DNA of 64,000 bases from Methanocorpusculum sp. (lineage in GTDB: Archaea; Halobacteriota; Methanomicrobia; Methanomicrobiales; Methanocorpusculaceae). The notes under the pieces are model-generated. The model did not search any database. It was not told where the DNA came from and worked only from the letters and a program-made list of their open reading frames with translations. The DNA lies in contig JAFQTT010000006.1 in NCBI GenBank assembly GCA_017408885.1, forward strand, positions 1 through 64,000, given 5' to 3'. Position numbers and translations under genes: made by a program. Shown one piece after another: positions 1 through 64,000 of this stretch; positions within the stretch are counted from its first letter, which is position 1, and each line of letters opens with the position of its first letter.

Positions 1-135
1 CCGAGTGTAAGCGAGCGAAGAAAACGGAATGCGATTGGCTAAGATTAGCGTAGATTAGCGGTTTGTTATTTTTGGTATCTGCATCCAAAAAGAAACTTAG
101 TCTAAAGGTTGCCGGTGATTTCCAACGCGAATAGT

Positions 136-211
136 TTTTCGCGGCTTTCGTTCTATTTCGTACTCTTTCAACTTTTCGCGTTTTTCGTTTTGTTTTCGCG
201 TGATTTTCGCG
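136..211. repeat. Four copies of TTTTCGCG in the left-edge non-coding region
   Basis: The first 275 bases hold no gene that I can support. Within them the octamer TTTTCGCG occurs at 136-143, 173-180, 193-200 and 204-211, in a stretch that alternates T-runs with CG steps. A shorter direct repeat (AGATTAGCG twice) lies at about 42-60. The region is downstream of the minus-strand CBS gene and continues off the window, so its full context is not visible. No function is assigned. Confidence 0.5.
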
Positions 212-264
212 GGGGAAATGTGCTCACCCAAAGAATCCCAAAAACGTAGAAAATCGCCTTAAAC

Positions 265-304
265 AAAAAAAAAAGTTAGAGTGAGTTTACCAGAGACTTT
301 CTGG
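265..304 (-). terminator. Hairpin and U-tract terminator of the CBS gene
   Basis: Read on the minus strand, a perfect 5-bp hairpin (CCAGA, loop AAGTC, TCTGG; 290-304) lies in the last codons of the CBS gene. The stop codon TAA is then followed by C and ten T residues (265-274). U-tracts directly after stop codons recur in this window and fit archaeal U-tract termination. Confidence 0.6.
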
Positions 305-1049
305 TAATCATACCCACAATCTTGGAACCGTCTGCAACAGGAACGGTACTGATATTCTTTGCAAGCATAGTCTCAACAACCTTCTCAACAGGCGTGTCGA
401 TTGGCATCGAAACAATCGGAGACGTCATAATATCTCCTGCTGTTACATTTCGAAGAGCATTCTCGAAGTGCTTGTCGATTTCGCTCTTCATCTTTACCAG
501 AACCTTTGCAATATCGGTTTCGGTTACAATTCCGACCGGCTCGTTGTTATCCATCACAACAAAGCGGGTGGCCCCGTTGTTCACCATTCTTCTGTGAAGC
601 TGGACAACACGGTCTTCAGGTGCGATACGCGGGGCAATCTCAATCATATCTGCCAGATCTCCTTCAGGCACCATGAACTTTAAGAGATCTCCTTTTGTAA
701 CCTGACCGATTAAACGGTGTTCCTCATCCCATACCACAACAATCTTGTACTTCTGCAGAAGCGGAATCAGAAGTTCTACATCCTGATCCGGATAGACAGA
801 GGTAAAGTCCTCACGGGTAACGGTTGCGACACGAATCTGGGAAGCCGGAATGTTTCCGGTCTTCTTGCTTCCCATCTTCTCTGCAATGGTTCTGCGGGAA
901 GCAGTGCCGACAACAACATGATCGTGGGTTACCACAATCGGGTCGATACCGTTTTCGAGCATCTTTGAAAGTGCCTCAGGGATGAGGGCAGACTTTGCAA
1001 TCGATACTGGCTTGGACATTACATCTTTTACGGTTAACTTCTGGGACAT
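276..1049 (-). CDS. Four-CBS-domain protein
   Basis: The 257-residue protein consists only of CBS repeats: about residues 8-60, 72-130, 136-190 and 205-257. Typical openings are visible (DVMSKPVSI near the N terminus, DIMTSPIVSMP near residue 207). CBS pairs usually bind adenine nucleotides or SAM and regulate partner proteins. No catalytic domain is present, so it is probably a cytosolic sensor or adaptor with an unknown partner. It follows another four-CBS gene on the same strand after 128 bp that contain TATA-like sequence, so the two may be transcribed separately. GAGGAT lies just upstream of the ATG as a likely ribosome binding site. Confidence 0.85.
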   Translation of the reverse strand: MSQKLTVKDVMSKPVSIAKSALIPEALSKMLENGIDPIVVTHDHVVVGTASRRTIAEKMGSKKTGNIPASQIRVATVTREDFTSVYPDQDVELLIPLLQKYKIVVVWDEEHRLIGQVTKGDLLKFMVPEGDLADMIEIAPRIAPEDRVVQLHRRMVNNGATRFVVMDNNEPVGIVTETDIAKVLVKMKSEIDKHFENALRNVTAGDIMTSPIVSMPIDTPVEKVVETMLAKNISTVPVADGSKIVGMITRKSLVNSL

Positions 1050-1177
1050 TTTTGTATCCTCACAATTTGGGTATTTCTGGATTCAGTCGTCCGCAGTCTA
1101 TATCCTGCGGGATATATTCGTCGCACCAGACAAGTCATCCGCAGTATTTTTCGGATGTTGCCCGGTGCATTTTCCAA

Positions 1178-2044
1178 TTACTCGGCCAATGCCTTGACCA
1201 AATCGAACTCAGTTACAATTCCGTTGAGTTCGTCCCCGTCTAATACAGGGAACACACCAATTCCATACTCAATCATCATCTTTGCAGCTTCATTTAAGGT
1301 GGTGGCCGAAGTCACTGTCTTAATATCTGCTGCGGTCATGATTTCTCTGACAGGAATCATCAGAATCTCATCTGCTTTTCCCTGCTCCATGTCGGCAAAG
1401 ACTTTTCCTCCTCCAAGGTACTTCATGATGTCTGTTGCTGTGATGATTCCGATTAAGAAGTTGTCTTTTACAACCGGAAGTCTTCTAAAGCCGTGAGTTA
1501 CCATCAAGCGGGTAACTTTGCAGAGTGGAACATCAGGAGTTACCACCTGCGGGTCTTTAGTCATTACATCACAGACCATCTTCTCGGATTTTTCAGATGC
1601 AAGGACTTTCATGATGTCGTATTCGGTAACAATTCCGGCTAAGGTGTTGTCATCGTTTACGATTGGAAAACTTCCATGACCTGTTTCAATCAGCTTCTCT
1701 GCGGCTTCACGAATTGTGGCAGAGGGCGAAAGCCCGTCCACGTCTTCGGTAGCTATGGTTCTGATTTCATCGTTGAAGACTGAAAGGAGATTTCCTTTGT
1801 GTTTGTTGGCAACGAGGTTGAAGCGGTTTCCGCCACCCATCAGGTCGATTACGTCTGTGACAGTCACAATTCCGAGAAGTTTTTTGGTTCCTGCATCAGT
1901 CAGCGGAAGACGGCGGAAGTTATGTTTGCTCATCTTCGAGAGACCTTCAATGATGGTCATTGTCGGCGGAACGGATACAACGTCGGCTGTTGCGATGTCT
2001 AAAACGCAGCTCTTCTTTCCTTTTGTCTGGGTTGTCGTTGTCAT
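1178..2044 (-). CDS. Four-CBS-domain protein
   Basis: The 288-residue protein has a short basic, Thr/Lys-rich N terminus followed by four CBS motifs at about residues 13-75, 85-150, 160-215 and 230-288. DVMTKDPQVVTP opens the third, and GFRRLPVV-type strands occur in CBS1 and CBS3. Nothing suggests an enzyme or DNA-binding domain. It is likely an adenine-nucleotide-sensing regulatory protein. It lies directly upstream of a second four-CBS gene and diverges from the GTPase operon. The specific ligand and partner cannot be told from sequence. Confidence 0.85.
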   Translation of the reverse strand: MTTTTQTKGKKSCVLDIATADVVSVPPTMTIIEGLSKMSKHNFRRLPLTDAGTKKLLGIVTVTDVIDLMGGGNRFNLVANKHKGNLLSVFNDEIRTIATEDVDGLSPSATIREAAEKLIETGHGSFPIVNDDNTLAGIVTEYDIMKVLASEKSEKMVCDVMTKDPQVVTPDVPLCKVTRLMVTHGFRRLPVVKDNFLIGIITATDIMKYLGGGKVFADMEQGKADEILMIPVREIMTAADIKTVTSATTLNEAAKMMIEYGIGVFPVLDGDELNGIVTEFDLVKALAE

Positions 2045-2089
2045 ATGGTATCAGTGTTTATCCTAAATGTTTGTCTTGTGTTACTCTGA

Positions 2090-2111
2090 CCGGAGGGTTT
2101 TCACCCTTCGG
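2090..2111. promoter_or_regulatory. Hairpin in the divergent intergenic region
   Basis: Arms CCGGAGGGT and ACCCTTCGG pair over nine positions (one G-T) around the loop TTTC. The element sits between the start of the four-CBS gene (minus) and the GTPase promoter (plus). It could be an operator or part of the 5' leader of the CBS gene. No known element was recognised. Confidence 0.3.
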
Positions 2112-2191
2112 CGGATAGTTGATAATTCACTGTTATAGTTTAAAATGTTTGCCATTTTGCATCTTTGAGGTGTGCCTGCATATGACGATAT

Positions 2192-2199
2192 TTATATGG
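2192..2199 (+). promoter_or_regulatory. TATA box of the Era-like GTPase operon
   Basis: TTTATATG lies about 42-49 bases before the chosen ATG at 2241. Transcription would start near 2218-2222, giving a leader of about 20 nt that contains the AAGGTG ribosome binding site at 2231-2236. Assigned by pattern only. Confidence 0.55.
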
Positions 2200-2240
2200 G
2201 ATTACGACCCAGATATTACATAATCCAATTAAGGTGTAGT

Positions 2241-2870
2241 ATGGCAGCATTTTTACGTATCAAGGGATTTTTCAATAAGCTGTTTAGTAAGAAACGGTCG
2301 CGTGTCGGTATTTACGGTCCGCCAAACGCAGGAAAGACTACTCTTGCAAACAGAATTGTCCGTGATGTAACCGGCGAAGCATTAGGACCTGCAAGCGAAA
2401 TTCCGCACGAAACCCGCCGTGCAAGAAGAAAGGAGGGTGTTGAGATTAGTTCCGGTACCGGAAGCAAGTTAATGATTGATATTGTTGACACTCCGGGAGT
2501 TACTACTAAGATTGATTATCATGAGTTCTTAGAGTACGGTATGGATCAGGATGAGGCAGTTGCACGTGCCCGCGAGGCAACTGAGGGTGTTGCAGAGGCA
2601 ATGCACTGGCTTCGTGAAGACATCGACGGTGTCATTTATGTTCTCGATTCCACTCAGGATCCGTTCATGCACGTTAACATTATGATGATTGGTATCATCG
2701 AGGCAAGAAAGCTGCCTGTCGTTATCGTTGCAAACAAGATTGATCTTCCGGATGCAGCACCGCAGAGAATTAAGAGTGCTTTCCCGCAGCACCCGGTTGT
2801 TGAGATTTCCGGTCTTGAAGGAAACAACATGGAAGCTCTGTATGCTAAGATTGCTGAGGTATTCAAATGA
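2241..2870 (+). CDS. Era-like GTP-binding protein
   Basis: A 209-residue small GTPase. After a basic N terminus come the P-loop GPPNAGKT (residues 26-33), DTPGV (G3, near residue 87), ANKID (G4, near 165) and a G5-like EISGLEG. An upstream in-frame start is possible at 2172, but the ATG at 2241 has AAGGTG five bases before it, and a TATA box lies inside the longer version. The Era/YihA-like GTPases are usually linked to ribosome assembly, but this one lacks the KH domain of Era. It overlaps the DUF2073 gene by four bases and a Zn-ribbon gene follows, a grouping I recall as conserved in archaea and not characterised. Confidence 0.85.
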   Translation: MAAFLRIKGFFNKLFSKKRSRVGIYGPPNAGKTTLANRIVRDVTGEALGPASEIPHETRRARRKEGVEISSGTGSKLMIDIVDTPGVTTKIDYHEFLEYGMDQDEAVARAREATEGVAEAMHWLREDIDGVIYVLDSTQDPFMHVNIMMIGIIEARKLPVVIVANKIDLPDAAPQRIKSAFPQHPVVEISGLEGNNMEALYAKIAEVFK

Positions 2871-3232
2871 TTCAGGGTGTTCAGCTTGATATGCTTTCGG
2901 CAGACCGTCTGTCGAAGATGACTTCCTATGAGAAGATTCGTCTCATCTTAGATGATGTTCATCAGGGATGTGTTGTTGTCCTTGAACGCGGTCTGACTCC
3001 GGAAGAGCAGGGTAAGCTTTTGGAAGCAACTATGATGGAGATTGCACCTGGAGGATTCTCCGGTATTGAGATTGAGACCTACCCGTCCTTTGGCGGTGAA
3101 AAAGGTTTCTTCGGCAAGCTCTTCAAGAAGGATGACAGTTCCCGTATGATGGTTATTGGTCCTGTTGACCAGTTAAAGATGCTTTCCCGCGAGAAGGACA
3201 GACTTATTGCATGGGCTTCTGCCGCACAGTAA
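2867..3232 (+). CDS. DUF2073 family protein
   Basis: A 121-residue soluble protein with no recognised catalytic motif. It matches the archaeal DUF2073 type: helical N terminus (MTSYEKIRLILDDVHQG), a central Gly/Phe-rich segment and a basic C-terminal helix. The start overlaps the stop of the upstream GTPase (ATGA), so translation is probably coupled. Together with the Zn-ribbon protein 6 bp downstream it forms a three-gene operon whose products probably work together. A role with the GTPase in RNA or ribosome biology is inference only. Confidence 0.75.
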   Translation: MIQGVQLDMLSADRLSKMTSYEKIRLILDDVHQGCVVVLERGLTPEEQGKLLEATMMEIAPGGFSGIEIETYPSFGGEKGFFGKLFKKDDSSRMMVIGPVDQLKMLSREKDRLIAWASAAQ

Positions 3233-3238
3233 GAAGAT

Positions 3239-3622
3239 ATGCCTCACAAGTGTACTAAATGCGGACGCGAGTTCCGCGACGGTTCAGTGGAGATTCTCCG
3301 CGGATGCCCCTCCTGCGGTGGTAAGAAGTTTCTCTACGTGAGTGACCGCGTGAGAAATGAAGACGTCATGCAGGAGAAGTCTATCGAAAAGATTGCAGAG
3401 GAGACAAAGCAGGAGGTTTTGGAGGTTCAGCGTCCGGCTTCCCGTCCGACAGATATTCTCGGCCGTGTGGAGAGTGTGAGAATTGTTGGAAAGGGCAGTT
3501 ATGAGTTGAATCTTGAGCGTCTTGCTGATACTCAGGATATTATTATCGGCATGGGCAATGACGGCAAGTATATGCTTGATTTGAATTCTATGTCAAAGAA
3601 GCGTTCTTCTAAGAAACGCTAA
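3239..3622 (+). CDS. Zn-ribbon protein of the GTPase operon
   Basis: A 127-residue protein with an N-terminal zinc ribbon (C5-x2-C8 and C23-x2-C26), a charged central linker rich in Glu/Lys, a predicted beta-rich segment (DILGRVESVRIVGKGSYELN), and a basic tail ending in SKKRSSKKR. The basic tail and ribbon suggest nucleic acid binding. It is the last gene of the GTPase/DUF2073 operon. Convergent U-tracts follow between it and the glycosyltransferase gene. The family is known from archaeal genomes as an uncharacterised Zn-ribbon protein. Confidence 0.75.
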   Translation: MPHKCTKCGREFRDGSVEILRGCPSCGGKKFLYVSDRVRNEDVMQEKSIEKIAEETKQEVLEVQRPASRPTDILGRVESVRIVGKGSYELNLERLADTQDIIIGMGNDGKYMLDLNSMSKKRSSKKR

Positions 3623-3633
3623 TATACTTTTTT

Positions 3634-4749
3634 TTACTTCTTCCACTCAGGAACTATTTCATCCAAAACCCGACAGAAATTCTCAGCCCCGCACTCCTTA
3701 TCATAAAGCCCCCTCATATCACAAACCTCCATCTTCATACACGAAAGAATCGCCTCATACAAACTCTCTTTCGTCACCTCATCGCCGCGAATCATCATAC
3801 CGCATCCAAGCTCCTCCACCTTTCGACCATTATTTCCCTGCTCAGGATGATACGGATCGATAATCAGTAACACCGGCTTTCCAAAATAAATAGCCTCATG
3901 AAGTGACGTAAGTCCCCCGTGAATAATTGCAAGCTTTGCACTTGCCATGTATGGGAAAATACTTTCCACATACCCTGCAATTTTAAAGTTCTCACCCTCA
4001 GACGGAAGCCCTGGTGAAGTTGAAAACACCTCAACCTCAAGAGAAGAATCCATCTCGGAGATTTCCTTCAGCATCGCATAAAGCGGCATCTTAAACGGCT
4101 CGCCGCCGAAACTTGCAAAAACAATATCCTCTGAAGTCTCGACATCATGGATTGCAGAATCCAAAATCGGCCCGATAAACACATAGCGCCCTTTATCTTT
4201 TTCAGTGAACCTGAAATTATATCCTGAAATCGTATTCGGCGGCGCAAAGTCCGGGACAAGAATCTTCTTCGGCACAATCGACAGATACGTTCTGATAACC
4301 TTCCCAAACAGCTTCCAGTACCAGACATCAGGCTCTGCAAGAGAACTGAAATAATTCTGGTTCGTCATAAAAAGAACCGGAACTTTCAGGATTTTCGAAG
4401 CTACACCTGCCGCAAACATCGTATCGCACACAACCGCATCGACATTCTCCTTCTTTATGATTTTCCATGCAGTGATAAACGACTTTACAAGAGAGACTGG
4501 AATTCCAAAAGACGACTTGAGAGTTTCTGTGATACTAAAGTACCCGCCTGTTCCTTCAAGTGTAACCTCGCGTGAAATCTCATAAACTTTGCAGTCAGTC
4601 TGATTCTGAATAAAAGAATATGCCTTGCCGTATGCAGCAAAAATGCAGTCTACCCCATTCTCTTTCAGGTGCTTTGCAAGTTTTGTGGAGCGTGATGCAT
4701 GTCCAAGCCCTTCTCCGCATACAACAAACAGGATATTCATTCTATCCAT
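3634..4749 (-). CDS. Glycosyltransferase, MurG/UDP-GlcNAc-transferase-like (GT-B fold)
   Basis: 371 residues, or 368 if the second Met (MNILFVVCGEGLGHASRS) is used. The N-terminal GLGHASRS loop and the C-terminal IIHGGLTSLHEAIYFGKPVL segment (about residues 275-295) are typical of GT-B enzymes that bind a UDP-sugar, as in the MJ1255-like family. It probably moves a sugar onto a lipid or surface glycan at the membrane face. The donor and acceptor cannot be predicted. It diverges from a flippase-like membrane protein gene, which may serve the same glycolipid pathway. Confidence 0.75.
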   Translation of the reverse strand: MDRMNILFVVCGEGLGHASRSTKLAKHLKENGVDCIFAAYGKAYSFIQNQTDCKVYEISREVTLEGTGGYFSITETLKSSFGIPVSLVKSFITAWKIIKKENVDAVVCDTMFAAGVASKILKVPVLFMTNQNYFSSLAEPDVWYWKLFGKVIRTYLSIVPKKILVPDFAPPNTISGYNFRFTEKDKGRYVFIGPILDSAIHDVETSEDIVFASFGGEPFKMPLYAMLKEISEMDSSLEVEVFSTSPGLPSEGENFKIAGYVESIFPYMASAKLAIIHGGLTSLHEAIYFGKPVLLIIDPYHPEQGNNGRKVEELGCGMMIRGDEVTKESLYEAILSCMKMEVCDMRGLYDKECGAENFCRVLDEIVPEWKK

Positions 4750-4822
4750 CTATAGGGTTTAGTTCAGTAAGTACTTTTCTGTAAAGCATATATTATTTAA
4801 AACCAAATAGTAACTAGAGCGG

Positions 4823-5857
4823 ATGGATAAAACACAAAAACGTCTTCTGCTGATATCTCTTGGTATCAGTTTTACTGTTCTCTTCTTATTCCTGTTATTC
4901 ACAATAGATAGAGAAACTCTTCAGGCTTTGCAGTCCGCAAACGTATGGCTGATTCTCTTAGCCCTCATAATGCATATCGTGTCAATTGGATTCTGGGCAC
5001 TTAGAATTCAGTTCATGAGCAAATCACTTGGATACAAAATACCATTCGTTCACTCCTTCAATCTGGTATGCTCAAACCAGTTCTTAGCATCTGTTACTCC
5101 GTCTCAGGTCGGAGGAGAGCCTATCCGCATTTATGAGCTTGTAAAAGCAAAAGTTCCGGTTGCAGATGCAACAGCAGTCGTAATTATGGAGCGCGTATTC
5201 GATGCTGTAATTCTCTTAATCGGAGCTATGGTCAGTCTTGTTCTGCTGAATGTTACATCATTCGGCATCGAGATTCCAGACTACATGATGACGCTGTCCT
5301 ACTTCTCATCAGCAGTATTCCTCGCTGTTCTGATTCTCTTTATAGTTCTCGCAAAAAAGCCTGCATGGGGTAAGGCAGCTGTCAGAAAAATCGCAGAATT
5401 CATCCTGCGTAAGAAGGATACAAAAAAGCGTGAAGCATCCTGCGCCAAACTTCTTAACTCGGTCAACCAGTTCTATGATTCGATTGGATACTTCATGGGA
5501 AAATCACGCTACGGCTCATTTACCGGGCTTTTCTTCACTGCTCTTTTCTGGGTAAATGAGTTTGTACTTGTATCAGTACTCTTAATGGCTCTTGGTCTGG
5601 AACCATACTTTGCCTTATCATTCCTCTTCATGATTCTGATAACAGTCATTTTGATGGTTCCAATCACCCCTGGAGGAGCAGGCGTTGCTGAGGTATCTAT
5701 GGCAGGATTTTTTGCATTAATCGTTCCTGCAAATCTTTTAGGAGTGTTTGTTCTTCTCTGGCGTCTGATTATTTACTACTTCAATCTGGCATCAGGATTC
5801 ATAGCCACAATGATTATTCTCCGCCGTGAGGCAAAAGAACGTGAGGTAAAAGTATGA
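4823..5857 (+). CDS. UPF0104 / lysylphosphatidylglycerol synthase-TM-like flippase protein
   Basis: 344 residues with about eight hydrophobic membrane spans, a central charged loop (near residues 190-215) and the family-typical SVTPSQVGGEPIRIYEL and PITPGGAGVAEVSMAGF segments. The family shares its membrane domain with MprF and AglD-like proteins and is thought to move lipid-linked groups across the membrane. A TATA-like stretch precedes the start. The end overlaps the next gene by four bases (ATGA), tying it to the sulfur carrier and the tRNA thiolase gene. That combination is odd, with no obvious functional link. Confidence 0.8.
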   Translation: MDKTQKRLLLISLGISFTVLFLFLLFTIDRETLQALQSANVWLILLALIMHIVSIGFWALRIQFMSKSLGYKIPFVHSFNLVCSNQFLASVTPSQVGGEPIRIYELVKAKVPVADATAVVIMERVFDAVILLIGAMVSLVLLNVTSFGIEIPDYMMTLSYFSSAVFLAVLILFIVLAKKPAWGKAAVRKIAEFILRKKDTKKREASCAKLLNSVNQFYDSIGYFMGKSRYGSFTGLFFTALFWVNEFVLVSVLLMALGLEPYFALSFLFMILITVILMVPITPGGAGVAEVSMAGFFALIVPANLLGVFVLLWRLIIYYFNLASGFIATMIILRREAKEREVKV

Positions 5858-6045
5858 CAAAAGTAATTCTTCCGGAAGGTAATGTGACAGAAACCGAAGC
5901 AGGGACAGTTGAGGAGATTATCTTCCGTTTAGGCTTTAATCCATATGAAGTTCTTGCAACAGCAGATGGATGTCTTCTTCTTGGCGATGAGTTCTGTTCT
6001 GATGATGTAGAACTCAGGCTTACATCTATTGTACACGGAGGATAA
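5854..6045 (+). CDS. Ubiquitin-like sulfur carrier / SAMP-type protein
   Basis: A 63-residue beta-grasp protein of the MoaD/ThiS/Urm1/SAMP class ending in the diagnostic Gly-Gly (LTSIVHGG). Such proteins are adenylated and thiocarboxylated at the terminal glycine by an E1-like enzyme, then donate sulfur or are conjugated to lysines. Its gene lies head-to-tail with a TtuA/NcsA-type tRNA thiolase, so 2-thiouridine synthesis is the best guess for its job. It overlaps the upstream membrane protein gene by four bases. No E1 gene is present in this window. Confidence 0.8.
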   Translation: MTKVILPEGNVTETEAGTVEEIIFRLGFNPYEVLATADGCLLLGDEFCSDDVELRLTSIVHGG

Positions 6046-6939
6046 ATGGCGGATTGTTATCTTTGCGGTAAGCGTGCGGTATTTAGAACTGAAGATGGTC
6101 CTCTTTGTGCAGAGCACTTCTCGAAATGGTATGAAAACGGAGTTGCAAATGCGATTTCCCGCTACTCGATGGTAAACCCTGGAGACAGGATTTGTGTCGG
6201 GTTCTCCGGCGGAAAGGACAGCACTGTTCTTCTGGCAGCTCTTTGCCGTTTGAATCTTGACTGCGAACTTGTTGCGGTAACTGTCGATGAAGGTATTGGA
6301 GGGTACCGTGACGATACGATTCTTGCAGCAAAAGATACTGCGTTACGTCTTGGTGTTGAACACAGAATTGTTTCCTTCAAAGACATCTGCGGAAAGACTT
6401 TGGATGAACTGCTCGCAAACTCACCGCAGGCTGCATGTTCTGTCTGCGGAACTCTAAGACGCCGTGCTTTGAACGCGGCAGCCCGTGAAATCGATGCGGA
6501 CTCAATAGCTACCGGGCACTGTCTGGATGATGAGTCACAGTCTGTTGTGATGAATTATCTAAGAGGCGATGTAACACGTGCAACGGCTTCTTTTAACTCG
6601 AACTCAGGAGATTTGTTCATCCGAAGAATTAAGCCGCTGTGCCGTTCAACAGAGCGGGCAACTGTGGCATACGGCCTCTGTAATAATCTGTTAGTACCGC
6701 TTCCCGAGTGCCCTTACACACGCTATGCACTTCGAAAGGATGTTCGTACATGGCTTGGAAAGCTTGAGTATGAAAAGCCTGGAACTCTTATTCGGATTGC
6801 AGATGGTCAGGAGGAGCTTCTCTCAAAGATGCCGAAAGCAGAAGGCGAGAAAAAGATTCTTGGACGCTGCGAGAAGTGCGGAGAGCCTACTTCAAACAAA
6901 CTTTGTGCGGCATGTCAGCAGCTTGAGCGGCTGATGTAA
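6046..6939 (+). CDS. ncsA: tRNA 2-thiouridine synthetase (TtuA/NcsA family, TIGR00269-like)
   Basis: 297 residues. N-terminal zinc site (C4-x2-C7, then C21 and H24), PP-loop SGGKDS (54-59) for ATP-dependent adenylation of tRNA, conserved C131-x2-C134 and C159 for sulfur transfer or an iron-sulfur cluster, and a C-terminal zinc site (CEKCGEP...LCAACQQ). The family thiolates U34 or U54 of tRNA with sulfur from a ubiquitin-like carrier. The carrier gene ends one base upstream, and its two final Gly codons (GGAGGA) form the Shine-Dalgarno sequence of this gene. Which tRNA uridine is modified is not decided by sequence alone. Confidence 0.88.
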   Translation: MADCYLCGKRAVFRTEDGPLCAEHFSKWYENGVANAISRYSMVNPGDRICVGFSGGKDSTVLLAALCRLNLDCELVAVTVDEGIGGYRDDTILAAKDTALRLGVEHRIVSFKDICGKTLDELLANSPQAACSVCGTLRRRALNAAAREIDADSIATGHCLDDESQSVVMNYLRGDVTRATASFNSNSGDLFIRRIKPLCRSTERATVAYGLCNNLLVPLPECPYTRYALRKDVRTWLGKLEYEKPGTLIRIADGQEELLSKMPKAEGEKKILGRCEKCGEPTSNKLCAACQQLERLM

Positions 6940-6975
6940 CCCGCCTTTACTTTATTTGGATGTGTGGGTTTTTTT
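6938..6975 (+). terminator. Terminator after the tRNA thiolase gene
   Basis: AACCC directly at the stop codon can pair with GGGTT at 6966-6970, and a run of seven T residues ends at 6975. Stem is short, loop long; the T-run is the stronger signal. Confidence 0.45.
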
Positions 6976-7060
6976 CCATATCCTGTGCATCAGCTATATT
7001 CAGCAGTGTAAACTCAAATACTATTTTACAAAAAATTAAAAAAAGTAGATAACTACAGGC

Positions 7061-8749
7061 TTACTCAGCCTGGTGTTCATTGTGTTCTTCGTATCTCTTC
7101 TTCTCAAGGTCGCGGAGCTCTACTCTTCTAACCTTACCGGAGATAGTCTTTGGAAGTTCATCAACGAACTCGATTGCACGCGGGTACTTATATGGTGCAG
7201 TCGTGGTCTTGACGTGGTTCTGAAGCTCGCGGATTAAATCATCAGAGCCAGTCCAGCCGTCTTTGAGGCAGACGAATGCCTTGACAATGACGCCGCGGAT
7301 TGGATCCGGACTTCCGACAACTGCGGACTCCTTCACGCACGGGTGAGTCATTAATGCAGATTCAACTTCTGCTGGAGAAATACGGTATCCGGAGGATTTG
7401 ATAATGTCATCATCTCTTCCAACGAACCAGTAGTATCCGTCCTCATCCATTGTTGCCTTGTCACCGGTGTAGTACCAGTCACCGACAAAGACTTTTGCGG
7501 TTGCCTCCGGATCATCGAGGTACTCCATAAACAGACCAACCGGAGACGGGTCGCGGGTGCGGATAGCGATTCTTCCTTCCTCGCCTACAGCAACAGGGTT
7601 TCCGTCGTCATCGTGGAGTTCAATCTTCCATCCCGGAGCAGGCTTTCCAATTGAACCCGGACGGTGTTCGATACACGGATAGGTTCCAATAACCATAACA
7701 GTCTCGGTCTGACCGTATGCCTCGTAAATCTTTAAGCCGGTTCCTTCTTCCCAGACACGGTTGACTTCCGGATTTAAGGTCTCGCCTGCACAAAGGCAGT
7801 GGCGGAGTTCGGAGAAGTCAAATGTACTGAGGTCGGCTAAGATTAACATTCTGTAAATGGTAGACGGAGCACAGAATGTTGTAATCTCGTACTTCTCGAT
7901 TAATGGAAGAAGTTCAGTTGCGTTGAATTTTCCGCGGTAGTCGTAGACAAAGACACAGGCTCCCTGCATCCATGGACCGTAGAACTTACCCCAGGATGAC
8001 TTACCCCATCCGGTATCTGCTACCGTAAACTGAAGATCGTTTTCGGTTAAGTCATACCAGAATCTGGCAGTTACAATATGACCAAGCGGATATGCATGGT
8101 TGTGCATAACCATCTTCGGGTTTGCAGATGTTCCCGAGGTGAAGAAAATCAGCATCGGGTCGGTTGCTTTTGTTCTATTTTTGCGAATGAGCGGGCTTAG
8201 GTGGATGGATGCTTTTGCCGGATAAATCAGTTCCTTCTGATAATCAATCCATCCGTCAGCCTCTCCATCAACAAGGAACTTGACCTTTAATGTCGGGCAC
8301 TGATCTAAGACTTCCTGTACCTTCCAGAGGTTTTCCTGGTTGGTTACAATCATCTTGAACTTGCCTTTATTAATTCTGTATTCTAAGTCGTGGGGGGTGA
8401 GAATGACTGGCGACGGACAAATTACTGCGCCAATCTTAATTGCTGCGAGGGCGAATGTCCACCACTCCGGCACGCGGGGTAGAAGAATCATTACACGGTC
8501 GCCCTTTCCGACGTTCTGTTTGAACATCATATTCGCAATCTGGTTGGACAGATTCATCATGTGGCGGAAAGTGTAGTACTTCTCTTCACCCTCCTGATTT
8601 GTCCATATCATTGCCAGTTTGTTGCGGTCCTGTTTTGCCCAGGCATCCACAACATCAAAGCCGAAGTTGTAATACTCCGGAACTGGGATGGAGAATGTGG
8701 AGCATGTCTCCTCATAGTCCATCATGTTGTGTAATGACGTTTCTGTCAT
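7061..8749 (-). CDS. AMP-forming acyl-CoA synthetase (medium-chain / aryl-acid type)
   Basis: 562 residues with the full set of ANL-superfamily motifs: FFTSGTSANPKM (phosphate loop), YEAYGQTE (A5), YYTGDKATMDEDGYYWFVGR (A7/A8) and the C-terminal PKTISGKVRR with the catalytic Lys. It activates a carboxylic acid with ATP and CoA. Sequence type resembles the methanogen medium-chain acyl-CoA synthetases rather than classic Acs. Its promoter carries a copy of the 15-bp palindrome found twice at the aro operon, 7 nt before the start codon. This makes aryl acids such as phenylacetate or indoleacetate plausible substrates for aromatic amino acid salvage (inference). Acetate or branched acids are alternatives. 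Confidence 0.85.
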   Translation of the reverse strand: MTETSLHNMMDYEETCSTFSIPVPEYYNFGFDVVDAWAKQDRNKLAMIWTNQEGEEKYYTFRHMMNLSNQIANMMFKQNVGKGDRVMILLPRVPEWWTFALAAIKIGAVICPSPVILTPHDLEYRINKGKFKMIVTNQENLWKVQEVLDQCPTLKVKFLVDGEADGWIDYQKELIYPAKASIHLSPLIRKNRTKATDPMLIFFTSGTSANPKMVMHNHAYPLGHIVTARFWYDLTENDLQFTVADTGWGKSSWGKFYGPWMQGACVFVYDYRGKFNATELLPLIEKYEITTFCAPSTIYRMLILADLSTFDFSELRHCLCAGETLNPEVNRVWEEGTGLKIYEAYGQTETVMVIGTYPCIEHRPGSIGKPAPGWKIELHDDDGNPVAVGEEGRIAIRTRDPSPVGLFMEYLDDPEATAKVFVGDWYYTGDKATMDEDGYYWFVGRDDDIIKSSGYRISPAEVESALMTHPCVKESAVVGSPDPIRGVIVKAFVCLKDGWTGSDDLIRELQNHVKTTTAPYKYPRAIEFVDELPKTISGKVRRVELRDLEKKRYEEHNEHQAE

Positions 8750-8755
8750 GAGGTA

Positions 8756-8770
8756 TGTTATATGTTAGCA
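8756..8770. promoter_or_regulatory. Putative operator shared with the aro operon
   Basis: TGTTATATGTTAGCA differs at two positions from the TGCTACATGTTAGCA found twice at the aro promoter. It begins 7 bases upstream of the acyl-CoA synthetase ATG, the same distance as the proximal copy in aro. A TATA-like TTTTATTTAC at about 8777-8786 (minus) would start transcription near this site, so a bound repressor could block initiation. Confidence 0.55.
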
Positions 8771-8901
8771 TAGTAAATAAAACTAATCGCTTTTTCACTC
8801 TTCATTATATGAGATACGCAGTTCTGCAGCGTTTTTCAGCGTGATGTTTTCTGCGCGCACGTATTTTGTTTTTTATCTCAGCATCTTGATATGGAATCAG
8901 A

Positions 8902-8909
8902 CATAATAT
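8902..8909 (+). promoter_or_regulatory. TATA box of mmp10, probably leaderless
   Basis: CATAATAT lies 12-19 bases before the ATG at 8921, with no Shine-Dalgarno sequence in between. Transcription about 25 bases after the TATA box would begin at or beside the start codon, so the mRNA is probably leaderless. Confidence 0.45.
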
Positions 8910-8920
8910 AGTAAGTACTT

Positions 8921-10138
8921 ATGGTACATCTGACTGTGGACATTGGCGGAAAACCTGGCGTGAACTGTCGGGGATTTTGTACGTATTGTTATTTCAAGCA
9001 TGCAAAAGATGTTCCTCCGTTTGGATGCCGTTATTGTCTGCCGTTCAAAAAAGGATGTGATTACTGTACAAGGGGAGTTAAGGAAGAGTACGCAGACTTC
9101 TACTCGCTAAAGGAGGTTGCAGATAACTTCTTAGCAGACCTTCAAAGTGTAACAGGGGATATCACAAGAATTACAATATCAGGCGGCGGAGATCCGAGCT
9201 GTTATCCTGAGTTCAAAAATCTGATGGAGATTTTAGGAAGCCTTGGTGTGCCTCTCCACATTGGATATACAAGCGGAAAAGGCTTTGACGATGTTGAGAT
9301 TGCAGACTTCCTGATTCAGAATAACCTCTCAGAAATTTCATTTACGGTCTTTGCATCTGATCCTGCTCTTCGTGCAAAGTATATGCATGATCCAACCCCC
9401 GAAGCATCCTTGGCAGTTCTCGAAAGACTTGCCTCAAAGATTGATGTATATGCAGCCTGCGTCATTATTCCAGGGGTAAATGACGGTGAAGTTCTCGAAG
9501 AAACCCTTTCATGGCTTGAGATGATAGGTGTTAAAGGAGTAATTCTTATGCGCTTTGGAAACAGCGAAGAGCAGGGATTAATTCTTGCAAATACTCCGAT
9601 TATAGAAGGACAGAGAATGCATGATCCAGAAGAGTTCAGAGCCCTTGTTTCCAATGCCGCAGCACTTCATCCAAATCTTAGGATTTCAGGTACCCCGCTC
9701 TATGACCCGCTCTTTGATTCTCCGTTTGCTGTCAGGAAAAACGAAGAGCTCCTGTCACACCTTCCGCGGGTTACAAAGAAGGCATCTGTTATTACTGGTT
9801 CTGTTGCTGCACCGTACATTGCAGAGATTCTTGAAAAGTGCGGGGGAGATCCGTCTATGGTTGTTCCGGTCAAAAAGGAAATCGCATGTCTTATGACAAT
9901 TGATGACCTGAAAGCACTTGATACTGAAAAACTTTCTGACATTGTAATCATTCCGGGACGTGCTTTTGTTCATGATGCAGAAGCTGAGTCTGTTCTTGGC
10001 CGTCAGGTGATTCGCGGACCTGAGATGCTTACAGCAGACGGTGAGACAAGTATGGGTATGGATGAAGCAGGGGTGCTTACTATGGAGATGAATGGATTTT
10101 CTGCTTTAATACAGCTGATTAATATGTACGGAGCATAA
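8921..10138 (+). CDS. mmp10: Methanogenesis marker 10: radical SAM McrA-arginine methyltransferase
   Basis: 405 residues. Radical SAM cysteines C16-x3-C20-x2-C23 are followed by a second cysteine set (C36, C39, C46, C49) typical of Mmp10, then ISGGGDPS (GGE-like motif). Mmp10 is a cobalamin-dependent radical SAM enzyme that C-methylates an active-site arginine of McrA, the large subunit of methyl-coenzyme M reductase. It is the clearest methanogen marker in the window. No mcr genes are nearby. An RNase III-fold gene starts one base after the stop, so both are probably translated from one message. Confidence 0.93.
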   Translation: MVHLTVDIGGKPGVNCRGFCTYCYFKHAKDVPPFGCRYCLPFKKGCDYCTRGVKEEYADFYSLKEVADNFLADLQSVTGDITRITISGGGDPSCYPEFKNLMEILGSLGVPLHIGYTSGKGFDDVEIADFLIQNNLSEISFTVFASDPALRAKYMHDPTPEASLAVLERLASKIDVYAACVIIPGVNDGEVLEETLSWLEMIGVKGVILMRFGNSEEQGLILANTPIIEGQRMHDPEEFRALVSNAAALHPNLRISGTPLYDPLFDSPFAVRKNEELLSHLPRVTKKASVITGSVAAPYIAEILEKCGGDPSMVVPVKKEIACLMTIDDLKALDTEKLSDIVIIPGRAFVHDAEAESVLGRQVIRGPEMLTADGETSMGMDEAGVLTMEMNGFSALIQLINMYGA

Positions 10139-10139
10139 C

Positions 10140-10577
10140 ATGGATTATTCAGATCTGTATGACAGGATTGGTTATACATTCACCAACCCGCAGTACCTCT
10201 CGCATGCATTACGAAGGACCGCATTTGCAAGAGAGCAGAATGTTTCTTTAGATGAGACAATGGATTATCTTGCAGTCCTTGGGGATGCTGTTATTGAGAT
10301 AGTTACAATCCAGAATATCATTGACAGCGGTGTAACTGACAAGGGAGAGATTACCCGTCAGAAGACTGCCAAGGTCAATATGTCGGTCCTTCGAAAACTT
10401 GCTGAAGATATTAGTCTTCCTGATTTTGTAAGCTGGGGAAAGGGTGAGATTAATATGCAGATATGGACTGTCGGGCGTGCTTCTGCTGAATGTTTCGAAG
10501 CACTGATTGGTGCGGTGTACTCTGACGGAGGAATGTCTGCGGCACGTCTGGTACTGAAAAACCTCGGTTTCATATAA
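10140..10577 (+). CDS. RNase III-fold protein without dsRNA-binding domain
   Basis: 145 residues forming a single RNase III domain; no dsRBD. The first signature reads DYLAVLGDAV: the usual catalytic Glu is Ala45 while Asp49 is kept. The second reads AECFEALIGAVYSDGG, with Glu117 in place of the usual Asp and Glu120 kept. One of four metal ligands is therefore lost and one is changed conservatively, so activity may be weak or absent, and the protein may bind RNA without cutting it. It lies one base after mmp10, an unexplained pairing. Mini-III-like ribosomal RNA processing is an alternative role. Confidence 0.8.
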   Translation: MDYSDLYDRIGYTFTNPQYLSHALRRTAFAREQNVSLDETMDYLAVLGDAVIEIVTIQNIIDSGVTDKGEITRQKTAKVNMSVLRKLAEDISLPDFVSWGKGEINMQIWTVGRASAECFEALIGAVYSDGGMSAARLVLKNLGFI

Positions 10578-10649
10578 ACCTGATTTCCTACTTTTTTCCT
10601 TTTCAGTAGATAGCTTTTACATAGTGAAGCGCCAACATATAACTAATCT

Positions 10650-11555
10650 ATGTCTGATGTGAAAGTACCTTTAGATGTCCCGGTTGGAATGCGGGATGTT
10701 TACCTTGCAAACTATAATTTAATTACGCAGGGTTCCGGACGCCTTATGCTTTTTGCAGGCGACCAGAAGATGGAACACTTAAACGATGATTTCTATGGAG
10801 AGGGAATCCCGGCAGATGACGGAGATCCGGAACACCTCTTCCGTATTGCATCCCAGGGTAAGGTTGGTGTCTTTGCAGCCCAGCTTGGTTTAATCACCCG
10901 CTATGCAATGGACTATCCGGAGATTCCATATCTTGTTAAGATGAACTCCAAGACTCATCTCGTTGGTGTTTCCCAGAAGGATCCTGTTTCCCGCCAGCTC
11001 TGGTCTGTTGGTCAGTTAGTTGATATCTGTGCCGAAAACGATATCAAGATTGCAGGTATTGGATATACCATTTATCTCGGAAGCGAAAACGAAGCTGAGA
11101 TGCTGACTGAGGCTGCATCCTTAATCAATGATGCACACTTCCACGGTCTTGTGACTGTTCTCTGGATTTATCCGAGAGGAAAGGCAGTCAAAGACGAGAA
11201 GGATCCGCACTTAATCGCAGGAGCAGCAGGTGTTGCAGCATGTCTTGGCAGTGACTTTGTTAAAGTCAACGCACCAAAGAAGGATGGAAAGTCCGGTGCT
11301 GAGCTTCTTCAGGAGGCAGTCCAGGCAGCAGGCAGAACCAAGGTTGTATGTGCAGGCGGTTCTTCTACTTCTGAGGAGAAGTTCTTAAGCGAGCTCTATG
11401 ACCAGATTCACGTCGGCGGAGCATCCGGAAATGCTACTGGAAGAAACATCCACCAGAAGCCGCTTGATGAAGCTGTTAAGTTCTGTAATGCAATTTATGC
11501 AATCACTGTTGAGAATAAGAGTGTCGAAGAAGCTCTTGCAATTCTCAAGGCATAA
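10650..11555 (+). CDS. Class I fructose-bisphosphate aldolase-like (DhnA/DeoC-type) protein
   Basis: 301 residues of the archaeal class I aldolase family (TIM barrel). Visible features are an N-terminal LFAGDQKMEH, a central LVTVLWIYPRGKAV with the likely active-site lysine region, FVKVNAPK and a C-terminal phosphate-binding CAGGSS / GGASGNATGRNI. Homologues cleave fructose-1,6-bisphosphate by a Schiff base. A related enzyme, ADTH synthase, lies in the aro operon at 41.1-41.9 kb. This longer one is more likely the glycolytic/gluconeogenic aldolase. It stands alone with a TATA-like ACATATAAC before the start and a U-tract after it. Confidence 0.75.
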   Translation: MSDVKVPLDVPVGMRDVYLANYNLITQGSGRLMLFAGDQKMEHLNDDFYGEGIPADDGDPEHLFRIASQGKVGVFAAQLGLITRYAMDYPEIPYLVKMNSKTHLVGVSQKDPVSRQLWSVGQLVDICAENDIKIAGIGYTIYLGSENEAEMLTEAASLINDAHFHGLVTVLWIYPRGKAVKDEKDPHLIAGAAGVAACLGSDFVKVNAPKKDGKSGAELLQEAVQAAGRTKVVCAGGSSTSEEKFLSELYDQIHVGGASGNATGRNIHQKPLDEAVKFCNAIYAITVENKSVEEALAILKA

Positions 11556-11569
11556 ATTAAAAAAAACTT

Positions 11570-11595
11570 GAGGATTTCTAACAACCTCTTTTTTT
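11570..11595 (+). terminator. Terminator of the aldolase gene
   Basis: GAGG and CCTC flank an 11-base loop and are followed by seven T residues (11589-11595). The stem is only four pairs, so the T-run carries most of the weight. Confidence 0.45.
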
Positions 11596-11679
11596 AGTGA
11601 TTTTAGAAGTACTTTGGGCTAAACCGATGCGCATATCCTATAGGCGTTGAGGGCATAACCATAAAAGAATAAAAACTGT

Positions 11680-12774
11680 TCAGACGAAAAGTTTCGTCAG
11701 AATCAGCATCAGAACAACCTGCACAGCCCACACAACAGATGCAAACGGCAGAAGCGTTTTTCCAACAGCAAAAGTCTCTTTCAGATTCATTGAAAGCCCG
11801 ACTCCTGCCATAGCCACTGTTAAAAGCGTGACCGAGACATTCACAAGAACGCCCTGAACAGCGCGTCCTGCCTCCGGTGCGAGGAAAATAAACACGCTCA
11901 TAAGAACAGCCAGAACCACGAAGAGAATTAAGAAACCCTGAAGCTTCGGTTTCTCAGCAGCAGCCTCACCGGAACATCTCTTCATCCAGAGATGCGAAAA
12001 CACAGCAGCAACAACCACCAACATAGCCACGCGAATCATCTTGTACGCAAGAGCCAGAGCCGCAACATCTTCTCCACCGAGAGCATTGTAGAGTTCAGCC
12101 GACGGAATCACATTTCCAATCTCGTGAAGCGTACCGCCGATAAATACCTCAGCCTGGGATGCTGTCATATCAAACCCGAATGCAAGAAGCGGGATGATAA
12201 AAACACCGGCAAGTCCTAAGATACTAATGATTCCAACAACTGCATGAACATACTTCTGTTCGGCATTGATAACTGAAGCAACTGAAAGCGCAGCAGAGAC
12301 CCCGCAGATGCCGGTCCCGCTCCCTGTAAGGGCACAGGCATCCCATGGTTTTTTCAGACACTGACCAAGCTTCATTGCGATAAATATTGTAACAGCAAGG
12401 ACAGCTAAAATAATTACAAGCCCCTGGATAGATGCCGTAAGCAAAACATCAACTGTAACACGAGCTCCCATCAGAATAATTGCAAGGCGCAGAATAAACT
12501 TTCCGGCATAAGAACCGCCTGCCTTGAAAACCTTCACATTAATGAAAAGGCATAGAATAAGAGCAAAAACAATTGGGCCCACCTTTGCAAGGAAAGAGAA
12601 CACAGGATTTGTGGAGAACAGCTCGGATGGAAGAATCTGGAATCCTCCGTCAAAAAGTGTACCGCGTGTTAGAAGAAACGCAGCAGCGGCTGCCGCACAG
12701 CAGAAAAGAATCCCTGCAATATGGGATTTCCCAAGAGAGAAATATGCAAGGAAATCCTCTTTGTAAGATGTCAT
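11680..12774 (-). CDS. YeiH family (UPF0324) membrane transporter
   Basis: 364 residues with about ten hydrophobic spans and the family-typical LRLAIILMGARV, ALTGSGTGICGVSAALSVASVI and GGTLHEIGNVIPSA segments. The family is annotated as a putative sulfate/sulfonate exporter, but its substrate is not well established. The gene follows pheA on the same strand after 32 bp and may be cotranscribed with it. There is no sulfur-metabolism neighbour that would confirm the transport role. Confidence 0.75.
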   Translation of the reverse strand: MTSYKEDFLAYFSLGKSHIAGILFCCAAAAAAFLLTRGTLFDGGFQILPSELFSTNPVFSFLAKVGPIVFALILCLFINVKVFKAGGSYAGKFILRLAIILMGARVTVDVLLTASIQGLVIILAVLAVTIFIAMKLGQCLKKPWDACALTGSGTGICGVSAALSVASVINAEQKYVHAVVGIISILGLAGVFIIPLLAFGFDMTASQAEVFIGGTLHEIGNVIPSAELYNALGGEDVAALALAYKMIRVAMLVVVAAVFSHLWMKRCSGEAAAEKPKLQGFLILFVVLAVLMSVFIFLAPEAGRAVQGVLVNVSVTLLTVAMAGVGLSMNLKETFAVGKTLLPFASVVWAVQVVLMLILTKLFV

Positions 12775-12806
12775 AAAAAGTATTTGATTTATGCCATATG
12801 AATGCC

Positions 12807-13748
12807 TTACTTAGAAGCCGGATAATTTCCAAGAAGCTTAAAGACACTGCTCTGAGACAACACTCTGCCAAGAGCAATTAAGACATTGGCATCCGAAAGA
12901 TTTCCCTCGATATCAAGGAAAAAGAGATACTCCCATGGCTCATCAAGTTTTGGCCTTGACTGAATCTTTACCAGATTTAATCCGTTATATGCGAAGTGAG
13001 ACAGTGCTGAGTGAAGCGATCCGCTGCTGTGTGCTGCAGAGAATACAATGCTTATTTTACCGCAGGAATCATTCAGCTCCATGTGTTTTGAAATAACAAT
13101 AAACCTGGTAAAATTATTCTGCATCGTCTGGATTCCTTCTGCAAGAACCTTGAGGCCGTAAAGCTCTGCACAGCGGAGACTTCCGATTGAAGCAGAGTGA
13201 ATATCGCCTTTCTGCGACACATATTCTCCGGCAAGAGCTGTATTTGCATATGGACATGCAGTAATATTTGAGTGAGCCTTTAAGAACTCACGGCACTGAT
13301 TCAATGCCTGCGGATGAGAATACACCTCTGTGATATCAGAAAGTTCAGCTTCAGGCAGGCATAACAGATTGTGTCTGATGCGGATTGTGTGCTCACCAAC
13401 GATGTAGAGATTGTATCTGACAATTAAATCAGAAACCTCCAAAACATCTCCAGCCGTTGAGTTTTCAATCGGAAGCACACCATAGTCAACCTCAGAGTTT
13501 GCAACAGCCTCTAAGAGATCATCAAAACCATGATACTTTTTAAGCTCTAAAAAGCTGTCATTAAAGTACTCACGCGCCGCCTGCTCCCCGAATGAACCCT
13601 CAGTCCCCTGGAATCCGACACGCGGGTTTTCAATCCGTTTGTTGTTTAGTCCTGCTTCAATCTCAGAAAGGAGACCTTCTCCTCCGACATAGAGTTTGTC
13701 AACAGAAATTCGAAGAGTATTCTCAAGGGATGGGGCATTTTGGCTCAT
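12807..13748 (-). CDS. pheA: Prephenate dehydratase
   Basis: 313 residues. The catalytic periplasmic-binding-like domain begins at about residue 43 (VGFQGTEGSFGEQAA), with DYGVLPIENSTAG and the Thr-containing NNFTRFIVI segment. The C-terminal ACT domain contains the Phe-binding region as QSRPKLDEPWEYLFFLD (usual ESRP), so feedback control by phenylalanine is likely. It converts prephenate to phenylpyruvate. The first ~42 residues resemble the end of a fused chorismate mutase and may be a relic. It is about 21 kb from the aro operon, which holds the tyrosine branch enzyme but not this one. Confidence 0.92.
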   Translation of the reverse strand: MSQNAPSLENTLRISVDKLYVGGEGLLSEIEAGLNNKRIENPRVGFQGTEGSFGEQAAREYFNDSFLELKKYHGFDDLLEAVANSEVDYGVLPIENSTAGDVLEVSDLIVRYNLYIVGEHTIRIRHNLLCLPEAELSDITEVYSHPQALNQCREFLKAHSNITACPYANTALAGEYVSQKGDIHSASIGSLRCAELYGLKVLAEGIQTMQNNFTRFIVISKHMELNDSCGKISIVFSAAHSSGSLHSALSHFAYNGLNLVKIQSRPKLDEPWEYLFFLDIEGNLSDANVLIALGRVLSQSSVFKLLGNYPASK

Positions 13749-13782
13749 GTCTTTTTTTTATTTGTTTTTTAGTTTTTTCAAG

Positions 13783-16518
13783 TTAACGAACCGCAGATAA
13801 AATCTGCTTTGCAGTCTGATACACAGCAGGGCTTTCATCCGGAGAAACCGAACTCTCAATTTCAAGAAGGACAGCCATCAGTTTTTCCTTCAGCTCATCC
13901 GGATACTCTTTCATGTGAGAGAAGACCGAAAGCATGCCTGTTGTAATGTAGGCATTAACCTTCGAAAGCCGGATAATAGATGCTTTAAGGAACTCTCTTC
14001 CATCTTCAGTCTCAAGTGAGACTTTTCTGTTCTGGGCAAAGCGCAGATACAAAGAACGCGCTTCTCCTGCCTGTTCTATGTGGAATTTAGGGGATGCCTC
14101 AATCACCTTCAGATATGAAACCGTATCATGTGCTGTGTTTGCAGAAGCAGCAATAAAGTTCTCGAAGGCAAGCGGGTGTTCAGCACTTCTTGCAAGCTCT
14201 TCTAAGAGAATATCCATCCTGTCTGATGCCGATGACGAGAGGTAAAGAGACAATGCTGATAAACGGTTTGTCGCGGAGTTTGCATTGCGGTACTGTGTAC
14301 GAATCAGATAGTGAACATCCTGTGTATCGAGCGATGCAAGAATCGTTAAAATCAGATTCTTTACTGCATTTGCCTTGAACTGAGCAGAAAGAACCGCTGG
14401 TTCAAATCCGTCAGCCTGATAGGACACATCGTACTTCACATAAAGCGCACGAAGTGTGTCCTCATACTTTTCTGCAATTCCGCGAAGAATCCTCTGCTTA
14501 GCAGAATAGAGTTTTCCATACTCATGAGCAAAACGACTGTCGCTTACAGACTCAAACATTAAAAGAGGCATCGAACCGCATGACTTCATCAGCTCTTCAT
14601 CTTTAAGCGTCCGAATGACTGTGTCTGCAAACTCAGTACTTGGAACTGCATTCTCGTTTTCGAGAAGACGTATCATCTCGCGCTCGAATACTGCTGAGAA
14701 TGCAAGGAATCTGGTTACCGGATCTTTGTCTAAGAGAAGCTGGAGATATAAAACCTCATCTGCTTCTGTTCTTTCCATCTTTATGTATGCCGAGTGGTTC
14801 TCATTCCATACTGCAAAGTCAAACGGCCCGGAACACGGAACAGAGAATGTGAGCCTTTCTGCATCAATCTTTTTGGTAAACTGTGCAACCTCTTCTCCTT
14901 CAGAATTCATGAGTTTTCCTTTGAATGGGAAAATCCAGGGATTCTGTGTTCCAAAGCCTTTCTGTGTTACTGTAATCTCAGCGGTGTCGTTATCTGCATT
15001 ATATACAGCCGATGCAAAGACTGTTGGATATCCTGTCTGCTTTAACCAGCGGTCAGCCATAAACGAGAAGTCAGACTTTCCAACGTCTTCCATTGCATGA
15101 AGCCAGTCACGGGGAGATGCATTGCTTCCTGCAAAGCGTTTATGATACAAATCAAGTGCCCATGAAAAAGCAGGCTTGCCAAGCATGGTCTCAATCATGC
15201 GGGTAAACTCTGGTGCCTTCACATAAGTGACAGCTGTGATTAAATCATTTGGATCGTTAAAGCCTTCTGGCTCAATAGGCATCGAAACAGCCCCAGTATC
15301 AAGCGAAAAGGTACCAGTTCCCGGCATATAGAGCTGCAGGATATTGTTTAAGCGGATATAGTCCTTTCCGAAGTGGAACGCCAGATATTCATCCTCCATC
15401 ATAACAGTGACCGCTTCATTCAGCCAGATGGAAAACGGAGTATCTCCTGTAACACTTGAGCCGTTTAAGTTGTGATAGAACTCATGCTGCTTGACACCTA
15501 ACATATACTCATAGGATGCATCCGTAATCTCCGCATCAGGCATAATCCGGCTTGCAATAATTGTGGTGTTTCCGGTGTTTTCCATCCCTCCGAAGTCAGA
15601 GTTCTGCATCGCAATCTCGCGGTAGACCTCATACGGATACTGGTATCCGAATACCATGTTTCCAGAAAGGTTTTCAATCTCTTCAGTAAGCCCATCCTCA
15701 CCTTTGAAACGTCTGGTACAGAGCTCATAGAGCTTCATTCGTTTATCTTCGTCATCGAAGCGTTCAGGACCTGTAAAGATATGAGTCCAGAGAATTGCAT
15801 CAGCCATGATGTCAAGGGCAACACCTGCATCATAAGCGTCAGAACCTGGAAGCGTTAAGAGCTCAAGTCTTACATGCTTTCCGTCAGGATAGCAGAAGTC
15901 GCGTGTGAATGTATCCCAGGTGCCAACTCCGAGGAAGAAAAGATACGGCGGCATCGGCTCGTCATTCTGATATGTGATAGTATCGCGAGTGTTATCGTAA
16001 CGTGTGCGTGCACGCGAGACATTTCCGTTGGATATCAGGTTACTGAATCTGCTGTCTGCGATAATTGTAGTAGTCCAGGTACATTTCGCACGCATATCAT
16101 CAATGCATGGGGCGATTCTCTGGAATCCCCACTGCTGACACTGCGAGATTATAGTTCTTGGAAGACCTTTAGGTGTTATGTCATAGTAAAGGCCTTCTAA
16201 GATGTTATCCGTTGGGCGGCAGATTGTCTTTGCAGCTATTCTAAACTCAGCTCCTGCTGCGAGCGGTTTATTTAGCTGAAGGGTTATTATATCATCCGCA
16301 TACGTGTACTCAACACGTCGTCCGTTCTGTGTCAGACTTTTAATTTCGAGATTTTTTGCATTGAGCTTAACTTCAGATATGGGAACTGCCGCACGAAAAG
16401 AAGTCTCTGAAGATACAGTGACTTCTGTCTCTGCAATATCAACTGTGAGTGTGATGTGCTGCACTGAAACCGGAGGCTCTGAAAACTCCGACGGACAAAA
16501 AAGATATTCGGTTTTCAT
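13783..16518 (-). CDS. M1 family zinc aminopeptidase
   Basis: 911 residues. The substrate-binding FGGMENTG loop precedes the zinc site H345-E-F-Y-H349 with the third ligand E368, exactly HExxH-x18-E. An N-terminal beta domain and a long helical C-terminal region fit the PepN/ERAP-like architecture. It removes N-terminal residues from peptides in the cytosol; no signal peptide is seen. It is the last gene of a U32 peptidase - small membrane protein - M1 operon. Confidence 0.92.
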   Translation of the reverse strand: MKTEYLFCPSEFSEPPVSVQHITLTVDIAETEVTVSSETSFRAAVPISEVKLNAKNLEIKSLTQNGRRVEYTYADDIITLQLNKPLAAGAEFRIAAKTICRPTDNILEGLYYDITPKGLPRTIISQCQQWGFQRIAPCIDDMRAKCTWTTTIIADSRFSNLISNGNVSRARTRYDNTRDTITYQNDEPMPPYLFFLGVGTWDTFTRDFCYPDGKHVRLELLTLPGSDAYDAGVALDIMADAILWTHIFTGPERFDDEDKRMKLYELCTRRFKGEDGLTEEIENLSGNMVFGYQYPYEVYREIAMQNSDFGGMENTGNTTIIASRIMPDAEITDASYEYMLGVKQHEFYHNLNGSSVTGDTPFSIWLNEAVTVMMEDEYLAFHFGKDYIRLNNILQLYMPGTGTFSLDTGAVSMPIEPEGFNDPNDLITAVTYVKAPEFTRMIETMLGKPAFSWALDLYHKRFAGSNASPRDWLHAMEDVGKSDFSFMADRWLKQTGYPTVFASAVYNADNDTAEITVTQKGFGTQNPWIFPFKGKLMNSEGEEVAQFTKKIDAERLTFSVPCSGPFDFAVWNENHSAYIKMERTEADEVLYLQLLLDKDPVTRFLAFSAVFEREMIRLLENENAVPSTEFADTVIRTLKDEELMKSCGSMPLLMFESVSDSRFAHEYGKLYSAKQRILRGIAEKYEDTLRALYVKYDVSYQADGFEPAVLSAQFKANAVKNLILTILASLDTQDVHYLIRTQYRNANSATNRLSALSLYLSSSASDRMDILLEELARSAEHPLAFENFIAASANTAHDTVSYLKVIEASPKFHIEQAGEARSLYLRFAQNRKVSLETEDGREFLKASIIRLSKVNAYITTGMLSVFSHMKEYPDELKEKLMAVLLEIESSVSPDESPAVYQTAKQILSAVR

Positions 16519-16533
16519 ACAAACCCTCGAGGG

Positions 16534-16644
16534 TTACCATTTACCGGTAACCCATCCATAAACACCGTAGATTACACATCCAACGGCAACAAGCATCAGA
16601 ACGTAATACATCAGTCCGGGCTTATCTGATTTTTCCATACTCAT
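16534..16644 (-). CDS. Small single-span membrane protein (36 residues)
   Basis: A short reading frame starting MSMEKSDKPGLMYYVLMLV and ending GWVTGKW, with one hydrophobic span at about residues 11-32 and basic or polar ends. GAGGG lies eight bases before the ATG on the minus strand as a ribosome binding site. An inner ATG at 16638 is possible. It fills the gap between the U32 peptidase gene (stop 26 bp upstream) and the M1 aminopeptidase gene (start 15 bp downstream), so it is almost certainly translated within that operon. No family recognised. Confidence 0.7.
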   Translation of the reverse strand: MSMEKSDKPGLMYYVLMLVAVGCVIYGVYGWVTGKW

Positions 16645-16669
16645 TAGTTATCCCTCTTTGGTTATCAGG

Positions 16670-19051
16670 TTATTTCTTCCCGCTTTTCTTTGGCGGAAGT
16701 TCGATGTCCTCGGAAACTCCTCTGGTATAGTGTGCGGCAGTAACTCCGCCTGATGCAATCTCTCTAATCTCTTCTTTTAACTCTTTGACGTTTTCGCCTT
16801 CAAGCGCTCTGGTATAGATCGATACCATGCGTCTGATGTACTCTGGAGACCTGCCTCTGGCATCAATTGAGATTACTGAAACACCTGCTGCTGCGAGTTC
16901 TTTTACGTACTCAACAAGACAAATCTCTGCCGAATTTAAAATACGGCTTCTGCAGTCGGCGTCAGTTCTCACTCGGAAGATTCTGTTTGTCTTGTCTTTT
17001 AATGCCCACGACTGATTGCATGAGCGACATCCTTGGGCGGTCGCCGGGATACAGTTTTCAGTAATCATGACCTCAAGGTTTCCCTGAACCATGACTTCTA
17101 CTCTTGGCGGGTGAGAGTATCCTGCAAGGTTTTCCATCAGAGTTCTAATCTGCTTTCCTGAAAGCTCAGGCGAGAGACAGACCTGACGGCATGATTTGCC
17201 AAACAGATTTGCGGTTCTGGCATTTGTGATGTTCAAACCTGAAGCCCCATATCTCTGAACACCTGTGAGCATCTCGGAAACACCGATGCTGTCTGTCATA
17301 ACTCCTGCGGCAGATGCCGGAAGCTTTTCGAGCTTTTTCATTAAGTCGTGTTCTGAGATGATACGCGGAAGTTTGTAGATTGTTGGAAGGTTGTAAATCT
17401 CTTCGAATCCTTCAAAGACAACCTGCCCTGCGCCTGCTGAATGTGCAGCCTTCGCACACGGGATTGAGTCAGTATAGACCTGAATGACAGGAGTTGTTTT
17501 CTCAACAGTTCCAACTTCCTTTGCCTGATAGGGGCGCGTCATTCTCTCGCGTTTCTCTGAAAGCGATGCTGCACACTCGTCTAAGAACCTGCGGCGGAGG
17601 TCAGTGATTACACCAATCGGCAGGAAGCCTGTTCCGTCATACTCCATCTGAATGCTGCGTATGACAAATGGTGTTCCACCTGTTTTTCTAATCTGGGCTT
17701 CGACCGCTTCTGCTGTTACCGGTTTGCTCTTAGCTTCCATCACAGGGATTTCTGACACTGCAGTCTTTCCGTTTCCAATAATTACCAGGTGCCCATCAGG
17801 ATTTTTCGCAACAATGATGTCGAGCGGAATTTTTCCTGCCGGTGGTTTTGAGAGGATTGCATTTGCGAGTTTTTCGGTTCTAAGACGTCTGGTAATCCAG
17901 AGTTCGCTTCCTTCAAGAACAGATTCCGGAGCAGGTATTTTGTATGCATCTCCTTCCGGGAAGATGTATGGCTCTTTGTTTAATGCAAAGCCTGTCTCGC
18001 GTCCTGCGAGTTTAAACACAAGACCATCTCCAGTGTCTGGGATTGGGCCTTCGATTTTGACGATTACTTTGCCGCGTTTTTTGTCAACCCCGTTTACATA
18101 TCCTGCATAGACACCGCGGTTGTTCGGCTTTTCCCAGTTCATAATAGAGGACTTATCACCGAAGAGATACCCTTTGGTAAAACCTCTGTTGAATGCGAAT
18201 GCAAGGTTTTCCATGTCCTCTGTTTTCGGCTCGAATGTACCTTCTGCCACTGCATCAAGAGCTTTTCTGTAGATGGATGTAACAACTGCCACGTAGTCAG
18301 GAGTTTTCATACGCCCTTCGATTTTGAGGCATTCAACTCCGCTCTCGCAAATCTCTTTGAGGTTTGGATAGGTACAGATGTCTTTTGGACTTAGGATGTA
18401 GTCTCCGTTTGTTGCAACTCTTTCGCCGTCAGCGAGGAGAGTATACTGTTTTCGGCATGGCTGGGCACACATTCCCTGATTTCCGCTTCTGCCGCCTACT
18501 GCAGAGGAGAAAAGACATTGTCCGGAGTAAGAGTAACAAAGAGCTCCGTGTGCAAATATTTCGATTCCAACGCCAAGCTCAGCTCCAACGCGGACAAGTT
18601 CTGCTGCATCGGGTAGAGTTACTTCACGTGCTAAGACAACACGTGAAATTCCATGTTCTGCTGCAAACTCAACACCTGCACGGTTTGTGATGGTCATCTG
18701 GGTACTTGCATGGATTGGCAAATCTGGTACGATTTCGCGGGCAAGGGACATCAGTCCAACATCCTGCACGAGAACAGCATCAACATCTGCATCCGACAGG
18801 AAACGCAGGTATGCTGCTGCTTCTTCCATGTCAGCATCGCGGATTAGTGTGTTGACAGTGACATAGACTTTGACTCCGTGGCTGTGGGCAAATGCAACGG
18901 CTTTTTCTATTTCTGCATTATCAAAATTTGAGGCATAGGCGCGTGCTCCATACATTCTTCCGCCGAGATACACTGCATCGCAGCCTGCATAAACTGCGGC
19001 TTTGAGGGCATCCGGAGAACCCGCAGGAGCTAGAAGTTCTGGAATGTGCAT
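16670..19051 (-). CDS. U32 family peptidase / RNA hydroxylase-like protein
   Basis: 793 residues. It opens with ELLAPAGSPDALKAAVYAGCDAVYLGG, typical of the YegQ/RlhA group. The U32 signature is present (IFAHGALCYSYSGQCLFSS, then GMCAQPCRKQ), with cysteines that in RlhA-like proteins bind an iron-sulfur cluster. A DUF3656-like region and a second domain follow, and the C terminus carries another cysteine set (CIPATAQGCRSC). Bacterial members hydroxylate rRNA or tRNA, while others are called collagenase-like peptidases, so the reaction here is open. It is first in the operon with the small membrane protein and the M1 aminopeptidase. Confidence 0.85.
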   Translation of the reverse strand: MHIPELLAPAGSPDALKAAVYAGCDAVYLGGRMYGARAYASNFDNAEIEKAVAFAHSHGVKVYVTVNTLIRDADMEEAAAYLRFLSDADVDAVLVQDVGLMSLAREIVPDLPIHASTQMTITNRAGVEFAAEHGISRVVLAREVTLPDAAELVRVGAELGVGIEIFAHGALCYSYSGQCLFSSAVGGRSGNQGMCAQPCRKQYTLLADGERVATNGDYILSPKDICTYPNLKEICESGVECLKIEGRMKTPDYVAVVTSIYRKALDAVAEGTFEPKTEDMENLAFAFNRGFTKGYLFGDKSSIMNWEKPNNRGVYAGYVNGVDKKRGKVIVKIEGPIPDTGDGLVFKLAGRETGFALNKEPYIFPEGDAYKIPAPESVLEGSELWITRRLRTEKLANAILSKPPAGKIPLDIIVAKNPDGHLVIIGNGKTAVSEIPVMEAKSKPVTAEAVEAQIRKTGGTPFVIRSIQMEYDGTGFLPIGVITDLRRRFLDECAASLSEKRERMTRPYQAKEVGTVEKTTPVIQVYTDSIPCAKAAHSAGAGQVVFEGFEEIYNLPTIYKLPRIISEHDLMKKLEKLPASAAGVMTDSIGVSEMLTGVQRYGASGLNITNARTANLFGKSCRQVCLSPELSGKQIRTLMENLAGYSHPPRVEVMVQGNLEVMITENCIPATAQGCRSCNQSWALKDKTNRIFRVRTDADCRSRILNSAEICLVEYVKELAAAGVSVISIDARGRSPEYIRRMVSIYTRALEGENVKELKEEIREIASGGVTAAHYTRGVSEDIELPPKKSGKK

Positions 19052-19176
19052 AATCTATTATGTATTGGATGGTAGAGGATAATCACCTTTCGCTGAGTGC
19101 ATACAACCCCCCTCCATTTATACTTTGAAAAACAAATATGTAAACACTATGTGCTTAGAAAATGAGGTGAGTTTGG

Positions 19177-20388
19177 ATGACCCTGGTCATAGCGGTAAAC
19201 AACCTCAGAGAAAAGCACCGTGAGTTCTTAACAGGATTCTGGACGCTTCTAATCAGCGTCGGCTTATCTTTTATTGCAGGAATTTATTTAGGATCTGTAA
19301 ACGAAGTTCTGCTTTTAATTCCAGGTCTTATGGTTCTGGTAACCCCTTCGATTAACATGCGCGGAGCAATTGCCGGAATTTTAACATCCAGACTATCTTC
19401 ATCTATGCACCTTGGAGCATTTGAGGTTGACTTTAAGCGAAACTCTGAACTTGGAGACAACCTTCGTGCCTCTCTTATATTAACGGTCGTCATCTCAGCA
19501 GTACTTGCAGTATTTGGAAAAATCATCTGCATCTTAACAGGCACTGAAGTTATCGGAGTTGCCGAGATGATTATAATCTCTGTCATCTCCGGAACACTTG
19601 CCGGAATTCTTGTGACTGTTGTCGGAGTTCTTGTAAGTATCGTCTGCTACCGTAAATTCTGGGATTTGGATATGGTCGGAGCTCCGGCTGTTACAACGAT
19701 TGGTGACATTGTCACGCTTCCGTTCCTTGTTGTAACCGCCTTAATTGTGATGGATTTACCGTTTACAGGCAAAGCCATTCTCGGCGCTATTGTTTTCGTG
19801 ATGATTATACTCGCATTTATCTCATTCAAGCGCGGAACAAGAACCATGCTTGATGTCTTACGTGAGGGACTGCCTCTTTTAATTCCGCTTTCACTTCTTG
19901 GAATTACAGCAGGAGTCCTTTATACAAGCAGACTTGAGTCTTTGATTGCAGCAGCAGCAGTTCTTATTCTGATATCTCCTTTCATGAACGGATGCGGTTC
20001 GATTGGTGGTATTTTAACATCCAGAATTGGAACTGAGATGCACATGGGTATGATTGATCCAGTGCTTTTCCCGCAAAAAACTGTCTTAAAGCATTTCGGA
20101 GAGAACTATATCTACTCGATTATTTTCCTTCCGCTGATGGGAGCCATCGCACACTTTGCAGCAGTGCTTCTTGGAATTACAACACCAGGACTTTTGATGA
20201 TGGTTCTGATTTCACTTCTCGCAGGCATTCTTGTGGTTACCGCGATGAATCTTCTTGGATACTATACAGCTGTTATTACATACAGAAAAGGATTCGATCC
20301 GGATAACTTCGGTGTGCCGGTTGTAACGAGCTCGATTGATTTAATTGGAGCTACGTGTCTGCTTGCAGTTATGATGTTTTTGCTGTAA
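19177..20388 (+). CDS. MgtE/SLC41-type divalent cation transporter (two membrane domains)
   Basis: 403 residues with two homologous halves of about five spans each. The repeated signature is LVTPSINMRGAIAGILTSRLSS in the first half and ILISPFMNGCGSIGGILTSRIG in the second, plus MVGAPAVTTIGDIVTLP and NFGVPVVTSSIDLIGA. This is the SLC41-like arrangement; the cytosolic N and CBS domains of bacterial MgtE are missing. Magnesium is the likely substrate. GAGGTGA precedes the ATG and CATTTATACTT further upstream is a likely TATA box. It converges on truD. Confidence 0.88.
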   Translation: MTLVIAVNNLREKHREFLTGFWTLLISVGLSFIAGIYLGSVNEVLLLIPGLMVLVTPSINMRGAIAGILTSRLSSSMHLGAFEVDFKRNSELGDNLRASLILTVVISAVLAVFGKIICILTGTEVIGVAEMIIISVISGTLAGILVTVVGVLVSIVCYRKFWDLDMVGAPAVTTIGDIVTLPFLVVTALIVMDLPFTGKAILGAIVFVMIILAFISFKRGTRTMLDVLREGLPLLIPLSLLGITAGVLYTSRLESLIAAAAVLILISPFMNGCGSIGGILTSRIGTEMHMGMIDPVLFPQKTVLKHFGENYIYSIIFLPLMGAIAHFAAVLLGITTPGLLMMVLISLLAGILVVTAMNLLGYYTAVITYRKGFDPDNFGVPVVTSSIDLIGATCLLAVMMFLL

Positions 20389-20394
20389 AAAAAG

Positions 20395-21663
20395 TTAGAC
20401 CATACATTCAGGCTCTGCCTGCATGTATTCTCTGGCAACAGTTGTTGCATAGTGTCCTGGCGGAAGAGTAAAGGAAAGAACCACATCATCTCCTGAAATC
20501 TCATAAGAAACATCCGCCTCAAGCGAGATTCTCCTGTGGAAACCGTCATAGTTTGTCTTTACAAAAGCGGCAGCCTTGTCAAAGTCAGGCATCGAGATAC
20601 CATCCTTCTCCATCAAAGCAAACATCTCGTTTTCGAGAGGGCCTGCTGCAACTGGAAGAGTTTTTCCAGGCATCCATCCAACGACAAAGCATCTTCCGCG
20701 TTTCATGTGCTGTTTTGCAGTCGGCATATTCTTTTCAGTTACAGTATCAACTCTGCCGTTTGCAAAAACAAGGTGCTCTCCGATTCTGGGCTCTGAAAAT
20801 GATGTGCCCTCTGCACATCTTGCAGAAACTGCCATGTTAAATAGCCATGACTGATAAGCCGAGACGAACATGGAAAGCAGTTTCGGAGGGATTGCCTGAA
20901 GTGCGGCTCCAAAGTCATCCTTCTTCTTCATCAGAGAATCAAGCATGATTCTCTCATACGAAAGGTGAACCGGAAGATTATGGAGGGCCTCTTTTGCATC
21001 TTTCGTTTCACGGAAGCGTGCACGTGCTGCCTTTATTTCATCAGACTCATAGGGAAAAGCATCTCCGACATAGAGAGTTACAGCTTCTTCAAACTCGCCG
21101 CGAAGTATGTGATATCCCATCCTGTGAGTAATCGGCTTCATTGCTCCAAAACGCTGAAGACCAAAGTAATTCGGGATTCCGGTTTTTACGGCGGCGGTAA
21201 TCTCTGCTGTCTTTTCTGCGAGATTATCTGCGTTGCAACCACGAAGAGTTAAGCGGAAGCGGTTTCCTTCGAGATTTCCAAGACCAAGCGAGAACTGATG
21301 CGATGCAACAGGAGTTATTGTGATATCTTTGATTGAAAGAGCTTCAATCTGCTCTTTGGAAACATCATAAAGCGAGACGTACTGAGTGGTTACTGCATTT
21401 CTGTCCTTGGTTCCTGCCCATCCAAAACGCTTCGGGCTGATGTGAAGACGGTTTGTAATCTCACGAACTGCATGCTGATGTTCCCAGGACTTCTTGGTTA
21501 AGCGGCAGATGGTGTATGGTCCGGTGTTTGTGAAGTTAATTGGAAGTTCTTCTACTATGAAGTCTTCGGGAACTGTTCGAAGTTTTCCGCCGATTCCTTC
21601 GCAGTCAGCCGCATAGTAGATGATTCCAAGCTCGGTCTCTCTTTCGTATGGTGATTTGCGCAT
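20395..21663 (-). CDS. truD: tRNA pseudouridine synthase D
   Basis: 422 residues. The catalytic Asp is D87 in FGWAGTKDRNA, and the TruD-specific NYFGLQRFG and NRFRLTLRG are present, with the long insertion domain in the middle. It makes pseudouridine at position 13 of tRNA (known for the family; archaeal members may also act on other tRNA positions). The stop codon TAA is followed at once by C and a T-run on the minus strand. It starts 2 bp after pth2, forming a two-gene tRNA-related operon. Confidence 0.93.
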   Translation of the reverse strand: MRKSPYERETELGIIYYAADCEGIGGKLRTVPEDFIVEELPINFTNTGPYTICRLTKKSWEHQHAVREITNRLHISPKRFGWAGTKDRNAVTTQYVSLYDVSKEQIEALSIKDITITPVASHQFSLGLGNLEGNRFRLTLRGCNADNLAEKTAEITAAVKTGIPNYFGLQRFGAMKPITHRMGYHILRGEFEEAVTLYVGDAFPYESDEIKAARARFRETKDAKEALHNLPVHLSYERIMLDSLMKKKDDFGAALQAIPPKLLSMFVSAYQSWLFNMAVSARCAEGTSFSEPRIGEHLVFANGRVDTVTEKNMPTAKQHMKRGRCFVVGWMPGKTLPVAAGPLENEMFALMEKDGISMPDFDKAAAFVKTNYDGFHRRISLEADVSYEISGDDVVLSFTLPPGHYATTVAREYMQAEPECMV

Positions 21664-21665
21664 GG

Positions 21666-22031
21666 TTAGAGGAGTTTTAAGTCAGCAGTGATTTTGTCCA
21701 TGATGTCACGCTTGGCAGGACCGATTCCAAGAGCTGTAACTGAGCCTGCAGGAATCTCGGTCATTCCTGCATCGATAATCAGCGAACACGGAACGCCTAA
21801 AAGTTCTGCCTGTGCTTTTAACATATATAGTGTTCTCTCATCCGGGGCTTTTAAGGCAACCTTCTTCTGACCTTCCCTCATCCACTCCTTTTTGTCTGCA
21901 AGAGATGTCTTTTCGAAAGCTCCAATTGATGCATGGGCTGCCTGAGCACACATTTTGCCGCAGCTCATCTTTAAATCAGTCCGAAGAATGATACACTGTT
22001 TGTATTTGAAAATCTCTTCCCCGCCGTGCAT
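21666..22031 (-). CDS. pth2: Peptidyl-tRNA hydrolase, archaeal/eukaryotic type
   Basis: 121 residues of the Pth2 family: YKQCIILRTDLKMSCGKMCAQAAHASIGA near the N terminus and the C-terminal TVTALGIGPAKRDIMDKITADLKLL. It frees stalled peptidyl-tRNA in the cytosol. A TATA-like ATTTTATCA lies about 25 bases before the ATG on the minus strand, so the message may be leaderless. A perfect 8+8 palindrome lies just upstream of that box. It is followed 2 bp later by truD. Confidence 0.92.
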   Translation of the reverse strand: MHGGEEIFKYKQCIILRTDLKMSCGKMCAQAAHASIGAFEKTSLADKKEWMREGQKKVALKAPDERTLYMLKAQAELLGVPCSLIIDAGMTEIPAGSVTALGIGPAKRDIMDKITADLKLL

Positions 22032-22074
22032 ATGAGGAAATATATTGGATGGCGTATGTGATAAAATGTGGAGG

Positions 22075-22091
22075 TTACTACATTGTAGTAA
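22075..22091. promoter_or_regulatory. Perfect 17-bp palindrome upstream of pth2-truD
   Basis: TTACTACATTGTAGTAA is a perfect inverted repeat of 8 bp arms around a single T. It lies 44 bases before the pth2 start, just upstream of the probable TATA box. This is the place for an activator or repressor of the pth2-truD operon. The remaining bases from 22092 to 22209 hold AGCAATTGCT (a 10-bp palindrome) and the A-run downstream of the lipoprotein gene. Confidence 0.5.
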
Positions 22092-22209
22092 TTTATTTAC
22101 TAACTTTTTTGTATGCTTTGTGTAAGCAATTGCTGAAAGATATGATGTTAAATATCTTCTCTACTTCTAAGTGGATATTAAAAAAAAGGTATTGTTAATA
22201 AACCCGGGA

Positions 22210-22584
22210 TTATACTCTCTTAAACGTCTCTCCAAACTCGTTGACTAACGTCTTTCCGTCTTCGGAGATGTAGAGATAGTCACCGTTTCCAGTAGTGGTA
22301 TACCCTACAATGTATCCATTCTTTTCCACGTATCCCCAGAATACATCAATACTGCTGATTGCCTGACCGTTTACATCAGCAACAACTGTTCCGGTGTTGT
22401 CTTCGTTGAAGTGGTAAATCATGTGGAACTTGACGCCTCCTGTAGAATCATATGTACCAACACTCTTCCAGTCTCCAACAAGAGCTGTTGGATAATCAAT
22501 CGGTTCTGCCGGCCCAATACATCCTGCAGCTGAAACTGCCGCGATGCAGAGTATGAGAACGGCGAAAACTGCGGTTTTCTTCAT
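22210..22584 (-). CDS. Small secreted lipoprotein, unknown function
   Basis: 124 residues. A lipoprotein signal peptide is clear: MKKTAVFAVLILCIAAVSAAG with lipobox SAAGC at residues 18-22. The mature part is rich in Gly, Thr and aromatic residues and looks all-beta (DWKSVGTYDSTGG, FNEDNTGTVV, NGDYLYISEDGK), like small lipocalin-type or META-like domains found in methanogen surface lipoproteins. Single gene with U-tract after it. I do not recognise a named family. Confidence 0.75.
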   Translation of the reverse strand: MKKTAVFAVLILCIAAVSAAGCIGPAEPIDYPTALVGDWKSVGTYDSTGGVKFHMIYHFNEDNTGTVVADVNGQAISSIDVFWGYVEKNGYIVGYTTTGNGDYLYISEDGKTLVNEFGETFKRV

Positions 22585-22661
22585 ACAGTAATATTCCCCG
22601 TTATTCTATTTATACATCAATCATCAGAAGACTTATCTCTACTCTCTGAGAATTACTAAGC

Positions 22662-23213
22662 ATGGGATTTGAGATTGAGATTAAAGTAAGAGTTGAAGCA
22701 CTTGAACCGATTGAAGCAAAGCTCATCGAAAATAATGCAGAGTTAATCGCTGATCAGGATGAGCATGATGTTTACTACAACGCACCGCACAAAGACTTTG
22801 CAGAAACTGACGAGGCACTTCGTCTTCGCTATGTAAACAATCAGAAGTGCGGAAAGATTATGCCGCCGTGCATCACATACAAAGGCCCAAAGGTCGGCCG
22901 CGAGGGATTCAAGGCACGCGAGGAAATTATCGTAGACCTTTCATCAGGCGAAGAGTTTGCAGTACTTCTGGAAAGAATCGGATACAGAAAAACTGCTGCT
23001 GTTGACAAGCACAGAAAAATCTACCGCGTCCCAAATGCGATTGTAACTTTAGATGAGATTCCGGGCGTTGGAGTATTCTCTGAAATTGAAGCCGCAACAG
23101 ACCTCTCTGAGGATGAAGCAGTGGCTGTCATCGACAAAATTGCAGAGATGGCAGGAATCATTGGAGAACGTCTTACCAAATCCTATCTGGAAATTGTGCT
23201 TGAGGCACAATAA
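22662..23213 (+). CDS. CYTH domain protein (CyaB/ThTPase superfamily)
   Basis: 183 residues beginning with the family-defining ExExK motif (E4, E6, K8), followed by alternating charged strands (LRLRYVNNQKCG, ITYKGPKVGREGFKAREE, VDKHRKIYRV) of the triphosphate tunnel fold. Members hydrolyse or cyclise triphosphates: class IV adenylyl cyclase, thiamine triphosphatase or polyphosphatase. Which applies here is not clear, and archaeal members are mostly uncharacterised. A TATA-like CTATTTATACATC is about 50 bases upstream. A TGAGA-GTT-TCTCA hairpin and T-run follow the stop. Confidence 0.82.
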   Translation: MGFEIEIKVRVEALEPIEAKLIENNAELIADQDEHDVYYNAPHKDFAETDEALRLRYVNNQKCGKIMPPCITYKGPKVGREGFKAREEIIVDLSSGEEFAVLLERIGYRKTAAVDKHRKIYRVPNAIVTLDEIPGVGVFSEIEAATDLSEDEAVAVIDKIAEMAGIIGERLTKSYLEIVLEAQ

Positions 23214-23264
23214 TTTTTGAGAGTTTCTCACGCCCTCTTTTTTGTAATTTAATAAAAAAAGAGA

Positions 23265-23876
23265 TTAGTTAATCTCACTCATATCTGTAGACTCAGCAAC
23301 ATCGATTGCCTCGCCTAAAGTATCCTGCTGGAGACCTGCTGCCATCTTCTCGGTTAAGTCACGGTCTTCCATAACATCCTTGATTCTCTCAAGGTACGGG
23401 TCAAGAGTTGTATCGTCACGCTGTTCGATAACATGACGGTACTCGCGAAGCGTGGTTGGGGAAACACCAAGTTTCTCGGAAATCTCCTTCATGGTCAGTT
23501 CGCTTGACATCAGAATCTTTAACTCGTCCTGGTCAAACGGCATGTTGAAGTCAAGGTCGCGGAAGAGCTTCAGTCTGACTCTTGCACGTGCCACAGTCTT
23601 GGAGAGTTTCTCGTCTCCTAATTCACGGGCAATCTCAGTATCATTTTTGCCTGCATGGAAGGAGGTGATTAAGCGTGCGAGCTGAATTGGTTCAAGTTTT
23701 GTCTTGAAGAATCCGCGTTCCTGAATTTCACGCATGATAAGAGCAATTTCACGCTCTACTGCATCCTGGTCACGTAAAGTTCCGTGAAGGGTTTTCATTG
23801 GCTCAACAATCTTCGTCTTCTGGGTTAAATTAGAGAAGAGCTGAAGTAAATCCTTCTGTTTCTTTTTCGGGGCCAT
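23265..23876 (-). CDS. Conserved archaeal HTH protein
   Basis: 203 residues, all-helical and charged. Two helix-turn-helix-like segments are visible: LITSFHAGKNDTEIARELGD (about residues 68-88) and MKEISEKLGVSPTTLREYRH (about 129-148). The tail is acidic. It resembles the archaeal proteins annotated as conditioned-medium-induced protein 4, but I hold that match loosely. It could be a transcription regulator. It stands alone between the CYTH gene and purH. Confidence 0.65.
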   Translation of the reverse strand: MAPKKKQKDLLQLFSNLTQKTKIVEPMKTLHGTLRDQDAVEREIALIMREIQERGFFKTKLEPIQLARLITSFHAGKNDTEIARELGDEKLSKTVARARVRLKLFRDLDFNMPFDQDELKILMSSELTMKEISEKLGVSPTTLREYRHVIEQRDDTTLDPYLERIKDVMEDRDLTEKMAAGLQQDTLGEAIDVAESTDMSEIN

Positions 23877-24044
23877 CTATTCTATCCTCACAATATTGAC
23901 TTACCGTTCAAAATGTATCTCTAAGAATATAAGGGTTATGGATTGAGACCTTGGTTTGAAAAAATATGCGCGCGGATGAAAACCATTATATCTGTCGGAC
24001 GCGGTATGATAAGTCCTTTTTTTCGGACATTAAAAAAAAAAAGG

Positions 24045-25538
24045 TTAGTGTCTGAAGTGTCTGGTTCCGGTAAACACTACAGCGATACCAAGCTCATCAG
24101 CTTTTGCGAGAACTTCATTGTCGCGGATAGAGCCTCCAGGCTGGATTAATGCAGTAGCTCCTGCTGCTGCAGCAACCTCTAACGTGTCCGGGAACGGCAG
24201 GAATGCATCAGATGCTACAACAGTACCTTCCATGGTTCTTCCAAACTCTGCTGCCTTTTCGATTGCAATCTGTGCGGAGTTGACACGGTTCATCTGGCCA
24301 ACACCAATTCCGACAGTTTCAGTCTTGTTGCTGTAGATGATGGCATTGCTCTTTGCGTACTTGACAACAGTCCAGGCAAGTTTGAATGCTTCCATTTCAT
24401 CCTCGGTCGGATGGCGTTTGGAAACGACCTTCCAGTCCTCAGTGTATGCAGGTGTCCTCTGTACAAGAATACCGCCGTCAATGGTTCTAAGCTCATCAGC
24501 CTCTTCTGCCGGCGGCAGGATTAATGCACGCATGTTCGGCTTGGACTTCATAATCTCTAAAGCTTCCTCTGTGAAGGATGGGGCAACGAGAACTTCGACG
24601 AAGGTAGAGCAGATCTCTTTTGCAACATCTGCATCGACTTCGGTGCTCATTGCAACGATAGAACCGTATGCAGATACCGGGTCAACTTCACGTGCCTTGA
24701 TGTAGGATTCAAGCTGGTTTTCTCCAAGAGCAACACCGCACGGGTTGTTGTGCTTTACAATAACGGTTGCATAACCCGGAAGTTCACGGCAGAGGGAAAC
24801 TGCTGCGTGGACATCGAGGTAGTTGTTGTAGGACATCTCTTTGCCCTGCATGGATTCCTGTCCTGCAATTCCGGTTGTACCATAGACTGCTGCTTTCTGG
24901 TGCGGGTTTTCACCGTAACGCAGGGTTCTTCCGTTCTGGAACTGAACAGTGTAGGTATCCGGGAACTCTTTTCCAATTCCCTGCAGGTAGTTGGAGATTG
25001 CTCCATCGTATGCTGCAGTTCTGGTAAATGCTTTGGTGGCGAGTTTTAATCTCTGCTCCGGAGTTGTTCCTCCGTTGTTTACTGCTTCAATTACCTCTGC
25101 ATAGTCTGCCGGGTCAACGATAACAGTGACATCCTTGTAGTTCTTGGATGCAGCACGAATCATGGCAGGCCCTCCGATATCGATGTATTCAATGAGTTCC
25201 TCAAGCGGGAGGTTCTTCTTGGACATCTCCTCGAATGGATAGAGGTTGACACAGAGGATATCGATTGCTTCGATTCCATGTTCTGCCATAACCTCGTTGT
25301 CTACGCCGCGGCGGCCTAAGAGACCTCCGTGTACTTTCGGGTGGAGTGTTTTGACGCGTCCGTCCATCATTTCCGGGAATCCGGTGTATTCAGAGACGTC
25401 CTTTGCAGGGATTCCTGCTTCACGGAGGAGTTTTGCGGTTCCGCCGGAACTTAAGATTCCAATGTTCTGTGCAGCAAGGGCTTTTGCCAGGTCAACAATT
25501 CCTGTCTTGTCCCATACAGATAACAATGCAAGAGTCAT
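24045..25538 (-). CDS. purH: Bifunctional AICAR formyltransferase / IMP cyclohydrolase
   Basis: 497 residues from the ATG that opens MTLALLSVWDKTGIVDLAKAL. A longer frame reaches 25622 but its extra 28 residues are not family-like. The N-terminal IMP cyclohydrolase (MGS-like) and the C-terminal formyltransferase (LRYGENPHQKAA, VKHNNPCGVA, SDAFLPFPD) are both complete. It performs the last two steps of purine synthesis. Many archaea use PurP and PurO instead, so a full PurH is notable. It ends in TAA-CC plus eleven T residues. The SPFH operon ends 65 bp upstream on the same strand. Confidence 0.93.
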   Translation of the reverse strand: MTLALLSVWDKTGIVDLAKALAAQNIGILSSGGTAKLLREAGIPAKDVSEYTGFPEMMDGRVKTLHPKVHGGLLGRRGVDNEVMAEHGIEAIDILCVNLYPFEEMSKKNLPLEELIEYIDIGGPAMIRAASKNYKDVTVIVDPADYAEVIEAVNNGGTTPEQRLKLATKAFTRTAAYDGAISNYLQGIGKEFPDTYTVQFQNGRTLRYGENPHQKAAVYGTTGIAGQESMQGKEMSYNNYLDVHAAVSLCRELPGYATVIVKHNNPCGVALGENQLESYIKAREVDPVSAYGSIVAMSTEVDADVAKEICSTFVEVLVAPSFTEEALEIMKSKPNMRALILPPAEEADELRTIDGGILVQRTPAYTEDWKVVSKRHPTEDEMEAFKLAWTVVKYAKSNAIIYSNKTETVGIGVGQMNRVNSAQIAIEKAAEFGRTMEGTVVASDAFLPFPDTLEVAAAAGATALIQPGGSIRDNEVLAKADELGIAVVFTGTRHFRH

Positions 25539-25603
25539 TGTGTAATAGTATGGCTTTTGTGGTATTTTAAAGTAGAGGCTTATCGCCGAAAAAAGAAAAC
25601 GGG

Positions 25604-26788
25604 TTATACCCGCTCGCCACACTCAGGACAGAACTTTGCACCGGGTGATAACTCAGCTCCGCACTTTGGACATGCGGCAGCTCCCATCTTCTTTCCGCAT
25701 TCCGGACAGAATTTGGCTCCTGCCGGCACAGCAGCACCGCACTCAGGACAGAAGGAGCCTGCATCCTGCTTTTCTCCGCATCCGGGACAGAATTTAGCAC
25801 CGTCTGGAACTGCTGTTCCGCACTTCGGGCAGGCCTTTCCGACAGGGGCTGCGGCTGCAGGCTGTGCCTGACCAAATGGTGCAGCACCTCCGCCCATGCC
25901 CTGCATCATCATGTTGCCCATTCCAATACCAGCGCCCATTCCGGCACCCATCATTGCAAATCCTGCTCCGTCTCCGCCCTGTGCGGCTCCGACACCGATA
26001 TTTTCAATGGCCTTTCCAGACTGGTACTGCATGTAGTTTACGCCAAGAGCAGACATTGCACCGCGCTTGTTGATTGCTTCCTGAACCTCATCAGGCATGC
26101 TGATGGTAAGGCCTGCAAACTTCATAATCTTAAGACCGTAATTCTCGGTCTCGGCGGTAAGTTTTGCAAGGCACATCTGCTCAATCTCCTGCAAGTATGC
26201 AGGCATGTCAAGTACGCCCATCTGCTTCTTTGTCTTGAGTTCGCCTAAGATGTCGTTTAAGACCATCACAATCTGGCTTTTGAGCCAGTCAACAACCTCT
26301 TCTGATTTTGTAAGGCCCTTTGTTCCGACAAACTGAGTGATTAAGAGCATTGGGTCTGAGACTTTGTATGCGAACTGTCCAAACATGCGAAGCTGGACTA
26401 CACCAAAGTCAGAATCACGGAATGCTAAGGGTTGGGATGTCCCGAATTTATCTCTGAACTCACGCTTTTGAGCCCAGTAGAATTCTCCAATCTGGACGTT
26501 ACCCATTGTAGCGCCGATGATGTCTTTTAAGATTGGGATGTTCTGTGTTGTTAATGCGTATCTGTCTGGACGGTCGAAGACAGTAAGTGCTTTGCCGTCA
26601 CGGAAGAAGATACCATACTCATCTTCTCTGACAAGGACGTTGTCGTTTAAGATGATGTTTCTTGGGAGCCTCCAGATGAGGTTGTCTCCTTTGTAATCCT
26701 CAACCCAGTAGAATCCTGCGCGTGCGTCAGCTCCTTCTATGTCAGAACCGGAACTGATTTTCTGATTTACCTTGGAGAATAATCCCAT
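25604..26788 (-). CDS. SPFH-domain protein with C-terminal zinc ribbons (YdjI/virion-core-like)
   Basis: 394 residues. Residues ~1-265 form the SPFH/virion-core domain seen in YdjI-like proteins (IEGADARAGFYWVEDYKG, FFRDGKALTVFDRPDRYAL, QEINKRGAM-type end). A Gly/Met-rich linker (about 275-310) follows, then a run of CxxC pairs forming zinc ribbons (CPKCGTAVPDGAKFCPGCG and three similar units) to the end. There is no membrane span, so it probably scaffolds at the membrane face. It is the last gene of a six-gene operon and starts directly after the stop of the preceding helical protein. Confidence 0.8.
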   Translation of the reverse strand: MGLFSKVNQKISSGSDIEGADARAGFYWVEDYKGDNLIWRLPRNIILNDNVLVREDEYGIFFRDGKALTVFDRPDRYALTTQNIPILKDIIGATMGNVQIGEFYWAQKREFRDKFGTSQPLAFRDSDFGVVQLRMFGQFAYKVSDPMLLITQFVGTKGLTKSEEVVDWLKSQIVMVLNDILGELKTKKQMGVLDMPAYLQEIEQMCLAKLTAETENYGLKIMKFAGLTISMPDEVQEAINKRGAMSALGVNYMQYQSGKAIENIGVGAAQGGDGAGFAMMGAGMGAGIGMGNMMMQGMGGGAAPFGQAQPAAAAPVGKACPKCGTAVPDGAKFCPGCGEKQDAGSFCPECGAAVPAGAKFCPECGKKMGAAACPKCGAELSPGAKFCPECGERV

Positions 26789-27325
26789 TTATGCCACCTC
26801 AATTCCTGCGATTGTTTCCATTCTGCGGTCAAAGACAGATGAGAACTCCATTATATCTGATTTCAGCGAGAAAAGGACTGTCTTTACATCGCTGAATGCT
26901 CCATTCTCTGCAAGGCCTCTGGCTTCTTTTGCTTTAAGTGCAAGGGCATTTACCGCTTCAAAGAGTGATAAGTCATACTCATAGAGTTTGTCTAATTCAT
27001 CTTCGCGGATTCTGACTGCCACAGAGATTCCTGAGTATCCCTGCTCTGCGTGGCGAATGGATGATTCAAGTGTTTTTGCTTTTGAGAGAACTCCTGCTAT
27101 ATCGTTCATCAAATCAAGTTCAAGAGAGTTTGCCGCATGTTCTCTTACCATTTCTATTGGAATCAGGACTGATGTTTTGAAGTTATCCGCAACCTGATTT
27201 CTAAGCATTGAGTCTGCTATGCGGAGGTCTTCTTTTTTTCTGTATCCTGAAAATCCAGGGATGAAGAGTTGAATCTTTTTCAGGATTCCTCTGTCTTCTT
27301 TTACTGCTTCACGTAAATCTGTCAT
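26789..27325 (-). CDS. Helical protein of the SPFH operon
   Basis: 178 residues, almost entirely predicted alpha-helix with heptad-like spacing (ADSMLRNQVADNFKTSVLIP, LDLMNDIAGVLSKAKTLESSI, ARGLAENGAFSDVKTVLFSLKSDIMEF). No cysteines and no membrane span. It abuts the SPFH gene with no gap, so the two products are likely partners. The place it takes in the operon resembles that of coiled-coil partners such as PspA-like proteins in bacterial envelope-stress modules, but I see no clear PspA signature. Family not recognised. Confidence 0.7.
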   Translation of the reverse strand: MTDLREAVKEDRGILKKIQLFIPGFSGYRKKEDLRIADSMLRNQVADNFKTSVLIPIEMVREHAANSLELDLMNDIAGVLSKAKTLESSIRHAEQGYSGISVAVRIREDELDKLYEYDLSLFEAVNALALKAKEARGLAENGAFSDVKTVLFSLKSDIMEFSSVFDRRMETIAGIEVA

Positions 27326-27332
27326 AGTAACC

Positions 27333-27674
27333 TCATTTTTTCAGCACAATTGAGATAATCGAGCCGACTGCAATAATCACAAGTGCGATGCCAATCCAGA
27401 ACCAGGTGCCAAAGTCCGGAAGAATTTCACCAAGGATTGTCTTGACCAGAAGGAAAAGACCCGCAATTGTCATAAAGAGGGAAAATCCAATAGGTCCTTT
27501 TTCTCCAACGAAGAGTTGTATGAATAATGATGCAATACCGGTTCCCATCAGGAAAATACCGGCTCCTTCAATGAATCCGAATCCTGGAATCAGGTTTGTC
27601 AGAACTACTGATATTCCAAGTATAAGGACTGCGCAAGCCCAGTTAAGGGGTGTTTTTTTCTCAGTGGTAAGCAT
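27333..27674 (-). CDS. Small four-span membrane protein
   Basis: 113 residues with four hydrophobic helices: about 13-30, 33-52, 58-80 and 88-110. The pattern (WACAVLILGISVVL, GFIEGAGIFLMGTGI, FSLFMTIAGLFLLV, WFWIGIALVIIAVGSII) recalls the LiaI/LiaF-type four-helix membrane module of bacterial envelope-stress systems. This likeness is by eye. It sits between the small zinc-ribbon gene and the helical protein gene in the operon, with gaps of one and seven bases. Confidence 0.7.
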   Translation of the reverse strand: MLTTEKKTPLNWACAVLILGISVVLTNLIPGFGFIEGAGIFLMGTGIASLFIQLFVGEKGPIGFSLFMTIAGLFLLVKTILGEILPDFGTWFWIGIALVIIAVGSIISIVLKK

Positions 27675-27675
27675 T

Positions 27676-28269
27676 TCAGATTCCTAACTGATAGTTATTT
27701 GTTGTTTTGTACGCAGGAAGATAAAGCACTTTGGTTGATTTGACAATGAAATCGTAGTCTAGTTCCAGAAGAGTTCCCGGGATTTCTGCTTCATAGCGCA
27801 GGAAAATAAATTCTGCGTTGTTTTTTGCAGTTTCTTTATCCATTGTCATAACCATGCGTCCTCCGTTTTTGAATTCAGGAATTGTTGTGAACTCAGGCTG
27901 GTTTATGGTAAGTTCCATATTCCATACTCTGGCATATTCTTCCGGGATTTCATCTGCTGCACAGATGTAGAAGTCACGTACTCCACGCATTTGTTTTTGG
28001 CCTGTTACAGCTCTGGAGATTCCTCCTCCTGAGATTCTTTCGTGATGTACTATTACATCTGTATTAACTACCCAGAATGGGACGTACCAGAGCGAATCTT
28101 TTTCTTCAACTGTGGGTTTTACAATAGCAAACTCAACAGGGGATGTTTTTCCGTCTGCAAAGAGAGATGTGCTTCCGCAGTGTTCGCAGATAAGCATTCT
28201 GTCTCTTTCTTTGGATTTTAATGGAGCTGCGCACGATGAGCATTTGAGAGGCTGTAATACTATTGACAT
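27676..28269 (-). CDS. Zinc-ribbon protein of the SPFH operon (soluble)
   Basis: 197 residues. An N-terminal zinc ribbon (CSSCAAPL...CEHCGSTSL, about residues 10-35) leads into a beta-rich domain containing LWYVPFWVVNTDVIVHHERI. The same 'YxPFW' strand occurs in the larger membrane-bound paralogue upstream, so the two share a domain. No membrane span. Function unknown; gene order and overlap-level spacing indicate it works with the SPFH protein. Confidence 0.7.
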   Translation of the reverse strand: MSIVLQPLKCSSCAAPLKSKERDRMLICEHCGSTSLFADGKTSPVEFAIVKPTVEEKDSLWYVPFWVVNTDVIVHHERISGGGISRAVTGQKQMRGVRDFYICAADEIPEEYARVWNMELTINQPEFTTIPEFKNGGRMVMTMDKETAKNNAEFIFLRYEAEIPGTLLELDYDFIVKSTKVLYLPAYKTTNNYQLGI

Positions 28270-28278
28270 TTTTCCACC

Positions 28279-29310
28279 TCAGTTGAACATATCATAGGTA
28301 TTTTCGTAGTTTGTTTCAAGGCACTGCTGTTTCTTTCCGCGTTTGAGGCCTTTGCCTTTCATGGCTCCTTCAAGGATTTCGTCTCCGTAGCGGAAGCGTT
28401 TGTATGCAAATCCTATGATTCCGGCAGCTGCAATCAGGCCGAATGCGAAGAGGATTGCGATTGCTTCAAGTGCTCCAAGGGCAAATCCGAAGAAGATGAA
28501 TGCTGCAAGAACTGCGCCGGAGAGGGTGCCTCCAAGAGCTGCTGCCGTACTTTGGCTTCCTGCATTTCCAGGAGCTCTTCCAGAGATTATCTGTGATGTG
28601 ATGCCGTCTAATACTGCAAAGTATGCTCTGTCTTCGAAGGTGTAGCGGATAATCCAGAACGGGTAGTATACGAGGCTGAATGCTTTTTCGAAGAAGAATG
28701 CTTTGGAGAAGTGTACTTCGTCCATTGAACGTTTTCCGTCAGCGATTGCTTGGCGTTTAATCTGTTCTGATCCTTCTGTATATGCGTCATCACGTGATTC
28801 GGTTACTCCGAAGGTGACAATTGATTCATCGTCGAATTCTACTGCTTCTGCGTGTTCGGGGATGCGAATTGCTGCAATTCCTAAGTCTCCCGGGTCGCAG
28901 GCGATGTCTGAGTAGATGTATTCGCGGTTTACGAGTGACTCGTGCGGTATTCTTCTGTCAGGTTCGTCTTTGTCGCCTTTCTGAATTTCAATTCCGCATA
29001 CGCATGCTTTTCCGCGTCCGACAAGTCTCCAGAACGGCAGGTAAATTGGATAGGCTTCGCTTATTTGTGCTTTCTTTTCGAGGTCTTTTGCTTTTGGTCC
29101 TTCTTTGAGCCACTCGTAGAAGTTTGTTTCTGCTTTTTTACGTGTGACATCTAAGCGGTACATGATTTTTCTGATTCCTTCGTCTGTTGTCAGAGAGAAT
29201 ACGGAGTTGCAGTATTTGCAAAGAACCAGTGTTTCTCCTTCTTCAGAGTGTACCTGACCTCCGCAGTTTGGGCATGTCAGTGATACGATGATTTTTGATG
29301 TCTGGCTCAT
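28279..29310 (-). CDS. Zinc-ribbon membrane protein of the SPFH operon (YdjG-like)
   Basis: 343 residues. Zinc ribbon CPNCGG...CKYCNS near residues 13-36, a soluble domain with YPIYLPFWRLVGRG and LVYYPFWIIRYTFEDRAYFAVLDG repeats, then two hydrophobic helices around residues 258-305 and a basic tail. This layout matches the zinc-ribbon plus membrane-helix proteins that accompany SPFH proteins in Bacillus-type YdjFGHI clusters. The start overlaps the preceding gene's stop by four bases. Exact function unknown. Confidence 0.72.
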   Translation of the reverse strand: MSQTSKIIVSLTCPNCGGQVHSEEGETLVLCKYCNSVFSLTTDEGIRKIMYRLDVTRKKAETNFYEWLKEGPKAKDLEKKAQISEAYPIYLPFWRLVGRGKACVCGIEIQKGDKDEPDRRIPHESLVNREYIYSDIACDPGDLGIAAIRIPEHAEAVEFDDESIVTFGVTESRDDAYTEGSEQIKRQAIADGKRSMDEVHFSKAFFFEKAFSLVYYPFWIIRYTFEDRAYFAVLDGITSQIISGRAPGNAGSQSTAAALGGTLSGAVLAAFIFFGFALGALEAIAILFAFGLIAAAGIIGFAYKRFRYGDEILEGAMKGKGLKRGKKQQCLETNYENTYDMFN

Positions 29311-30065
29311 GCGTTACCTCCTTCTGGTTTTTTGACAACTTTGTGTGCCAATATTTTTCCTGCAAAGATTCCGGCGATTATGAGCAGGAAGAATACTGGG
29401 GTAATCAGGAAGCCGAGGAGTGTTCCGATGAATCCGAGTACAAATGCCAGGGCCATGACTGCAACATATGATACTGAGCTTCTTTTTGGGGAGTTGGTTA
29501 TGGAGATTTTGCCGGATGAGCCGTCTATGACCATGTCATATTCTGTTCCACCATAGCGGTATTTCAGTTCATAGATTGGGAAATATACTAGTGACTGGTC
29601 GATTGTTTCTCCTTCGAGTTCTCCTATGTATGAGTCGATTGCTATGTCCGGATGGAGGATTTCTGCCCCGCCTGTTTTTGAGTTGGAGTCGAAGATTATC
29701 ATGTCTCCAGGCGGGATGTCGATTGTGTGCATTCCGGGAAGCAGTGTTCCGCGTGCCGGTTTTGAGGTTATTTTTTCTTTGCCGTTTACGGTTCTTCTGA
29801 AGCGGAATACCGGGAAGTATTCTTTTTTGAGGGCTGTGATTTCTGCGGTTGCTTCCATGTCTTTTGGACATGACGGGCCTGCAGTCCATCGTTTGAAGAT
29901 AGCTCGGGCTGCTTCTTCAGTTATGGAGAATGGCAGGATGTAGAAAAATATTGCTTCTCGCCTATCGATGTACGAGGGCGTACCGCAGTATGAACAGACA
30001 GCAAGCTGTGTTCCGGGTTTTACTGGTAATGCGGCCCCGCACTTCGGGCAGGTGAAATTAACCAT
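29307..30065 (-). CDS. Zinc-ribbon membrane protein, first gene of the SPFH operon
   Basis: 252 residues: zinc ribbon CPKCGAAL...CSYCGTP (5-29), a beta-rich domain with FFYILPFSI and LVYFPIYELKYRYGGTEYDMVIDG (the same strand pattern as the 343-residue neighbour), two hydrophobic helices at about 203-240 and a short basic C terminus. It is a shorter paralogue of the next gene. A TATA box at 30085-30093 would start transcription at about the ATG, so the operon message is probably leaderless. Confidence 0.72.
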   Translation of the reverse strand: MVNFTCPKCGAALPVKPGTQLAVCSYCGTPSYIDRREAIFFYILPFSITEEAARAIFKRWTAGPSCPKDMEATAEITALKKEYFPVFRFRRTVNGKEKITSKPARGTLLPGMHTIDIPPGDMIIFDSNSKTGGAEILHPDIAIDSYIGELEGETIDQSLVYFPIYELKYRYGGTEYDMVIDGSSGKISITNSPKRSSVSYVAVMALAFVLGFIGTLLGFLITPVFFLLIIAGIFAGKILAHKVVKKPEGGNA

Positions 30066-30084
30066 GTGAATATATTCGCAGATT

Positions 30085-30093
30085 TGATATAAA
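30085..30093 (-). promoter_or_regulatory. TATA box of the SPFH/zinc-ribbon operon
   Basis: On the minus strand TTTATATCA lies 20-28 bases before the ATG at 30065 with no Shine-Dalgarno in between. The U-tract that ends the upstream Zn-finger gene (30105-30112) lies directly behind it, so this operon has its own promoter. Confidence 0.5.
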
Positions 30094-30116
30094 TAGTTGA
30101 TGATAAAAAAAAGGAA

Positions 30117-30740
30117 TTAAGAGCGTTCGCCGTAGATACGCTTAATCTCGTATGCTTTGGCAGTCTTGCCCTTTCTCATCAGCATATTGCCCTTACGAAG
30201 TTTAATCCGCACAACTCTAAACTGCTTTCCTGCAATCGTTGCAATAGAATCAACCATGTATTCGGTTTCTCCATCGACCTGTTCGTAGAGCGGGATTGTT
30301 CGAGCACCCTTGTTTACAGACGCGCTGATGATAACGAGGTCAACAAGTCTGGTCCAGAGAGTGTTGATTTTCTCTGCCGGCATCTTGTCGCGTCTTGCGT
30401 TGTTTTCCTCGATGGATAAGACCTCGACATTATAAGTCTCATCACCTGCTTCAGCAACAAGGAAGTCACCAACTCTGACCATCTCTCCTTCGATAAGTTC
30501 AATCTTTGCCGGAATGGATTCGCTTCCGTGGCTGATGATTGCCTTTACCATACAGGACTTCGGTTCTTTTAAGGTGATACGCATCGTGTGTCCGCATTCA
30601 ACACACTGAACAACTGCCTCCGGCGGGTTTTTCAGGATTGCGAAGTCAGTCTCTTCTCCGCAGACGGGACAATCTAAAATGATGTAATCCTCATTCTCGA
30701 ACTCCTCGTCGAACTCTTCGGTATAGGTATCGGTATTCAT
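30117..30740 (-). CDS. HVO_0476 family zinc finger protein
   Basis: 207 residues: an acidic N terminus, a zinc finger CPVCGEET...CVECGHTM (about residues 24-54), then beta-rich domains with a KOW/OB-like feel (ESIPAKIELIEGEMVRVGDFLVAE) and a basic C terminus (RIKLRKGNMLMRKGKTAKAYEIKRI). It matches the archaeal HVO_0476-type family, which is uncharacterised; the domain mix suggests RNA binding. It has its own U-tract (eight T) four bases after the stop and is separate from the SPFH operon. Confidence 0.75.
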   Translation of the reverse strand: MNTDTYTEEFDEEFENEDYIILDCPVCGEETDFAILKNPPEAVVQCVECGHTMRITLKEPKSCMVKAIISHGSESIPAKIELIEGEMVRVGDFLVAEAGDETYNVEVLSIEENNARRDKMPAEKINTLWTRLVDLVIISASVNKGARTIPLYEQVDGETEYMVDSIATIAGKQFRVVRIKLRKGNMLMRKGKTAKAYEIKRIYGERS

Positions 30741-30943
30741 TTCTTATATGTTGGTTTTCAGAGTAGAAATACCCAAGGATGCGGCAAAGACAAAGCATTT
30801 CCTCCCGCCCTGCAGAAAGGATATGCCGCGCATAGATTTCCGGCTGAAATACGGCTTTCTCTGTCTTATTTCATACGGCAGGACAAAACCGCCGTTTCCG
30901 CAGGAGGATTGCGGCGGGAATCTGGATACATCCTGTCTCTGTT

Positions 30944-30969
30944 TTCGACATCTTTATTCGACATCTTTA
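30944..30969. repeat. Tandem 13-bp repeat before the lipoprotein gene
   Basis: TTCGACATCTTTA occurs twice back to back, 27 bases before the chosen ATG. It may carry the TATA element (CTTTAT) twice. The rest of 30741-30943 contains an inverted repeat CCGCCG / CGGCGG (about 30889-30918) and no gene that I can support. Confidence 0.5.
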
Positions 30970-30995
30970 TCATGGTGTCCGGCAAATTATCAGTT

Positions 30996-31367
30996 ATGAA
31001 CGGGAAAACAGTACTTCTTAGTGTCATCTTAACCATCTTCCTGGTATTCTCTGCCGGCTGTATCTCTATCGGCGGGGATGATGACGAGTTTGAAAAATCT
31101 CTTATCTCCTCGATTACCGGACAGGAAATCACCGATGAACAGATGGACAAAATCAAAGAACTTGCCGCAGTTGTCGGCGACGGCGACGAAGAGCTTGGTG
31201 TAGGCGATATCATTGCCCTCTCCCAGAAGGAGTTCACCGATGAAGAGCGTGCCATGCTTGAGCAGTACGGTATGGTCAATGAAGACGGAAGCATCGACTA
31301 TGCAGCAGCATTAGGCGCATTAAGTAACCCTGACTTCGACCCGTCAGTTCTTGCAAACATGCAGTAA
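30996..31367 (+). CDS. Small acidic lipoprotein
   Basis: 123 residues from the ATG that opens MNGKTVLLSVILTIFLVFSAG; an ATG eight codons upstream (30972) is also possible, and neither has a clear ribosome binding site. The lipobox is FSAGC. The mature protein is acidic and helical (EQMDKIKELAAVVGDGDEE, FTDEERAMLEQYG) with no cysteines beyond the lipidated one. It should be anchored outside the cell membrane. No family recognised; a surface lipoprotein of methanogens by composition. Confidence 0.68.
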   Translation: MNGKTVLLSVILTIFLVFSAGCISIGGDDDEFEKSLISSITGQEITDEQMDKIKELAAVVGDGDEELGVGDIIALSQKEFTDEERAMLEQYGMVNEDGSIDYAAALGALSNPDFDPSVLANMQ

Positions 31368-31468
31368 AGCTCTGTCCTTCTAAGGGCATCTCTTTTTTTC
31401 CAATAGGTATTCTGCTGAGTTCCGACCTCTAACGTCTTTAAGGTTCGAACACATATACTAATGTACTT

Positions 31469-32497
31469 ATGACGCTTGGCTCTGATATTGCAAAAACCCT
31501 TGCCCGCGTAGTTGACCGCGATATTCGCGTAATGCATGTCTGCGGAACACACGAAGCAGCAATCGCAAAATACGGCATACGCTCCGTCCTCCCGCCGCAA
31601 ATGAAAATCGTAATGGGCCCGGGATGCCCTGTCTGCATCACTCCGCAGGGAGAAATCGATGCAGCAGTCGAGCTTGCCGAGCGCGGATGCATTGTATGCA
31701 CCTACGGCGACTTACTCAGAGTGCCAGGAACCCGCAGCTCTCTGGAAAAGGTCAACGGAGATGTCAGAATCGTACAGGGAATTACCAAAGCAGTAGAAAT
31801 TGCCCGCGAAAACCCGGACAAAGAAGTTGCATTCATCTCTGTCGGATTCGAAACAACTGTTCCAACAATTTCTGCAACCCTCATGACCAGCCCGCCGGAA
31901 AACTTCAGCGTACTTGTCTCTCACCGCCTTGTCCCGCCGGCAATGGAATGGCTGATGGCTCAGGGCGAAGCATCCCTTGACGGATTCATTCTTCCAGGAC
32001 ATGTATGTGCAGTAATGGGATATCATGAGTATGAGCAGTTCAACGTCCCTCAGGTCGTTGCAGGATTCGAACCAGAAGACGTACTCCTCGGTCTCCTCAT
32101 GCTTGCCGAACAGATTGAAAACGGAGAGGCAAAAGTTGAAAACGCATATCCGAGAGTTGTCACCCGCGAAGGAAACGTCAAAGCCCAGCGTCTGATGCAC
32201 GAAGTATTCACACCGACCGATGTTGAATGGAGAGGATTCCCTGTAATCCCGAAGTCCGGTCTCAAACTGAAATCCGAGTTCGAACAGTACGATGCCCAGA
32301 AGAAGTTTGACCTTGTCTTCGAAAAGGTTACCAAGAAAGCAGGCTGTATCTGCGATCAGGTTCTCAGAGGAATTGCTGAACCGACTGACTGTAAACTCTT
32401 TGGAAAGGTCTGTACTCCGCGTGTACCTGTTGGACCATGTATGGTTTCTCACGAAGGAGCATGCAGAATCTGGCACCAGTACAACCAGAGAAGATAA
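31469..32497 (+). CDS. hypD: Hydrogenase maturation protein HypD
   Basis: 342 residues with the HypD cysteine motifs: MHVCGTHE, GPGCPVCITP, GCIVCTYGD, and the C-terminal iron-sulfur site GCICDQVL...DCKLFGKVC. With HypC it assembles the Fe(CN)2CO group of NiFe hydrogenases such as Frh, Mvh, Ech or Eha. The gene stands alone; other hyp genes are not in the window. A TATA-like ACATATACTA lies 9-18 bases before the ATG, so a leaderless message is likely. Confidence 0.93.
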   Translation: MTLGSDIAKTLARVVDRDIRVMHVCGTHEAAIAKYGIRSVLPPQMKIVMGPGCPVCITPQGEIDAAVELAERGCIVCTYGDLLRVPGTRSSLEKVNGDVRIVQGITKAVEIARENPDKEVAFISVGFETTVPTISATLMTSPPENFSVLVSHRLVPPAMEWLMAQGEASLDGFILPGHVCAVMGYHEYEQFNVPQVVAGFEPEDVLLGLLMLAEQIENGEAKVENAYPRVVTREGNVKAQRLMHEVFTPTDVEWRGFPVIPKSGLKLKSEFEQYDAQKKFDLVFEKVTKKAGCICDQVLRGIAEPTDCKLFGKVCTPRVPVGPCMVSHEGACRIWHQYNQRR

Positions 32498-32596
32498 ACA
32501 CCATCTTTTTTTCACAATAAATTCTGCCTCAAAGCATCCTTTATTATATACGTACCAGCACCCTTTATTATCCTATAAAATAAATATTTTCCGTAT

Positions 32597-32619
32597 CAGG
32601 GGTATTTTGCCCTGAGGTG
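32597..32619 (+). promoter_or_regulatory. 5'-leader hairpin abutting the Shine-Dalgarno of the NhaC gene
   Basis: CAGGGGTATTTTGCCCTG forms a perfect 5-bp stem (32597-32614), and its last base is the first of the ribosome binding site GAGGTG (32614-32619), nine bases before the ATG. A TATA box CTATAAAATAAATA at about 32573-32586 would place the mRNA start close to the hairpin. It could modulate translation of the antiporter. Confidence 0.45.
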
Positions 32620-32628
32620 TGTATTATT

Positions 32629-34452
32629 ATGGATAAAACAAAACTGGCTAATATCATTGCCGTTGTTCTGACACTGGCAGCCTTTTTAATCCCGGTTATC
32701 TGCGGATACTTTGGCTCCATGCCGGAAGGCGGGGATGCAGAAGCCTTTGCAGCACTCTACGGTGTCTGGACCCTTATTCCACCACTGTTAGCACTTCTGC
32801 TTGCCTTCTTAACCCGCAACGTTATTCTTTCCCTGTTCCTTGGAGTTCTCTCCGGAGCATGGATGATTGCACTTGTATCCGGTGACCTTCTTGGTTCTAT
32901 CTCCGGTGCATTCTTCAGCTCCACTGACTACTTCGTCGGTACCTTAGCAGACCGCTGGGATGCAGGTATCATTATGCAGGTCTTAGTCATTGGTGCATTA
33001 ATCGCTCTTATCACCAGAATGGGCGGTATGCGTGCAATCGCTGACCTTGTCGTTAAAGTTGCAAAAGGACCGCGCAGCGCACAGATTACCATGTGGATTT
33101 CCTCCTGGGTTATCTTCTTCGATGACTATGCAAACGCATTAATCATTGGTCCAATCATGAGACCACTCTGTGACAAGTACCGCATTTCCCGCGAGAAGCT
33201 TGCATACATCGTTGACTCTACCGCAGCACCGGTTGCCGGTATCATGCTCATCTCCACCTGGATTGGAACTGAGCTTGTCAACATCAACGAAGGTCTTGCA
33301 ATCGCAGGAATCACCGGTGTTTCCGCATACGGTATCTTCATTGACACTATCCCGTACAGATTCTACAACATCATGGCACTCTTCTTCGTCTTCGCAACTG
33401 CCTTCCTCCTCCGTGACTTCGGACCGATGCTCAAGGCAGAAATGCGTGCAAGAACCACTGGTGAGACCATCAACCCGGGATCTGAGGTTATGGACACCGA
33501 GAAGGTTGTTGATGAAGAGAAGGAAGAAATCAAAGAAGACTATGGTATCTTAAAGTCTTCCAAGAAAGTTACTCCGCCAAACATCTGGAACGCAATCATT
33601 CCGGTTGCAGTCTTAATCATTTCCGCAGTCATTCTGTTCTACACCAACGGTGCAGCATGTGTTATGGACGGCGGAGGATTCGTCACTCCGGAAGAGTTCG
33701 CACAGCTTTCATTCTTCGAATCTGTTCGCGAAGCATACAGTGCTTCTGATGCATCCATTGTTCTGTTCCAGGCAGGTCTTTTAGCCTGTATTGTTGCACT
33801 CATTATGGGATTCGTCGAGAGAATCTTCACCATCAAGGATGGTATCGAGACCTGGGCACACGGTATGAAGTCCATGCTCTTCGTCTGTATCGTCTTAATC
33901 CTTGCATGGTCCATTGGATCTGTTATCGGCGACCTTGGAACCGCACACTTCTTAGTTGACAACCTCTCCGATGCACTTCCGGCATTCATTGTTCCGGCAT
34001 TAATCTTCGTCATCGCAGCAGTTGTCTCCTTCGCAACCGGAACCGCATACGGAACTATGGCAATTCTCCTCCCGCTCTGTATCCCGCTTGCAGCAGCAAT
34101 CGTTGGAATCACCGGCATGGAGATTACCTCTGCAGGTTCTGAGTACGCATACATCCTGATGTGTTCCTCTGCAGTCTTAACCGGAGCAATCTTTGGTGAC
34201 CACAGTTCCCCGATTTCCGACACCTCCATTCTCTCATCTATGGGAGCAGGATGCAGTCTTATCGACCACGTTATGACTCAGATTGTATACGCAGTCACTG
34301 TCGGTGTTGTAGTTATCGCAGGATACATCTTAGTCGGTCTTGGACTCAACGTCTGGATTACTCTCATTGCAATGGCAGCAATCCTTGTCCTTGTCCTCCT
34401 CTTCGCCGGAAAGAAAGTTCCGACCTGGAACGGCAAAGAAGCTGCTGAGTAA
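32629..34452 (+). CDS. NhaC-family Na+/H+ antiporter-like protein
   Basis: 607 residues from the ATG with GAGGTG nine bases upstream; a GTG four codons earlier overlaps that site and is less likely. About 12-14 membrane spans. Typical NhaC-family segments are FFDDYANALIIGPIMRPLCDKY, VDSTAAPVAGIMLISTWIGTEL and GAIFGDHSSPISDTSILSS. A charged cytosolic loop lies near residues 280-310. It probably exchanges Na+ for H+ (or a small amino acid or organic anion, as some members do). A strong hairpin terminator follows. Confidence 0.85.
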   Translation: MDKTKLANIIAVVLTLAAFLIPVICGYFGSMPEGGDAEAFAALYGVWTLIPPLLALLLAFLTRNVILSLFLGVLSGAWMIALVSGDLLGSISGAFFSSTDYFVGTLADRWDAGIIMQVLVIGALIALITRMGGMRAIADLVVKVAKGPRSAQITMWISSWVIFFDDYANALIIGPIMRPLCDKYRISREKLAYIVDSTAAPVAGIMLISTWIGTELVNINEGLAIAGITGVSAYGIFIDTIPYRFYNIMALFFVFATAFLLRDFGPMLKAEMRARTTGETINPGSEVMDTEKVVDEEKEEIKEDYGILKSSKKVTPPNIWNAIIPVAVLIISAVILFYTNGAACVMDGGGFVTPEEFAQLSFFESVREAYSASDASIVLFQAGLLACIVALIMGFVERIFTIKDGIETWAHGMKSMLFVCIVLILAWSIGSVIGDLGTAHFLVDNLSDALPAFIVPALIFVIAAVVSFATGTAYGTMAILLPLCIPLAAAIVGITGMEITSAGSEYAYILMCSSAVLTGAIFGDHSSPISDTSILSSMGAGCSLIDHVMTQIVYAVTVGVVVIAGYILVGLGLNVWITLIAMAAILVLVLLFAGKKVPTWNGKEAAE

Positions 34453-34466
34453 GACTGATGAAAAAA

Positions 34467-34484
34467 TAAGGGGACTTCCCCTTA
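34467..34484 (+). terminator. Terminator hairpin of the NhaC gene
   Basis: TAAGGGGACTTCCCCTTA is a perfect 7-bp stem with loop ACTT, 14 bases after the stop codon. It is not followed by a long T-run, though AT-rich sequence follows. It lies between convergent genes and could serve both strands. Confidence 0.55.
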
Positions 34485-34548
34485 ACTATTTATTATTCTG
34501 TTTTCTGTGTTTGAATTTATAAAAGCGAAAGCTAAAAAAAGTGAGTGT

Positions 34549-35598
34549 TTACTGATACCAGACTGCTTCGTCCTGCATCATTGAGATAAACTCATCCTTT
34601 GAAAGTGTTCTGACGCGGGAAACTGCCTCTTCGAGATTTCGAAGTGCCGCATCGTTTTCTGGATTTTCTCTCTGGATTGCATAGTACAGCTCTGCATTTT
34701 CATTTGCAACCTCAACAGACACCGCAGTCTGTTTTCTAAATGTTGTTGATGCACAGGCACGAAGGGCTTCTGAGGTAAATCCGCTTCGAACAAGAGCATC
34801 AGAGAATGCAATATTTACTGCATGTGAAAGTCCTAAGACGTATGCTGCAGCTTTGTCATGTTCTTCAACTTCCATTCTAAGAATGTCTGCAACGTTGAAG
34901 AGTACTGCTGCTTTGTCTGCCGCATCTTTCGAGCCGCAGTCACAGATAATCACGTTTCTTCCAGCGGCAGATGCTGCTGACGGTCCAAACATCGGATGTA
35001 CTGAACATACTCTTCGTCCTGCACGTCCTGCCTTGCGAAGCCTTGGGATAACCGGCTGTTTTACTGATAAGATATCAAAGATTACTGCATCATAAGAGGA
35101 TGCTTCAAGGACATCTGCAAGAACTTTATCTGCAATTGTAACAGGTGTTGAGATTACAATGATATCTGATTTTGCTCCGTCTTCGAGGCTTACAACAGGA
35201 AACTCTGCACCATTTGTATTTGGATCGCAGATAGATACATGGTGTCCGCGGGCGGCAAAGAAGTTAGAGAGCCATCTGCCCATTCCGCCATTTCCTCCAA
35301 TTATACAGATACTCTGCGGTTCCTGGAACCGTGGAAGGCGTCCCTGAACATCAACAGATTCATCAACAACAGCCCGGGCAATTCTAAATGCTGTGTTTGC
35401 TGTAACTCCTGTCTTTGCACCTGCATCAATGTATCTCTGTTCTACAATACGTTCTACAGACGGTACGACAACAGGCGCTGCGGTTTTTGCTTTTTCTTCA
35501 CCTATTACTTTCGCAATTTCATTTCTGCGGCCTACAAGACCCATGATTTTTTTGTCAATCTCTGCAAGCTCTGCTCTTAAAATATCTAATTCCGGCAT
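34549..35598 (-). CDS. tyrA: Chorismate mutase / prephenate dehydrogenase fusion
   Basis: 349 residues. Residues 1-85 form an AroQ-type chorismate mutase helix bundle (LRAELAEIDKKIMGLVGRRNEIA). The NAD-binding prephenate dehydrogenase follows from about residue 93 (CIIGGNGGMGRWLSNFF), with the substrate-site SVHPMFGPS and a helical dimer domain. It converts chorismate to 4-hydroxyphenylpyruvate. It is the last gene of the aro operon and overlaps aroC by 13 bp; GAGGAGG lies before its ATG. A U-tract follows the stop after nine bases. Confidence 0.93.
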   Translation of the reverse strand: MPELDILRAELAEIDKKIMGLVGRRNEIAKVIGEEKAKTAAPVVVPSVERIVEQRYIDAGAKTGVTANTAFRIARAVVDESVDVQGRLPRFQEPQSICIIGGNGGMGRWLSNFFAARGHHVSICDPNTNGAEFPVVSLEDGAKSDIIVISTPVTIADKVLADVLEASSYDAVIFDILSVKQPVIPRLRKAGRAGRRVCSVHPMFGPSAASAAGRNVIICDCGSKDAADKAAVLFNVADILRMEVEEHDKAAAYVLGLSHAVNIAFSDALVRSGFTSEALRACASTTFRKQTAVSVEVANENAELYYAIQRENPENDAALRNLEEAVSRVRTLSKDEFISMMQDEAVWYQ

Positions 35599-36665
35599 AC
35601 AAATCCTCCTCGAATAAGCAAATCTGCAATCACAAAAATGGTCATTGCCTCAACAACTACAGCACCGCGCGTTGCGATACATGGATCGTGTCTTCCGCGG
35701 ACAGAAAGCTCTGCATCTTTTTCATCAAAGAGGTCAACTGAGTCCTGTCTCTTCGAGATAGACGGGGTTGGCTTGAATGCAACTGAGAATTCAAGTGCCG
35801 CTCCGTTTGACATTCCTCCAAGAATGCCTCCTGCGTTGTTTGTCTTTGTTGAGACAACGCCGTCCTGCATCAGGTAGGAATCATTGTTCTCAGAACCGCG
35901 AAGTGATGCTGCCGCAAAGCCTGCACCAAACTCGATTCCTTTGACACCTGGTATTGCAAAGACAGCCTTTGCAATTTCTCCATCCAAGGTATCAAAGAAT
36001 GGTTCACCAAGTCCTGCCGGAAGACCTTTTGAAACACATCGGATAACTCCGCCAACACTGTCTCCGTCAGCCTTTGCTTTGAGAATCTCTTCACGCATGG
36101 CCTCCTCCATCTCGGAAGTCATTGCTCGAAGCGGATTTGTATGCGATATCTGCATAATTTCATCAGCAGAGTATACTGTATCGTCTTTTACAGAGCCAAT
36201 GCTTGTTGTGTATGAACCAACAGAGATTCCATATGCAGAGATGAAATCGCGAAGGACTGCTCCTGCGGAAACAAGAACTGTAGTCATTCGTCCGGAAAAC
36301 ATCCCTCCTCCTCTGATGTCGTGATTTACTCCGTACTTTGCGTATGCCGGGTAGTCTGCGTGTCCCGGGCGCGGGATTCTCCGAAGCTCATCGTAATCAG
36401 AATCATTGATGTTGGTATTCTCAATCCGAATTACAAGCGGTGCTCCTGTTGTCTTTCCCTCAAGGAGACCAACAATTTCCGGGACGTCTGCTTCAACACG
36501 AGGCGTTCCAATCCCTGGGGCTGGTTTTCTAAGAGTAAGGTCACGGGTAATTGTTTCGGGATTTACTGTAAATCCTGCGGGAATTCCATCGATTACACAT
36601 CCGATGCATGTGTCATGGCTTGCCCCGAAAAGGGTTAGACGTATTGAGTTTCCTATGGTATTCAT
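35586..36665 (-). CDS. aroC: Chorismate synthase
   Basis: 359 residues with the AroC signatures: GNSIRLTLFGASHD near the N terminus, GIPAGFTVNPE, RPGHADYPAYAKYG and SGRMTTV; C-terminal RHDPCIATRGAVVVEAM. It removes phosphate from EPSP to give chorismate with reduced flavin. It overlaps aroA by four bases and tyrA by 13. Confidence 0.96.
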   Translation of the reverse strand: MNTIGNSIRLTLFGASHDTCIGCVIDGIPAGFTVNPETITRDLTLRKPAPGIGTPRVEADVPEIVGLLEGKTTGAPLVIRIENTNINDSDYDELRRIPRPGHADYPAYAKYGVNHDIRGGGMFSGRMTTVLVSAGAVLRDFISAYGISVGSYTTSIGSVKDDTVYSADEIMQISHTNPLRAMTSEMEEAMREEILKAKADGDSVGGVIRCVSKGLPAGLGEPFFDTLDGEIAKAVFAIPGVKGIEFGAGFAAASLRGSENNDSYLMQDGVVSTKTNNAGGILGGMSNGAALEFSVAFKPTPSISKRQDSVDLFDEKDAELSVRGRHDPCIATRGAVVVEAMTIFVIADLLIRGGFVCRN

Positions 36666-37915
36666 TCTGTTGTACCTCTAAGTTTTTTCAGGTCTAAAAC
36701 AAATGCAGGGTATGATACATCTGCACATGAGATGTCGTCAATTACTGTATCACCATCTGCAATAAGACCTGCGACAGCTCCAGACATTGCGATTCTGTGG
36801 TCTCCGAGAGTTTCGATTTCCGCCCCGTGAAGCGGTATGCCTCCGCGGATTACACATCCGTCATTTGTTGCCTCAATGTCTGCCCCCATTTTTCTAAGGA
36901 AAGCAGTTGTTGTTTCTAAGCGGTTGCTTTCCTTAAATGCCAGGTGAGCTGCACCAAAGAGACGAGTTGTACCGGATGCTACACATCCAACAACAGCAAC
37001 GATAGGGAAGAGATCCGGTGCATCACTTAAATCCACATCAATTCCAGTAAGTGTACTGCACTCCACAGTTACTGCATCTCCGTTTCTGGATACCTTCGCA
37101 CCGAAACGTGATAAGATGTCGAGTATTGCTTTGTCTCCCTGCGGGTCGTTTTCATCAAGACCTGTTACTGTGACTTTACCTGTCAGAGCGCCTGCTGCCA
37201 GAATAAATGCAGCAGATGAGTAGTCTCCTGATACAAATCCGTCTGTAGGTTTGTACTGCTGTTTTCCAGGTACAAAGAATCCGTCTTCTGTTTCCTCAAC
37301 TAAGACACCGTGAGCCTTCATTGCAGAGATTGTGATGTTCACATAAGGACGTGATGCAAGCGGGGTTGTTAAGTGAATTTTAACTCCTGATGGAGATGTT
37401 GGTGCACCAAGCAGGAGTGCTGAGATGAACTGTGATGAGATGTCTCCTCTGATGAAAACCTCATTACCATTTGCAGGACCAGTTACCGAAAACGGAGCAC
37501 AGCCGTTTTCGGACTCTATTTTTGCACCAAGGTCTTTTAACGCGTCGAGAAGAGGAAGCATCGGACGTTTGCAGAGAGAAGCGTCTCCGGTAAATGATGT
37601 TTTTCCAGGAAGGTTTGCGGCGATTCCTGCAAGCATCCGAATAGACGAACCGGAGTTTTTGCAGTCGATGATATTGTCTGCTGCATGCAGATTACCGCCT
37701 GATATTGTTACTTCATCTCCTTCTACAGTGACCTCTGCACCAAGCATGCGGACAGCGTCAAGTGTTGCATTCGTGTCTTCTCCGAACAGGGGAGATTTGA
37801 TATGCGAGATGCCGGATGAAAGGGCTGAGAGCATATAGGCTCTGTGTGTGTGGCTTTTTGAAGGAGGTGCCTGTACTGTTCCGTTCAGGCTTCCTTTGTG
37901 TACACTCAGTTTCAT
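36662..37915 (-). CDS. aroA: 3-phosphoshikimate 1-carboxyvinyltransferase (EPSP synthase)
   Basis: 417 residues with PPSKSHTHRAYMLSALSSG (Lys/Ser/Arg substrate site), NSGSSIRMLAG, GDASLCKRPMLPLLDAL and SNRLETTTAFLRKMG plus GDHRIAMSGAVAGL at the C-terminal site. It joins shikimate-3-phosphate and PEP. Both starts and stops overlap neighbours by ATGA. Confidence 0.96.
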   Translation of the reverse strand: MKLSVHKGSLNGTVQAPPSKSHTHRAYMLSALSSGISHIKSPLFGEDTNATLDAVRMLGAEVTVEGDEVTISGGNLHAADNIIDCKNSGSSIRMLAGIAANLPGKTSFTGDASLCKRPMLPLLDALKDLGAKIESENGCAPFSVTGPANGNEVFIRGDISSQFISALLLGAPTSPSGVKIHLTTPLASRPYVNITISAMKAHGVLVEETEDGFFVPGKQQYKPTDGFVSGDYSSAAFILAAGALTGKVTVTGLDENDPQGDKAILDILSRFGAKVSRNGDAVTVECSTLTGIDVDLSDAPDLFPIVAVVGCVASGTTRLFGAAHLAFKESNRLETTTAFLRKMGADIEATNDGCVIRGGIPLHGAEIETLGDHRIAMSGAVAGLIADGDTVIDDISCADVSYPAFVLDLKKLRGTTE

Positions 37916-38748
37916 GGGTTTCTGATAGTTGTTATAATACAGTTTTTCTCTTCAAATATATCAAGGAATGAGGCAAGGTTTTCCTTCTTTACAAGAATCC
38001 CTGTTGCAGGTCCGGTACCTGAGATTCCTGCAGCCGAAGCATTGGCGGCTAACGCTTTATCGGCTGTAACTGTACCTATTCCAATTGATTCTCCAACACA
38101 CCGTCCGTTCTCATAGATTGCAGATAGTACATCTCCTGCAATGGCTTTGTTAAAGGCTGCCTCAACTTCTTTTGAACGTGCCTTGAATTTGTCCTTCGGG
38201 AAGGCAAGAGTTGGGATTTCTCCATCCGGAAGATGGATTACAACTGCATAATCCTCAGGCATTTTTGTGTGTTTTAGAAGCTTCATCTCTTTGTTGTCGG
38301 TAAAGACAAGACCGCCAAGCATGCAGGCTGAGGCATCGTCAAATGCTCCAGTTACTGAAACACCGCATGAAATAGATGCCTTTGCCCCAATTTTTACAAG
38401 GTAAATAGGGTCTGCTTTGATTCCTGCTGCATCAGCTGCCGCAGAGAGGATTGCATTTGCCGCAGCACTGCTGCTTTTTAGGCCTTTTGACTGAGGGATG
38501 TCTGATGTTGTTTTTACATCAGCTCCTGCAAAGTCGATGTCAGGGAATGATTTTTTGAACTCTTCAAGAAGACCTTTTGCAAATCCTGCATCAGCTTCCT
38601 GCCCGTTTACCGTAAGCGTAACTCCTGGTTCATCTAAGAGTGTGACCTCAGCAGAAGTTGTAAGCCCAATTCCAAATGCTGAGCCAAATCCGGTGGCTAT
38701 CGCATTTATGACGGTAAGAGCTCCGCCTGATACACCTCTGCCTTTCAT
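37912..38748 (-). CDS. aroK: Shikimate kinase, archaeal GHMP type
   Basis: 278 residues of the GHMP kinase fold instead of the bacterial P-loop type. The ATP site is SDIPQSKGLKSSSAAANAI, with an N-terminal GGALTVINAIATGFGSAFGI and a C-terminal GISGTGPATGIL. It phosphorylates shikimate. It lies between aroDE and aroA with four-base overlaps on both sides. Confidence 0.92.
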   Translation of the reverse strand: MKGRGVSGGALTVINAIATGFGSAFGIGLTTSAEVTLLDEPGVTLTVNGQEADAGFAKGLLEEFKKSFPDIDFAGADVKTTSDIPQSKGLKSSSAAANAILSAAADAAGIKADPIYLVKIGAKASISCGVSVTGAFDDASACMLGGLVFTDNKEMKLLKHTKMPEDYAVVIHLPDGEIPTLAFPKDKFKARSKEVEAAFNKAIAGDVLSAIYENGRCVGESIGIGTVTADKALAANASAAGISGTGPATGILVKKENLASFLDIFEEKNCIITTIRNP

Positions 38749-40097
38749 TCACCCTCCAAAAATGCCTTTTTCATTTCCAGAATGTCCGGTGACACTCCAT
38801 GCCATTTTTCGAATGCAGCAGCTCCTTGATGAATCAGCATTGTCTCTCCTGAAAATGTTACAGCTCCAAGATTTCGTGCGGCATCAAGCAGAGGTGAGTT
38901 TGGATATACCATATCCATAACAACAGTGCCTTCTTTTACGAAAGATTTGGGATCTGCCGGACAGACAGGTGATGCGTTTAGAACAATGTCGTACTCAGGC
39001 TTTAGTTCTGAGATTTTAACAGAACATCCTTCGAAGCGTTTTGCAAGAGCGTTTGCTTTCTCTTCGGTTCGGTTCGCAATCGAAAGCTTAGCTCCTCTCT
39101 CACGGAAGTAGAAGGCTGCCGCAAATGCAGCGCCGCCTGCTCCAAGGAGCAGGACATTTTTTCCTTTTGGTTCGAAGCGGTCAAGGGTTTCTGCAATACC
39201 TATCCAGTCTGTGTTGTCTCCTTCGAGATTTTTGGTGATGGTGTTTACCGCCTGAATCTCTTTTGCAGCGGGAGACACTGACTTCAGGAATGAAAGAACA
39301 GCCTGTTTGTGCGGGATTGTAACATTGATTCCTGTAATGTCATATACCTTCATCATCTGAGGGACGAGGGAGACTTCATCTTCTGGTGTTGGAATCTTTA
39401 CATAAGTTCCGCGAATGCCTGCTTTTTTAAATGCTGCATTGTGAATCGCAGGTGAGAATGTTTTGGTCAGCGGAAAACCAATAACTCCGCAGATTACTGC
39501 ATCCTGCCCTAAATCTTCGGCTTCTTTTACTGTCAGCTGTCCAGGGGCTGAGCCGGTTTCTTTTGAGACTGCACAGTAGGTAACAAGAGATCCAAGGCTT
39601 TCTGCTCTCACGCGTGTGATTTTTCCTGCATCACCCATGCCGATTAGAATAAACGGCATGTTCCAGCTTCTGATTTCTGCTGCTGCGTCTGCTATTTCGA
39701 GCAGGTCTCGAGGTCCGCAAACCATGAATGCGGCCTTTGGAACTCCTGTCTTTGCCAAATCCTGAAAGATAGATACAATCTCTTTTGCGGAAGGTGTTTT
39801 CTCGAAGTCATGGTAAGAACAGATTGTTCTTCCCGGGAATTCACCGCGAAGTACTGAGTCTGATTCAATATCCACAAAGTCTGCACCTGCATCAAGTGCC
39901 TTTTGGAATAGTTCTCTTCTGCTCTCGTCTTCCTTCGACCTAACTGTAACTATAGTAAGTTCAGGCTGAAAAACAAATGACAAATCCTGCAATGGATTTT
40001 CAAACATATCAAGCCTGAACTCGAATGCCTCGCATCCAAGAGTTCTGGCTTTTTCTATGTCTTTGGTATTTGTAATTACTGCACAGATTTTTGTCAT
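38745..40097 (-). CDS. aroDE: Fused 3-dehydroquinate dehydratase (type I) / shikimate dehydrogenase
   Basis: 450 residues. Residues 1-~205 are a type I dehydroquinase: ICSYHDFEKTP carries the catalytic His and PKAAFMVCGP the Schiff-base Lys. From ~210 the shikimate dehydrogenase follows: GFPLTKTFSPAIHNAAF, NVTIPHKQAVL (catalytic Lys), NTDWIGI and the dinucleotide-binding LLLGAGGAAFAAAF. It performs two successive steps, as the plant DHQ-SDH fusion does. There is no internal stop or start signal to suggest two genes. Confidence 0.93.
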   Translation of the reverse strand: MTKICAVITNTKDIEKARTLGCEAFEFRLDMFENPLQDLSFVFQPELTIVTVRSKEDESRRELFQKALDAGADFVDIESDSVLRGEFPGRTICSYHDFEKTPSAKEIVSIFQDLAKTGVPKAAFMVCGPRDLLEIADAAAEIRSWNMPFILIGMGDAGKITRVRAESLGSLVTYCAVSKETGSAPGQLTVKEAEDLGQDAVICGVIGFPLTKTFSPAIHNAAFKKAGIRGTYVKIPTPEDEVSLVPQMMKVYDITGINVTIPHKQAVLSFLKSVSPAAKEIQAVNTITKNLEGDNTDWIGIAETLDRFEPKGKNVLLLGAGGAAFAAAFYFRERGAKLSIANRTEEKANALAKRFEGCSVKISELKPEYDIVLNASPVCPADPKSFVKEGTVVMDMVYPNSPLLDAARNLGAVTFSGETMLIHQGAAAFEKWHGVSPDILEMKKAFLEGE

Positions 40098-41125
40098 TTT
40101 TCAAGAATGGTCTCAGCCATTGCATGACCGAAATGTCTTCCGCCTGATTCCAGGCGTACGAGAACTTTATCACCTATAGATAGGTCTGCGACAGAGACAG
40201 CACCGGATGGTGTTCCAAGGCGGATTGTTTCTGCATTCTGAACAACAACCGAGTGCTTCTTTCCATCAGCCTCTGCTTCGATTAAAATCATCGGCCTGCG
40301 TTCAATTTTCACGCGCCCTGTATCGACAGATCGAAGAGATCCGTCTGGAAGCCTTGAAAGAAGCGGGGTTCCAGCTTTTACTTCGGAGAGGTAGTGTGTT
40401 GTTCCATCAGGACATAAAATGTATGAGTGAACAGCTCCGGCATTTACGCGGAATGGTCTTGAGTTTACATATTCGCTGTCAAAACTTTCCGAGCAGATGA
40501 GGAAAAGACATGCAGAAGATGAGCCGACAAGCATGCCTTCACCCTGTTCTAAGAGAGAACTTGTGTCAATACAGACTCTGTCTCCTAATGAAAGAGGAGT
40601 GATTGCTGTGACCACTGCTTCTGTTAATTCAGTTTTCGGCATATCATCTTTTGCGGCTTTTCCAAATGCCGAGAGTTCGGAAGGAGTTGATACCACAACT
40701 GCAATTCCGTCACATCCAACTTCCATGGTCTCGCGTGCAAGTTTTGCTTCCGCTGGATTTGCAACACAGGCATAGAGTTTTGTCTTAGTTTTCTGGAAAC
40801 GTGAGATAAGATTTTCCAGTGGAATAACACGCCAGTCTGCCGGATTTACAACTGCGTACGGTGTGGTTATTTTATATGCTTTCTCCATTCCCTCCGAATC
40901 TGTGATATCTGCGATGGTCCCGATTTTTTCTCCGTCAAGGAAAAGGAATTCTCCGTCTGTGATAATTGCATTGTATCTTGCAAGACGGGTTAATGCTTCG
41001 TCTCCTTTTCTGATTACAATATCTGTGTATCCTGCTTCGAGTGCCGCTTCAGCAATCATTTTACGGTCTTCGTAAGTTTCGCCTAAGTCAGCACGGATGA
41101 GGGTTGGGGAAAGTTCTGCGGTCAT
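40094..41125 (-). CDS. 3-dehydroquinate synthase II (archaeal type)
   Basis: 343 residues of the DHQ synthase II family found in methanogens and haloarchaea (MJ1249-like). Visible are a divided N-terminal domain, DRVCIDTSSLLEQGEGMLVGSSSACLFLI in the middle and GDKVLVRLESGGRHFGH at the C terminus. It oxidises and cyclises 2-amino-3,7-dideoxy-D-threo-hept-6-ulosonate to dehydroquinate with NAD+, bypassing DAHP. It overlaps both neighbours by four bases. Confidence 0.93.
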   Translation of the reverse strand: MTAELSPTLIRADLGETYEDRKMIAEAALEAGYTDIVIRKGDEALTRLARYNAIITDGEFLFLDGEKIGTIADITDSEGMEKAYKITTPYAVVNPADWRVIPLENLISRFQKTKTKLYACVANPAEAKLARETMEVGCDGIAVVVSTPSELSAFGKAAKDDMPKTELTEAVVTAITPLSLGDRVCIDTSSLLEQGEGMLVGSSSACLFLICSESFDSEYVNSRPFRVNAGAVHSYILCPDGTTHYLSEVKAGTPLLSRLPDGSLRSVDTGRVKIERRPMILIEAEADGKKHSVVVQNAETIRLGTPSGAVSVADLSIGDKVLVRLESGGRHFGHAMAETILEK

Positions 41126-41916
41126 GCTTTGATGTGTTTGAGTGCGTCTTCTACGCTTGCGTCATTTAAGACGATATCTGAAACTGCTTTTGTGATTCCT
41201 GTAATATCTTTGTGCTGGAAGATGTTGCGTCCGATAGATGCTCCCTTTCCTCCTGCGTCAAGTGAGTCTCTGACCATGGTAAGCATGTCAAGGTCAGAAT
41301 CCATTTTTGGTCCTCCGGCGATGACAACCGGAATCTGTGCTCCGCGGGTTACTTCGCGGAAGGTGTCAATGTCTCCTGTGTAGGAGACTTTGGCAACATC
41401 AGCTCCAAGTTCTGCTGCTACACGTGCACAGGTTTTGATTGCGTCGACATCGAAGGAGTCTTTGATATTCGGACCACGCGGGTAGACCATTGCAAGAAGC
41501 GGCATTCCCCACTGTTCGCATTTTCTTGCAATCTCTCCTGCGTTTTCAATCATCTGCGGTTCGCTTTCTGCTCCGATATTGATGTGGATGGAGACAGCAT
41601 CAGCTCCCATTGCCAGGGCTTCTTCAACGGTTGTTACAATAACTTTGGAGTTGGGGTCAGTTCCAAGGCCGGTTCCGGCGGAGAGGTGGACGATTAAACC
41701 GATATCTTTTCCGGCATTTCTGTGACCGTATTTTACCATTCCCTTGTGCATGAGAACAGCGGTTGCTCCTCCTTCTGAGATTTTTCCGATGGTGTCTCTC
41801 ATATCGTATAAGCCCGGGATTGGTCCCATGGAGATGCCGTGGTCAAGCGGGACGACAACAACGCGTCCTGAGTTTCTATCGATGATTCTTTCTAGACGAA
41901 TTTGTTTTCCGAACAT
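41122..41916 (-). CDS. 2-amino-3,7-dideoxy-D-threo-hept-6-ulosonate (ADTH) synthase
   Basis: 264-residue TIM-barrel enzyme of the archaeal class I aldolase family used for aromatic synthesis. VVPLDHGISMGP carries the first Asp, PLLAMVYPRGPNI the catalytic Tyr/Lys region and GGKGASIGRNIFQH the phosphate site. It condenses 6-deoxy-5-ketofructose 1-phosphate with aspartate semialdehyde; asd lies 11 kb downstream. It is the first gene of the aro operon. The 15-bp palindrome begins 7 bases before its ATG. Confidence 0.92.
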   Translation of the reverse strand: MFGKQIRLERIIDRNSGRVVVVPLDHGISMGPIPGLYDMRDTIGKISEGGATAVLMHKGMVKYGHRNAGKDIGLIVHLSAGTGLGTDPNSKVIVTTVEEALAMGADAVSIHINIGAESEPQMIENAGEIARKCEQWGMPLLAMVYPRGPNIKDSFDVDAIKTCARVAAELGADVAKVSYTGDIDTFREVTRGAQIPVVIAGGPKMDSDLDMLTMVRDSLDAGGKGASIGRNIFQHKDITGITKAVSDIVLNDASVEDALKHIKA

Positions 41917-41922
41917 AATCTA

Positions 41923-41937
41923 TGCTACATGTTAGCA
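41923..41937. promoter_or_regulatory. aro operon operator, proximal copy
   Basis: TGCTACATGTTAGCA is a near-palindrome (TGCTA, 5-base centre, TAGCA) identical to the distal copy 89 bases away. It lies in the 5' leader, 7 bases before the ATG of the ADTH synthase gene. In RNA the arms could also form a 5-bp hairpin beside the start codon. Confidence 0.6.
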
Positions 41938-41988
41938 CGAATGGCATTTGAATCTTTTCTTCGAATCGATGCTTTCTATGGTGTGAGT

Positions 41989-41997
41989 ATATATAAT
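41989..41997 (-). promoter_or_regulatory. TATA box of the aro operon
   Basis: Minus-strand TTATATATA, flanked on both sides by the 15-bp palindrome. Initiation about 25 bases on, near 41965-41970, would give a leader of ~50 nt. The rest of 41998-42094 holds the distal palindrome and the U-tract of pmbA. Confidence 0.55.
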
Positions 41998-42011
41998 GGG
42001 TTGTAAAATCG

Positions 42012-42026
42012 TGCTACATGTTAGCA
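42012..42026. promoter_or_regulatory. aro operon operator, distal copy
   Basis: Second identical TGCTACATGTTAGCA, 15 bases upstream of the TATA box. Two sites on either side of the promoter allow looping repression or activation from the upstream site and repression from the other. Confidence 0.6.
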
Positions 42027-42094
42027 ACGCGCACAATCATTTGATTTTGTGAGGATGGGGGTAATGTCAATACTTACACAAAAACGAAAAAAAA

Positions 42095-43384
42095 TTAAAT
42101 GACCTGAAGGTCAGGGATTCTCATCTGCGGAACAAGTGCCCCGCTGAATGCTTTTGCCGACTGAGAAATAGTAATCTCGCCTTTTAAGATATCAAAGACA
42201 TTTCCTGCAAGCATCGCCTTCTTTACCGGACGGTTAAGCTTACCTCCTTCAGCAATGAAAGCATTTGCAACCTCTACAGAAAACTCTCCTGTAAGAGGGT
42301 TTGCTGTATGTGCTCCAATAACCTCTTTTACAAAAAGACATGGACGCTCGAGAACATTCTCTCTCGGAGCAGAAATTGTCAAGCAGTGCGGAGCAATAGT
42401 TGTAGTTCCGTTTCCTGCTCTGAGTGCATTTCCGGTAGTTACAGTGCCTGCCTGCGCTGCCGTCTTTTTATCGTAAAGGAATGAAGTTAAAACTCCGTCT
42501 TTTACGATGTCGAGCTTCTTTGTCGGAGTTCCTTCAGTATCAAAGCGTCTCCATGAATCTCCGGCCTCCTCCATTGGTGAGTCAGAGAATGAGATTTTCG
42601 GATTTGCAACCTCAGTACCTAAGGAATTTGCATAGATGGACTTTCCGGTTAACACATTTCTGCCGTTTACCGCATCAGAGAAAAGCTCATAGATGAGTGA
42701 ATCAACCACGTTCTCAGAAAAGACAACATCATACTTCTTTGACTCGATTGTTTCTCCGCCTCTGGATGCTGTTGCATAGAATGCAGTCTGCTCACCAATT
42801 TTTTCCGGATTAAGACGGGAAGCAAACGGAGCAGAATCACCGTCATATCCGGTAGAACCATCACATATTGCATCGATTCCAAGCGAGATATCAGTAAATT
42901 TACGCTCAAGCCATACTCCATTTGAGTTTGCAAGAACTGACGAGCCCTTCATCAGCGTAACGCCTGCGGTAACAACTCTGGCTTCAGAATACTTCTCAGC
43001 TCCGGCATTCATGCGTGACAGATATTCTGCGGCTGTATCTGCTGAGATTTCAAGTGTCTCATCATACGGATCTTTTCCAGATGCAATCTCTTCTTTTCCA
43101 GGAAGTCCGTTCCATCCTTCAATCTTTTCCGAAAGATTTGCAGACGAAACTGCTGCCTTCATCGCATCGCCGATTCTTGTCGGATCAGATGTTGCAGAAA
43201 CCCCAATCTTCCCATCCTTAATCACACGAATGTAGATATTCTGTCCTGCATGTTCAAAGACAGAAGATACTGCCATCTGACGCTGTTCAAGAGACAAATC
43301 CTCATAGCGTGAGACATAGACCTCTACTTCATCAGCAAAGACCTGCCCCTGACGAAGAATTGCGTCAACATCAATTTCACTCAT
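42095..43384 (-). CDS. pmbA: TldD/PmbA family protein, PmbA type
   Basis: 429 residues from the ATG of MSEIDVDAILRQGQVF, which has GGAGGTG in front; a start five codons earlier (43399) would lie over that site. It is the non-metal partner of the TldD-TldE protease pair: it lacks HExxxH but has the PmbA-typical FSENVVDSLIYELFSDAVNG and FLYDKKTAAQAGTVTTGNALRAG. It works as a heterodimer with TldD to process peptides such as modified peptides or gyrase inhibitors in bacteria; role in archaea unclear. The stop TAA runs straight into eight T residues. Confidence 0.88.
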   Translation of the reverse strand: MSEIDVDAILRQGQVFADEVEVYVSRYEDLSLEQRQMAVSSVFEHAGQNIYIRVIKDGKIGVSATSDPTRIGDAMKAAVSSANLSEKIEGWNGLPGKEEIASGKDPYDETLEISADTAAEYLSRMNAGAEKYSEARVVTAGVTLMKGSSVLANSNGVWLERKFTDISLGIDAICDGSTGYDGDSAPFASRLNPEKIGEQTAFYATASRGGETIESKKYDVVFSENVVDSLIYELFSDAVNGRNVLTGKSIYANSLGTEVANPKISFSDSPMEEAGDSWRRFDTEGTPTKKLDIVKDGVLTSFLYDKKTAAQAGTVTTGNALRAGNGTTTIAPHCLTISAPRENVLERPCLFVKEVIGAHTANPLTGEFSVEVANAFIAEGGKLNRPVKKAMLAGNVFDILKGEITISQSAKAFSGALVPQMRIPDLQVI

Positions 43385-44714
43385 TTCCTGCACCTCCAAC
43401 GGTTGCTTCTGTCAGATACACGTGCGGCGCTCCGTCTGAAACTGGCACTGCCTGCCCTTTTCCGCACATTCCAGAAGACATCTTTCTCTCTTTGCCGCAT
43501 AATGCAATGTTGTGGAGAACTGATAAGATATCTCCGGAAAGCGAAACATCACGAAGCATGCGTGTGGTTTCCCCATTCTCGATTAAGTATCCATACTTTG
43601 CATTGAACTGGAAAACTCCACGTCCCGGGTCAACCTGCCCTCCGCGCGAACCGATTAAGAGAACTCCGTTTTTACAGGTCTCAAGAATCTCATCGTAGGA
43701 AGCATCACCTTCTTTGATGTATGTGTTGCTCATACGAACAAGAGGATTCATTCCAGGCTCAGCTCTTGCGTGTCCTGCCTCACCGGTATCCAGACCTACA
43801 GCCGCCAGCGTCTCACGCGAGTGCATAAACTGATTTACAACACCATTCTTAATGAGCTCAACCGGGCCTGCAGCAACTCCTTCTGCATCGAATGGTTCAT
43901 ACCCGTATCCATGCATGGACGGGTCATCTATAATTGTCACAAGTTTTGATCCAACCTGCTGACCTAATTTATCTCCTAAGACCGATACACCATCTCTGAT
44001 CTGGTCTCCCTCACTTGCATGACCTACTGCTTCGTGAGCGAACACTCCGCCGATTGCCGGATCAAGAACAGCAGGCATCTTGCCTCCTGGAACTGCAGAT
44101 GCAGACAAGAGGTCAACTGCCGTCTTGGAACACAGCTCTCCTTTGTTTATGTAATCGGTAATCCGCAGAGGTCCGACAACTGCTTCCTGCTCATAGTTCA
44201 TCTGCATATCAGCACCGCGTACAGCCACAGAACTTACAGTAAAAAGAGTTCTGCATACTGAAGACTCTGCTTCATATCCATTACAGTCTTCGAAAAAGAC
44301 TGTCTGGTACTGCTCTGCATAGCGTGCTGATGTTGCTGCAATCTCATCAATGCGTGCGGCTTTTTCTAAGAGCAGAAGATCTGCTGCCTTCTCTTCTAAA
44401 GGACGCTCGGCCTGTTCTTTTGCTGCTGCATTCCACGAGCGTGGAACTCCGTATGGAACATCAGCAATATCAGCTTTTACGGTTGCGAGTTTTGCGGCCC
44501 GTGCAGCTCTTTCGATTGCTTCTTTCTTTGCCTTTTCATCGTCCATATCAAATGGAGAGATACAGCAGTACCCCCATCCATTTTCTCCAAGAACGCGGAC
44601 TAATGCTTTTCCATAGTAGGATGAACCGGCATTCTCAATTGTACCGTTTTCTATCTGGATTGATGTGGTATCGCCGTTTACACAGCGGATATCATAATAT
44701 CGTATTTTGTCCAT
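43377..44714 (-). CDS. tldD: TldD metalloprotease
   Basis: 445 residues with the zinc-binding HEAVGHASEGD motif (HExxxH, about residues 225-235) and C-terminal Cys-containing IALCGKERKMSSGMCGKGQAVPVSDGAP. It is the catalytic half of the TldD/TldE pair. Its 3' end overlaps pmbA by eight bases. Its start region is followed upstream by a U-tract belonging to the phosphoesterase gene. Confidence 0.9.
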   Translation of the reverse strand: MDKIRYYDIRCVNGDTTSIQIENGTIENAGSSYYGKALVRVLGENGWGYCCISPFDMDDEKAKKEAIERAARAAKLATVKADIADVPYGVPRSWNAAAKEQAERPLEEKAADLLLLEKAARIDEIAATSARYAEQYQTVFFEDCNGYEAESSVCRTLFTVSSVAVRGADMQMNYEQEAVVGPLRITDYINKGELCSKTAVDLLSASAVPGGKMPAVLDPAIGGVFAHEAVGHASEGDQIRDGVSVLGDKLGQQVGSKLVTIIDDPSMHGYGYEPFDAEGVAAGPVELIKNGVVNQFMHSRETLAAVGLDTGEAGHARAEPGMNPLVRMSNTYIKEGDASYDEILETCKNGVLLIGSRGGQVDPGRGVFQFNAKYGYLIENGETTRMLRDVSLSGDILSVLHNIALCGKERKMSSGMCGKGQAVPVSDGAPHVYLTEATVGGAGNE

Positions 44715-44800
44715 CTTTCTCTGATGATGTATTTGTCTCCTATGTATGAAAGGGTTTTCTTATGCCGCCTATACAATGGAGTAAAAAAAAGTGTTTTGGA

Positions 44801-45469
44801 TTATTCCTGCTCTACTTCGTCACGGATATTTTTCAGGATAATCTCAGGCTCATTTTCGTCATCGAGAATAATCACTGCATAATTTCCTTCCTTTGCAGGT
44901 CCTGGGTTTACACAGATTCTGCCGTTTAATTCAGACACAGCACGCTGTTCGTGAATATGTCCGCAGCAGATTATGTCAAACTCACGAACAACCGCTGCTG
45001 CAGAGTGACAACCCACGTGTACATCAGGGGCAACTTCATCGAGTACTCCATACGGCGGTGCATGAGTTAAGAGAATGTTCCAGTGGTTCTTTTTCATCTC
45101 AGAAAGCATTGAGGAAAGCATTTCTGCAATCTCATCTTCCTGGTGTTCAAACGGAGTTCCAAACGGAGACGGGTTTGAACCTCCAAGTCCTGCAATTGTG
45201 ACATCTCCCATATCAAATGTCTTTTTGTGGACAGATACTGCCGCAGATGCCTCAAAAACCTGGAGAATCTCACGATTGTCACAGTTTCCCGGAACTACAA
45301 AAGTCGGGGCAGGAATCTCATCGAGGAATGGAATTACTCCGTCAAGGCTTTGTCCTAAGTCTGTTACATCTCCTCCGATTAAGACCATGTCCGGGTCTTC
45401 ACGCTCAAAAATCGAAAGGGCTGCATCAGTATTCCCATGAATATCTGTGAGAAAAACAATCTCAGTCAT
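44801..45469 (-). CDS. Metallophosphoesterase (calcineurin-like)
   Basis: 222 residues with the full dimetal motif set: LTDIHGN, IGGDVTD, VVPGNCDN, LTHAPP and CGHIHEQ. Likely a soluble phosphodiesterase of the YfcE/ICC-like group; substrate unknown. Single gene. A perfect 7-bp inverted repeat lies 26-46 bases before its ATG. Confidence 0.85.
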   Translation of the reverse strand: MTEIVFLTDIHGNTDAALSIFEREDPDMVLIGGDVTDLGQSLDGVIPFLDEIPAPTFVVPGNCDNREILQVFEASAAVSVHKKTFDMGDVTIAGLGGSNPSPFGTPFEHQEDEIAEMLSSMLSEMKKNHWNILLTHAPPYGVLDEVAPDVHVGCHSAAAVVREFDIICCGHIHEQRAVSELNGRICVNPGPAKEGNYAVIILDDENEPEIILKNIRDEVEQE

Positions 45470-45494
45470 TAATAGTATTTGGGATGTTATCAGA

Positions 45495-45515
45495 TATCAA
45501 GTTCATGCCTTGATA
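45495..45515. promoter_or_regulatory. Inverted repeat upstream of the phosphoesterase gene
   Basis: TATCAAG and CTTGATA form perfect 7-bp arms around TTCATGC. Its position 26 bases before the start codon suggests an operator overlapping the promoter. Confidence 0.4.
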
Positions 45516-45543
45516 GTGCCGACAATACATACTGAACCATAGT

Positions 45544-45574
45544 AAAAAAATAGGTGTTTGATACCTTAAAGGTA
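45544..45574 (-). terminator. Terminator of valS
   Basis: Directly after the valS stop, TACCTT-T-AAGGTA (minus strand; 45562-45574) forms a perfect palindrome, followed after 11 bases by seven T residues (45544-45550). Confidence 0.5.
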
Positions 45575-45576
45575 AC

Positions 45577-48174
45577 TTACTGTCTCTGTACAGTAATCAT
45601 GACGTCATCAGCCTGGATGACATCGACTTCCTGACCGGAAACTGTGTAGGTGTAGGTGACCTTCCATGCATCTTCCGGAACAGCGATTTCCTCTCCGTCT
45701 GCGACAACGACTGCCGGCGGAGTAATCTTGTCCTCATCAGATAATGCCTGAACTGCCTTCATGAAAGCTCCTGCCTTTGCACGGAGAGTCTTTCCGACAA
45801 CACTCTTGTTGAATACAACATCTCCAACCTTCTTTTCGAGTGCCGGCTCTTCAGCCTTCCAGATAACCTCAGCATTCATGGTTCTTCCAAGGTCGCCAGC
45901 GTCATCGATGTCATGGTTTGGAGTGTAGATAGTGACAACACCAAGCGGTGCGTTTAACGCAAGGCCTGCATCGTGCTTGTACTTTCTAAGGACGCCTGCC
46001 ATCTTGACAACTAAATCACCATCGCGGAGTGCTGCTTCATCCTCGATGGAGAAGGTGGTCCACGGGTGGTCGATGATTCTCTTGCCGCCGGATAAGTGGT
46101 GGTAGCATTCCTGTGCGAAGAATGGAATGTACGGGGCAAGCATGGTGCACATGGCATCGAGCGTGGTCTCAAGCGTGTAAACAGCGCCTGCTCTCTCCGG
46201 CTCTTCGCTGTAGAGTCTGCCCTTGACGAACTCGAGGTACTCGTCTGCCATGATGTTCCAGGCAAAGTCACGGACAATCTTTAATCCCTTGTCGAAGAGA
46301 TAAGATTCCATTGCCTCGGTAACGTCAGCTACAGTCTTGGAGAGGTTTGCAAGCATCCAGCGGTCGATAAGAGTGGACGGTGCGTCAGTCTTTGGAACAG
46401 GAGACTCCTTCTGAATCTGGGAGAGAGAGAATCTGACGATGTTCCACATCTTGGTCTGGAAACGGGATGCGGCAACGACATCGTTCCAGTTGAAGAGAAT
46501 ATCCTGTCCGGTGGAAGATCCTGCTGCTGCCCACTGTCTGAGTGCGTCAACACCGTATGGTCCCATAACATCTTCCGGACCGATAACGTTGTCGCGGGAC
46601 TTGGACATCTTGAATCCGTCCTCACCTAAGACCATACCGTTGATTAAGATACCGTCCCACGGCTTTTCGCCGAGGAGCGCCATGCTTCGGAGGATGGTGT
46701 AGAATGCCCAGGTTCTGATGATGTCGTGACCCTGCGGGCGAATCTGTGCCGGGAAGTACGGCGGCATGCCGCTTCCGTCCCATCCGGTAACGTGAAGGTC
46801 TGTGATAGAGGAATCCATCCAGGTATCAAGAACATCAGTCTCACCGGTGAAGGATGTGCTTCCGCACTTCGGGCATGCGTGCTTTGGTTTGTCGATGGTC
46901 GGGTCGATTGGAAGGTCTGCTTCGTCCGGGAGAATCATTTCACCGCACTCATCGCAGAACCAGACCGGAATCGGGGTTGCGAAGAGTCTCTGGCGGGAGA
47001 TACACCAGTCCCACTCCATCTGTTCTGCCCAGTTTTCGAGACGCTGAAGCATGTGTTCAGGATACCACTTAATCTCGCGGGCGGCTTTGACGATTTCGTC
47101 TCCCTTGACTTTAACGAACCACTGTCTCTCGGAGAGAATCTCGATTGGGGTTTTACATCTCCAGCATCCTCCAACTCTCTGCTGAATCTTCTTCTGGTCC
47201 TTTAAGATGCCCATTGCACGCATGTCTTCGAGGATTGCCGCACGTCCTTCCTTAGCGGTCATTCCTTCGTATTTGCCGCAGATGGCAGTTAAGGTTCCCT
47301 TCGGAGTAAGAGCCTTTCTAAGCGGTAAGTGGTGCTTCTTCCACCAGAACACATCAGTCTTGTCACCGAAGGTACAGATCATGACAGCGCCGGAACCGAA
47401 TTCCATGTCAACTGCATCGTCTGCAATGATGGTTACTTCGTGTCCGAAGATTGGAACCTTTAGGGTGTTTCCAACGATAGATTTGTAGCGGTCATCGTCC
47501 GGATGGACAGCTACAGCAACACAGGCAGCGAGGAGCTCAGGTCTGGTGGTTGCAATCTCAAGTCCGTCGAAATCAAAGTAGTTGAGATATGTTTCGCCGT
47601 CGTAGTAGGAAACTTCAGCAAATGCGATTGCAGTCTCACAGCGGGTACAGAAGTTTACCGGATGTTCATCCTGATAGATGTAGCCTGCTTTGAGCATACG
47701 AAGGAAGGAGAGCTGAGTCTTTCCGTAGTAGTACGGCTCCATGGTGATGTATTCATTACTCCAGTCAACGGAGAATCCCATGGTGCGAAGAGACTGTCTC
47801 ATCTTTTCGATGTTTTCGACGGTGAGTTCACGGCACATTCTTCTGAACTCTTCACGGCTGACATCATTTTTGGTGATGTTGTGGATTTCTTCGACTTTAA
47901 CTTCAGTCGGAAGTCCGTGACAGTCCCAGCCCTGCGGGAACATGACGTTGTATCCGGTCATGCGTTTGTAGCGGGCGATGATATCCATATAGACCCAGTT
48001 TAACGCGTGTCCGATGTGCAGTTTTCCTGTCGGATACGGCGGAGGGGTGTCGATTACATATTGCGGTTTTTTCGAGTCTTTCTCGAAATAGAAGTCGCTG
48101 TCGTCCCACTGGTCAAGCCAGCGTTTCTCGACAGCTGCAAAGTCATAATTCTTTGGAAGCTCCTCAAGAGACAT
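45577..48174 (-). CDS. valS: Valyl-tRNA synthetase
   Basis: 865 residues, class I synthetase. HIGH motif in [15 protein letters not shown] (near residue 50), the editing CP1 domain ([30 protein letters not shown]), an internal zinc site (CPKCGSTSF and CDECGEM), KMSKS in [11 protein letters not shown] and the anticodon-binding helical domain. It charges tRNA-Val in the cytosol. A 10-bp palindrome lies in its promoter region. Confidence 0.95.
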
Positions 48175-48208
48175 GTGGGGTTATATTTGTCTCTAATCCC
48201 TTATTATT

Positions 48209-48218
48209 ATCACGTGAT
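48209..48218. promoter_or_regulatory. 10-bp palindrome upstream of valS
   Basis: ATCACGTGAT is a perfect palindrome 35-44 bases before the valS ATG, beside the AT-rich likely TATA region (AATAATAATAA on the minus strand). Possible regulator site. Confidence 0.3.
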
Positions 48219-48280
48219 GTGTGTCTGATGATGAATCGTCCACACCAAGACTTTATACAGTTTCCACGCACATTTTTAAT

Positions 48281-48343
48281 GGGCAAATGATGATAGTTAC
48301 CCCCGCTGAGATTCGTCAGTGATGACGCAGGGTTCTGATGCCT
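48281..48343 (+). ncRNA. Box C/D guide sRNA
   Basis: All four boxes are present in order: C ATGATGA (48287-48293), D' CTGA (48306-48309), C' GTGATGA (48319-48325), D CTGA (48335-48338), closed by a GGCA/TGCC stem (48282-48285 with 48339-48342) and followed by a T-run. Spacings are 12, 9 and 9 nt. The D' guide (TAGTTACCCCCG) is complementary to CGGGGGUAACUA, the conserved helix 69 sequence of 23S rRNA. By the fifth-nucleotide rule it would direct 2'-O-methylation near E. coli position 1909. The D guide (CGCAGGGTT) has no target I can name. A TATA-like CTTTATACAG lies about 30 bases upstream. Confidence 0.85.
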
Positions 48344-48390
48344 AACTTTTTTGAATCATAATGTTTGACTCTCTTTTCATGAACTGTTTC

Positions 48391-48405
48391 GTGTACTATA
48401 TACAC
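48391..48405. promoter_or_regulatory. Palindrome over the gfcR TATA box
   Basis: GTGTACTATATACAC has GTGTA/TACAC arms around CTATA, so the palindrome contains the TATA box of gfcR, 23-37 bases before its ATG. It fits autorepression by the DNA-binding product. Confidence 0.5.
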
Positions 48406-48427
48406 TTCAAAAACCAACATAATACAC

Positions 48428-49024
48428 ATGTCTTCATTAGAAGAACTCATGGAAAAAGCACGGATGCTCCATGCTGAAGGACATCCGACAGGTCAGATTG
48501 CTGACGAGCTCAGCTTATCCACTGACACCATCACCTGGATGTTAACTCAGGGCAAGAGTAATGCATCCGCACCAAAAGATGTACACATCGACTGGACCGT
48601 TGTAAGTTCCGATGCAAAACTCTTAAGCAGTATTGCATCAATGCTCTTGGTCAACTTCGACAACAACTGTGCAGAAGACGAAGAAGTCGAAGCAGTTGTC
48701 GGTGTTGACGCCGCAGGAATTCCGCTTGGAACCTTAATGGCTGCCGAGTATGGATTAAACCTCGCAATCTACCACCCGTCCAAACACAACGCCGACACCA
48801 ACTGCGGAAGTATCTCCGGAAACTTCAGCAAGGTCACCGGAAAGCGCTGTCTTATCGTAGATGACTGCATCACAACCGGCAACACCTTAGCAGAAATCGT
48901 CACTTACCTCCGCCGCCACAAGGCATACCCGGTAGGTATCTGCGTCCTCTTTGATAAGCGCGGTGTAAGAGAAATCGAGGGAGTTCCAGTCTACCCGCTC
49001 TTTAGCGTTAAACGTATCGACTAA
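48428..49024 (+). CDS. gfcR: GfcR-type transcription regulator (HTH plus PRTase domain)
   Basis: 198 residues. An N-terminal HTH (GHPTGQIADELSLSTDTITWML) is joined to an orotate phosphoribosyltransferase-like domain with the PRPP loop CLIVDDCITTGNTL (about 139-152). Haloarchaeal GfcR controls glucose and central carbon genes; in methanogens its regulon is not known to me. It may sense a phosphoribosyl or sugar phosphate ligand instead of making OMP. Its own TATA box is embedded in a palindrome. Confidence 0.82.
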   Translation: MSSLEELMEKARMLHAEGHPTGQIADELSLSTDTITWMLTQGKSNASAPKDVHIDWTVVSSDAKLLSSIASMLLVNFDNNCAEDEEVEAVVGVDAAGIPLGTLMAAEYGLNLAIYHPSKHNADTNCGSISGNFSKVTGKRCLIVDDCITTGNTLAEIVTYLRRHKAYPVGICVLFDKRGVREIEGVPVYPLFSVKRID

Positions 49025-49046
49025 TTGGACACACCAATACAACAGA

Positions 49047-49055
49047 TTTATATAG
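49047..49055 (+). promoter_or_regulatory. TATA box of the thermosome gene
   Basis: TTTATATAG lies 47-55 bases before the ATG. The expected leader of ~25-30 nt carries AGGAG as ribosome binding site at about 49087-49091. Confidence 0.65.
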
Positions 49056-49101
49056 ACGTCCAATCCACCATTTAATCACGAGTATAGGAGAATAACTAGT
49101 T

Positions 49102-50688
49102 ATGGCATACAATCCGAACCAGCCTGTCGTTATCTTCAAAGATAACGTCGAGCGTACCCCGGGACAGGAAGCACTCCGTTCCAATATTATGGCAGCAAAA
49201 GTTCTGGGAGCAACCGTCAGAACCACTCTTGGTCCGCGCGGTATGGACAAGATGCTTGTCGCAAAGGGAAGTGACGACATCGTCATTACCAACGACGGAG
49301 CAACCATCCTCCATGAACTTGCAGTCGAACACCCGGGAGCAAAACTCGTTGTTGAAGTCGCAGAGACTCAGGATGACGAGTGCGGAGACGGAACCACCAC
49401 CGCAGTTGTTATGATCGGTTCCTTAATGGAACAGGCAGAGAAACTCATCGATACCGGTGTCCACCCATCCATCATCGCAAAGGGATACAACCTTGGAATG
49501 AACAAGGCACTTGAAATCCTCGACTCTCTTGCAATCGATGTCACCCCGCAGGACAAGCCGATGCTTCTCCAGATTGCAAAGACCGCAATGACCGGAAAGT
49601 CCATCGAAAACATCATGGACCAGGCATGCGAAGTCATCGTCGATGCAGTCAGCACCGTCGCCGAAGAAAAGAACGGCAAGATGGAAATTAACGAGGACGA
49701 CATCTTAGTCAAGACCAAGCGTGCAGACAGCATGACTGCAGAGCTTGTCAAGGGTGTCTTAATCGACAAAGTAAGACCGGACTCTCTCATGCCGAAGAAG
49801 ATCGACGGCGTCCGTGCAGCATTCCTCTCCGGACCATTAGAGATCACCAAGACTCAGGCAAAGTCCAAGATTAAGATTCAGTCTGCAGATATGCTCTCCG
49901 CATTCTCCGAGGCAGAGCGTGCAAGACTTAAGGGAATGGCAGATGCATTCGCAGCAGCAGGTGTCAACCTCGTTCTCTGTACCAAGGGAATTGCAGATCC
50001 GGTACAGTACTACCTTGCAGCACAGGGTATCTACGCACTTGAGTTCGTTGCAGAGAAGGACTGTAAGTACGCAGCAAAGGCAACCGGCGGACAGATGATT
50101 AACAAGCCTGAGGACTTATCTGAGGATGTTATCGGAACCGCAGGCAAGCTCGAGATGGACGAAGAACTCGAGATGACCTTCATCTCTGAGTGCAAGGATC
50201 CAAAGGCAGTTACTATTCTCCTCCGCGGCTCTGCACAGCACTTAGTTGATGAACTTGAGCGTGCAGTCGAAGATGCAAAGCGTGTTGTCCAGGATGTTAT
50301 CGAGGACGGTTCCTACACCATCGGCGGAGCATCTGTTGAGACCGAACTCGCACTCAGACTCCGTGAGTACGCACAGACCGTCGGCGGTCGTGTTCAGCTT
50401 GCAATCGAGGGCTATGCAAAGGCATTCGAAATCATCCCGAAGACCTTAGCAGAGAACTCCGGATTCGATACTGTCGATAAAGTAATTGACCTCCGTCAGG
50501 CACACGCAACCGGAAACAAATATGCAGGTCTTGATGTCTTCACCGGTAAGGTTGTCGACATGAAAGAGCAGGGTGTTGTTGAGCCGAAGAGAGTAAAGCG
50601 TCAGGCAATTCAGAGCTCTTCTGAAACCGCAATCATCTTAATCCGCATTGATGATATGATGGTTTCCAAGGGCGCAGGCCAGATGTAA
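49102..50688 (+). CDS. Thermosome subunit (group II chaperonin)
   Basis: 528 residues with the signature segments: TTLGPRGMDKMLV, NDGATILHELAVEHPGAKLVVE, DDECGDGTTTAVVM (ATPase Asp) and the C-terminal VVDMKEQGVVEPKRVKRQAI. It folds proteins as a double ring in the cytosol. The usual long Gly/Met-rich tail is absent; the protein ends at SKGAGQM. Strong TATA box and ribosome binding site suit a highly expressed gene. Codon use is strongly C-ended compared with neighbours, also a sign of high expression. Confidence 0.95.
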   Translation: MAYNPNQPVVIFKDNVERTPGQEALRSNIMAAKVLGATVRTTLGPRGMDKMLVAKGSDDIVITNDGATILHELAVEHPGAKLVVEVAETQDDECGDGTTTAVVMIGSLMEQAEKLIDTGVHPSIIAKGYNLGMNKALEILDSLAIDVTPQDKPMLLQIAKTAMTGKSIENIMDQACEVIVDAVSTVAEEKNGKMEINEDDILVKTKRADSMTAELVKGVLIDKVRPDSLMPKKIDGVRAAFLSGPLEITKTQAKSKIKIQSADMLSAFSEAERARLKGMADAFAAAGVNLVLCTKGIADPVQYYLAAQGIYALEFVAEKDCKYAAKATGGQMINKPEDLSEDVIGTAGKLEMDEELEMTFISECKDPKAVTILLRGSAQHLVDELERAVEDAKRVVQDVIEDGSYTIGGASVETELALRLREYAQTVGGRVQLAIEGYAKAFEIIPKTLAENSGFDTVDKVIDLRQAHATGNKYAGLDVFTGKVVDMKEQGVVEPKRVKRQAIQSSSETAIILIRIDDMMVSKGAGQM

Positions 50689-50741
50689 ATACCAACCCCA
50701 TATCTTTTTTATAAAAGACGTTCAATAGGATAAGGCAGATT

Positions 50742-50825
50742 GCCGAGATAGTCTAGTCCGGAAGGGCGGTGGCCTCGAAAGCCTCTGGTGGTAACACCTC
50801 GGGAGTTCAAATCTCCCTCTCGGCG
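50742..50825 (+). tRNA. tRNA-Ser (CGA)
   Basis: 84 nt with acceptor arms GCCGAGA/TCTCGGC and discriminator G. The anticodon loop CTCGAAA gives anticodon CGA (reads UCG). A long variable arm (GGTGGTAACACC) marks a class II tRNA, and the T-arm is GGGAG-TTCAAAT-CTCCC. The anticodon stem has one T-T mismatch. CCA is not encoded. TTTATAAAA upstream is a likely TATA box. Confidence 0.92.
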
Positions 50826-50948
50826 CTTTGTGCGCGATTTTGTTTATTTTGTGTGTTTTTTGGAAATTCGTTTCTGCATCACACTTATGTCGCGATAAAA
50901 TCGAATCCCTTTAATACTTATACATCATTGTAATTAGTGCAACTCATT

Positions 50949-51020
50949 GCATCGATAGTGTAGTGGTTATCACTAGGCGTTGCCAACGCCTAAACTCGGG
51001 TTCGAGTCCCGGTCGATGCA
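50949..51020 (+). tRNA. tRNA-Gly (GCC)
   Basis: 72 nt with acceptor arms GCATCGA/TCGATGC and discriminator A. Anticodon stem AGGCG/CGCCT with loop TTGCCAA gives GCC (reads GGC/GGU). T-arm CGGG-TTCGAGT-CCCG. CCA is not encoded. The 123 bases between the two tRNAs hold T-runs and a TATA-like CTTATACAT, but no other gene. After it a T-rich stretch precedes the cyclo-ligase stop. Confidence 0.93.
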
Positions 51021-51075
51021 CTTCTTTTTCTTGTGTTTTCCAAAATTTATCAATCAGATTTGAATCAGTAGATTT

Positions 51076-51633
51076 TTAGAATCTGATGATTTCAGATTCT
51101 GTAATTACCATGTCAAGTCTTATGTCATTCTCTTCAGTTGGTACCAGATCAACTTCCTGACATGCATAGGCGAGTCCTATTTTTTCCAAATGAGGATTGT
51201 CTTTGAGGAATCTGTCGTAATATCCGGCACCATATCCTATACGGTTTCCTTTTCGGTCAAATCCAAGAAGCGGGATTATTACTGTCTCAATCTCTGACGG
51301 ACTGATTGGATTTTCTTTTGAAAGGGGCTCTGGTACGTTGAACGTGCTTGGTTCCAAATCAGCAACTGAGAATAATCTTGAAAGACGAAGTGTCCTTGTT
51401 TCCTTTTCGATAATTGGGACAGAAACTGTTTTTCCCGCGTTAAGTAGATAGTTTATTAGCACAAGAGTTTCTACTTCCGGATCTTTTGCGGCATAGGCTA
51501 AGACACTCTGCCTGTCTTTTAGAACTGATTCTGCAAGAACTGTTATTTTGCAGCCCTTCTCTCTTCTATCACCTAATGAGAGAGAAAACCTTCGTTCTTT
51601 TAGTTCAATCCGCAAAGATGCCTTATCTTTCAT
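51076..51633 (-). CDS. 5-formyltetrahydrofolate cyclo-ligase family protein
   Basis: 185 residues of the MTHFS family: an N-terminal basic helix region (LRIELKERRFSLS), PIIEKETRTLRLSRL, the conserved VIIPLLGFDRKGNRIGYGAGYYDRFL ATP/folate site and LAYACQEVDLVPTEENDIRLDMVITE. In bacteria it converts 5-formyl-THF to methenyl-THF. In a methanogen a pterin such as tetrahydromethanopterin or a repair/salvage role is possible. Single gene. Confidence 0.88.
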   Translation of the reverse strand: MKDKASLRIELKERRFSLSLGDRREKGCKITVLAESVLKDRQSVLAYAAKDPEVETLVLINYLLNAGKTVSVPIIEKETRTLRLSRLFSVADLEPSTFNVPEPLSKENPISPSEIETVIIPLLGFDRKGNRIGYGAGYYDRFLKDNPHLEKIGLAYACQEVDLVPTEENDIRLDMVITESEIIRF

Positions 51634-51699
51634 AAGAGGATATTTAGAACGAGCTAATATAGAGGTTGCGGTAAAACATCAAAAACTGCATTAATCTTT

Positions 51700-51736
51700 A
51701 GGAGCAGTGGAAAACAATCCAAAAACCACCGCTCCT
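51700..51736. other. Stable hairpin in the intergenic region
   Basis: AGGAGC-A-GTGG and CCAC-C-GCTCCT form an 11-position stem with one mismatch and a 15-base A-rich loop. It lies between the anion transporter gene (upstream on the minus strand) and the cyclo-ligase gene. There is no adjoining T-run on either strand beyond those in the loop. It could be a processing site, small RNA or terminator. The remaining ~200 bases show only AT-rich sequence. Confidence 0.4.
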
Positions 51737-51871
51737 GTTATATTGCGGAGTACTGGAAATATTTTGATGCGTTTGAATCCAGCCTCCATTTATCTGTATG
51801 TTATAAGAGATGATAAAATATTCTGAGAAGATTTATTACCGAACAAACACGTTGATATTTCAAAAATCAGA

Positions 51872-53098
51872 TTATAAAATACCAACAACCCATATCCAAA
51901 CGGAATAAATGACAACAGCCGCCAAAGTAATCGGTATTCCAGACTTTAGGAATGTGAGAAAAGACAAACTCTCACCTTCTTTTTCTGCGCGCTGAATGAT
52001 AATAATAGTTGATGCCGCACCAAGAATTGTTAATGCACCGGCTGCTGTACATCCGGCAGAAGCTGCCATATAGAGAGGAACAGATGCAGCCGCAGTTTCT
52101 AAAAGCGGCAGAACCATTAACACAAAAGGAACATTTGAAACAAACTGTGAAACAACAGCCCCTGCCGTTACCATAACCGGAATAGAAACAGTCAGACTTT
52201 CAGGAAGAAGAACCTGCAATACACCGCTTTCCCAGACAGCCTCCATTAAGATAAACATAGACACGAAGAAAATCAGAGTACAGTAATCAACCGACTTCAA
52301 GAGCTCCAAACGTTTCGAAGAGAACAGAAGAAGAGGCAAAGCACCTGTTGCTGCAATCCAGATAAAGGAAACCTCGTATCCGAAAAATGAACCGACAATT
52401 CTTGCTGCCACAGCTAAAAGAATCAGAACAAAACTTATCTTACAAATACTCGAAAGCCTGTCGTCAAAAACACCATCTGACTTATCCATAACAACCGCTT
52501 CGGATGAAATCCCGCGAGCGAGGAATTTGTATGAAATAAACAGGCAGAGAACTGACGGCACAACAAGATATATGGCAAATGTTACAAATGCATCCGGAAC
52601 TCCTGAAAGCGCAATCAAAAGATTCTGAGGATTTCCAATTGGGGTTGCCGCACTTCCAAACGTAACAGCAAAGCAGAGTGCAAGAAGCATTCGGACAACA
52701 GGAATCCCAAATTTTGCAGCACAAAACATTGCAAGCGGAGCACCAATAACTGCCACAGTATCGTTCATGAAAAGTGCAGCAGCAGCAGCAGTTGTAATCA
52801 TAAAAATCAGCATAACCTGCCGCTTATTCTTGGCTTTTGTAAATCCCCTCAGAACAACACTGTGGAGAAGGCCTGACTTATCAAGAGCTGCACCAAACAC
52901 AAACATCCCGAAAAGAAACACAATCACATCAAGCTGAACTGCAGAGATAGCTGAAGAGATGGATATTGTCTGAAATAGCAAAGCGGCCAATGCCCCGGCT
53001 GTCATAATCCCCCATATTGGAAGACGAAACTTTCCAACGCGGCGGACCATAATCAGTAAAAAAACAACTGCTAAGATTCCAACCGCGGTCAGATTCAT
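51872..53098 (-). CDS. SLC13/ArsB-type anion or Na+/H+ transporter
   Basis: 408 residues with about 11 hydrophobic spans of the ion-transporter superfamily: FGMFVFGAALDKSGLLHSVV, MNDTVAVIGAPLAMF, FGSAATPIGNPQNLL and the second-half counterpart GAVVSQFVSNVPFVLMVLPLL. The paired hairpin motifs (ATPIGNPQN and SNVPFV) mark the citrate/arsenite/NhaD group; the substrate is not predictable. It follows alba with only C and seven T residues between stop and ATG, so it has no ribosome binding site of its own. Confidence 0.82.
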   Translation of the reverse strand: MNLTAVGILAVVFLLIMVRRVGKFRLPIWGIMTAGALAALLFQTISISSAISAVQLDVIVFLFGMFVFGAALDKSGLLHSVVLRGFTKAKNKRQVMLIFMITTAAAAALFMNDTVAVIGAPLAMFCAAKFGIPVVRMLLALCFAVTFGSAATPIGNPQNLLIALSGVPDAFVTFAIYLVVPSVLCLFISYKFLARGISSEAVVMDKSDGVFDDRLSSICKISFVLILLAVAARIVGSFFGYEVSFIWIAATGALPLLLFSSKRLELLKSVDYCTLIFFVSMFILMEAVWESGVLQVLLPESLTVSIPVMVTAGAVVSQFVSNVPFVLMVLPLLETAAASVPLYMAASAGCTAAGALTILGAASTIIIIQRAEKEGESLSFLTFLKSGIPITLAAVVIYSVWIWVVGIL

Positions 53099-53106
53099 AA
53101 AAAAAG

Positions 53107-53373
53107 TTAGTGTCCGAGAATAATCTCGATAGATGAAACGTTCGTTGTTCCCTCGTCAGTCTCGACTGAATCAGTCGAGATGGAAACATTCTTCTTTACC
53201 ACATCAGATAAGAACTGCCTGGTTACAATCTCTGCGGTATCAACTGCACGAACTATTGATTTCCCGCGTGCTTTGATGATGACCTCCTTTGCCCCGCTGT
53301 TGAATTGAGTTACAACAGCCAGACAATAGTTCATAACCGGTTTTGTTCCGACAAAGATGATATTGTCCTGCAT
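53107..53373 (-). CDS. albA: Chromatin protein Alba
   Basis: 88 residues of the Alba family: [21 protein letters not shown], then [24 protein letters not shown] with the DNA/RNA-binding Lys region. It coats DNA and RNA and affects compaction. It lies between asd (5 bp) and the anion transporter (8 bp) on the same strand. The stop codon is followed at once by C-T7, a possible terminator inside the operon. Confidence 0.92.
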
Positions 53374-53378
53374 GAAAC

Positions 53379-54392
53379 TCAGATGTATTTTAAGGTGTGC
53401 AGGAGTTCTGCATTGAGAACGGATGCGCCTGCTGCTCCGCGAATGGTATTGTGTCCCATTGCGACGAAACGAATTCCATCTCTTACACGTCCAACGGAAA
53501 CCGTCATACCGTTTCCTCTGTTTCTGTCAAGACGCGGCTGCGGACGGTTGTCATCGCCTAAGTATAAGACACTCTTTTCAGGCTGAGTTGGAAGTCCCTT
53601 AAATGGTGCTTCCCATGTCTTGAATGCATCAACTACCTCATCAACAGAAGCCTTGACATCAATCCAGACGTTTAATGTATGTCCATCGATTACCGGCACA
53701 CGGTTACAGGATGCGGAAACGGTAAACGGAGCTCCGGTGATTTTTCCATTCTCAAAAGTTCCGAGAATCTTGTTTGCCTCGCGTGCCATCTTCTCTTCCT
53801 CTCCGCCAATGTAGGGGATAACATTGTCGTAGATTCCAAAAGCCGGAACACCGTCAAAGCCTGCTCCAGAGATTGCCTGCATAGTTGCTACATTGATATT
53901 GGTAAACTCGAACTTGCGAAGCGGAGCTAATGCGGTTGCAAGCATAATAGTCGAGCAGTTCGGATTAGTTACGATAAATCCGTCACGCTTCTCTCTCTGG
54001 ACATCGATTAATGCTGCATGTTCAGGGTTAACCTCGGCAATCATTAAAGGAACATCCTCGGTCATTCTGTGGGAACTTGCATTGCTGCATACACCAACTC
54101 CTGCATCTGCGATATCAGATTCAAGTTTGGTTGCAATATCTGCCGGCATTGCGGAGAATACAATGTCACAGTCTTTTACTGCATCGACAGTCGTTGGGGA
54201 TACGACTAATTCACCGACAGATTCCGGGAAAGGAGAATCAAGACGCCAGTTGACAACTGAGCCGTAAGTCTTTCCGGCAGAACGCTCTGATGCAGTAAGC
54301 GTGGTTAAATTGAACCATGGGTGGTTTGCGAGGAGCTGGACAAAACGCTGTCCGACAGCTCCGGTGGCACCAAGGACACCTACGTTAATCAT
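53379..54392 (-). CDS. asd: Aspartate-semialdehyde dehydrogenase
   Basis: 337 residues. NADP site [18 protein letters not shown], catalytic Cys in [12 protein letters not shown] and His in [18 protein letters not shown]; archaeal/eukaryotic subtype. It makes aspartate semialdehyde for lysine, threonine, methionine and, in methanogens, for the ADTH synthase step of the aro operon in this window. It is first in the asd-alba-transporter cluster. Confidence 0.94.
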
Positions 54393-54519
54393 GAGGGAAT
54401 ATATTGGTTCTCACTCATAATAAGGAGATGTGTTTTACTGCTTTGTATGGGGCTTACAATGTCGCAGTCGGTAATCTTTAAACGTGATAATTTACATAAG
54501 TTACTAGGAGATTTTTACT

Positions 54520-55713
54520 ATGGAAAGAATGGTAGGAACCGTTGTTCGTGGCATCCGCGCTCCAATTATCAGAAGCGGTGATGACCTGACGAAAATTGTA
54601 ACGGACTCAGTTTTCCTTGCGGCAGAATCCGAGGGCTTTTCCCTTCAGGATCATGATGTAGTTGCAGTAACCGAGGCAGTTGTTGCCCGCGCTCAGAACA
54701 ACTACGTAACCGTTGACGACATCGCATCCGATGTCCGTGAAAAACTGGGTGGGGAGACCATCGGTGTTATTTTCCCAATTCTTTCCCGCAACCGCTTTGC
54801 AATCTGCCTGCGCGGTATTGCAAAGGGTGCCAAAAAGGTTGTTCTGATGCTGTCTTACCCGTCTGATGAGGTTGGAAACCACCTTGTCTCATGGGATCAG
54901 CTTGATGAGAAGGGAATTAACCCATACTCTGATGTTTTAACACTTGAGAAGTACCGCGAGTTATTTGGATGCTGTCTGCACCCGTTCACCGGTGTTGATT
55001 ATATCGACTACTACTCCGACTTAATCCGCGGATGCGGAGCAGAAGTAGAAGTCATCTTCGCCAATGACTGCCGCGCGGTTCTTCCGTATGCAAAGCGTGT
55101 CTTAACCTGTGATATCCACACCCGCGAGAGAACAAAGCGTCTCTTAAAGGCCGCAGGAGCAGAGATTGTCTTAGGTCTTGATGACATCATGACCGCATCT
55201 ATTGACGGAAGCGGATACAACGACCAGTATGGTCTGCTTGGTTCAAACAAGGCAACCGAAGATAAGCTGAAGCTGTTCCCAAGAAACTGTCAGCCGTTTG
55301 TTGAAGCTGTTCAGCAGGTAATTCTTGACAAAACCGGAAAGGTTGTTGAGGTTATGGTTTACGGTGACGGAGCATTCAAGGATCCGATGGGAAAGATCTG
55401 GGAACTTGCAGACCCAGTAGTTTCTCCGGGATATACTGCAGGACTTTCTGGTCAGCCAAACGAGCTGAAGCTTAAATATTTAGCAGACAATGACTTTGCA
55501 AACCTATCAGGCGATGAACTCAAGGAGGCTATCAAGAACTCCATCCGCTCGAAGAAAGAGAACCTGACAGGTTCGATGGCATCACAGGGAACAACTCCGA
55601 GAAGACTTACCGATTTAATCGGCTCTCTCTGTGATCTAACTTCCGGAAGCGGTGACAAAGGAACTCCAATCGTTCTGATTCAGGGTTACTTTGACAATTA
55701 CATCTCTGAGTAA
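54520..55713 (+). CDS. F420-0:gamma-glutamyl ligase-like protein (long family)
   Basis: 397 residues. The N-terminal half resembles CofE (TVVRGIRAPIIRSGDDLTKIV, HDVVAVTEAVVARAQNN, VMVYGDGAFKDP in the middle), but the protein is about 150 residues longer than canonical methanogen CofE (~250). This long family is common also in bacteria without F420, so another glutamate or amide ligation is possible. GGAG precedes the ATG and a TATA-like CTTTAAACG lies about 40 bases upstream. A perfect TCTCTGA/TCAGAGA hairpin spans the stop codon as terminator. Confidence 0.8.
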   Translation: MERMVGTVVRGIRAPIIRSGDDLTKIVTDSVFLAAESEGFSLQDHDVVAVTEAVVARAQNNYVTVDDIASDVREKLGGETIGVIFPILSRNRFAICLRGIAKGAKKVVLMLSYPSDEVGNHLVSWDQLDEKGINPYSDVLTLEKYRELFGCCLHPFTGVDYIDYYSDLIRGCGAEVEVIFANDCRAVLPYAKRVLTCDIHTRERTKRLLKAAGAEIVLGLDDIMTASIDGSGYNDQYGLLGSNKATEDKLKLFPRNCQPFVEAVQQVILDKTGKVVEVMVYGDGAFKDPMGKIWELADPVVSPGYTAGLSGQPNELKLKYLADNDFANLSGDELKEAIKNSIRSKKENLTGSMASQGTTPRRLTDLIGSLCDLTSGSGDKGTPIVLIQGYFDNYISE

Positions 55714-55767
55714 ATTCAGAGATTAATACTATTTTTCATTCGTTTTGAATACGTTAAAAAAAAAGAT

Positions 55768-57045
55768 TTAGAGATACTCTAAGCCGTTCATGTACGGCTG
55801 AAGTACCTTTGGAACCTCGACTCTTCCATCCTCTAACTGGTAGTTTTCTAAAATACAGCGAAGAGCACGGGAAGTTGCAACCGCAGTGGAGTTTAAGGTG
55901 TGGAGCCACTGTTTTGATTCGAAGTCATGTGCATCGCGGACACGGATGTTTAAGCGGCATGCCTGATATGCAGTACAGTTGGAACAGGAAACAACTTCGC
56001 GGTACTCGTTGTCTCTCGGCATCCATGCTTCGATGTCGTATTTCTTTGCGGCAACTGTTCCAATGTCTCCGGTACAGATGTTAACCACATGGTACGGGAG
56101 TTCGAGTTTGGTGAAGATTTCCTCAGCATTTGCGAGGAGCTCCTCGTGATACTTCCATGAATCTTCAGGCATACAGTAGATGAACTGCTCAATCTTCGTG
56201 AACTGGTGGACACGGAAGAGACCGCGGGAGTCAAGACCGTGTGCTCCAATCTCTCTGCGGAAGCATGGAGAGACGCCGACCATTTTCAGCGGCAGGTCCT
56301 TCTCCTCAAAGATTTCATCCTGATACATAGCAGCCATCGGGTGCTCTGCGGTGGCGATTAAGTATGCATCATCGTCTTCAATCTTGTACATGACCTTCTC
56401 GAAGTCTGCAAGGTCAGTTACTTCCTCGTATGACTTGCGGTTAATCATGTACGGCGGGATAACAGGAGTGTATCCTTTTGCGATGATTGTGTCAAGTGCA
56501 AAGCGCTGAAGTGCTAAATCAAGCATTGCGAGGTTTCCTTTGAGGAAGTAGAAACCAGATCCGCTAATCTTGGTTGCACGCTCGAAGTCTGCCCAGCCGT
56601 TTTCTGCTGCGAGTTCTCCGTGGTTTTTCAGCTCGAAATTGATGTCGCGCGGTTTTCCAACAGTCTTGACAACAACATTTTCGGTGTCGTCCTTTCCAAA
56701 CGGAACAGACTCGTGGAGGATGTTTGGAAGACGCATCAGATAGTATTTCATCTGATCTACAGCTTCTGCCATCTTGTCATCATTTTCTTTAATCTTTGCC
56801 GGCAGTTCCTTTGCTTCGACAAAGAGCGGTTTCGGGTCTTCGCCTGCTTTCTTTGCAGCGTTGATGTCTTTTGCTATCTGGTTTCTTCTTGCGCGAAGCT
56901 CATTGTTCTTTCCTTCGAGTTCACGCTTGAGAATATCGAGTTCGAGGACAGTATCAACCCATGCGAGTTTTTCCGTGTCCTGCCTCTTCTCTAAGTCAGC
57001 ACGGATAACTTCCGGGTGGGCTCTTACAAATTTGATATCGAGCAT
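55768..57045 (-). CDS. serS: Seryl-tRNA synthetase, standard (bacterial-like) type
   Basis: 425 residues: N-terminal long coiled-coil tRNA-binding arm (residues ~30-110), then the class II core with motif 2 (GVSPCFRREIGAHGLDSRGLFRVHQF) and motif 3 (LNSTAVATSRALRCILENYQ). This is the common type, not the rare zinc-dependent methanogen SerRS. The cognate tRNA-Ser(CGA) lies 5 kb upstream. A T-run follows the stop closely. Confidence 0.95.
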   Translation of the reverse strand: MLDIKFVRAHPEVIRADLEKRQDTEKLAWVDTVLELDILKRELEGKNNELRARRNQIAKDINAAKKAGEDPKPLFVEAKELPAKIKENDDKMAEAVDQMKYYLMRLPNILHESVPFGKDDTENVVVKTVGKPRDINFELKNHGELAAENGWADFERATKISGSGFYFLKGNLAMLDLALQRFALDTIIAKGYTPVIPPYMINRKSYEEVTDLADFEKVMYKIEDDDAYLIATAEHPMAAMYQDEIFEEKDLPLKMVGVSPCFRREIGAHGLDSRGLFRVHQFTKIEQFIYCMPEDSWKYHEELLANAEEIFTKLELPYHVVNICTGDIGTVAAKKYDIEAWMPRDNEYREVVSCSNCTAYQACRLNIRVRDAHDFESKQWLHTLNSTAVATSRALRCILENYQLEDGRVEVPKVLQPYMNGLEYL

Positions 57046-57136
57046 AGTTGTCTATATATGTGGGTGTTTGATATAGAAGAGGGTTTCCACAGAAGAGAAG
57101 ATTCATTATGCTTTGGGGCAAATAGTTGGAGTAGGA

Positions 57137-58675
57137 ATGGAGAAGAAACAGGTCTCGAACTACATGACCCACGATGTGGTTAGTGTAGATGTGTCACAGA
57201 ATGTAGGCGATGTTATCCGTCTGATTAAGACTACGCACCATGATGGTTTTCCAGTGGTTCGCGATGGTCGGGTTGTTGGATATATCTGTGCAAGAGACAT
57301 TATCGGTGAGCATCCTGAGATTCGTGCTGATCAGAGGATGAGCCGTCATACGATTACGGCAAATCCAACGACTACTGTAACCGAGGTTGCCAGGAGAATT
57401 TTCAGGACTGGTATCCAGAAGCTTCCGATTGTTGATTCCGATATGAAGCTTAAAGGGATTATCTCCAATCTGGATGTTATCCGATCGCAGATTGAGAGAG
57501 TAACTCCGGAGAAGGTTTTTAATTTCCAGCGTGCTCTTCAGACATTGTACGGTGTTGGTTCTACTTTGAAGCGTGAGGCAGTTCCCGTGTCTGCTGTTCA
57601 TCCGACACAGTCTGCTGTTCATCAGGATGAGCTCGACGGTAGAATGTATGAGCTTCAAAAGCGCCTTGCTGAGCCTGTGATTGTTGTGTCTACAGGAGAC
57701 CGTTTGATTTTAGTTGACGGTCACCACAGGGCAGTGGCAGCACAGAAGTTGGGTGTTGAAATGTTGGATGCTTATGTGGTAACACTTGAGCGTGATATGG
57801 AGTTAGGTCTCGAGAAGACTGCACGGTCGATGGGAATCTATACTCTTGCTGATGTGAAGGTGGATGTATCTCCAGAGCGTTCGTTGGTGGCTCCAACTCA
57901 TCCTGGTCTTATTTCGACTGAGAAGAAGCTTGTTCGTGAGTATATGACAGTCGATGTTATCAGTTTGGATGCATCTCAGACAGTAAAGGATGTTATTTCT
58001 AAGATCCGAACTACAGGTCACGATGGTTTCCCTGTTTTGTCGAATGGGAAGGCTGTCGGATTAATTGCTGCACGTGATATAGTTGGTGCCAAGGCTTCAG
58101 ATAAGATTGCCCCTCTGATGCAGCCTGTAATCCTTAAGACTATGCCTGATGAGTCGATGACTGATGTTGCACGTAAGATGTTTCGATTCTGTGTTCAAAA
58201 GCTTCCTGTGGTCAATCTCGACGGTAAGTTTGTAGGGCTCATTACGAATGCTGATGTTATCCGGTCTCAGATTGAGAGGGTGACTCCTGAGAAGGTCTTT
58301 GATTATATGCATACGTTAAAGACGCTTTACGGTCTTTCTCCGCATTTGTCACGCGGAACTGTTCCTGTAAGACAGCTTATCCCAACTCAGGATAAGGTGT
58401 ATATGGATGAGCTTGACGGAAGAGGTTATGAGATTCAAAAGGGTTTGGCTGAGCCTTTAATTGTTGTTCGCCGCAGAGAAAGGCTGCTGGTTGTTGATGG
58501 TCACCACAGGGCAGTGGCTGCTAATCGTATGAAGGTTCCGCATCTTGATGCGTATATTCTGGATATTGATTCAGATGCGGAGTTGGGTATTGAAAAGACT
58601 GCACGTAATATGCGTCTTTGGAGTCTGGATGATGTACGGATTATGGATGAGTCGAAGCATTCGATTCTTGGGTAA
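57137..58675 (+). CDS. Tandemly duplicated CBS-CBS-ParB-like protein
   Basis: 512 residues from the ATG of MEKKQVSNYMTHDVV, preceded by GGAG; a TTG eight codons upstream is less likely. The protein is two copies of one ~260-residue unit: a CBS pair (DVVSVDVSQNVGDVIRLIKT; DVISLDASQTVKDVISKIRT) followed by a ParB/sulfiredoxin-like domain with the VDGHHRAVAA motif in both halves. The DNA copies share an identical 20-base stretch 780 bp apart. ParB-like domains of this kind can hydrolyse nucleotides or phosphorylate small molecules; CBS pairs would supply adenylate control. Function unknown. Confidence 0.85.
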   Translation: MEKKQVSNYMTHDVVSVDVSQNVGDVIRLIKTTHHDGFPVVRDGRVVGYICARDIIGEHPEIRADQRMSRHTITANPTTTVTEVARRIFRTGIQKLPIVDSDMKLKGIISNLDVIRSQIERVTPEKVFNFQRALQTLYGVGSTLKREAVPVSAVHPTQSAVHQDELDGRMYELQKRLAEPVIVVSTGDRLILVDGHHRAVAAQKLGVEMLDAYVVTLERDMELGLEKTARSMGIYTLADVKVDVSPERSLVAPTHPGLISTEKKLVREYMTVDVISLDASQTVKDVISKIRTTGHDGFPVLSNGKAVGLIAARDIVGAKASDKIAPLMQPVILKTMPDESMTDVARKMFRFCVQKLPVVNLDGKFVGLITNADVIRSQIERVTPEKVFDYMHTLKTLYGLSPHLSRGTVPVRQLIPTQDKVYMDELDGRGYEIQKGLAEPLIVVRRRERLLVVDGHHRAVAANRMKVPHLDAYILDIDSDAELGIEKTARNMRLWSLDDVRIMDESKHSILG

Positions 58676-58704
58676 TCTTCATCTCTTTTTTATCACTAAC
58701 TCTC

Positions 58705-58724
58705 TCAGAAAATATATTTCCTGA
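58705..58724. promoter_or_regulatory. 20-bp palindrome upstream of the ACT/UPF0210 operon
   Basis: TCAGAAAATATATTTCCTGA is palindromic except for one pair and contains a TATA-like AAATATATTT. A second TATA-like box (AATAATATAG, about 58732-58741) lies closer to the ATG at 58764. The palindrome may be an operator adjoining the promoter. Confidence 0.4.
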
Positions 58725-58763
58725 CAGGACAAATAATATAGCACAAAATCTTGAGCTGAACCT

Positions 58764-59036
58764 ATGGAGAAAGTAATTATCACCGTTGTCGGCCACGATA
58801 CTGTCGGTATCATTGCCAAAGTCTGTACCTACCTCTCAAACATCAAAGTAAACGTCGAGGACATTTCCCAGACCATTGTCCAGGGGTACTTCAATATGAT
58901 GATGATTGTCGACACCAGTGCATCCGAGATTGCCTTTGGCGAGATGGCACAGGAGCTCGAAAAAATCGGAGAGGAAATTGGGGTTATCATCCGCTGTCAG
59001 CGCGAAGAAATTTTCACCCGCATGCACCGTATCTGA
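58764..59036 (+). CDS. ACT domain protein (UPF0237)
   Basis: 90 residues, a single ACT domain: MEKVIITVVGHDTVGIIAKVCTYLSNIKVNVEDISQTI and VRAQREE-like end. It likely binds an amino acid and regulates its partner, the UPF0210 protein encoded 8 bp downstream; the pair is widespread in bacteria and archaea. The ligand is not known. Confidence 0.88.
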   Translation: MEKVIITVVGHDTVGIIAKVCTYLSNIKVNVEDISQTIVQGYFNMMMIVDTSASEIAFGEMAQELEKIGEEIGVIIRCQREEIFTRMHRI

Positions 59037-59044
59037 GGTGAATC

Positions 59045-60409
59045 ATGATTAATATCTTTGAGGTCCACGAGACCAACACCATGATTCAGGAAGAGAAGCT
59101 TGATGTCAGAACCATCACGCTTGGAATCAGCCTTCTCGACTGCTGTGACACAAACCTTGACGAACTGAACCGGAAAATCTACGAAAAGATTACAACCGTT
59201 GCAAAAGACCTCGTCAAAACAGGAGAACAGATTGAGCTCGAGTTTGGAATCCCAATCGTCAACAAGAGAATTTCTGTAACCCCAATTGCCTTAGTCGGAG
59301 CTCAGGCATGCAAGTCACCTGAAGACTTTGTCACAATTGCCAAAACCTTAGACCGTGCAGCAGAAGCAACCGGAGTCAACTTCCTTGGAGGGTACTCTGC
59401 ACTCGTCTCCAAAGGAATGACACAGGCGGATGAATTCTTAATCCGCTCCATCCCGCAGGCTCTTTCTGAAACTGAGAGAATATGCAGTTCTGTAAACATC
59501 GGCTCTACCAAAACCGGAATCAATATGGATGCAGTCCGCTTAATGGGCGAGATTGTAAAAGAGACCGCAGAGAAAACCGCAGACCGTGATTCCCTTGGAT
59601 GTGCAAAGCTTGTCGTATTCTGCAACGCACCAGACGATAACCCATTTATGGCAGGAGCATTCCACGGAGTGACCGAAGGAGATGCAGTTGTAAACGTTGG
59701 TGTCAGCGGACCTGGTGTAGTCAAGCACGCGCTAACCAAAGTTCATGGAGAAAACTTCGAGACTCTCTGTGAGACCATCAAAAAGACCGCATTCAAAGTC
59801 ACACGTGTTGGACAGTTAGTCGCTCTTGAAGCATCCGAACGCCTCGGTGTACCATTCGGTATTGTTGACCTCTCTCTTGCCCCGACGCCTGCTGTCGGCG
59901 ACAGTGTTGCAGAAATCTTAGAAGAGATGGGATTAGACTCCGTTGGAGCTCCGGGAACGACCGCTGCTTTAGCACTCTTAAACGATCAGGTCAAGAAAGG
60001 CGGAGTTATGGCAAGTTCATTCGTTGGAGGTCTTTCCGGTGCATTTATCCCGGTCAGCGAAGACCAGGGAATGATTGATGCAGTAAACAGAGGCGCACTC
60101 ACCCTCGAAAAACTCGAAGCAATGACTTCAGTCTGTTCGGTTGGTTTAGATATGATTGCAGTGCCAGGAAACACTCCGGCTACAACGATTGCCGGAATCA
60201 TTGCTGACGAAGCTGCTATTGGTATGATTAACCAGAAGACAACAGCAGTCCGCTTAATCCCGGTTATTGGAAAAGATGTAGGAGATACAGTAGAGTTCGG
60301 CGGTCTCTTAGGCTATGCACCAATTCAGCCTGTAAACAAATTCGGATGTGCAGAATTTGTCTCCCGCGGAGGAAGAATTCCGGCACCAATCCACAGCTTC
60401 AAGAACTAA
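59045..60409 (+). CDS. UPF0210 (PFL-like, DUF711) protein
   Basis: 454 residues of the UPF0210 family, with a glycyl-radical-like fold but no radical Gly motif. Typical segments are [45 protein letters not shown] and the C-terminal [37 protein letters not shown] precedes the ATG. It is invariably paired with the small ACT protein upstream; the biochemical role is not established. Confidence 0.88.
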
Positions 60410-60448
60410 CCACCCTTTACTTTTTTAATAAAAATAGAACTGGTAACT

Positions 60449-61096
60449 TTAGATAATTACCATATTTCCTGGATGGAGAAGTTCTGCCTTCATACCTGTA
60501 GTGAGCTCAATAGATCTCTTGAACTCAGTTAAGTCCTGCTCAATTGCAGGGAAAGTATTGTAATGCATTGGAATCACGAGAGGAGCTCCGACAAACTCTG
60601 CAGCCATCATTGCCTCAGCAGGTCCCATCGTATAATGTCCGCCTGCCGGAAGAAGAGATACATCCGGGTGGTAGAGAGATCCAATCAGCTTCATGTCAGA
60701 GAAAAGACCAGTGTCACCTGCATGATACACGCATGCCCCGTCCATCTGAATCACAAATCCGCAAGGATCTCCCATGTAGATTGGAACACCGTTTTCTTCA
60801 AGAGAGTTCGAGTGCTCTGCATGAACCATAGTGATTTTAACTCCCCCATCCTCTGCGGTTCCGCCGATGTTCATACCAACAGCATCAACACCTTTCTTTC
60901 TAAGCCATCCGGAAAGCTCGTGGGATGCATACGTTCTTGGGAACTTTTCCGGGGAATCTCCTAAGTGATCTCCATGCGCATGAGTAATCAGAACAATATC
61001 TGCATCAATATTTTCCCCTAAGGGCATCGGGTCAATTACGATTTTTTTCGAACCAGAAAGAATAAAGCAGGCGTGACCTGCGAAGGTAATCTCCAT
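60449..61096 (-). CDS. UPF0173 metal-dependent hydrolase
   Basis: 215 residues of the metallo-beta-lactamase fold with LITHAHGDHLGD (HxHxDH), YHAGDTGLFSDM and VIPMHYNTFPAI. UPF0173 members are small metal-dependent hydrolases of unknown substrate. Single gene converging with UPF0210. Confidence 0.85.
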   Translation of the reverse strand: MEITFAGHACFILSGSKKIVIDPMPLGENIDADIVLITHAHGDHLGDSPEKFPRTYASHELSGWLRKKGVDAVGMNIGGTAEDGGVKITMVHAEHSNSLEENGVPIYMGDPCGFVIQMDGACVYHAGDTGLFSDMKLIGSLYHPDVSLLPAGGHYTMGPAEAMMAAEFVGAPLVIPMHYNTFPAIEQDLTEFKRSIELTTGMKAELLHPGNMVII

Positions 61097-61182
61097 GTTT
61101 ACTTGTATGCAAACGACTCTTTTATTTCTTTCGGGAAAGTACCGTATGATTCATATTTTTCTGTAACTAATTTGTAAGAACT

Positions 61183-62604
61183 ATGTACCGCGTTGTTGAA
61201 AACCCGACCCATCAGAAGATGCTGATGCTGATATCAGCTTTTGCTATCTTCATGGACAGTCTGGACAGCTCTATCGTAAATGTCGCAATGCCTGTAATCG
61301 CTGCTGAATACGGTATCGACATCTCTGCCGGCTCATGGATTGTGATGGCATATCTGCTCATTATGGCAGGATTTATTTTAGCATTCGGGCGGGTTGCAGA
61401 CAACGGAAAAATACGCGAAGTCTTTTCGATAGGATTTTTCATCTTCGCAGCAGGTTCGCTTCTCTCAGCAATATCCCCAACACTATATGTTATGATTGCA
61501 GCACGCGGTCTTCAAGGACTTGGAGCATCTATGATTGCTGCCGCTGCTCCGCTTCTGATAACCCGTTTCCTTCCTGAAGGGAAGCGCGGTCTTGGAATGG
61601 GAGTTATTGCAACAACCGGCGGAATTGCCTTAACATTCGGCCCGCCGCTTGGAGGACTTCTTACAGCATTTCTTTCCTGGCACTGGATTTTCCTAATCAA
61701 CGTTCCAATTGGAATCGCGGCAATTATTCTGGCCCGTGCTGTTATCCCTAAACCAGAAACAAAACCAGAGAAGAAACCGTTTGACTGGAAAGGAACATGG
61801 CTTATGTTTGCTGCGATTGCCTCAATCATCCTGTTCCTTGAAAGAGGGCCTGTCCTTGGATGGACAAGCATCGAAAGCATTGTAACAGGATTAGTCTTTG
61901 CTGTATCTATTATCTGGTTCATCATCCACTCGCTGAAATCAGATAATCCTCTGCTGAATGTCCGCATCTTTAGAAATTGGAAGTTCAGTTCTGTTGCAAC
62001 TTCATATTTACTGACCTGCGGAGTATTTGCAGGTGTCATGTATATGGTTCCATACTACATGCAGACATCACTATCACTCGATGCCGCAGTTTCAGGATTC
62101 CTGCTGATGATATCTGCTGTAATCACTGCTCTTGTTGGAATTCCGGTTGGGGCATGGAGTGATAGAATAGGATGCAGAACCCCGTGTATCTTAGCAGCAG
62201 TTTTTAGAATATCGTTCTGTCTGATTCTGCTGTTCATCCTGCCTGAATGGGGGGTTGTTGCGTTGCTTCCGGCTCTTGTCTGCATGGGCCTTGCGTTTGG
62301 AATCTCGGGAGGGCCTGCAACAACCCGTATTGTACAGTTTGCACCAAAAGGCGAGGAGGGGACAGGAACCTCTGTTATGATTACGACAGACTTCCTTGGC
62401 GGAGTTATAGGAGTTGCAGCATATGTTGTGATGTTCTCGTTTGCTGTCCCGCAGTCAATCGGAGTGCCTGTAACATCGCTTAGCTCAGAACTATTCCTGA
62501 CAGGCTTCCACGCAACAGCAGCCCTCGGTCTTGTCTTTGGAATTATAACACTAATTCTGTCTGCCGCTGTTCCAAATCTTATCGCACGGCGCGAGTCTGA
62601 GTGA
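61183..62604 (+). CDS. MFS drug-resistance-type transporter (DHA2 family)
   Basis: 473 residues with about 14 spans. The family motif D1-like MDSLDSSIVNVAMPVIAAEYG, motif C-like GGIALTFGPPLGG, and motif A-type GRVADNGKIREVF are visible. Probably exports drugs or metabolites by proton exchange. No regulator gene is adjacent. TTTGTAAG and TAACTAAT are in the leader; no strong ribosome binding site is seen. Confidence 0.85.
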   Translation: MYRVVENPTHQKMLMLISAFAIFMDSLDSSIVNVAMPVIAAEYGIDISAGSWIVMAYLLIMAGFILAFGRVADNGKIREVFSIGFFIFAAGSLLSAISPTLYVMIAARGLQGLGASMIAAAAPLLITRFLPEGKRGLGMGVIATTGGIALTFGPPLGGLLTAFLSWHWIFLINVPIGIAAIILARAVIPKPETKPEKKPFDWKGTWLMFAAIASIILFLERGPVLGWTSIESIVTGLVFAVSIIWFIIHSLKSDNPLLNVRIFRNWKFSSVATSYLLTCGVFAGVMYMVPYYMQTSLSLDAAVSGFLLMISAVITALVGIPVGAWSDRIGCRTPCILAAVFRISFCLILLFILPEWGVVALLPALVCMGLAFGISGGPATTRIVQFAPKGEEGTGTSVMITTDFLGGVIGVAAYVVMFSFAVPQSIGVPVTSLSSELFLTGFHATAALGLVFGIITLILSAAVPNLIARRESE

Positions 62605-62631
62605 GCCTGGAAATACTGCCTGATTTAAAGG

Positions 62632-62640
62632 CTATATAAG
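62632..62640 (+). promoter_or_regulatory. TATA box of tbp
   Basis: CTATATAAG lies 50-58 bases before the tbp start codon. Initiation near 62660 gives a ~30-nt leader without Shine-Dalgarno. Confidence 0.65.
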
Positions 62641-62689
62641 CAACCTGACACGTAAGTATTATGGTCTCAGCCACTTCATTAATATAAAC

Positions 62690-63256
62690 ATGAGTGATAA
62701 TGCATATTCTTCCCTGAAGATTGAGAATATCGTTGCTTCCGGTGTTATCGCAGACGAGATTGATCTTGCAGAGATTTCCAGCAAGATTGAGGGATGCGAA
62801 CTCAATACCAAACGTTTCCCGGGAGCAGTCTACCGTATCGATGAACCGCGTATGGCTTCCCTTATCTTCTCTTCCGGTAAAGTTGTCTTAACCGGTATCA
62901 GAAATGAAGAGTCTCTTGACGAAGGTTTAAACAAGGTTCTCTCCTCATTAAAGGAAGCAGGCGTCAAGATTCTGCCGGTTCCAAAGGTTGCAGTCACCAA
63001 CATTGTCTGTTCCTATGATATCGGACGTTTCATCAACTTAAACCGTGTTGTAGCAAAACTCTCATTAGAAGCAATCGAGTACGAGCCGGAACAGTTCCCA
63101 GGCCTTGTCTACAGAATCAAAGACCCAAAGATTGTAGCTCTCCTCTTCTCCTCTGGAAAGATTATCTTAACAGGCGGTAAGAACTTAACTGATGTAAAGA
63201 AAGGTCTTGATGTCTTAGAGGCAAGCATCAAAGACGTTCTTGCAGAACAGAAATAA
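62690..63256 (+). CDS. tbp: TATA-box binding protein
   Basis: 188 residues made of two imperfect ~90-residue repeats: IENIVASGVIADEIDLAEIS...FPGAVYRIDEPRMASLIFSSGKVVLTG and VTNIVCSYDIGRFINLNRVV...FPGLVYRIKDPKIVALLFSSGKIILTG. This is the saddle-shaped TBP that binds the TATA boxes noted here. The gene has its own strong TATA box, so autoregulation is possible. TGAG-ATTTTA-CTCA plus eight T residues ends the transcript. Confidence 0.96.
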   Translation: MSDNAYSSLKIENIVASGVIADEIDLAEISSKIEGCELNTKRFPGAVYRIDEPRMASLIFSSGKVVLTGIRNEESLDEGLNKVLSSLKEAGVKILPVPKVAVTNIVCSYDIGRFINLNRVVAKLSLEAIEYEPEQFPGLVYRIKDPKIVALLFSSGKIILTGGKNLTDVKKGLDVLEASIKDVLAEQK

Positions 63257-63295
63257 TATCTGAGATTTTACTCAAACTTTTTTTTACAGCCCGTC

Positions 63296-63411
63296 GCAAG
63301 TCACTATGTGTCTTGCTCAAGCCTTGACTCATCTTTGATGTCTCTCGGCGTATGCCCGCGACGCCTCGAGGACGTGCGGCTCTTCGAACCTTAGCCATCG
63401 GTGCTTAGGTT
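63296..63411. other. Palindrome-rich structured stretch, candidate RNA
   Basis: Several inverted repeats follow each other: GCAAGTCAC/GTGTCTTGC (63296-63316), TCAAGCCTTGA (63317-63327), CATC/GATG (63330-63340), GGCGT/ACGCC (63347-63365), and AACCTTAGC/GCTTAGGTT (63387-63411). The stretch is GC-rich relative to the AT-rich flanks. No reading frame or known RNA was recognised. It lies after the tbp terminator and before the uvrA promoter (CTCATATATCG, about 63451-63461). Confidence 0.45.
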
Positions 63412-63483
63412 GTTAGAAATATTTCCACAGTTTCATTTGCCACATACCAAAACCTCATATATCGTTCCTGCTAATAGTAACTG

Positions 63484-64000
63484 ATGAAAAATCTGGTTGT
63501 AAAAGGAGCGAGGCAGCACAACCTGAAAGATATCTCTGTCTCCCTCCCCCGCGACAAATTAACGGTTATCACAGGCGTATCTGGTTCCGGCAAATCCACT
63601 CTCGCCTTTGATACCATCTACGCCGAAGGCCAGAGACGTTATGTAGAGTCACTCTCAGCCTACGCACGGCAGTTTTTAGGACAGATGACAAAGCCTGATG
63701 TGGATTCCATCGAGGGCTTATCTCCATCAATTGCTATCGAACAGAAAACCACCTCAAAAAATCCAAGATCTACAGTCGGCACGGTTACAGAAATCTATGA
63801 CTATCTCCGTCTACTGTTCGCCAGAATCGGAGTTCCGCACTGTCCAAAACACAAAGTCAAAATCGAATCGCGAACTCCTGAGCAGATAGCAGAAGCCATC
63901 ATTCATGACTATTCAGGAATGGTCACCATTCTAGCTCCTGTCATTCGCAAAAAGAAGGGGACCTATGAGCAGCTTTTCAAAGATCTCAATGCGCAGGGTT
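63484..64000 (+). CDS. uvrA: Excinuclease ABC subunit A (partial, N terminus)
   Basis: The first 172 codons of UvrA, cut by the window end. [19 protein letters not shown] leads to the Walker [14 protein letters not shown] (near residues 29-40, here [11 protein letters not shown]), then [24 protein letters not shown] and [13 protein letters not shown], all typical. UvrA recognises damaged DNA in nucleotide excision repair with UvrB and UvrC, a bacterial-type system present in many mesophilic methanogens. Confidence 0.95.

Follow-up and report, generated by a model that had tools for sequence, protein, structure and literature searches.

Only few amino acid regulons are known in archaea, and for the aromatic amino acids the literature searched describes just two regulators, TrpY and Tar. 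In Methanothermobacter thermautotrophicus, TrpY, a protein of an archaeal HTH-ACT family, acts on aromatic amino acid genes through palindromic promoter sites, the TRP boxes, whose known recognition element is TGTACA. TrpY is the repressor of the trp operon in Methanothermobacter, and TrpY in other methanogen branches is described as unexamined (PMC6737238). In the Thermococcales, one regulator, Tar (TK0271), controls several aromatic operons via a palindrome (PMC6737238). It acts as an activator from the site TGGACA-N8-TGTCCA, which is positioned upstream of BRE/TATA. In Methanococcus maripaludis aromatic amino acids are made from aryl acids as well as de novo, according to the account of Porat et al. 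that is cited in PMC4162585. No operator linking the de novo and the aryl-acid routes was found in the literature searched. Our analysis of Methanocorpusculum supports a conserved and probably protein-bound operator, which would join aro biosynthesis with aryl-acid activation.

The window analysed in our study, a stretch of 64,000 nucleotides, contains an aro operon on the minus strand. Its first gene aroA' (41122..41916, minus strand) encodes 2-amino-3,7-dideoxy-D-threo-hept-6-ulosonate (ADH) synthase, with 355.6 bits to TIGR01949 compared to a cutoff of 299. With 98% identity to the nearest named records, this enzyme places the window in Methanocorpusculum. The remaining genes (34549..41125, minus strand) encode DHQ synthase II, an AroD-AroE fusion, an archaeal shikimate kinase, AroA, AroC and a chorismate mutase-prephenate dehydrogenase (CM-TyrA). 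The first-pass annotation had reported two copies of a 15-bp sequence around the aro TATA box. Both copies were verified, the proximal one at 41923..41937 and the distal one at 42012..42026 (minus strand). They are identical to each other, reading TGCTAACATGTAGCA on the coding (minus) strand and TGCTACATGTTAGCA on the plus strand, and lie 89 bp apart. Between them, at about 41987..41999, a TATA-like box (GTATATATAATGG; CCATTATATATAC on the minus strand) was read from the sequence. The distal copy is located just upstream of BRE/TATA and the proximal copy in the predicted 5' leader, where it would occupy transcript positions of about +28 to +42. A further version (TGCTAACATATAACA, 8756..8770, minus strand), differing from the aro 15-mer in exactly two bases, precedes the gene of an AMP-forming acyl-CoA synthetase (7061..8749, minus strand) and is adjoined by a TATA-like TTTATTTA (about 8774-8783). 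As had been noticed before, in both genes the operator edge is found at position -7, counted from the A of the start codon (41923 versus 41916, and 8756 versus 8749).

Considered purely as a sequence, the dyad is not rare; its weight comes from conservation. The genome to which the window belongs contains three perfect TGCTA-N5-TAGCA sites, compared to about 1.5 expected arithmetically for a random sequence of 1.55 Mb and none for the reversed control pattern. The relaxed pattern TGNTA-N5-TANCA is uninformative on its own, since the reversed control gives 23 sites and the pattern itself 14. Two of the three perfect dyads are those at aro. The whole-genome scan that had been proposed as a check revealed a single further one on another contig (G000:C3:310593-310607), 48 bp ahead of paaK1, a gene encoding a phenylacetate-CoA ligase. 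In 25 genomes of the genus, which are related and hence not independent observations, we detected 53 perfect sites and 15 matches of the reversed pattern. ADH synthase is preceded by 25 of these sites (one more lies in G024, where the upstream region is unread), 12 are located before PaaK1 and 11 around the genes of NpdG and glutamate dehydrogenase. These three promoter regions account for 48-49 of the 53 sites and only 4 lie elsewhere. The sites around NpdG (F420:NADP reductase) and glutamate dehydrogenase occur at the loci L073, L078, L080, L087, L090, L071 and L067. These genes are a possible further member of the regulon in one Methanocorpusculum group.

The aro upstream regions first sampled from the Methanocorpusculum group (L038-L047, L049) all carry the site, at a distance of 3-6 bp from the ATG. 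The distal copy is present in five close relatives, too, and the two-copy form is confined to the ruminant clade. The spacing between both copies is 89 bp in four genomes and 78 bp in one (L042), which is one helical turn less, as expected for a protein-DNA complex and not for an RNA element. The conserved dyad and this change in spacing between species indicate that the operator is probably protein-bound, as the first-pass annotation had presumed.

The regulon includes, with paaK1, a gene of the phenylacetate-CoA ligase family whose operator is kept, with at most small changes, in all 22 genomes of the genus for which this region could be read. In most of these a second 15-mer, such as TGACA-N5-TGTCA, TGACACACCGTGTCA or TGATACACTGTATCA, follows head-to-tail directly after the first. 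PaaK1 reaches 491 bits to TIGR02155, which is under the equivalog cutoff of 646; downstream of it, the genome of the window encodes a second PaaK and then an ACT-pair protein. Corresponding to the aryl acid pathway of M. maripaludis, PaaK1 would be responsible for the CoA-activation step. Tandem 15-mers in head-to-tail orientation (TGACAACATGTGCCA TGACAACAATTAACA) and, after them, a TATA-like box were also detected ahead of the operon of a sodium:solute symporter (SSF) in the same genome. After the symporter gene we observed a gene for a hotdog thioesterase (PaaI-like, weak; L035:7286-7717), and a near-match dyad at G000:C3:293701 overlaps the start codon. Elsewhere in the order, other families have the dyad ahead of genes for a second SSF family and for Liv-type ABC transporters (L106-L123, L103, L098), often as a head-to-tail tandem, and related dyads TGNYATGC-N4-GCATRNCA precede several paaK1 genes.

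Taken in a wider form, the operator would read TGNYA-N5-TRNCA, often in two head-to-tail copies. Its conserved targets would be the de novo aro operon as well as paaK1 and sodium:solute symporters, for aryl-acid activation and uptake. Where a TATA box is visible the operators are its neighbours: they follow it closely, cover the presumed start of transcription, or flank the box as at aro in the window. Like Tar, a single archaeal regulator, here a putative one, would act on several aromatic operons through a palindrome. The operators do not correspond to the Tar site either in sequence or in position: the latter lies upstream of BRE/TATA, whereas here many sites are located downstream of the TATA box, and aryl-acid genes are included.

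The same type of site is present in the Methanomassiliicoccaceae, which belong to a different archaeal class. It was detected as TGCTAACACATAGCA before ADH synthase (L048), and one genome of this family (G204) contains exactly four perfect sites, located before the genes of ADH synthase, a CM/TyrA protein, an SSF symporter and PaaK. A second ADH synthase gene lies about 1.2 kb away from the CM/TyrA site, and the symporter is 44% identical to the SSF encoded by the genome of the window. The number of sites in G204 is unremarkable, since the reversed control yields three; what counts as evidence is where they lie. Of 30 ADH synthase loci of the Methanomassiliicoccales, most have a site of the TGCTA type immediately after the TATA box, either as TGCTAACAC-TAGCA or as TGCTAGATATTGTC with TGTCA/TGTCT as the second arm. 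A tree built from 101 sequences of ADH synthases and aldolases joins Methanocorpusculum to the Methanomassiliicoccales (99/95) and not to its own order, the nearest subgroup being the one with the TGCTAACAC-TAGCA sites (97/57, weak). This placement suggests that the aro genes were transferred laterally together with their operator.

The regulator itself had been reported to be absent from the window, and a candidate was indeed located elsewhere in the genome. This TrpY-family gene (G000:C9:171091-171579) encodes a protein with a full-length alignment to NF053754 at 177.9 bits (E 1.4e-52), slightly short of the curated cutoff of 180. In 19 of the 30 Methanomassiliicoccales loci a gene of one cluster, encoding a 166-aa protein, is oriented divergently to ADH synthase, and the operator lies in the interval between them. 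These proteins belong to the TrpY family (193.6-194.2 bits to NF053754, cutoff 180), and their gene is thereby arranged to its presumed target like trpY to trpE. Two of them gave an ACT match at 26-32 bits (cutoff 27), the Pfam HTH models being unmatched. Exactly one full-length copy of the TrpY family was present in each of the 30 genomes searched, including that of the window; weaker second matches in six genomes cover the C-terminal part only. The gene in Methanocorpusculum adjoins neither aro nor paaK1, none of the trpY-family genes searched is preceded by the dyad, and members of the family are also present in genomes whose aro operon has no operator. As in the TRP box system, an archaeal HTH-ACT family is found with aromatic amino acid genes and palindromic promoter sites. 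Here, however, the sites are TGCTA-N5-TAGCA instead of TGTACA, a box that is absent from the operators (TGCTAACATGTAGCA and its variants), the targets are aro, paaK and symporters, and the binding is a putative one. Our literature search, conducted largely outside the subscription journals, yielded nothing on this operator or on TrpY in Methanocorpusculum. We consider it fairly probable that TGCTA-N5-TAGCA is the operator of a regulator that governs the supply of aromatic amino acids to gut methanogens, this regulator most likely being the single TrpY-family protein with its presumed HTH and ACT domains.

The same operator and regulon might also be controlled by a regulator other than the TrpY or Lrp/AsnC candidates, as the whole-genome searches for regulators covered these two families only. 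The gene context in the Methanomassiliicoccales speaks for TrpY, though, so that we regard a third kind of regulator as unlikely, if still to be reckoned with. Quite unlikely, too, is a control of this regulon by the Lrp/AsnC-type protein of the genome. Lrp-type sites are 15-bp dyads with a 5-5-5 geometry, which is the geometry of the operator described here, and the genome contains a single PF01037 gene (G000:C3, L186), which appears to form an operon with the class I aminotransferase gene behind it. A haloarchaeal Lrp protein, LrpA2, goes up in the absence of aromatic amino acids (PMC4162585). However, in no lineage seen is the Lrp/AsnC gene adjacent to aro, paaK or the symporter, and no dyad was noted upstream of it.

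According to the first-pass annotation, a shared operator would make the acyl-CoA synthetase of the window the aryl-acid ligase of the regulon. That the aro genes are linked to aryl-acid activation by an operator is borne out by the paaK1 site; the part assigned to the synthetase fared less well. The enzyme is of the MbcS/ACSM type (521 bits to NF047394, below the cutoff of 850; 1.5e-174 to 3etc_A). Among solved structures it is closest to the AMP-binding protein 3etc, a Methanosarcina acyl-CoA synthetase, and to human ACSM2A, and not to PaaK, which makes it a probable branched or medium-chain acid CoA ligase. In 3 of 10 shuffled windows of 64 kb, a matrix derived from the conserved sites scored the top match at least as high as the site at 8756. 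This site is thus not significant by matrix score alone, and conservation must decide. The expected conservation in relatives was found for the aro site, which is kept across the genus and in the Methanomassiliicoccales. The site at 8756 occurs in only four close genomes. In these ruminant-clade genomes, it is retained together with the TATA box although the sequence further upstream differs among some of them; in the other Methanocorpusculum congeners searched it is absent. We therefore rejected the synthetase as the conserved aryl-acid ligase of the regulon, the conserved target being paaK1. As the site is limited to one clade and the enzyme is unlike PaaK, the link is one of aro with paaK1 (and the symporter) and not with the gene 33 kb away. 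The identical -7 position at both genes notwithstanding, we regard the original proposal as improbable; the synthetase may be a clade-specific addition to the regulon. In the ruminant clade, which also has the operator at the synthetase, a gene for an AMP-forming acyl-CoA ligase is located after the TrpY-family gene, as at L313:1-1992 (G000:C9). This gene pair was found in the four genomes of the clade only and was discarded as a generally conserved arrangement.

The proximal site, an inverted repeat, lies 6 nt ahead of the ATG in what is predicted to be the 5' leader, and could in principle form an RNA hairpin at the start codon, acting in translational control instead of as a DNA operator. 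We consider this very improbable: the stem would comprise 5 bp only, the distal copy, like most other sites, is located at the promoter or upstream of it, 15-mers are arranged in tandem arrays, and an Rfam search of the aro leader region revealed no RNA family. A chance repeat, compatible with the number of perfect dyads that base composition predicts for a genome and with the score of the site at 8756, has next to no probability, as the same genes carry the site in two archaeal classes, and is refuted for aro and paaK1 by conservation.

In the 35 genomes sampled from the rest of the order, outside Methanocorpusculum, the orthologous genes form a tandem fba-aroA' pair. None of 30 fba-aroA' upstream regions carries the operator at the position known from Methanocorpusculum; a related dyad is located about 200 bp upstream in two of them. 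Instead, about 27 of the 30 regions contain a short ORF with many Tyr, Phe and Trp codons at its end (e.g. ending in ...RYHRYFGYFWYFY before the stop). These leader ORFs (L187-L216; e.g. L204, L207, L199, L208) lie 33-180 nt upstream of fba-aroA', their ends being mostly 33-124 nt before fba. Shuffle tests performed per locus gave a combined P of 6.6e-33, a value to which relatives contribute that are not independent, and 0.99 for the reverse strand. An N-terminus resembling MPVNVFISxS is common to many of the leaders, and the start codon is accompanied by a Shine-Dalgarno-like match in 14 of 28. In several (L197, L201, L212) the ribosome-binding site of fba lies within a predicted hairpin. 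With their aromatic-rich short ORFs before a hairpin, the leaders resemble bacterial attenuators of the trp type, from which they differ in being archaeal and in that the hairpin in several cases covers the downstream ribosome-binding site. They are a candidate for an archaeal leader-peptide attenuator. An Rfam search of these leaders gave no family, and no paper on leader-peptide attenuation in archaea was found in the literature searched, which lay largely outside the subscription journals. In Methanocorpusculum no such aromatic leader peptide was seen. The presence of the operator in this genus and of leader peptides in its sister families suggests that one control system replaced another.

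With the TrpY-family protein as the most likely regulator, control might operate as follows. The protein would bind the operator, possibly as a bridged complex spanning the two copies at aro, and its ACT domain would sense an aromatic amino acid or an aryl acid as effector. Judging from the positions of the sites by the TATA box and the start site, repression could occur by blocking TFB or RNA polymerase. The symporters would carry aryl acids. As a tentative overall reading, nearly as likely as not, we suggest that a hitherto undescribed TrpY-family regulon of methanogens coordinates aromatic synthesis with aryl-acid scavenging. The occurrence of aro and operator in two classes would fit a lateral transfer between gut methanogens, and the regulon would stand in place of the candidate leader attenuator of the rest of the order. 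For the uncharacterised branch of the TrpY family the operator offers a direct binding test. If true, it would explain how a gut methanogen chooses between making aromatic amino acids and importing phenylacetate-type acids from gut bacteria.
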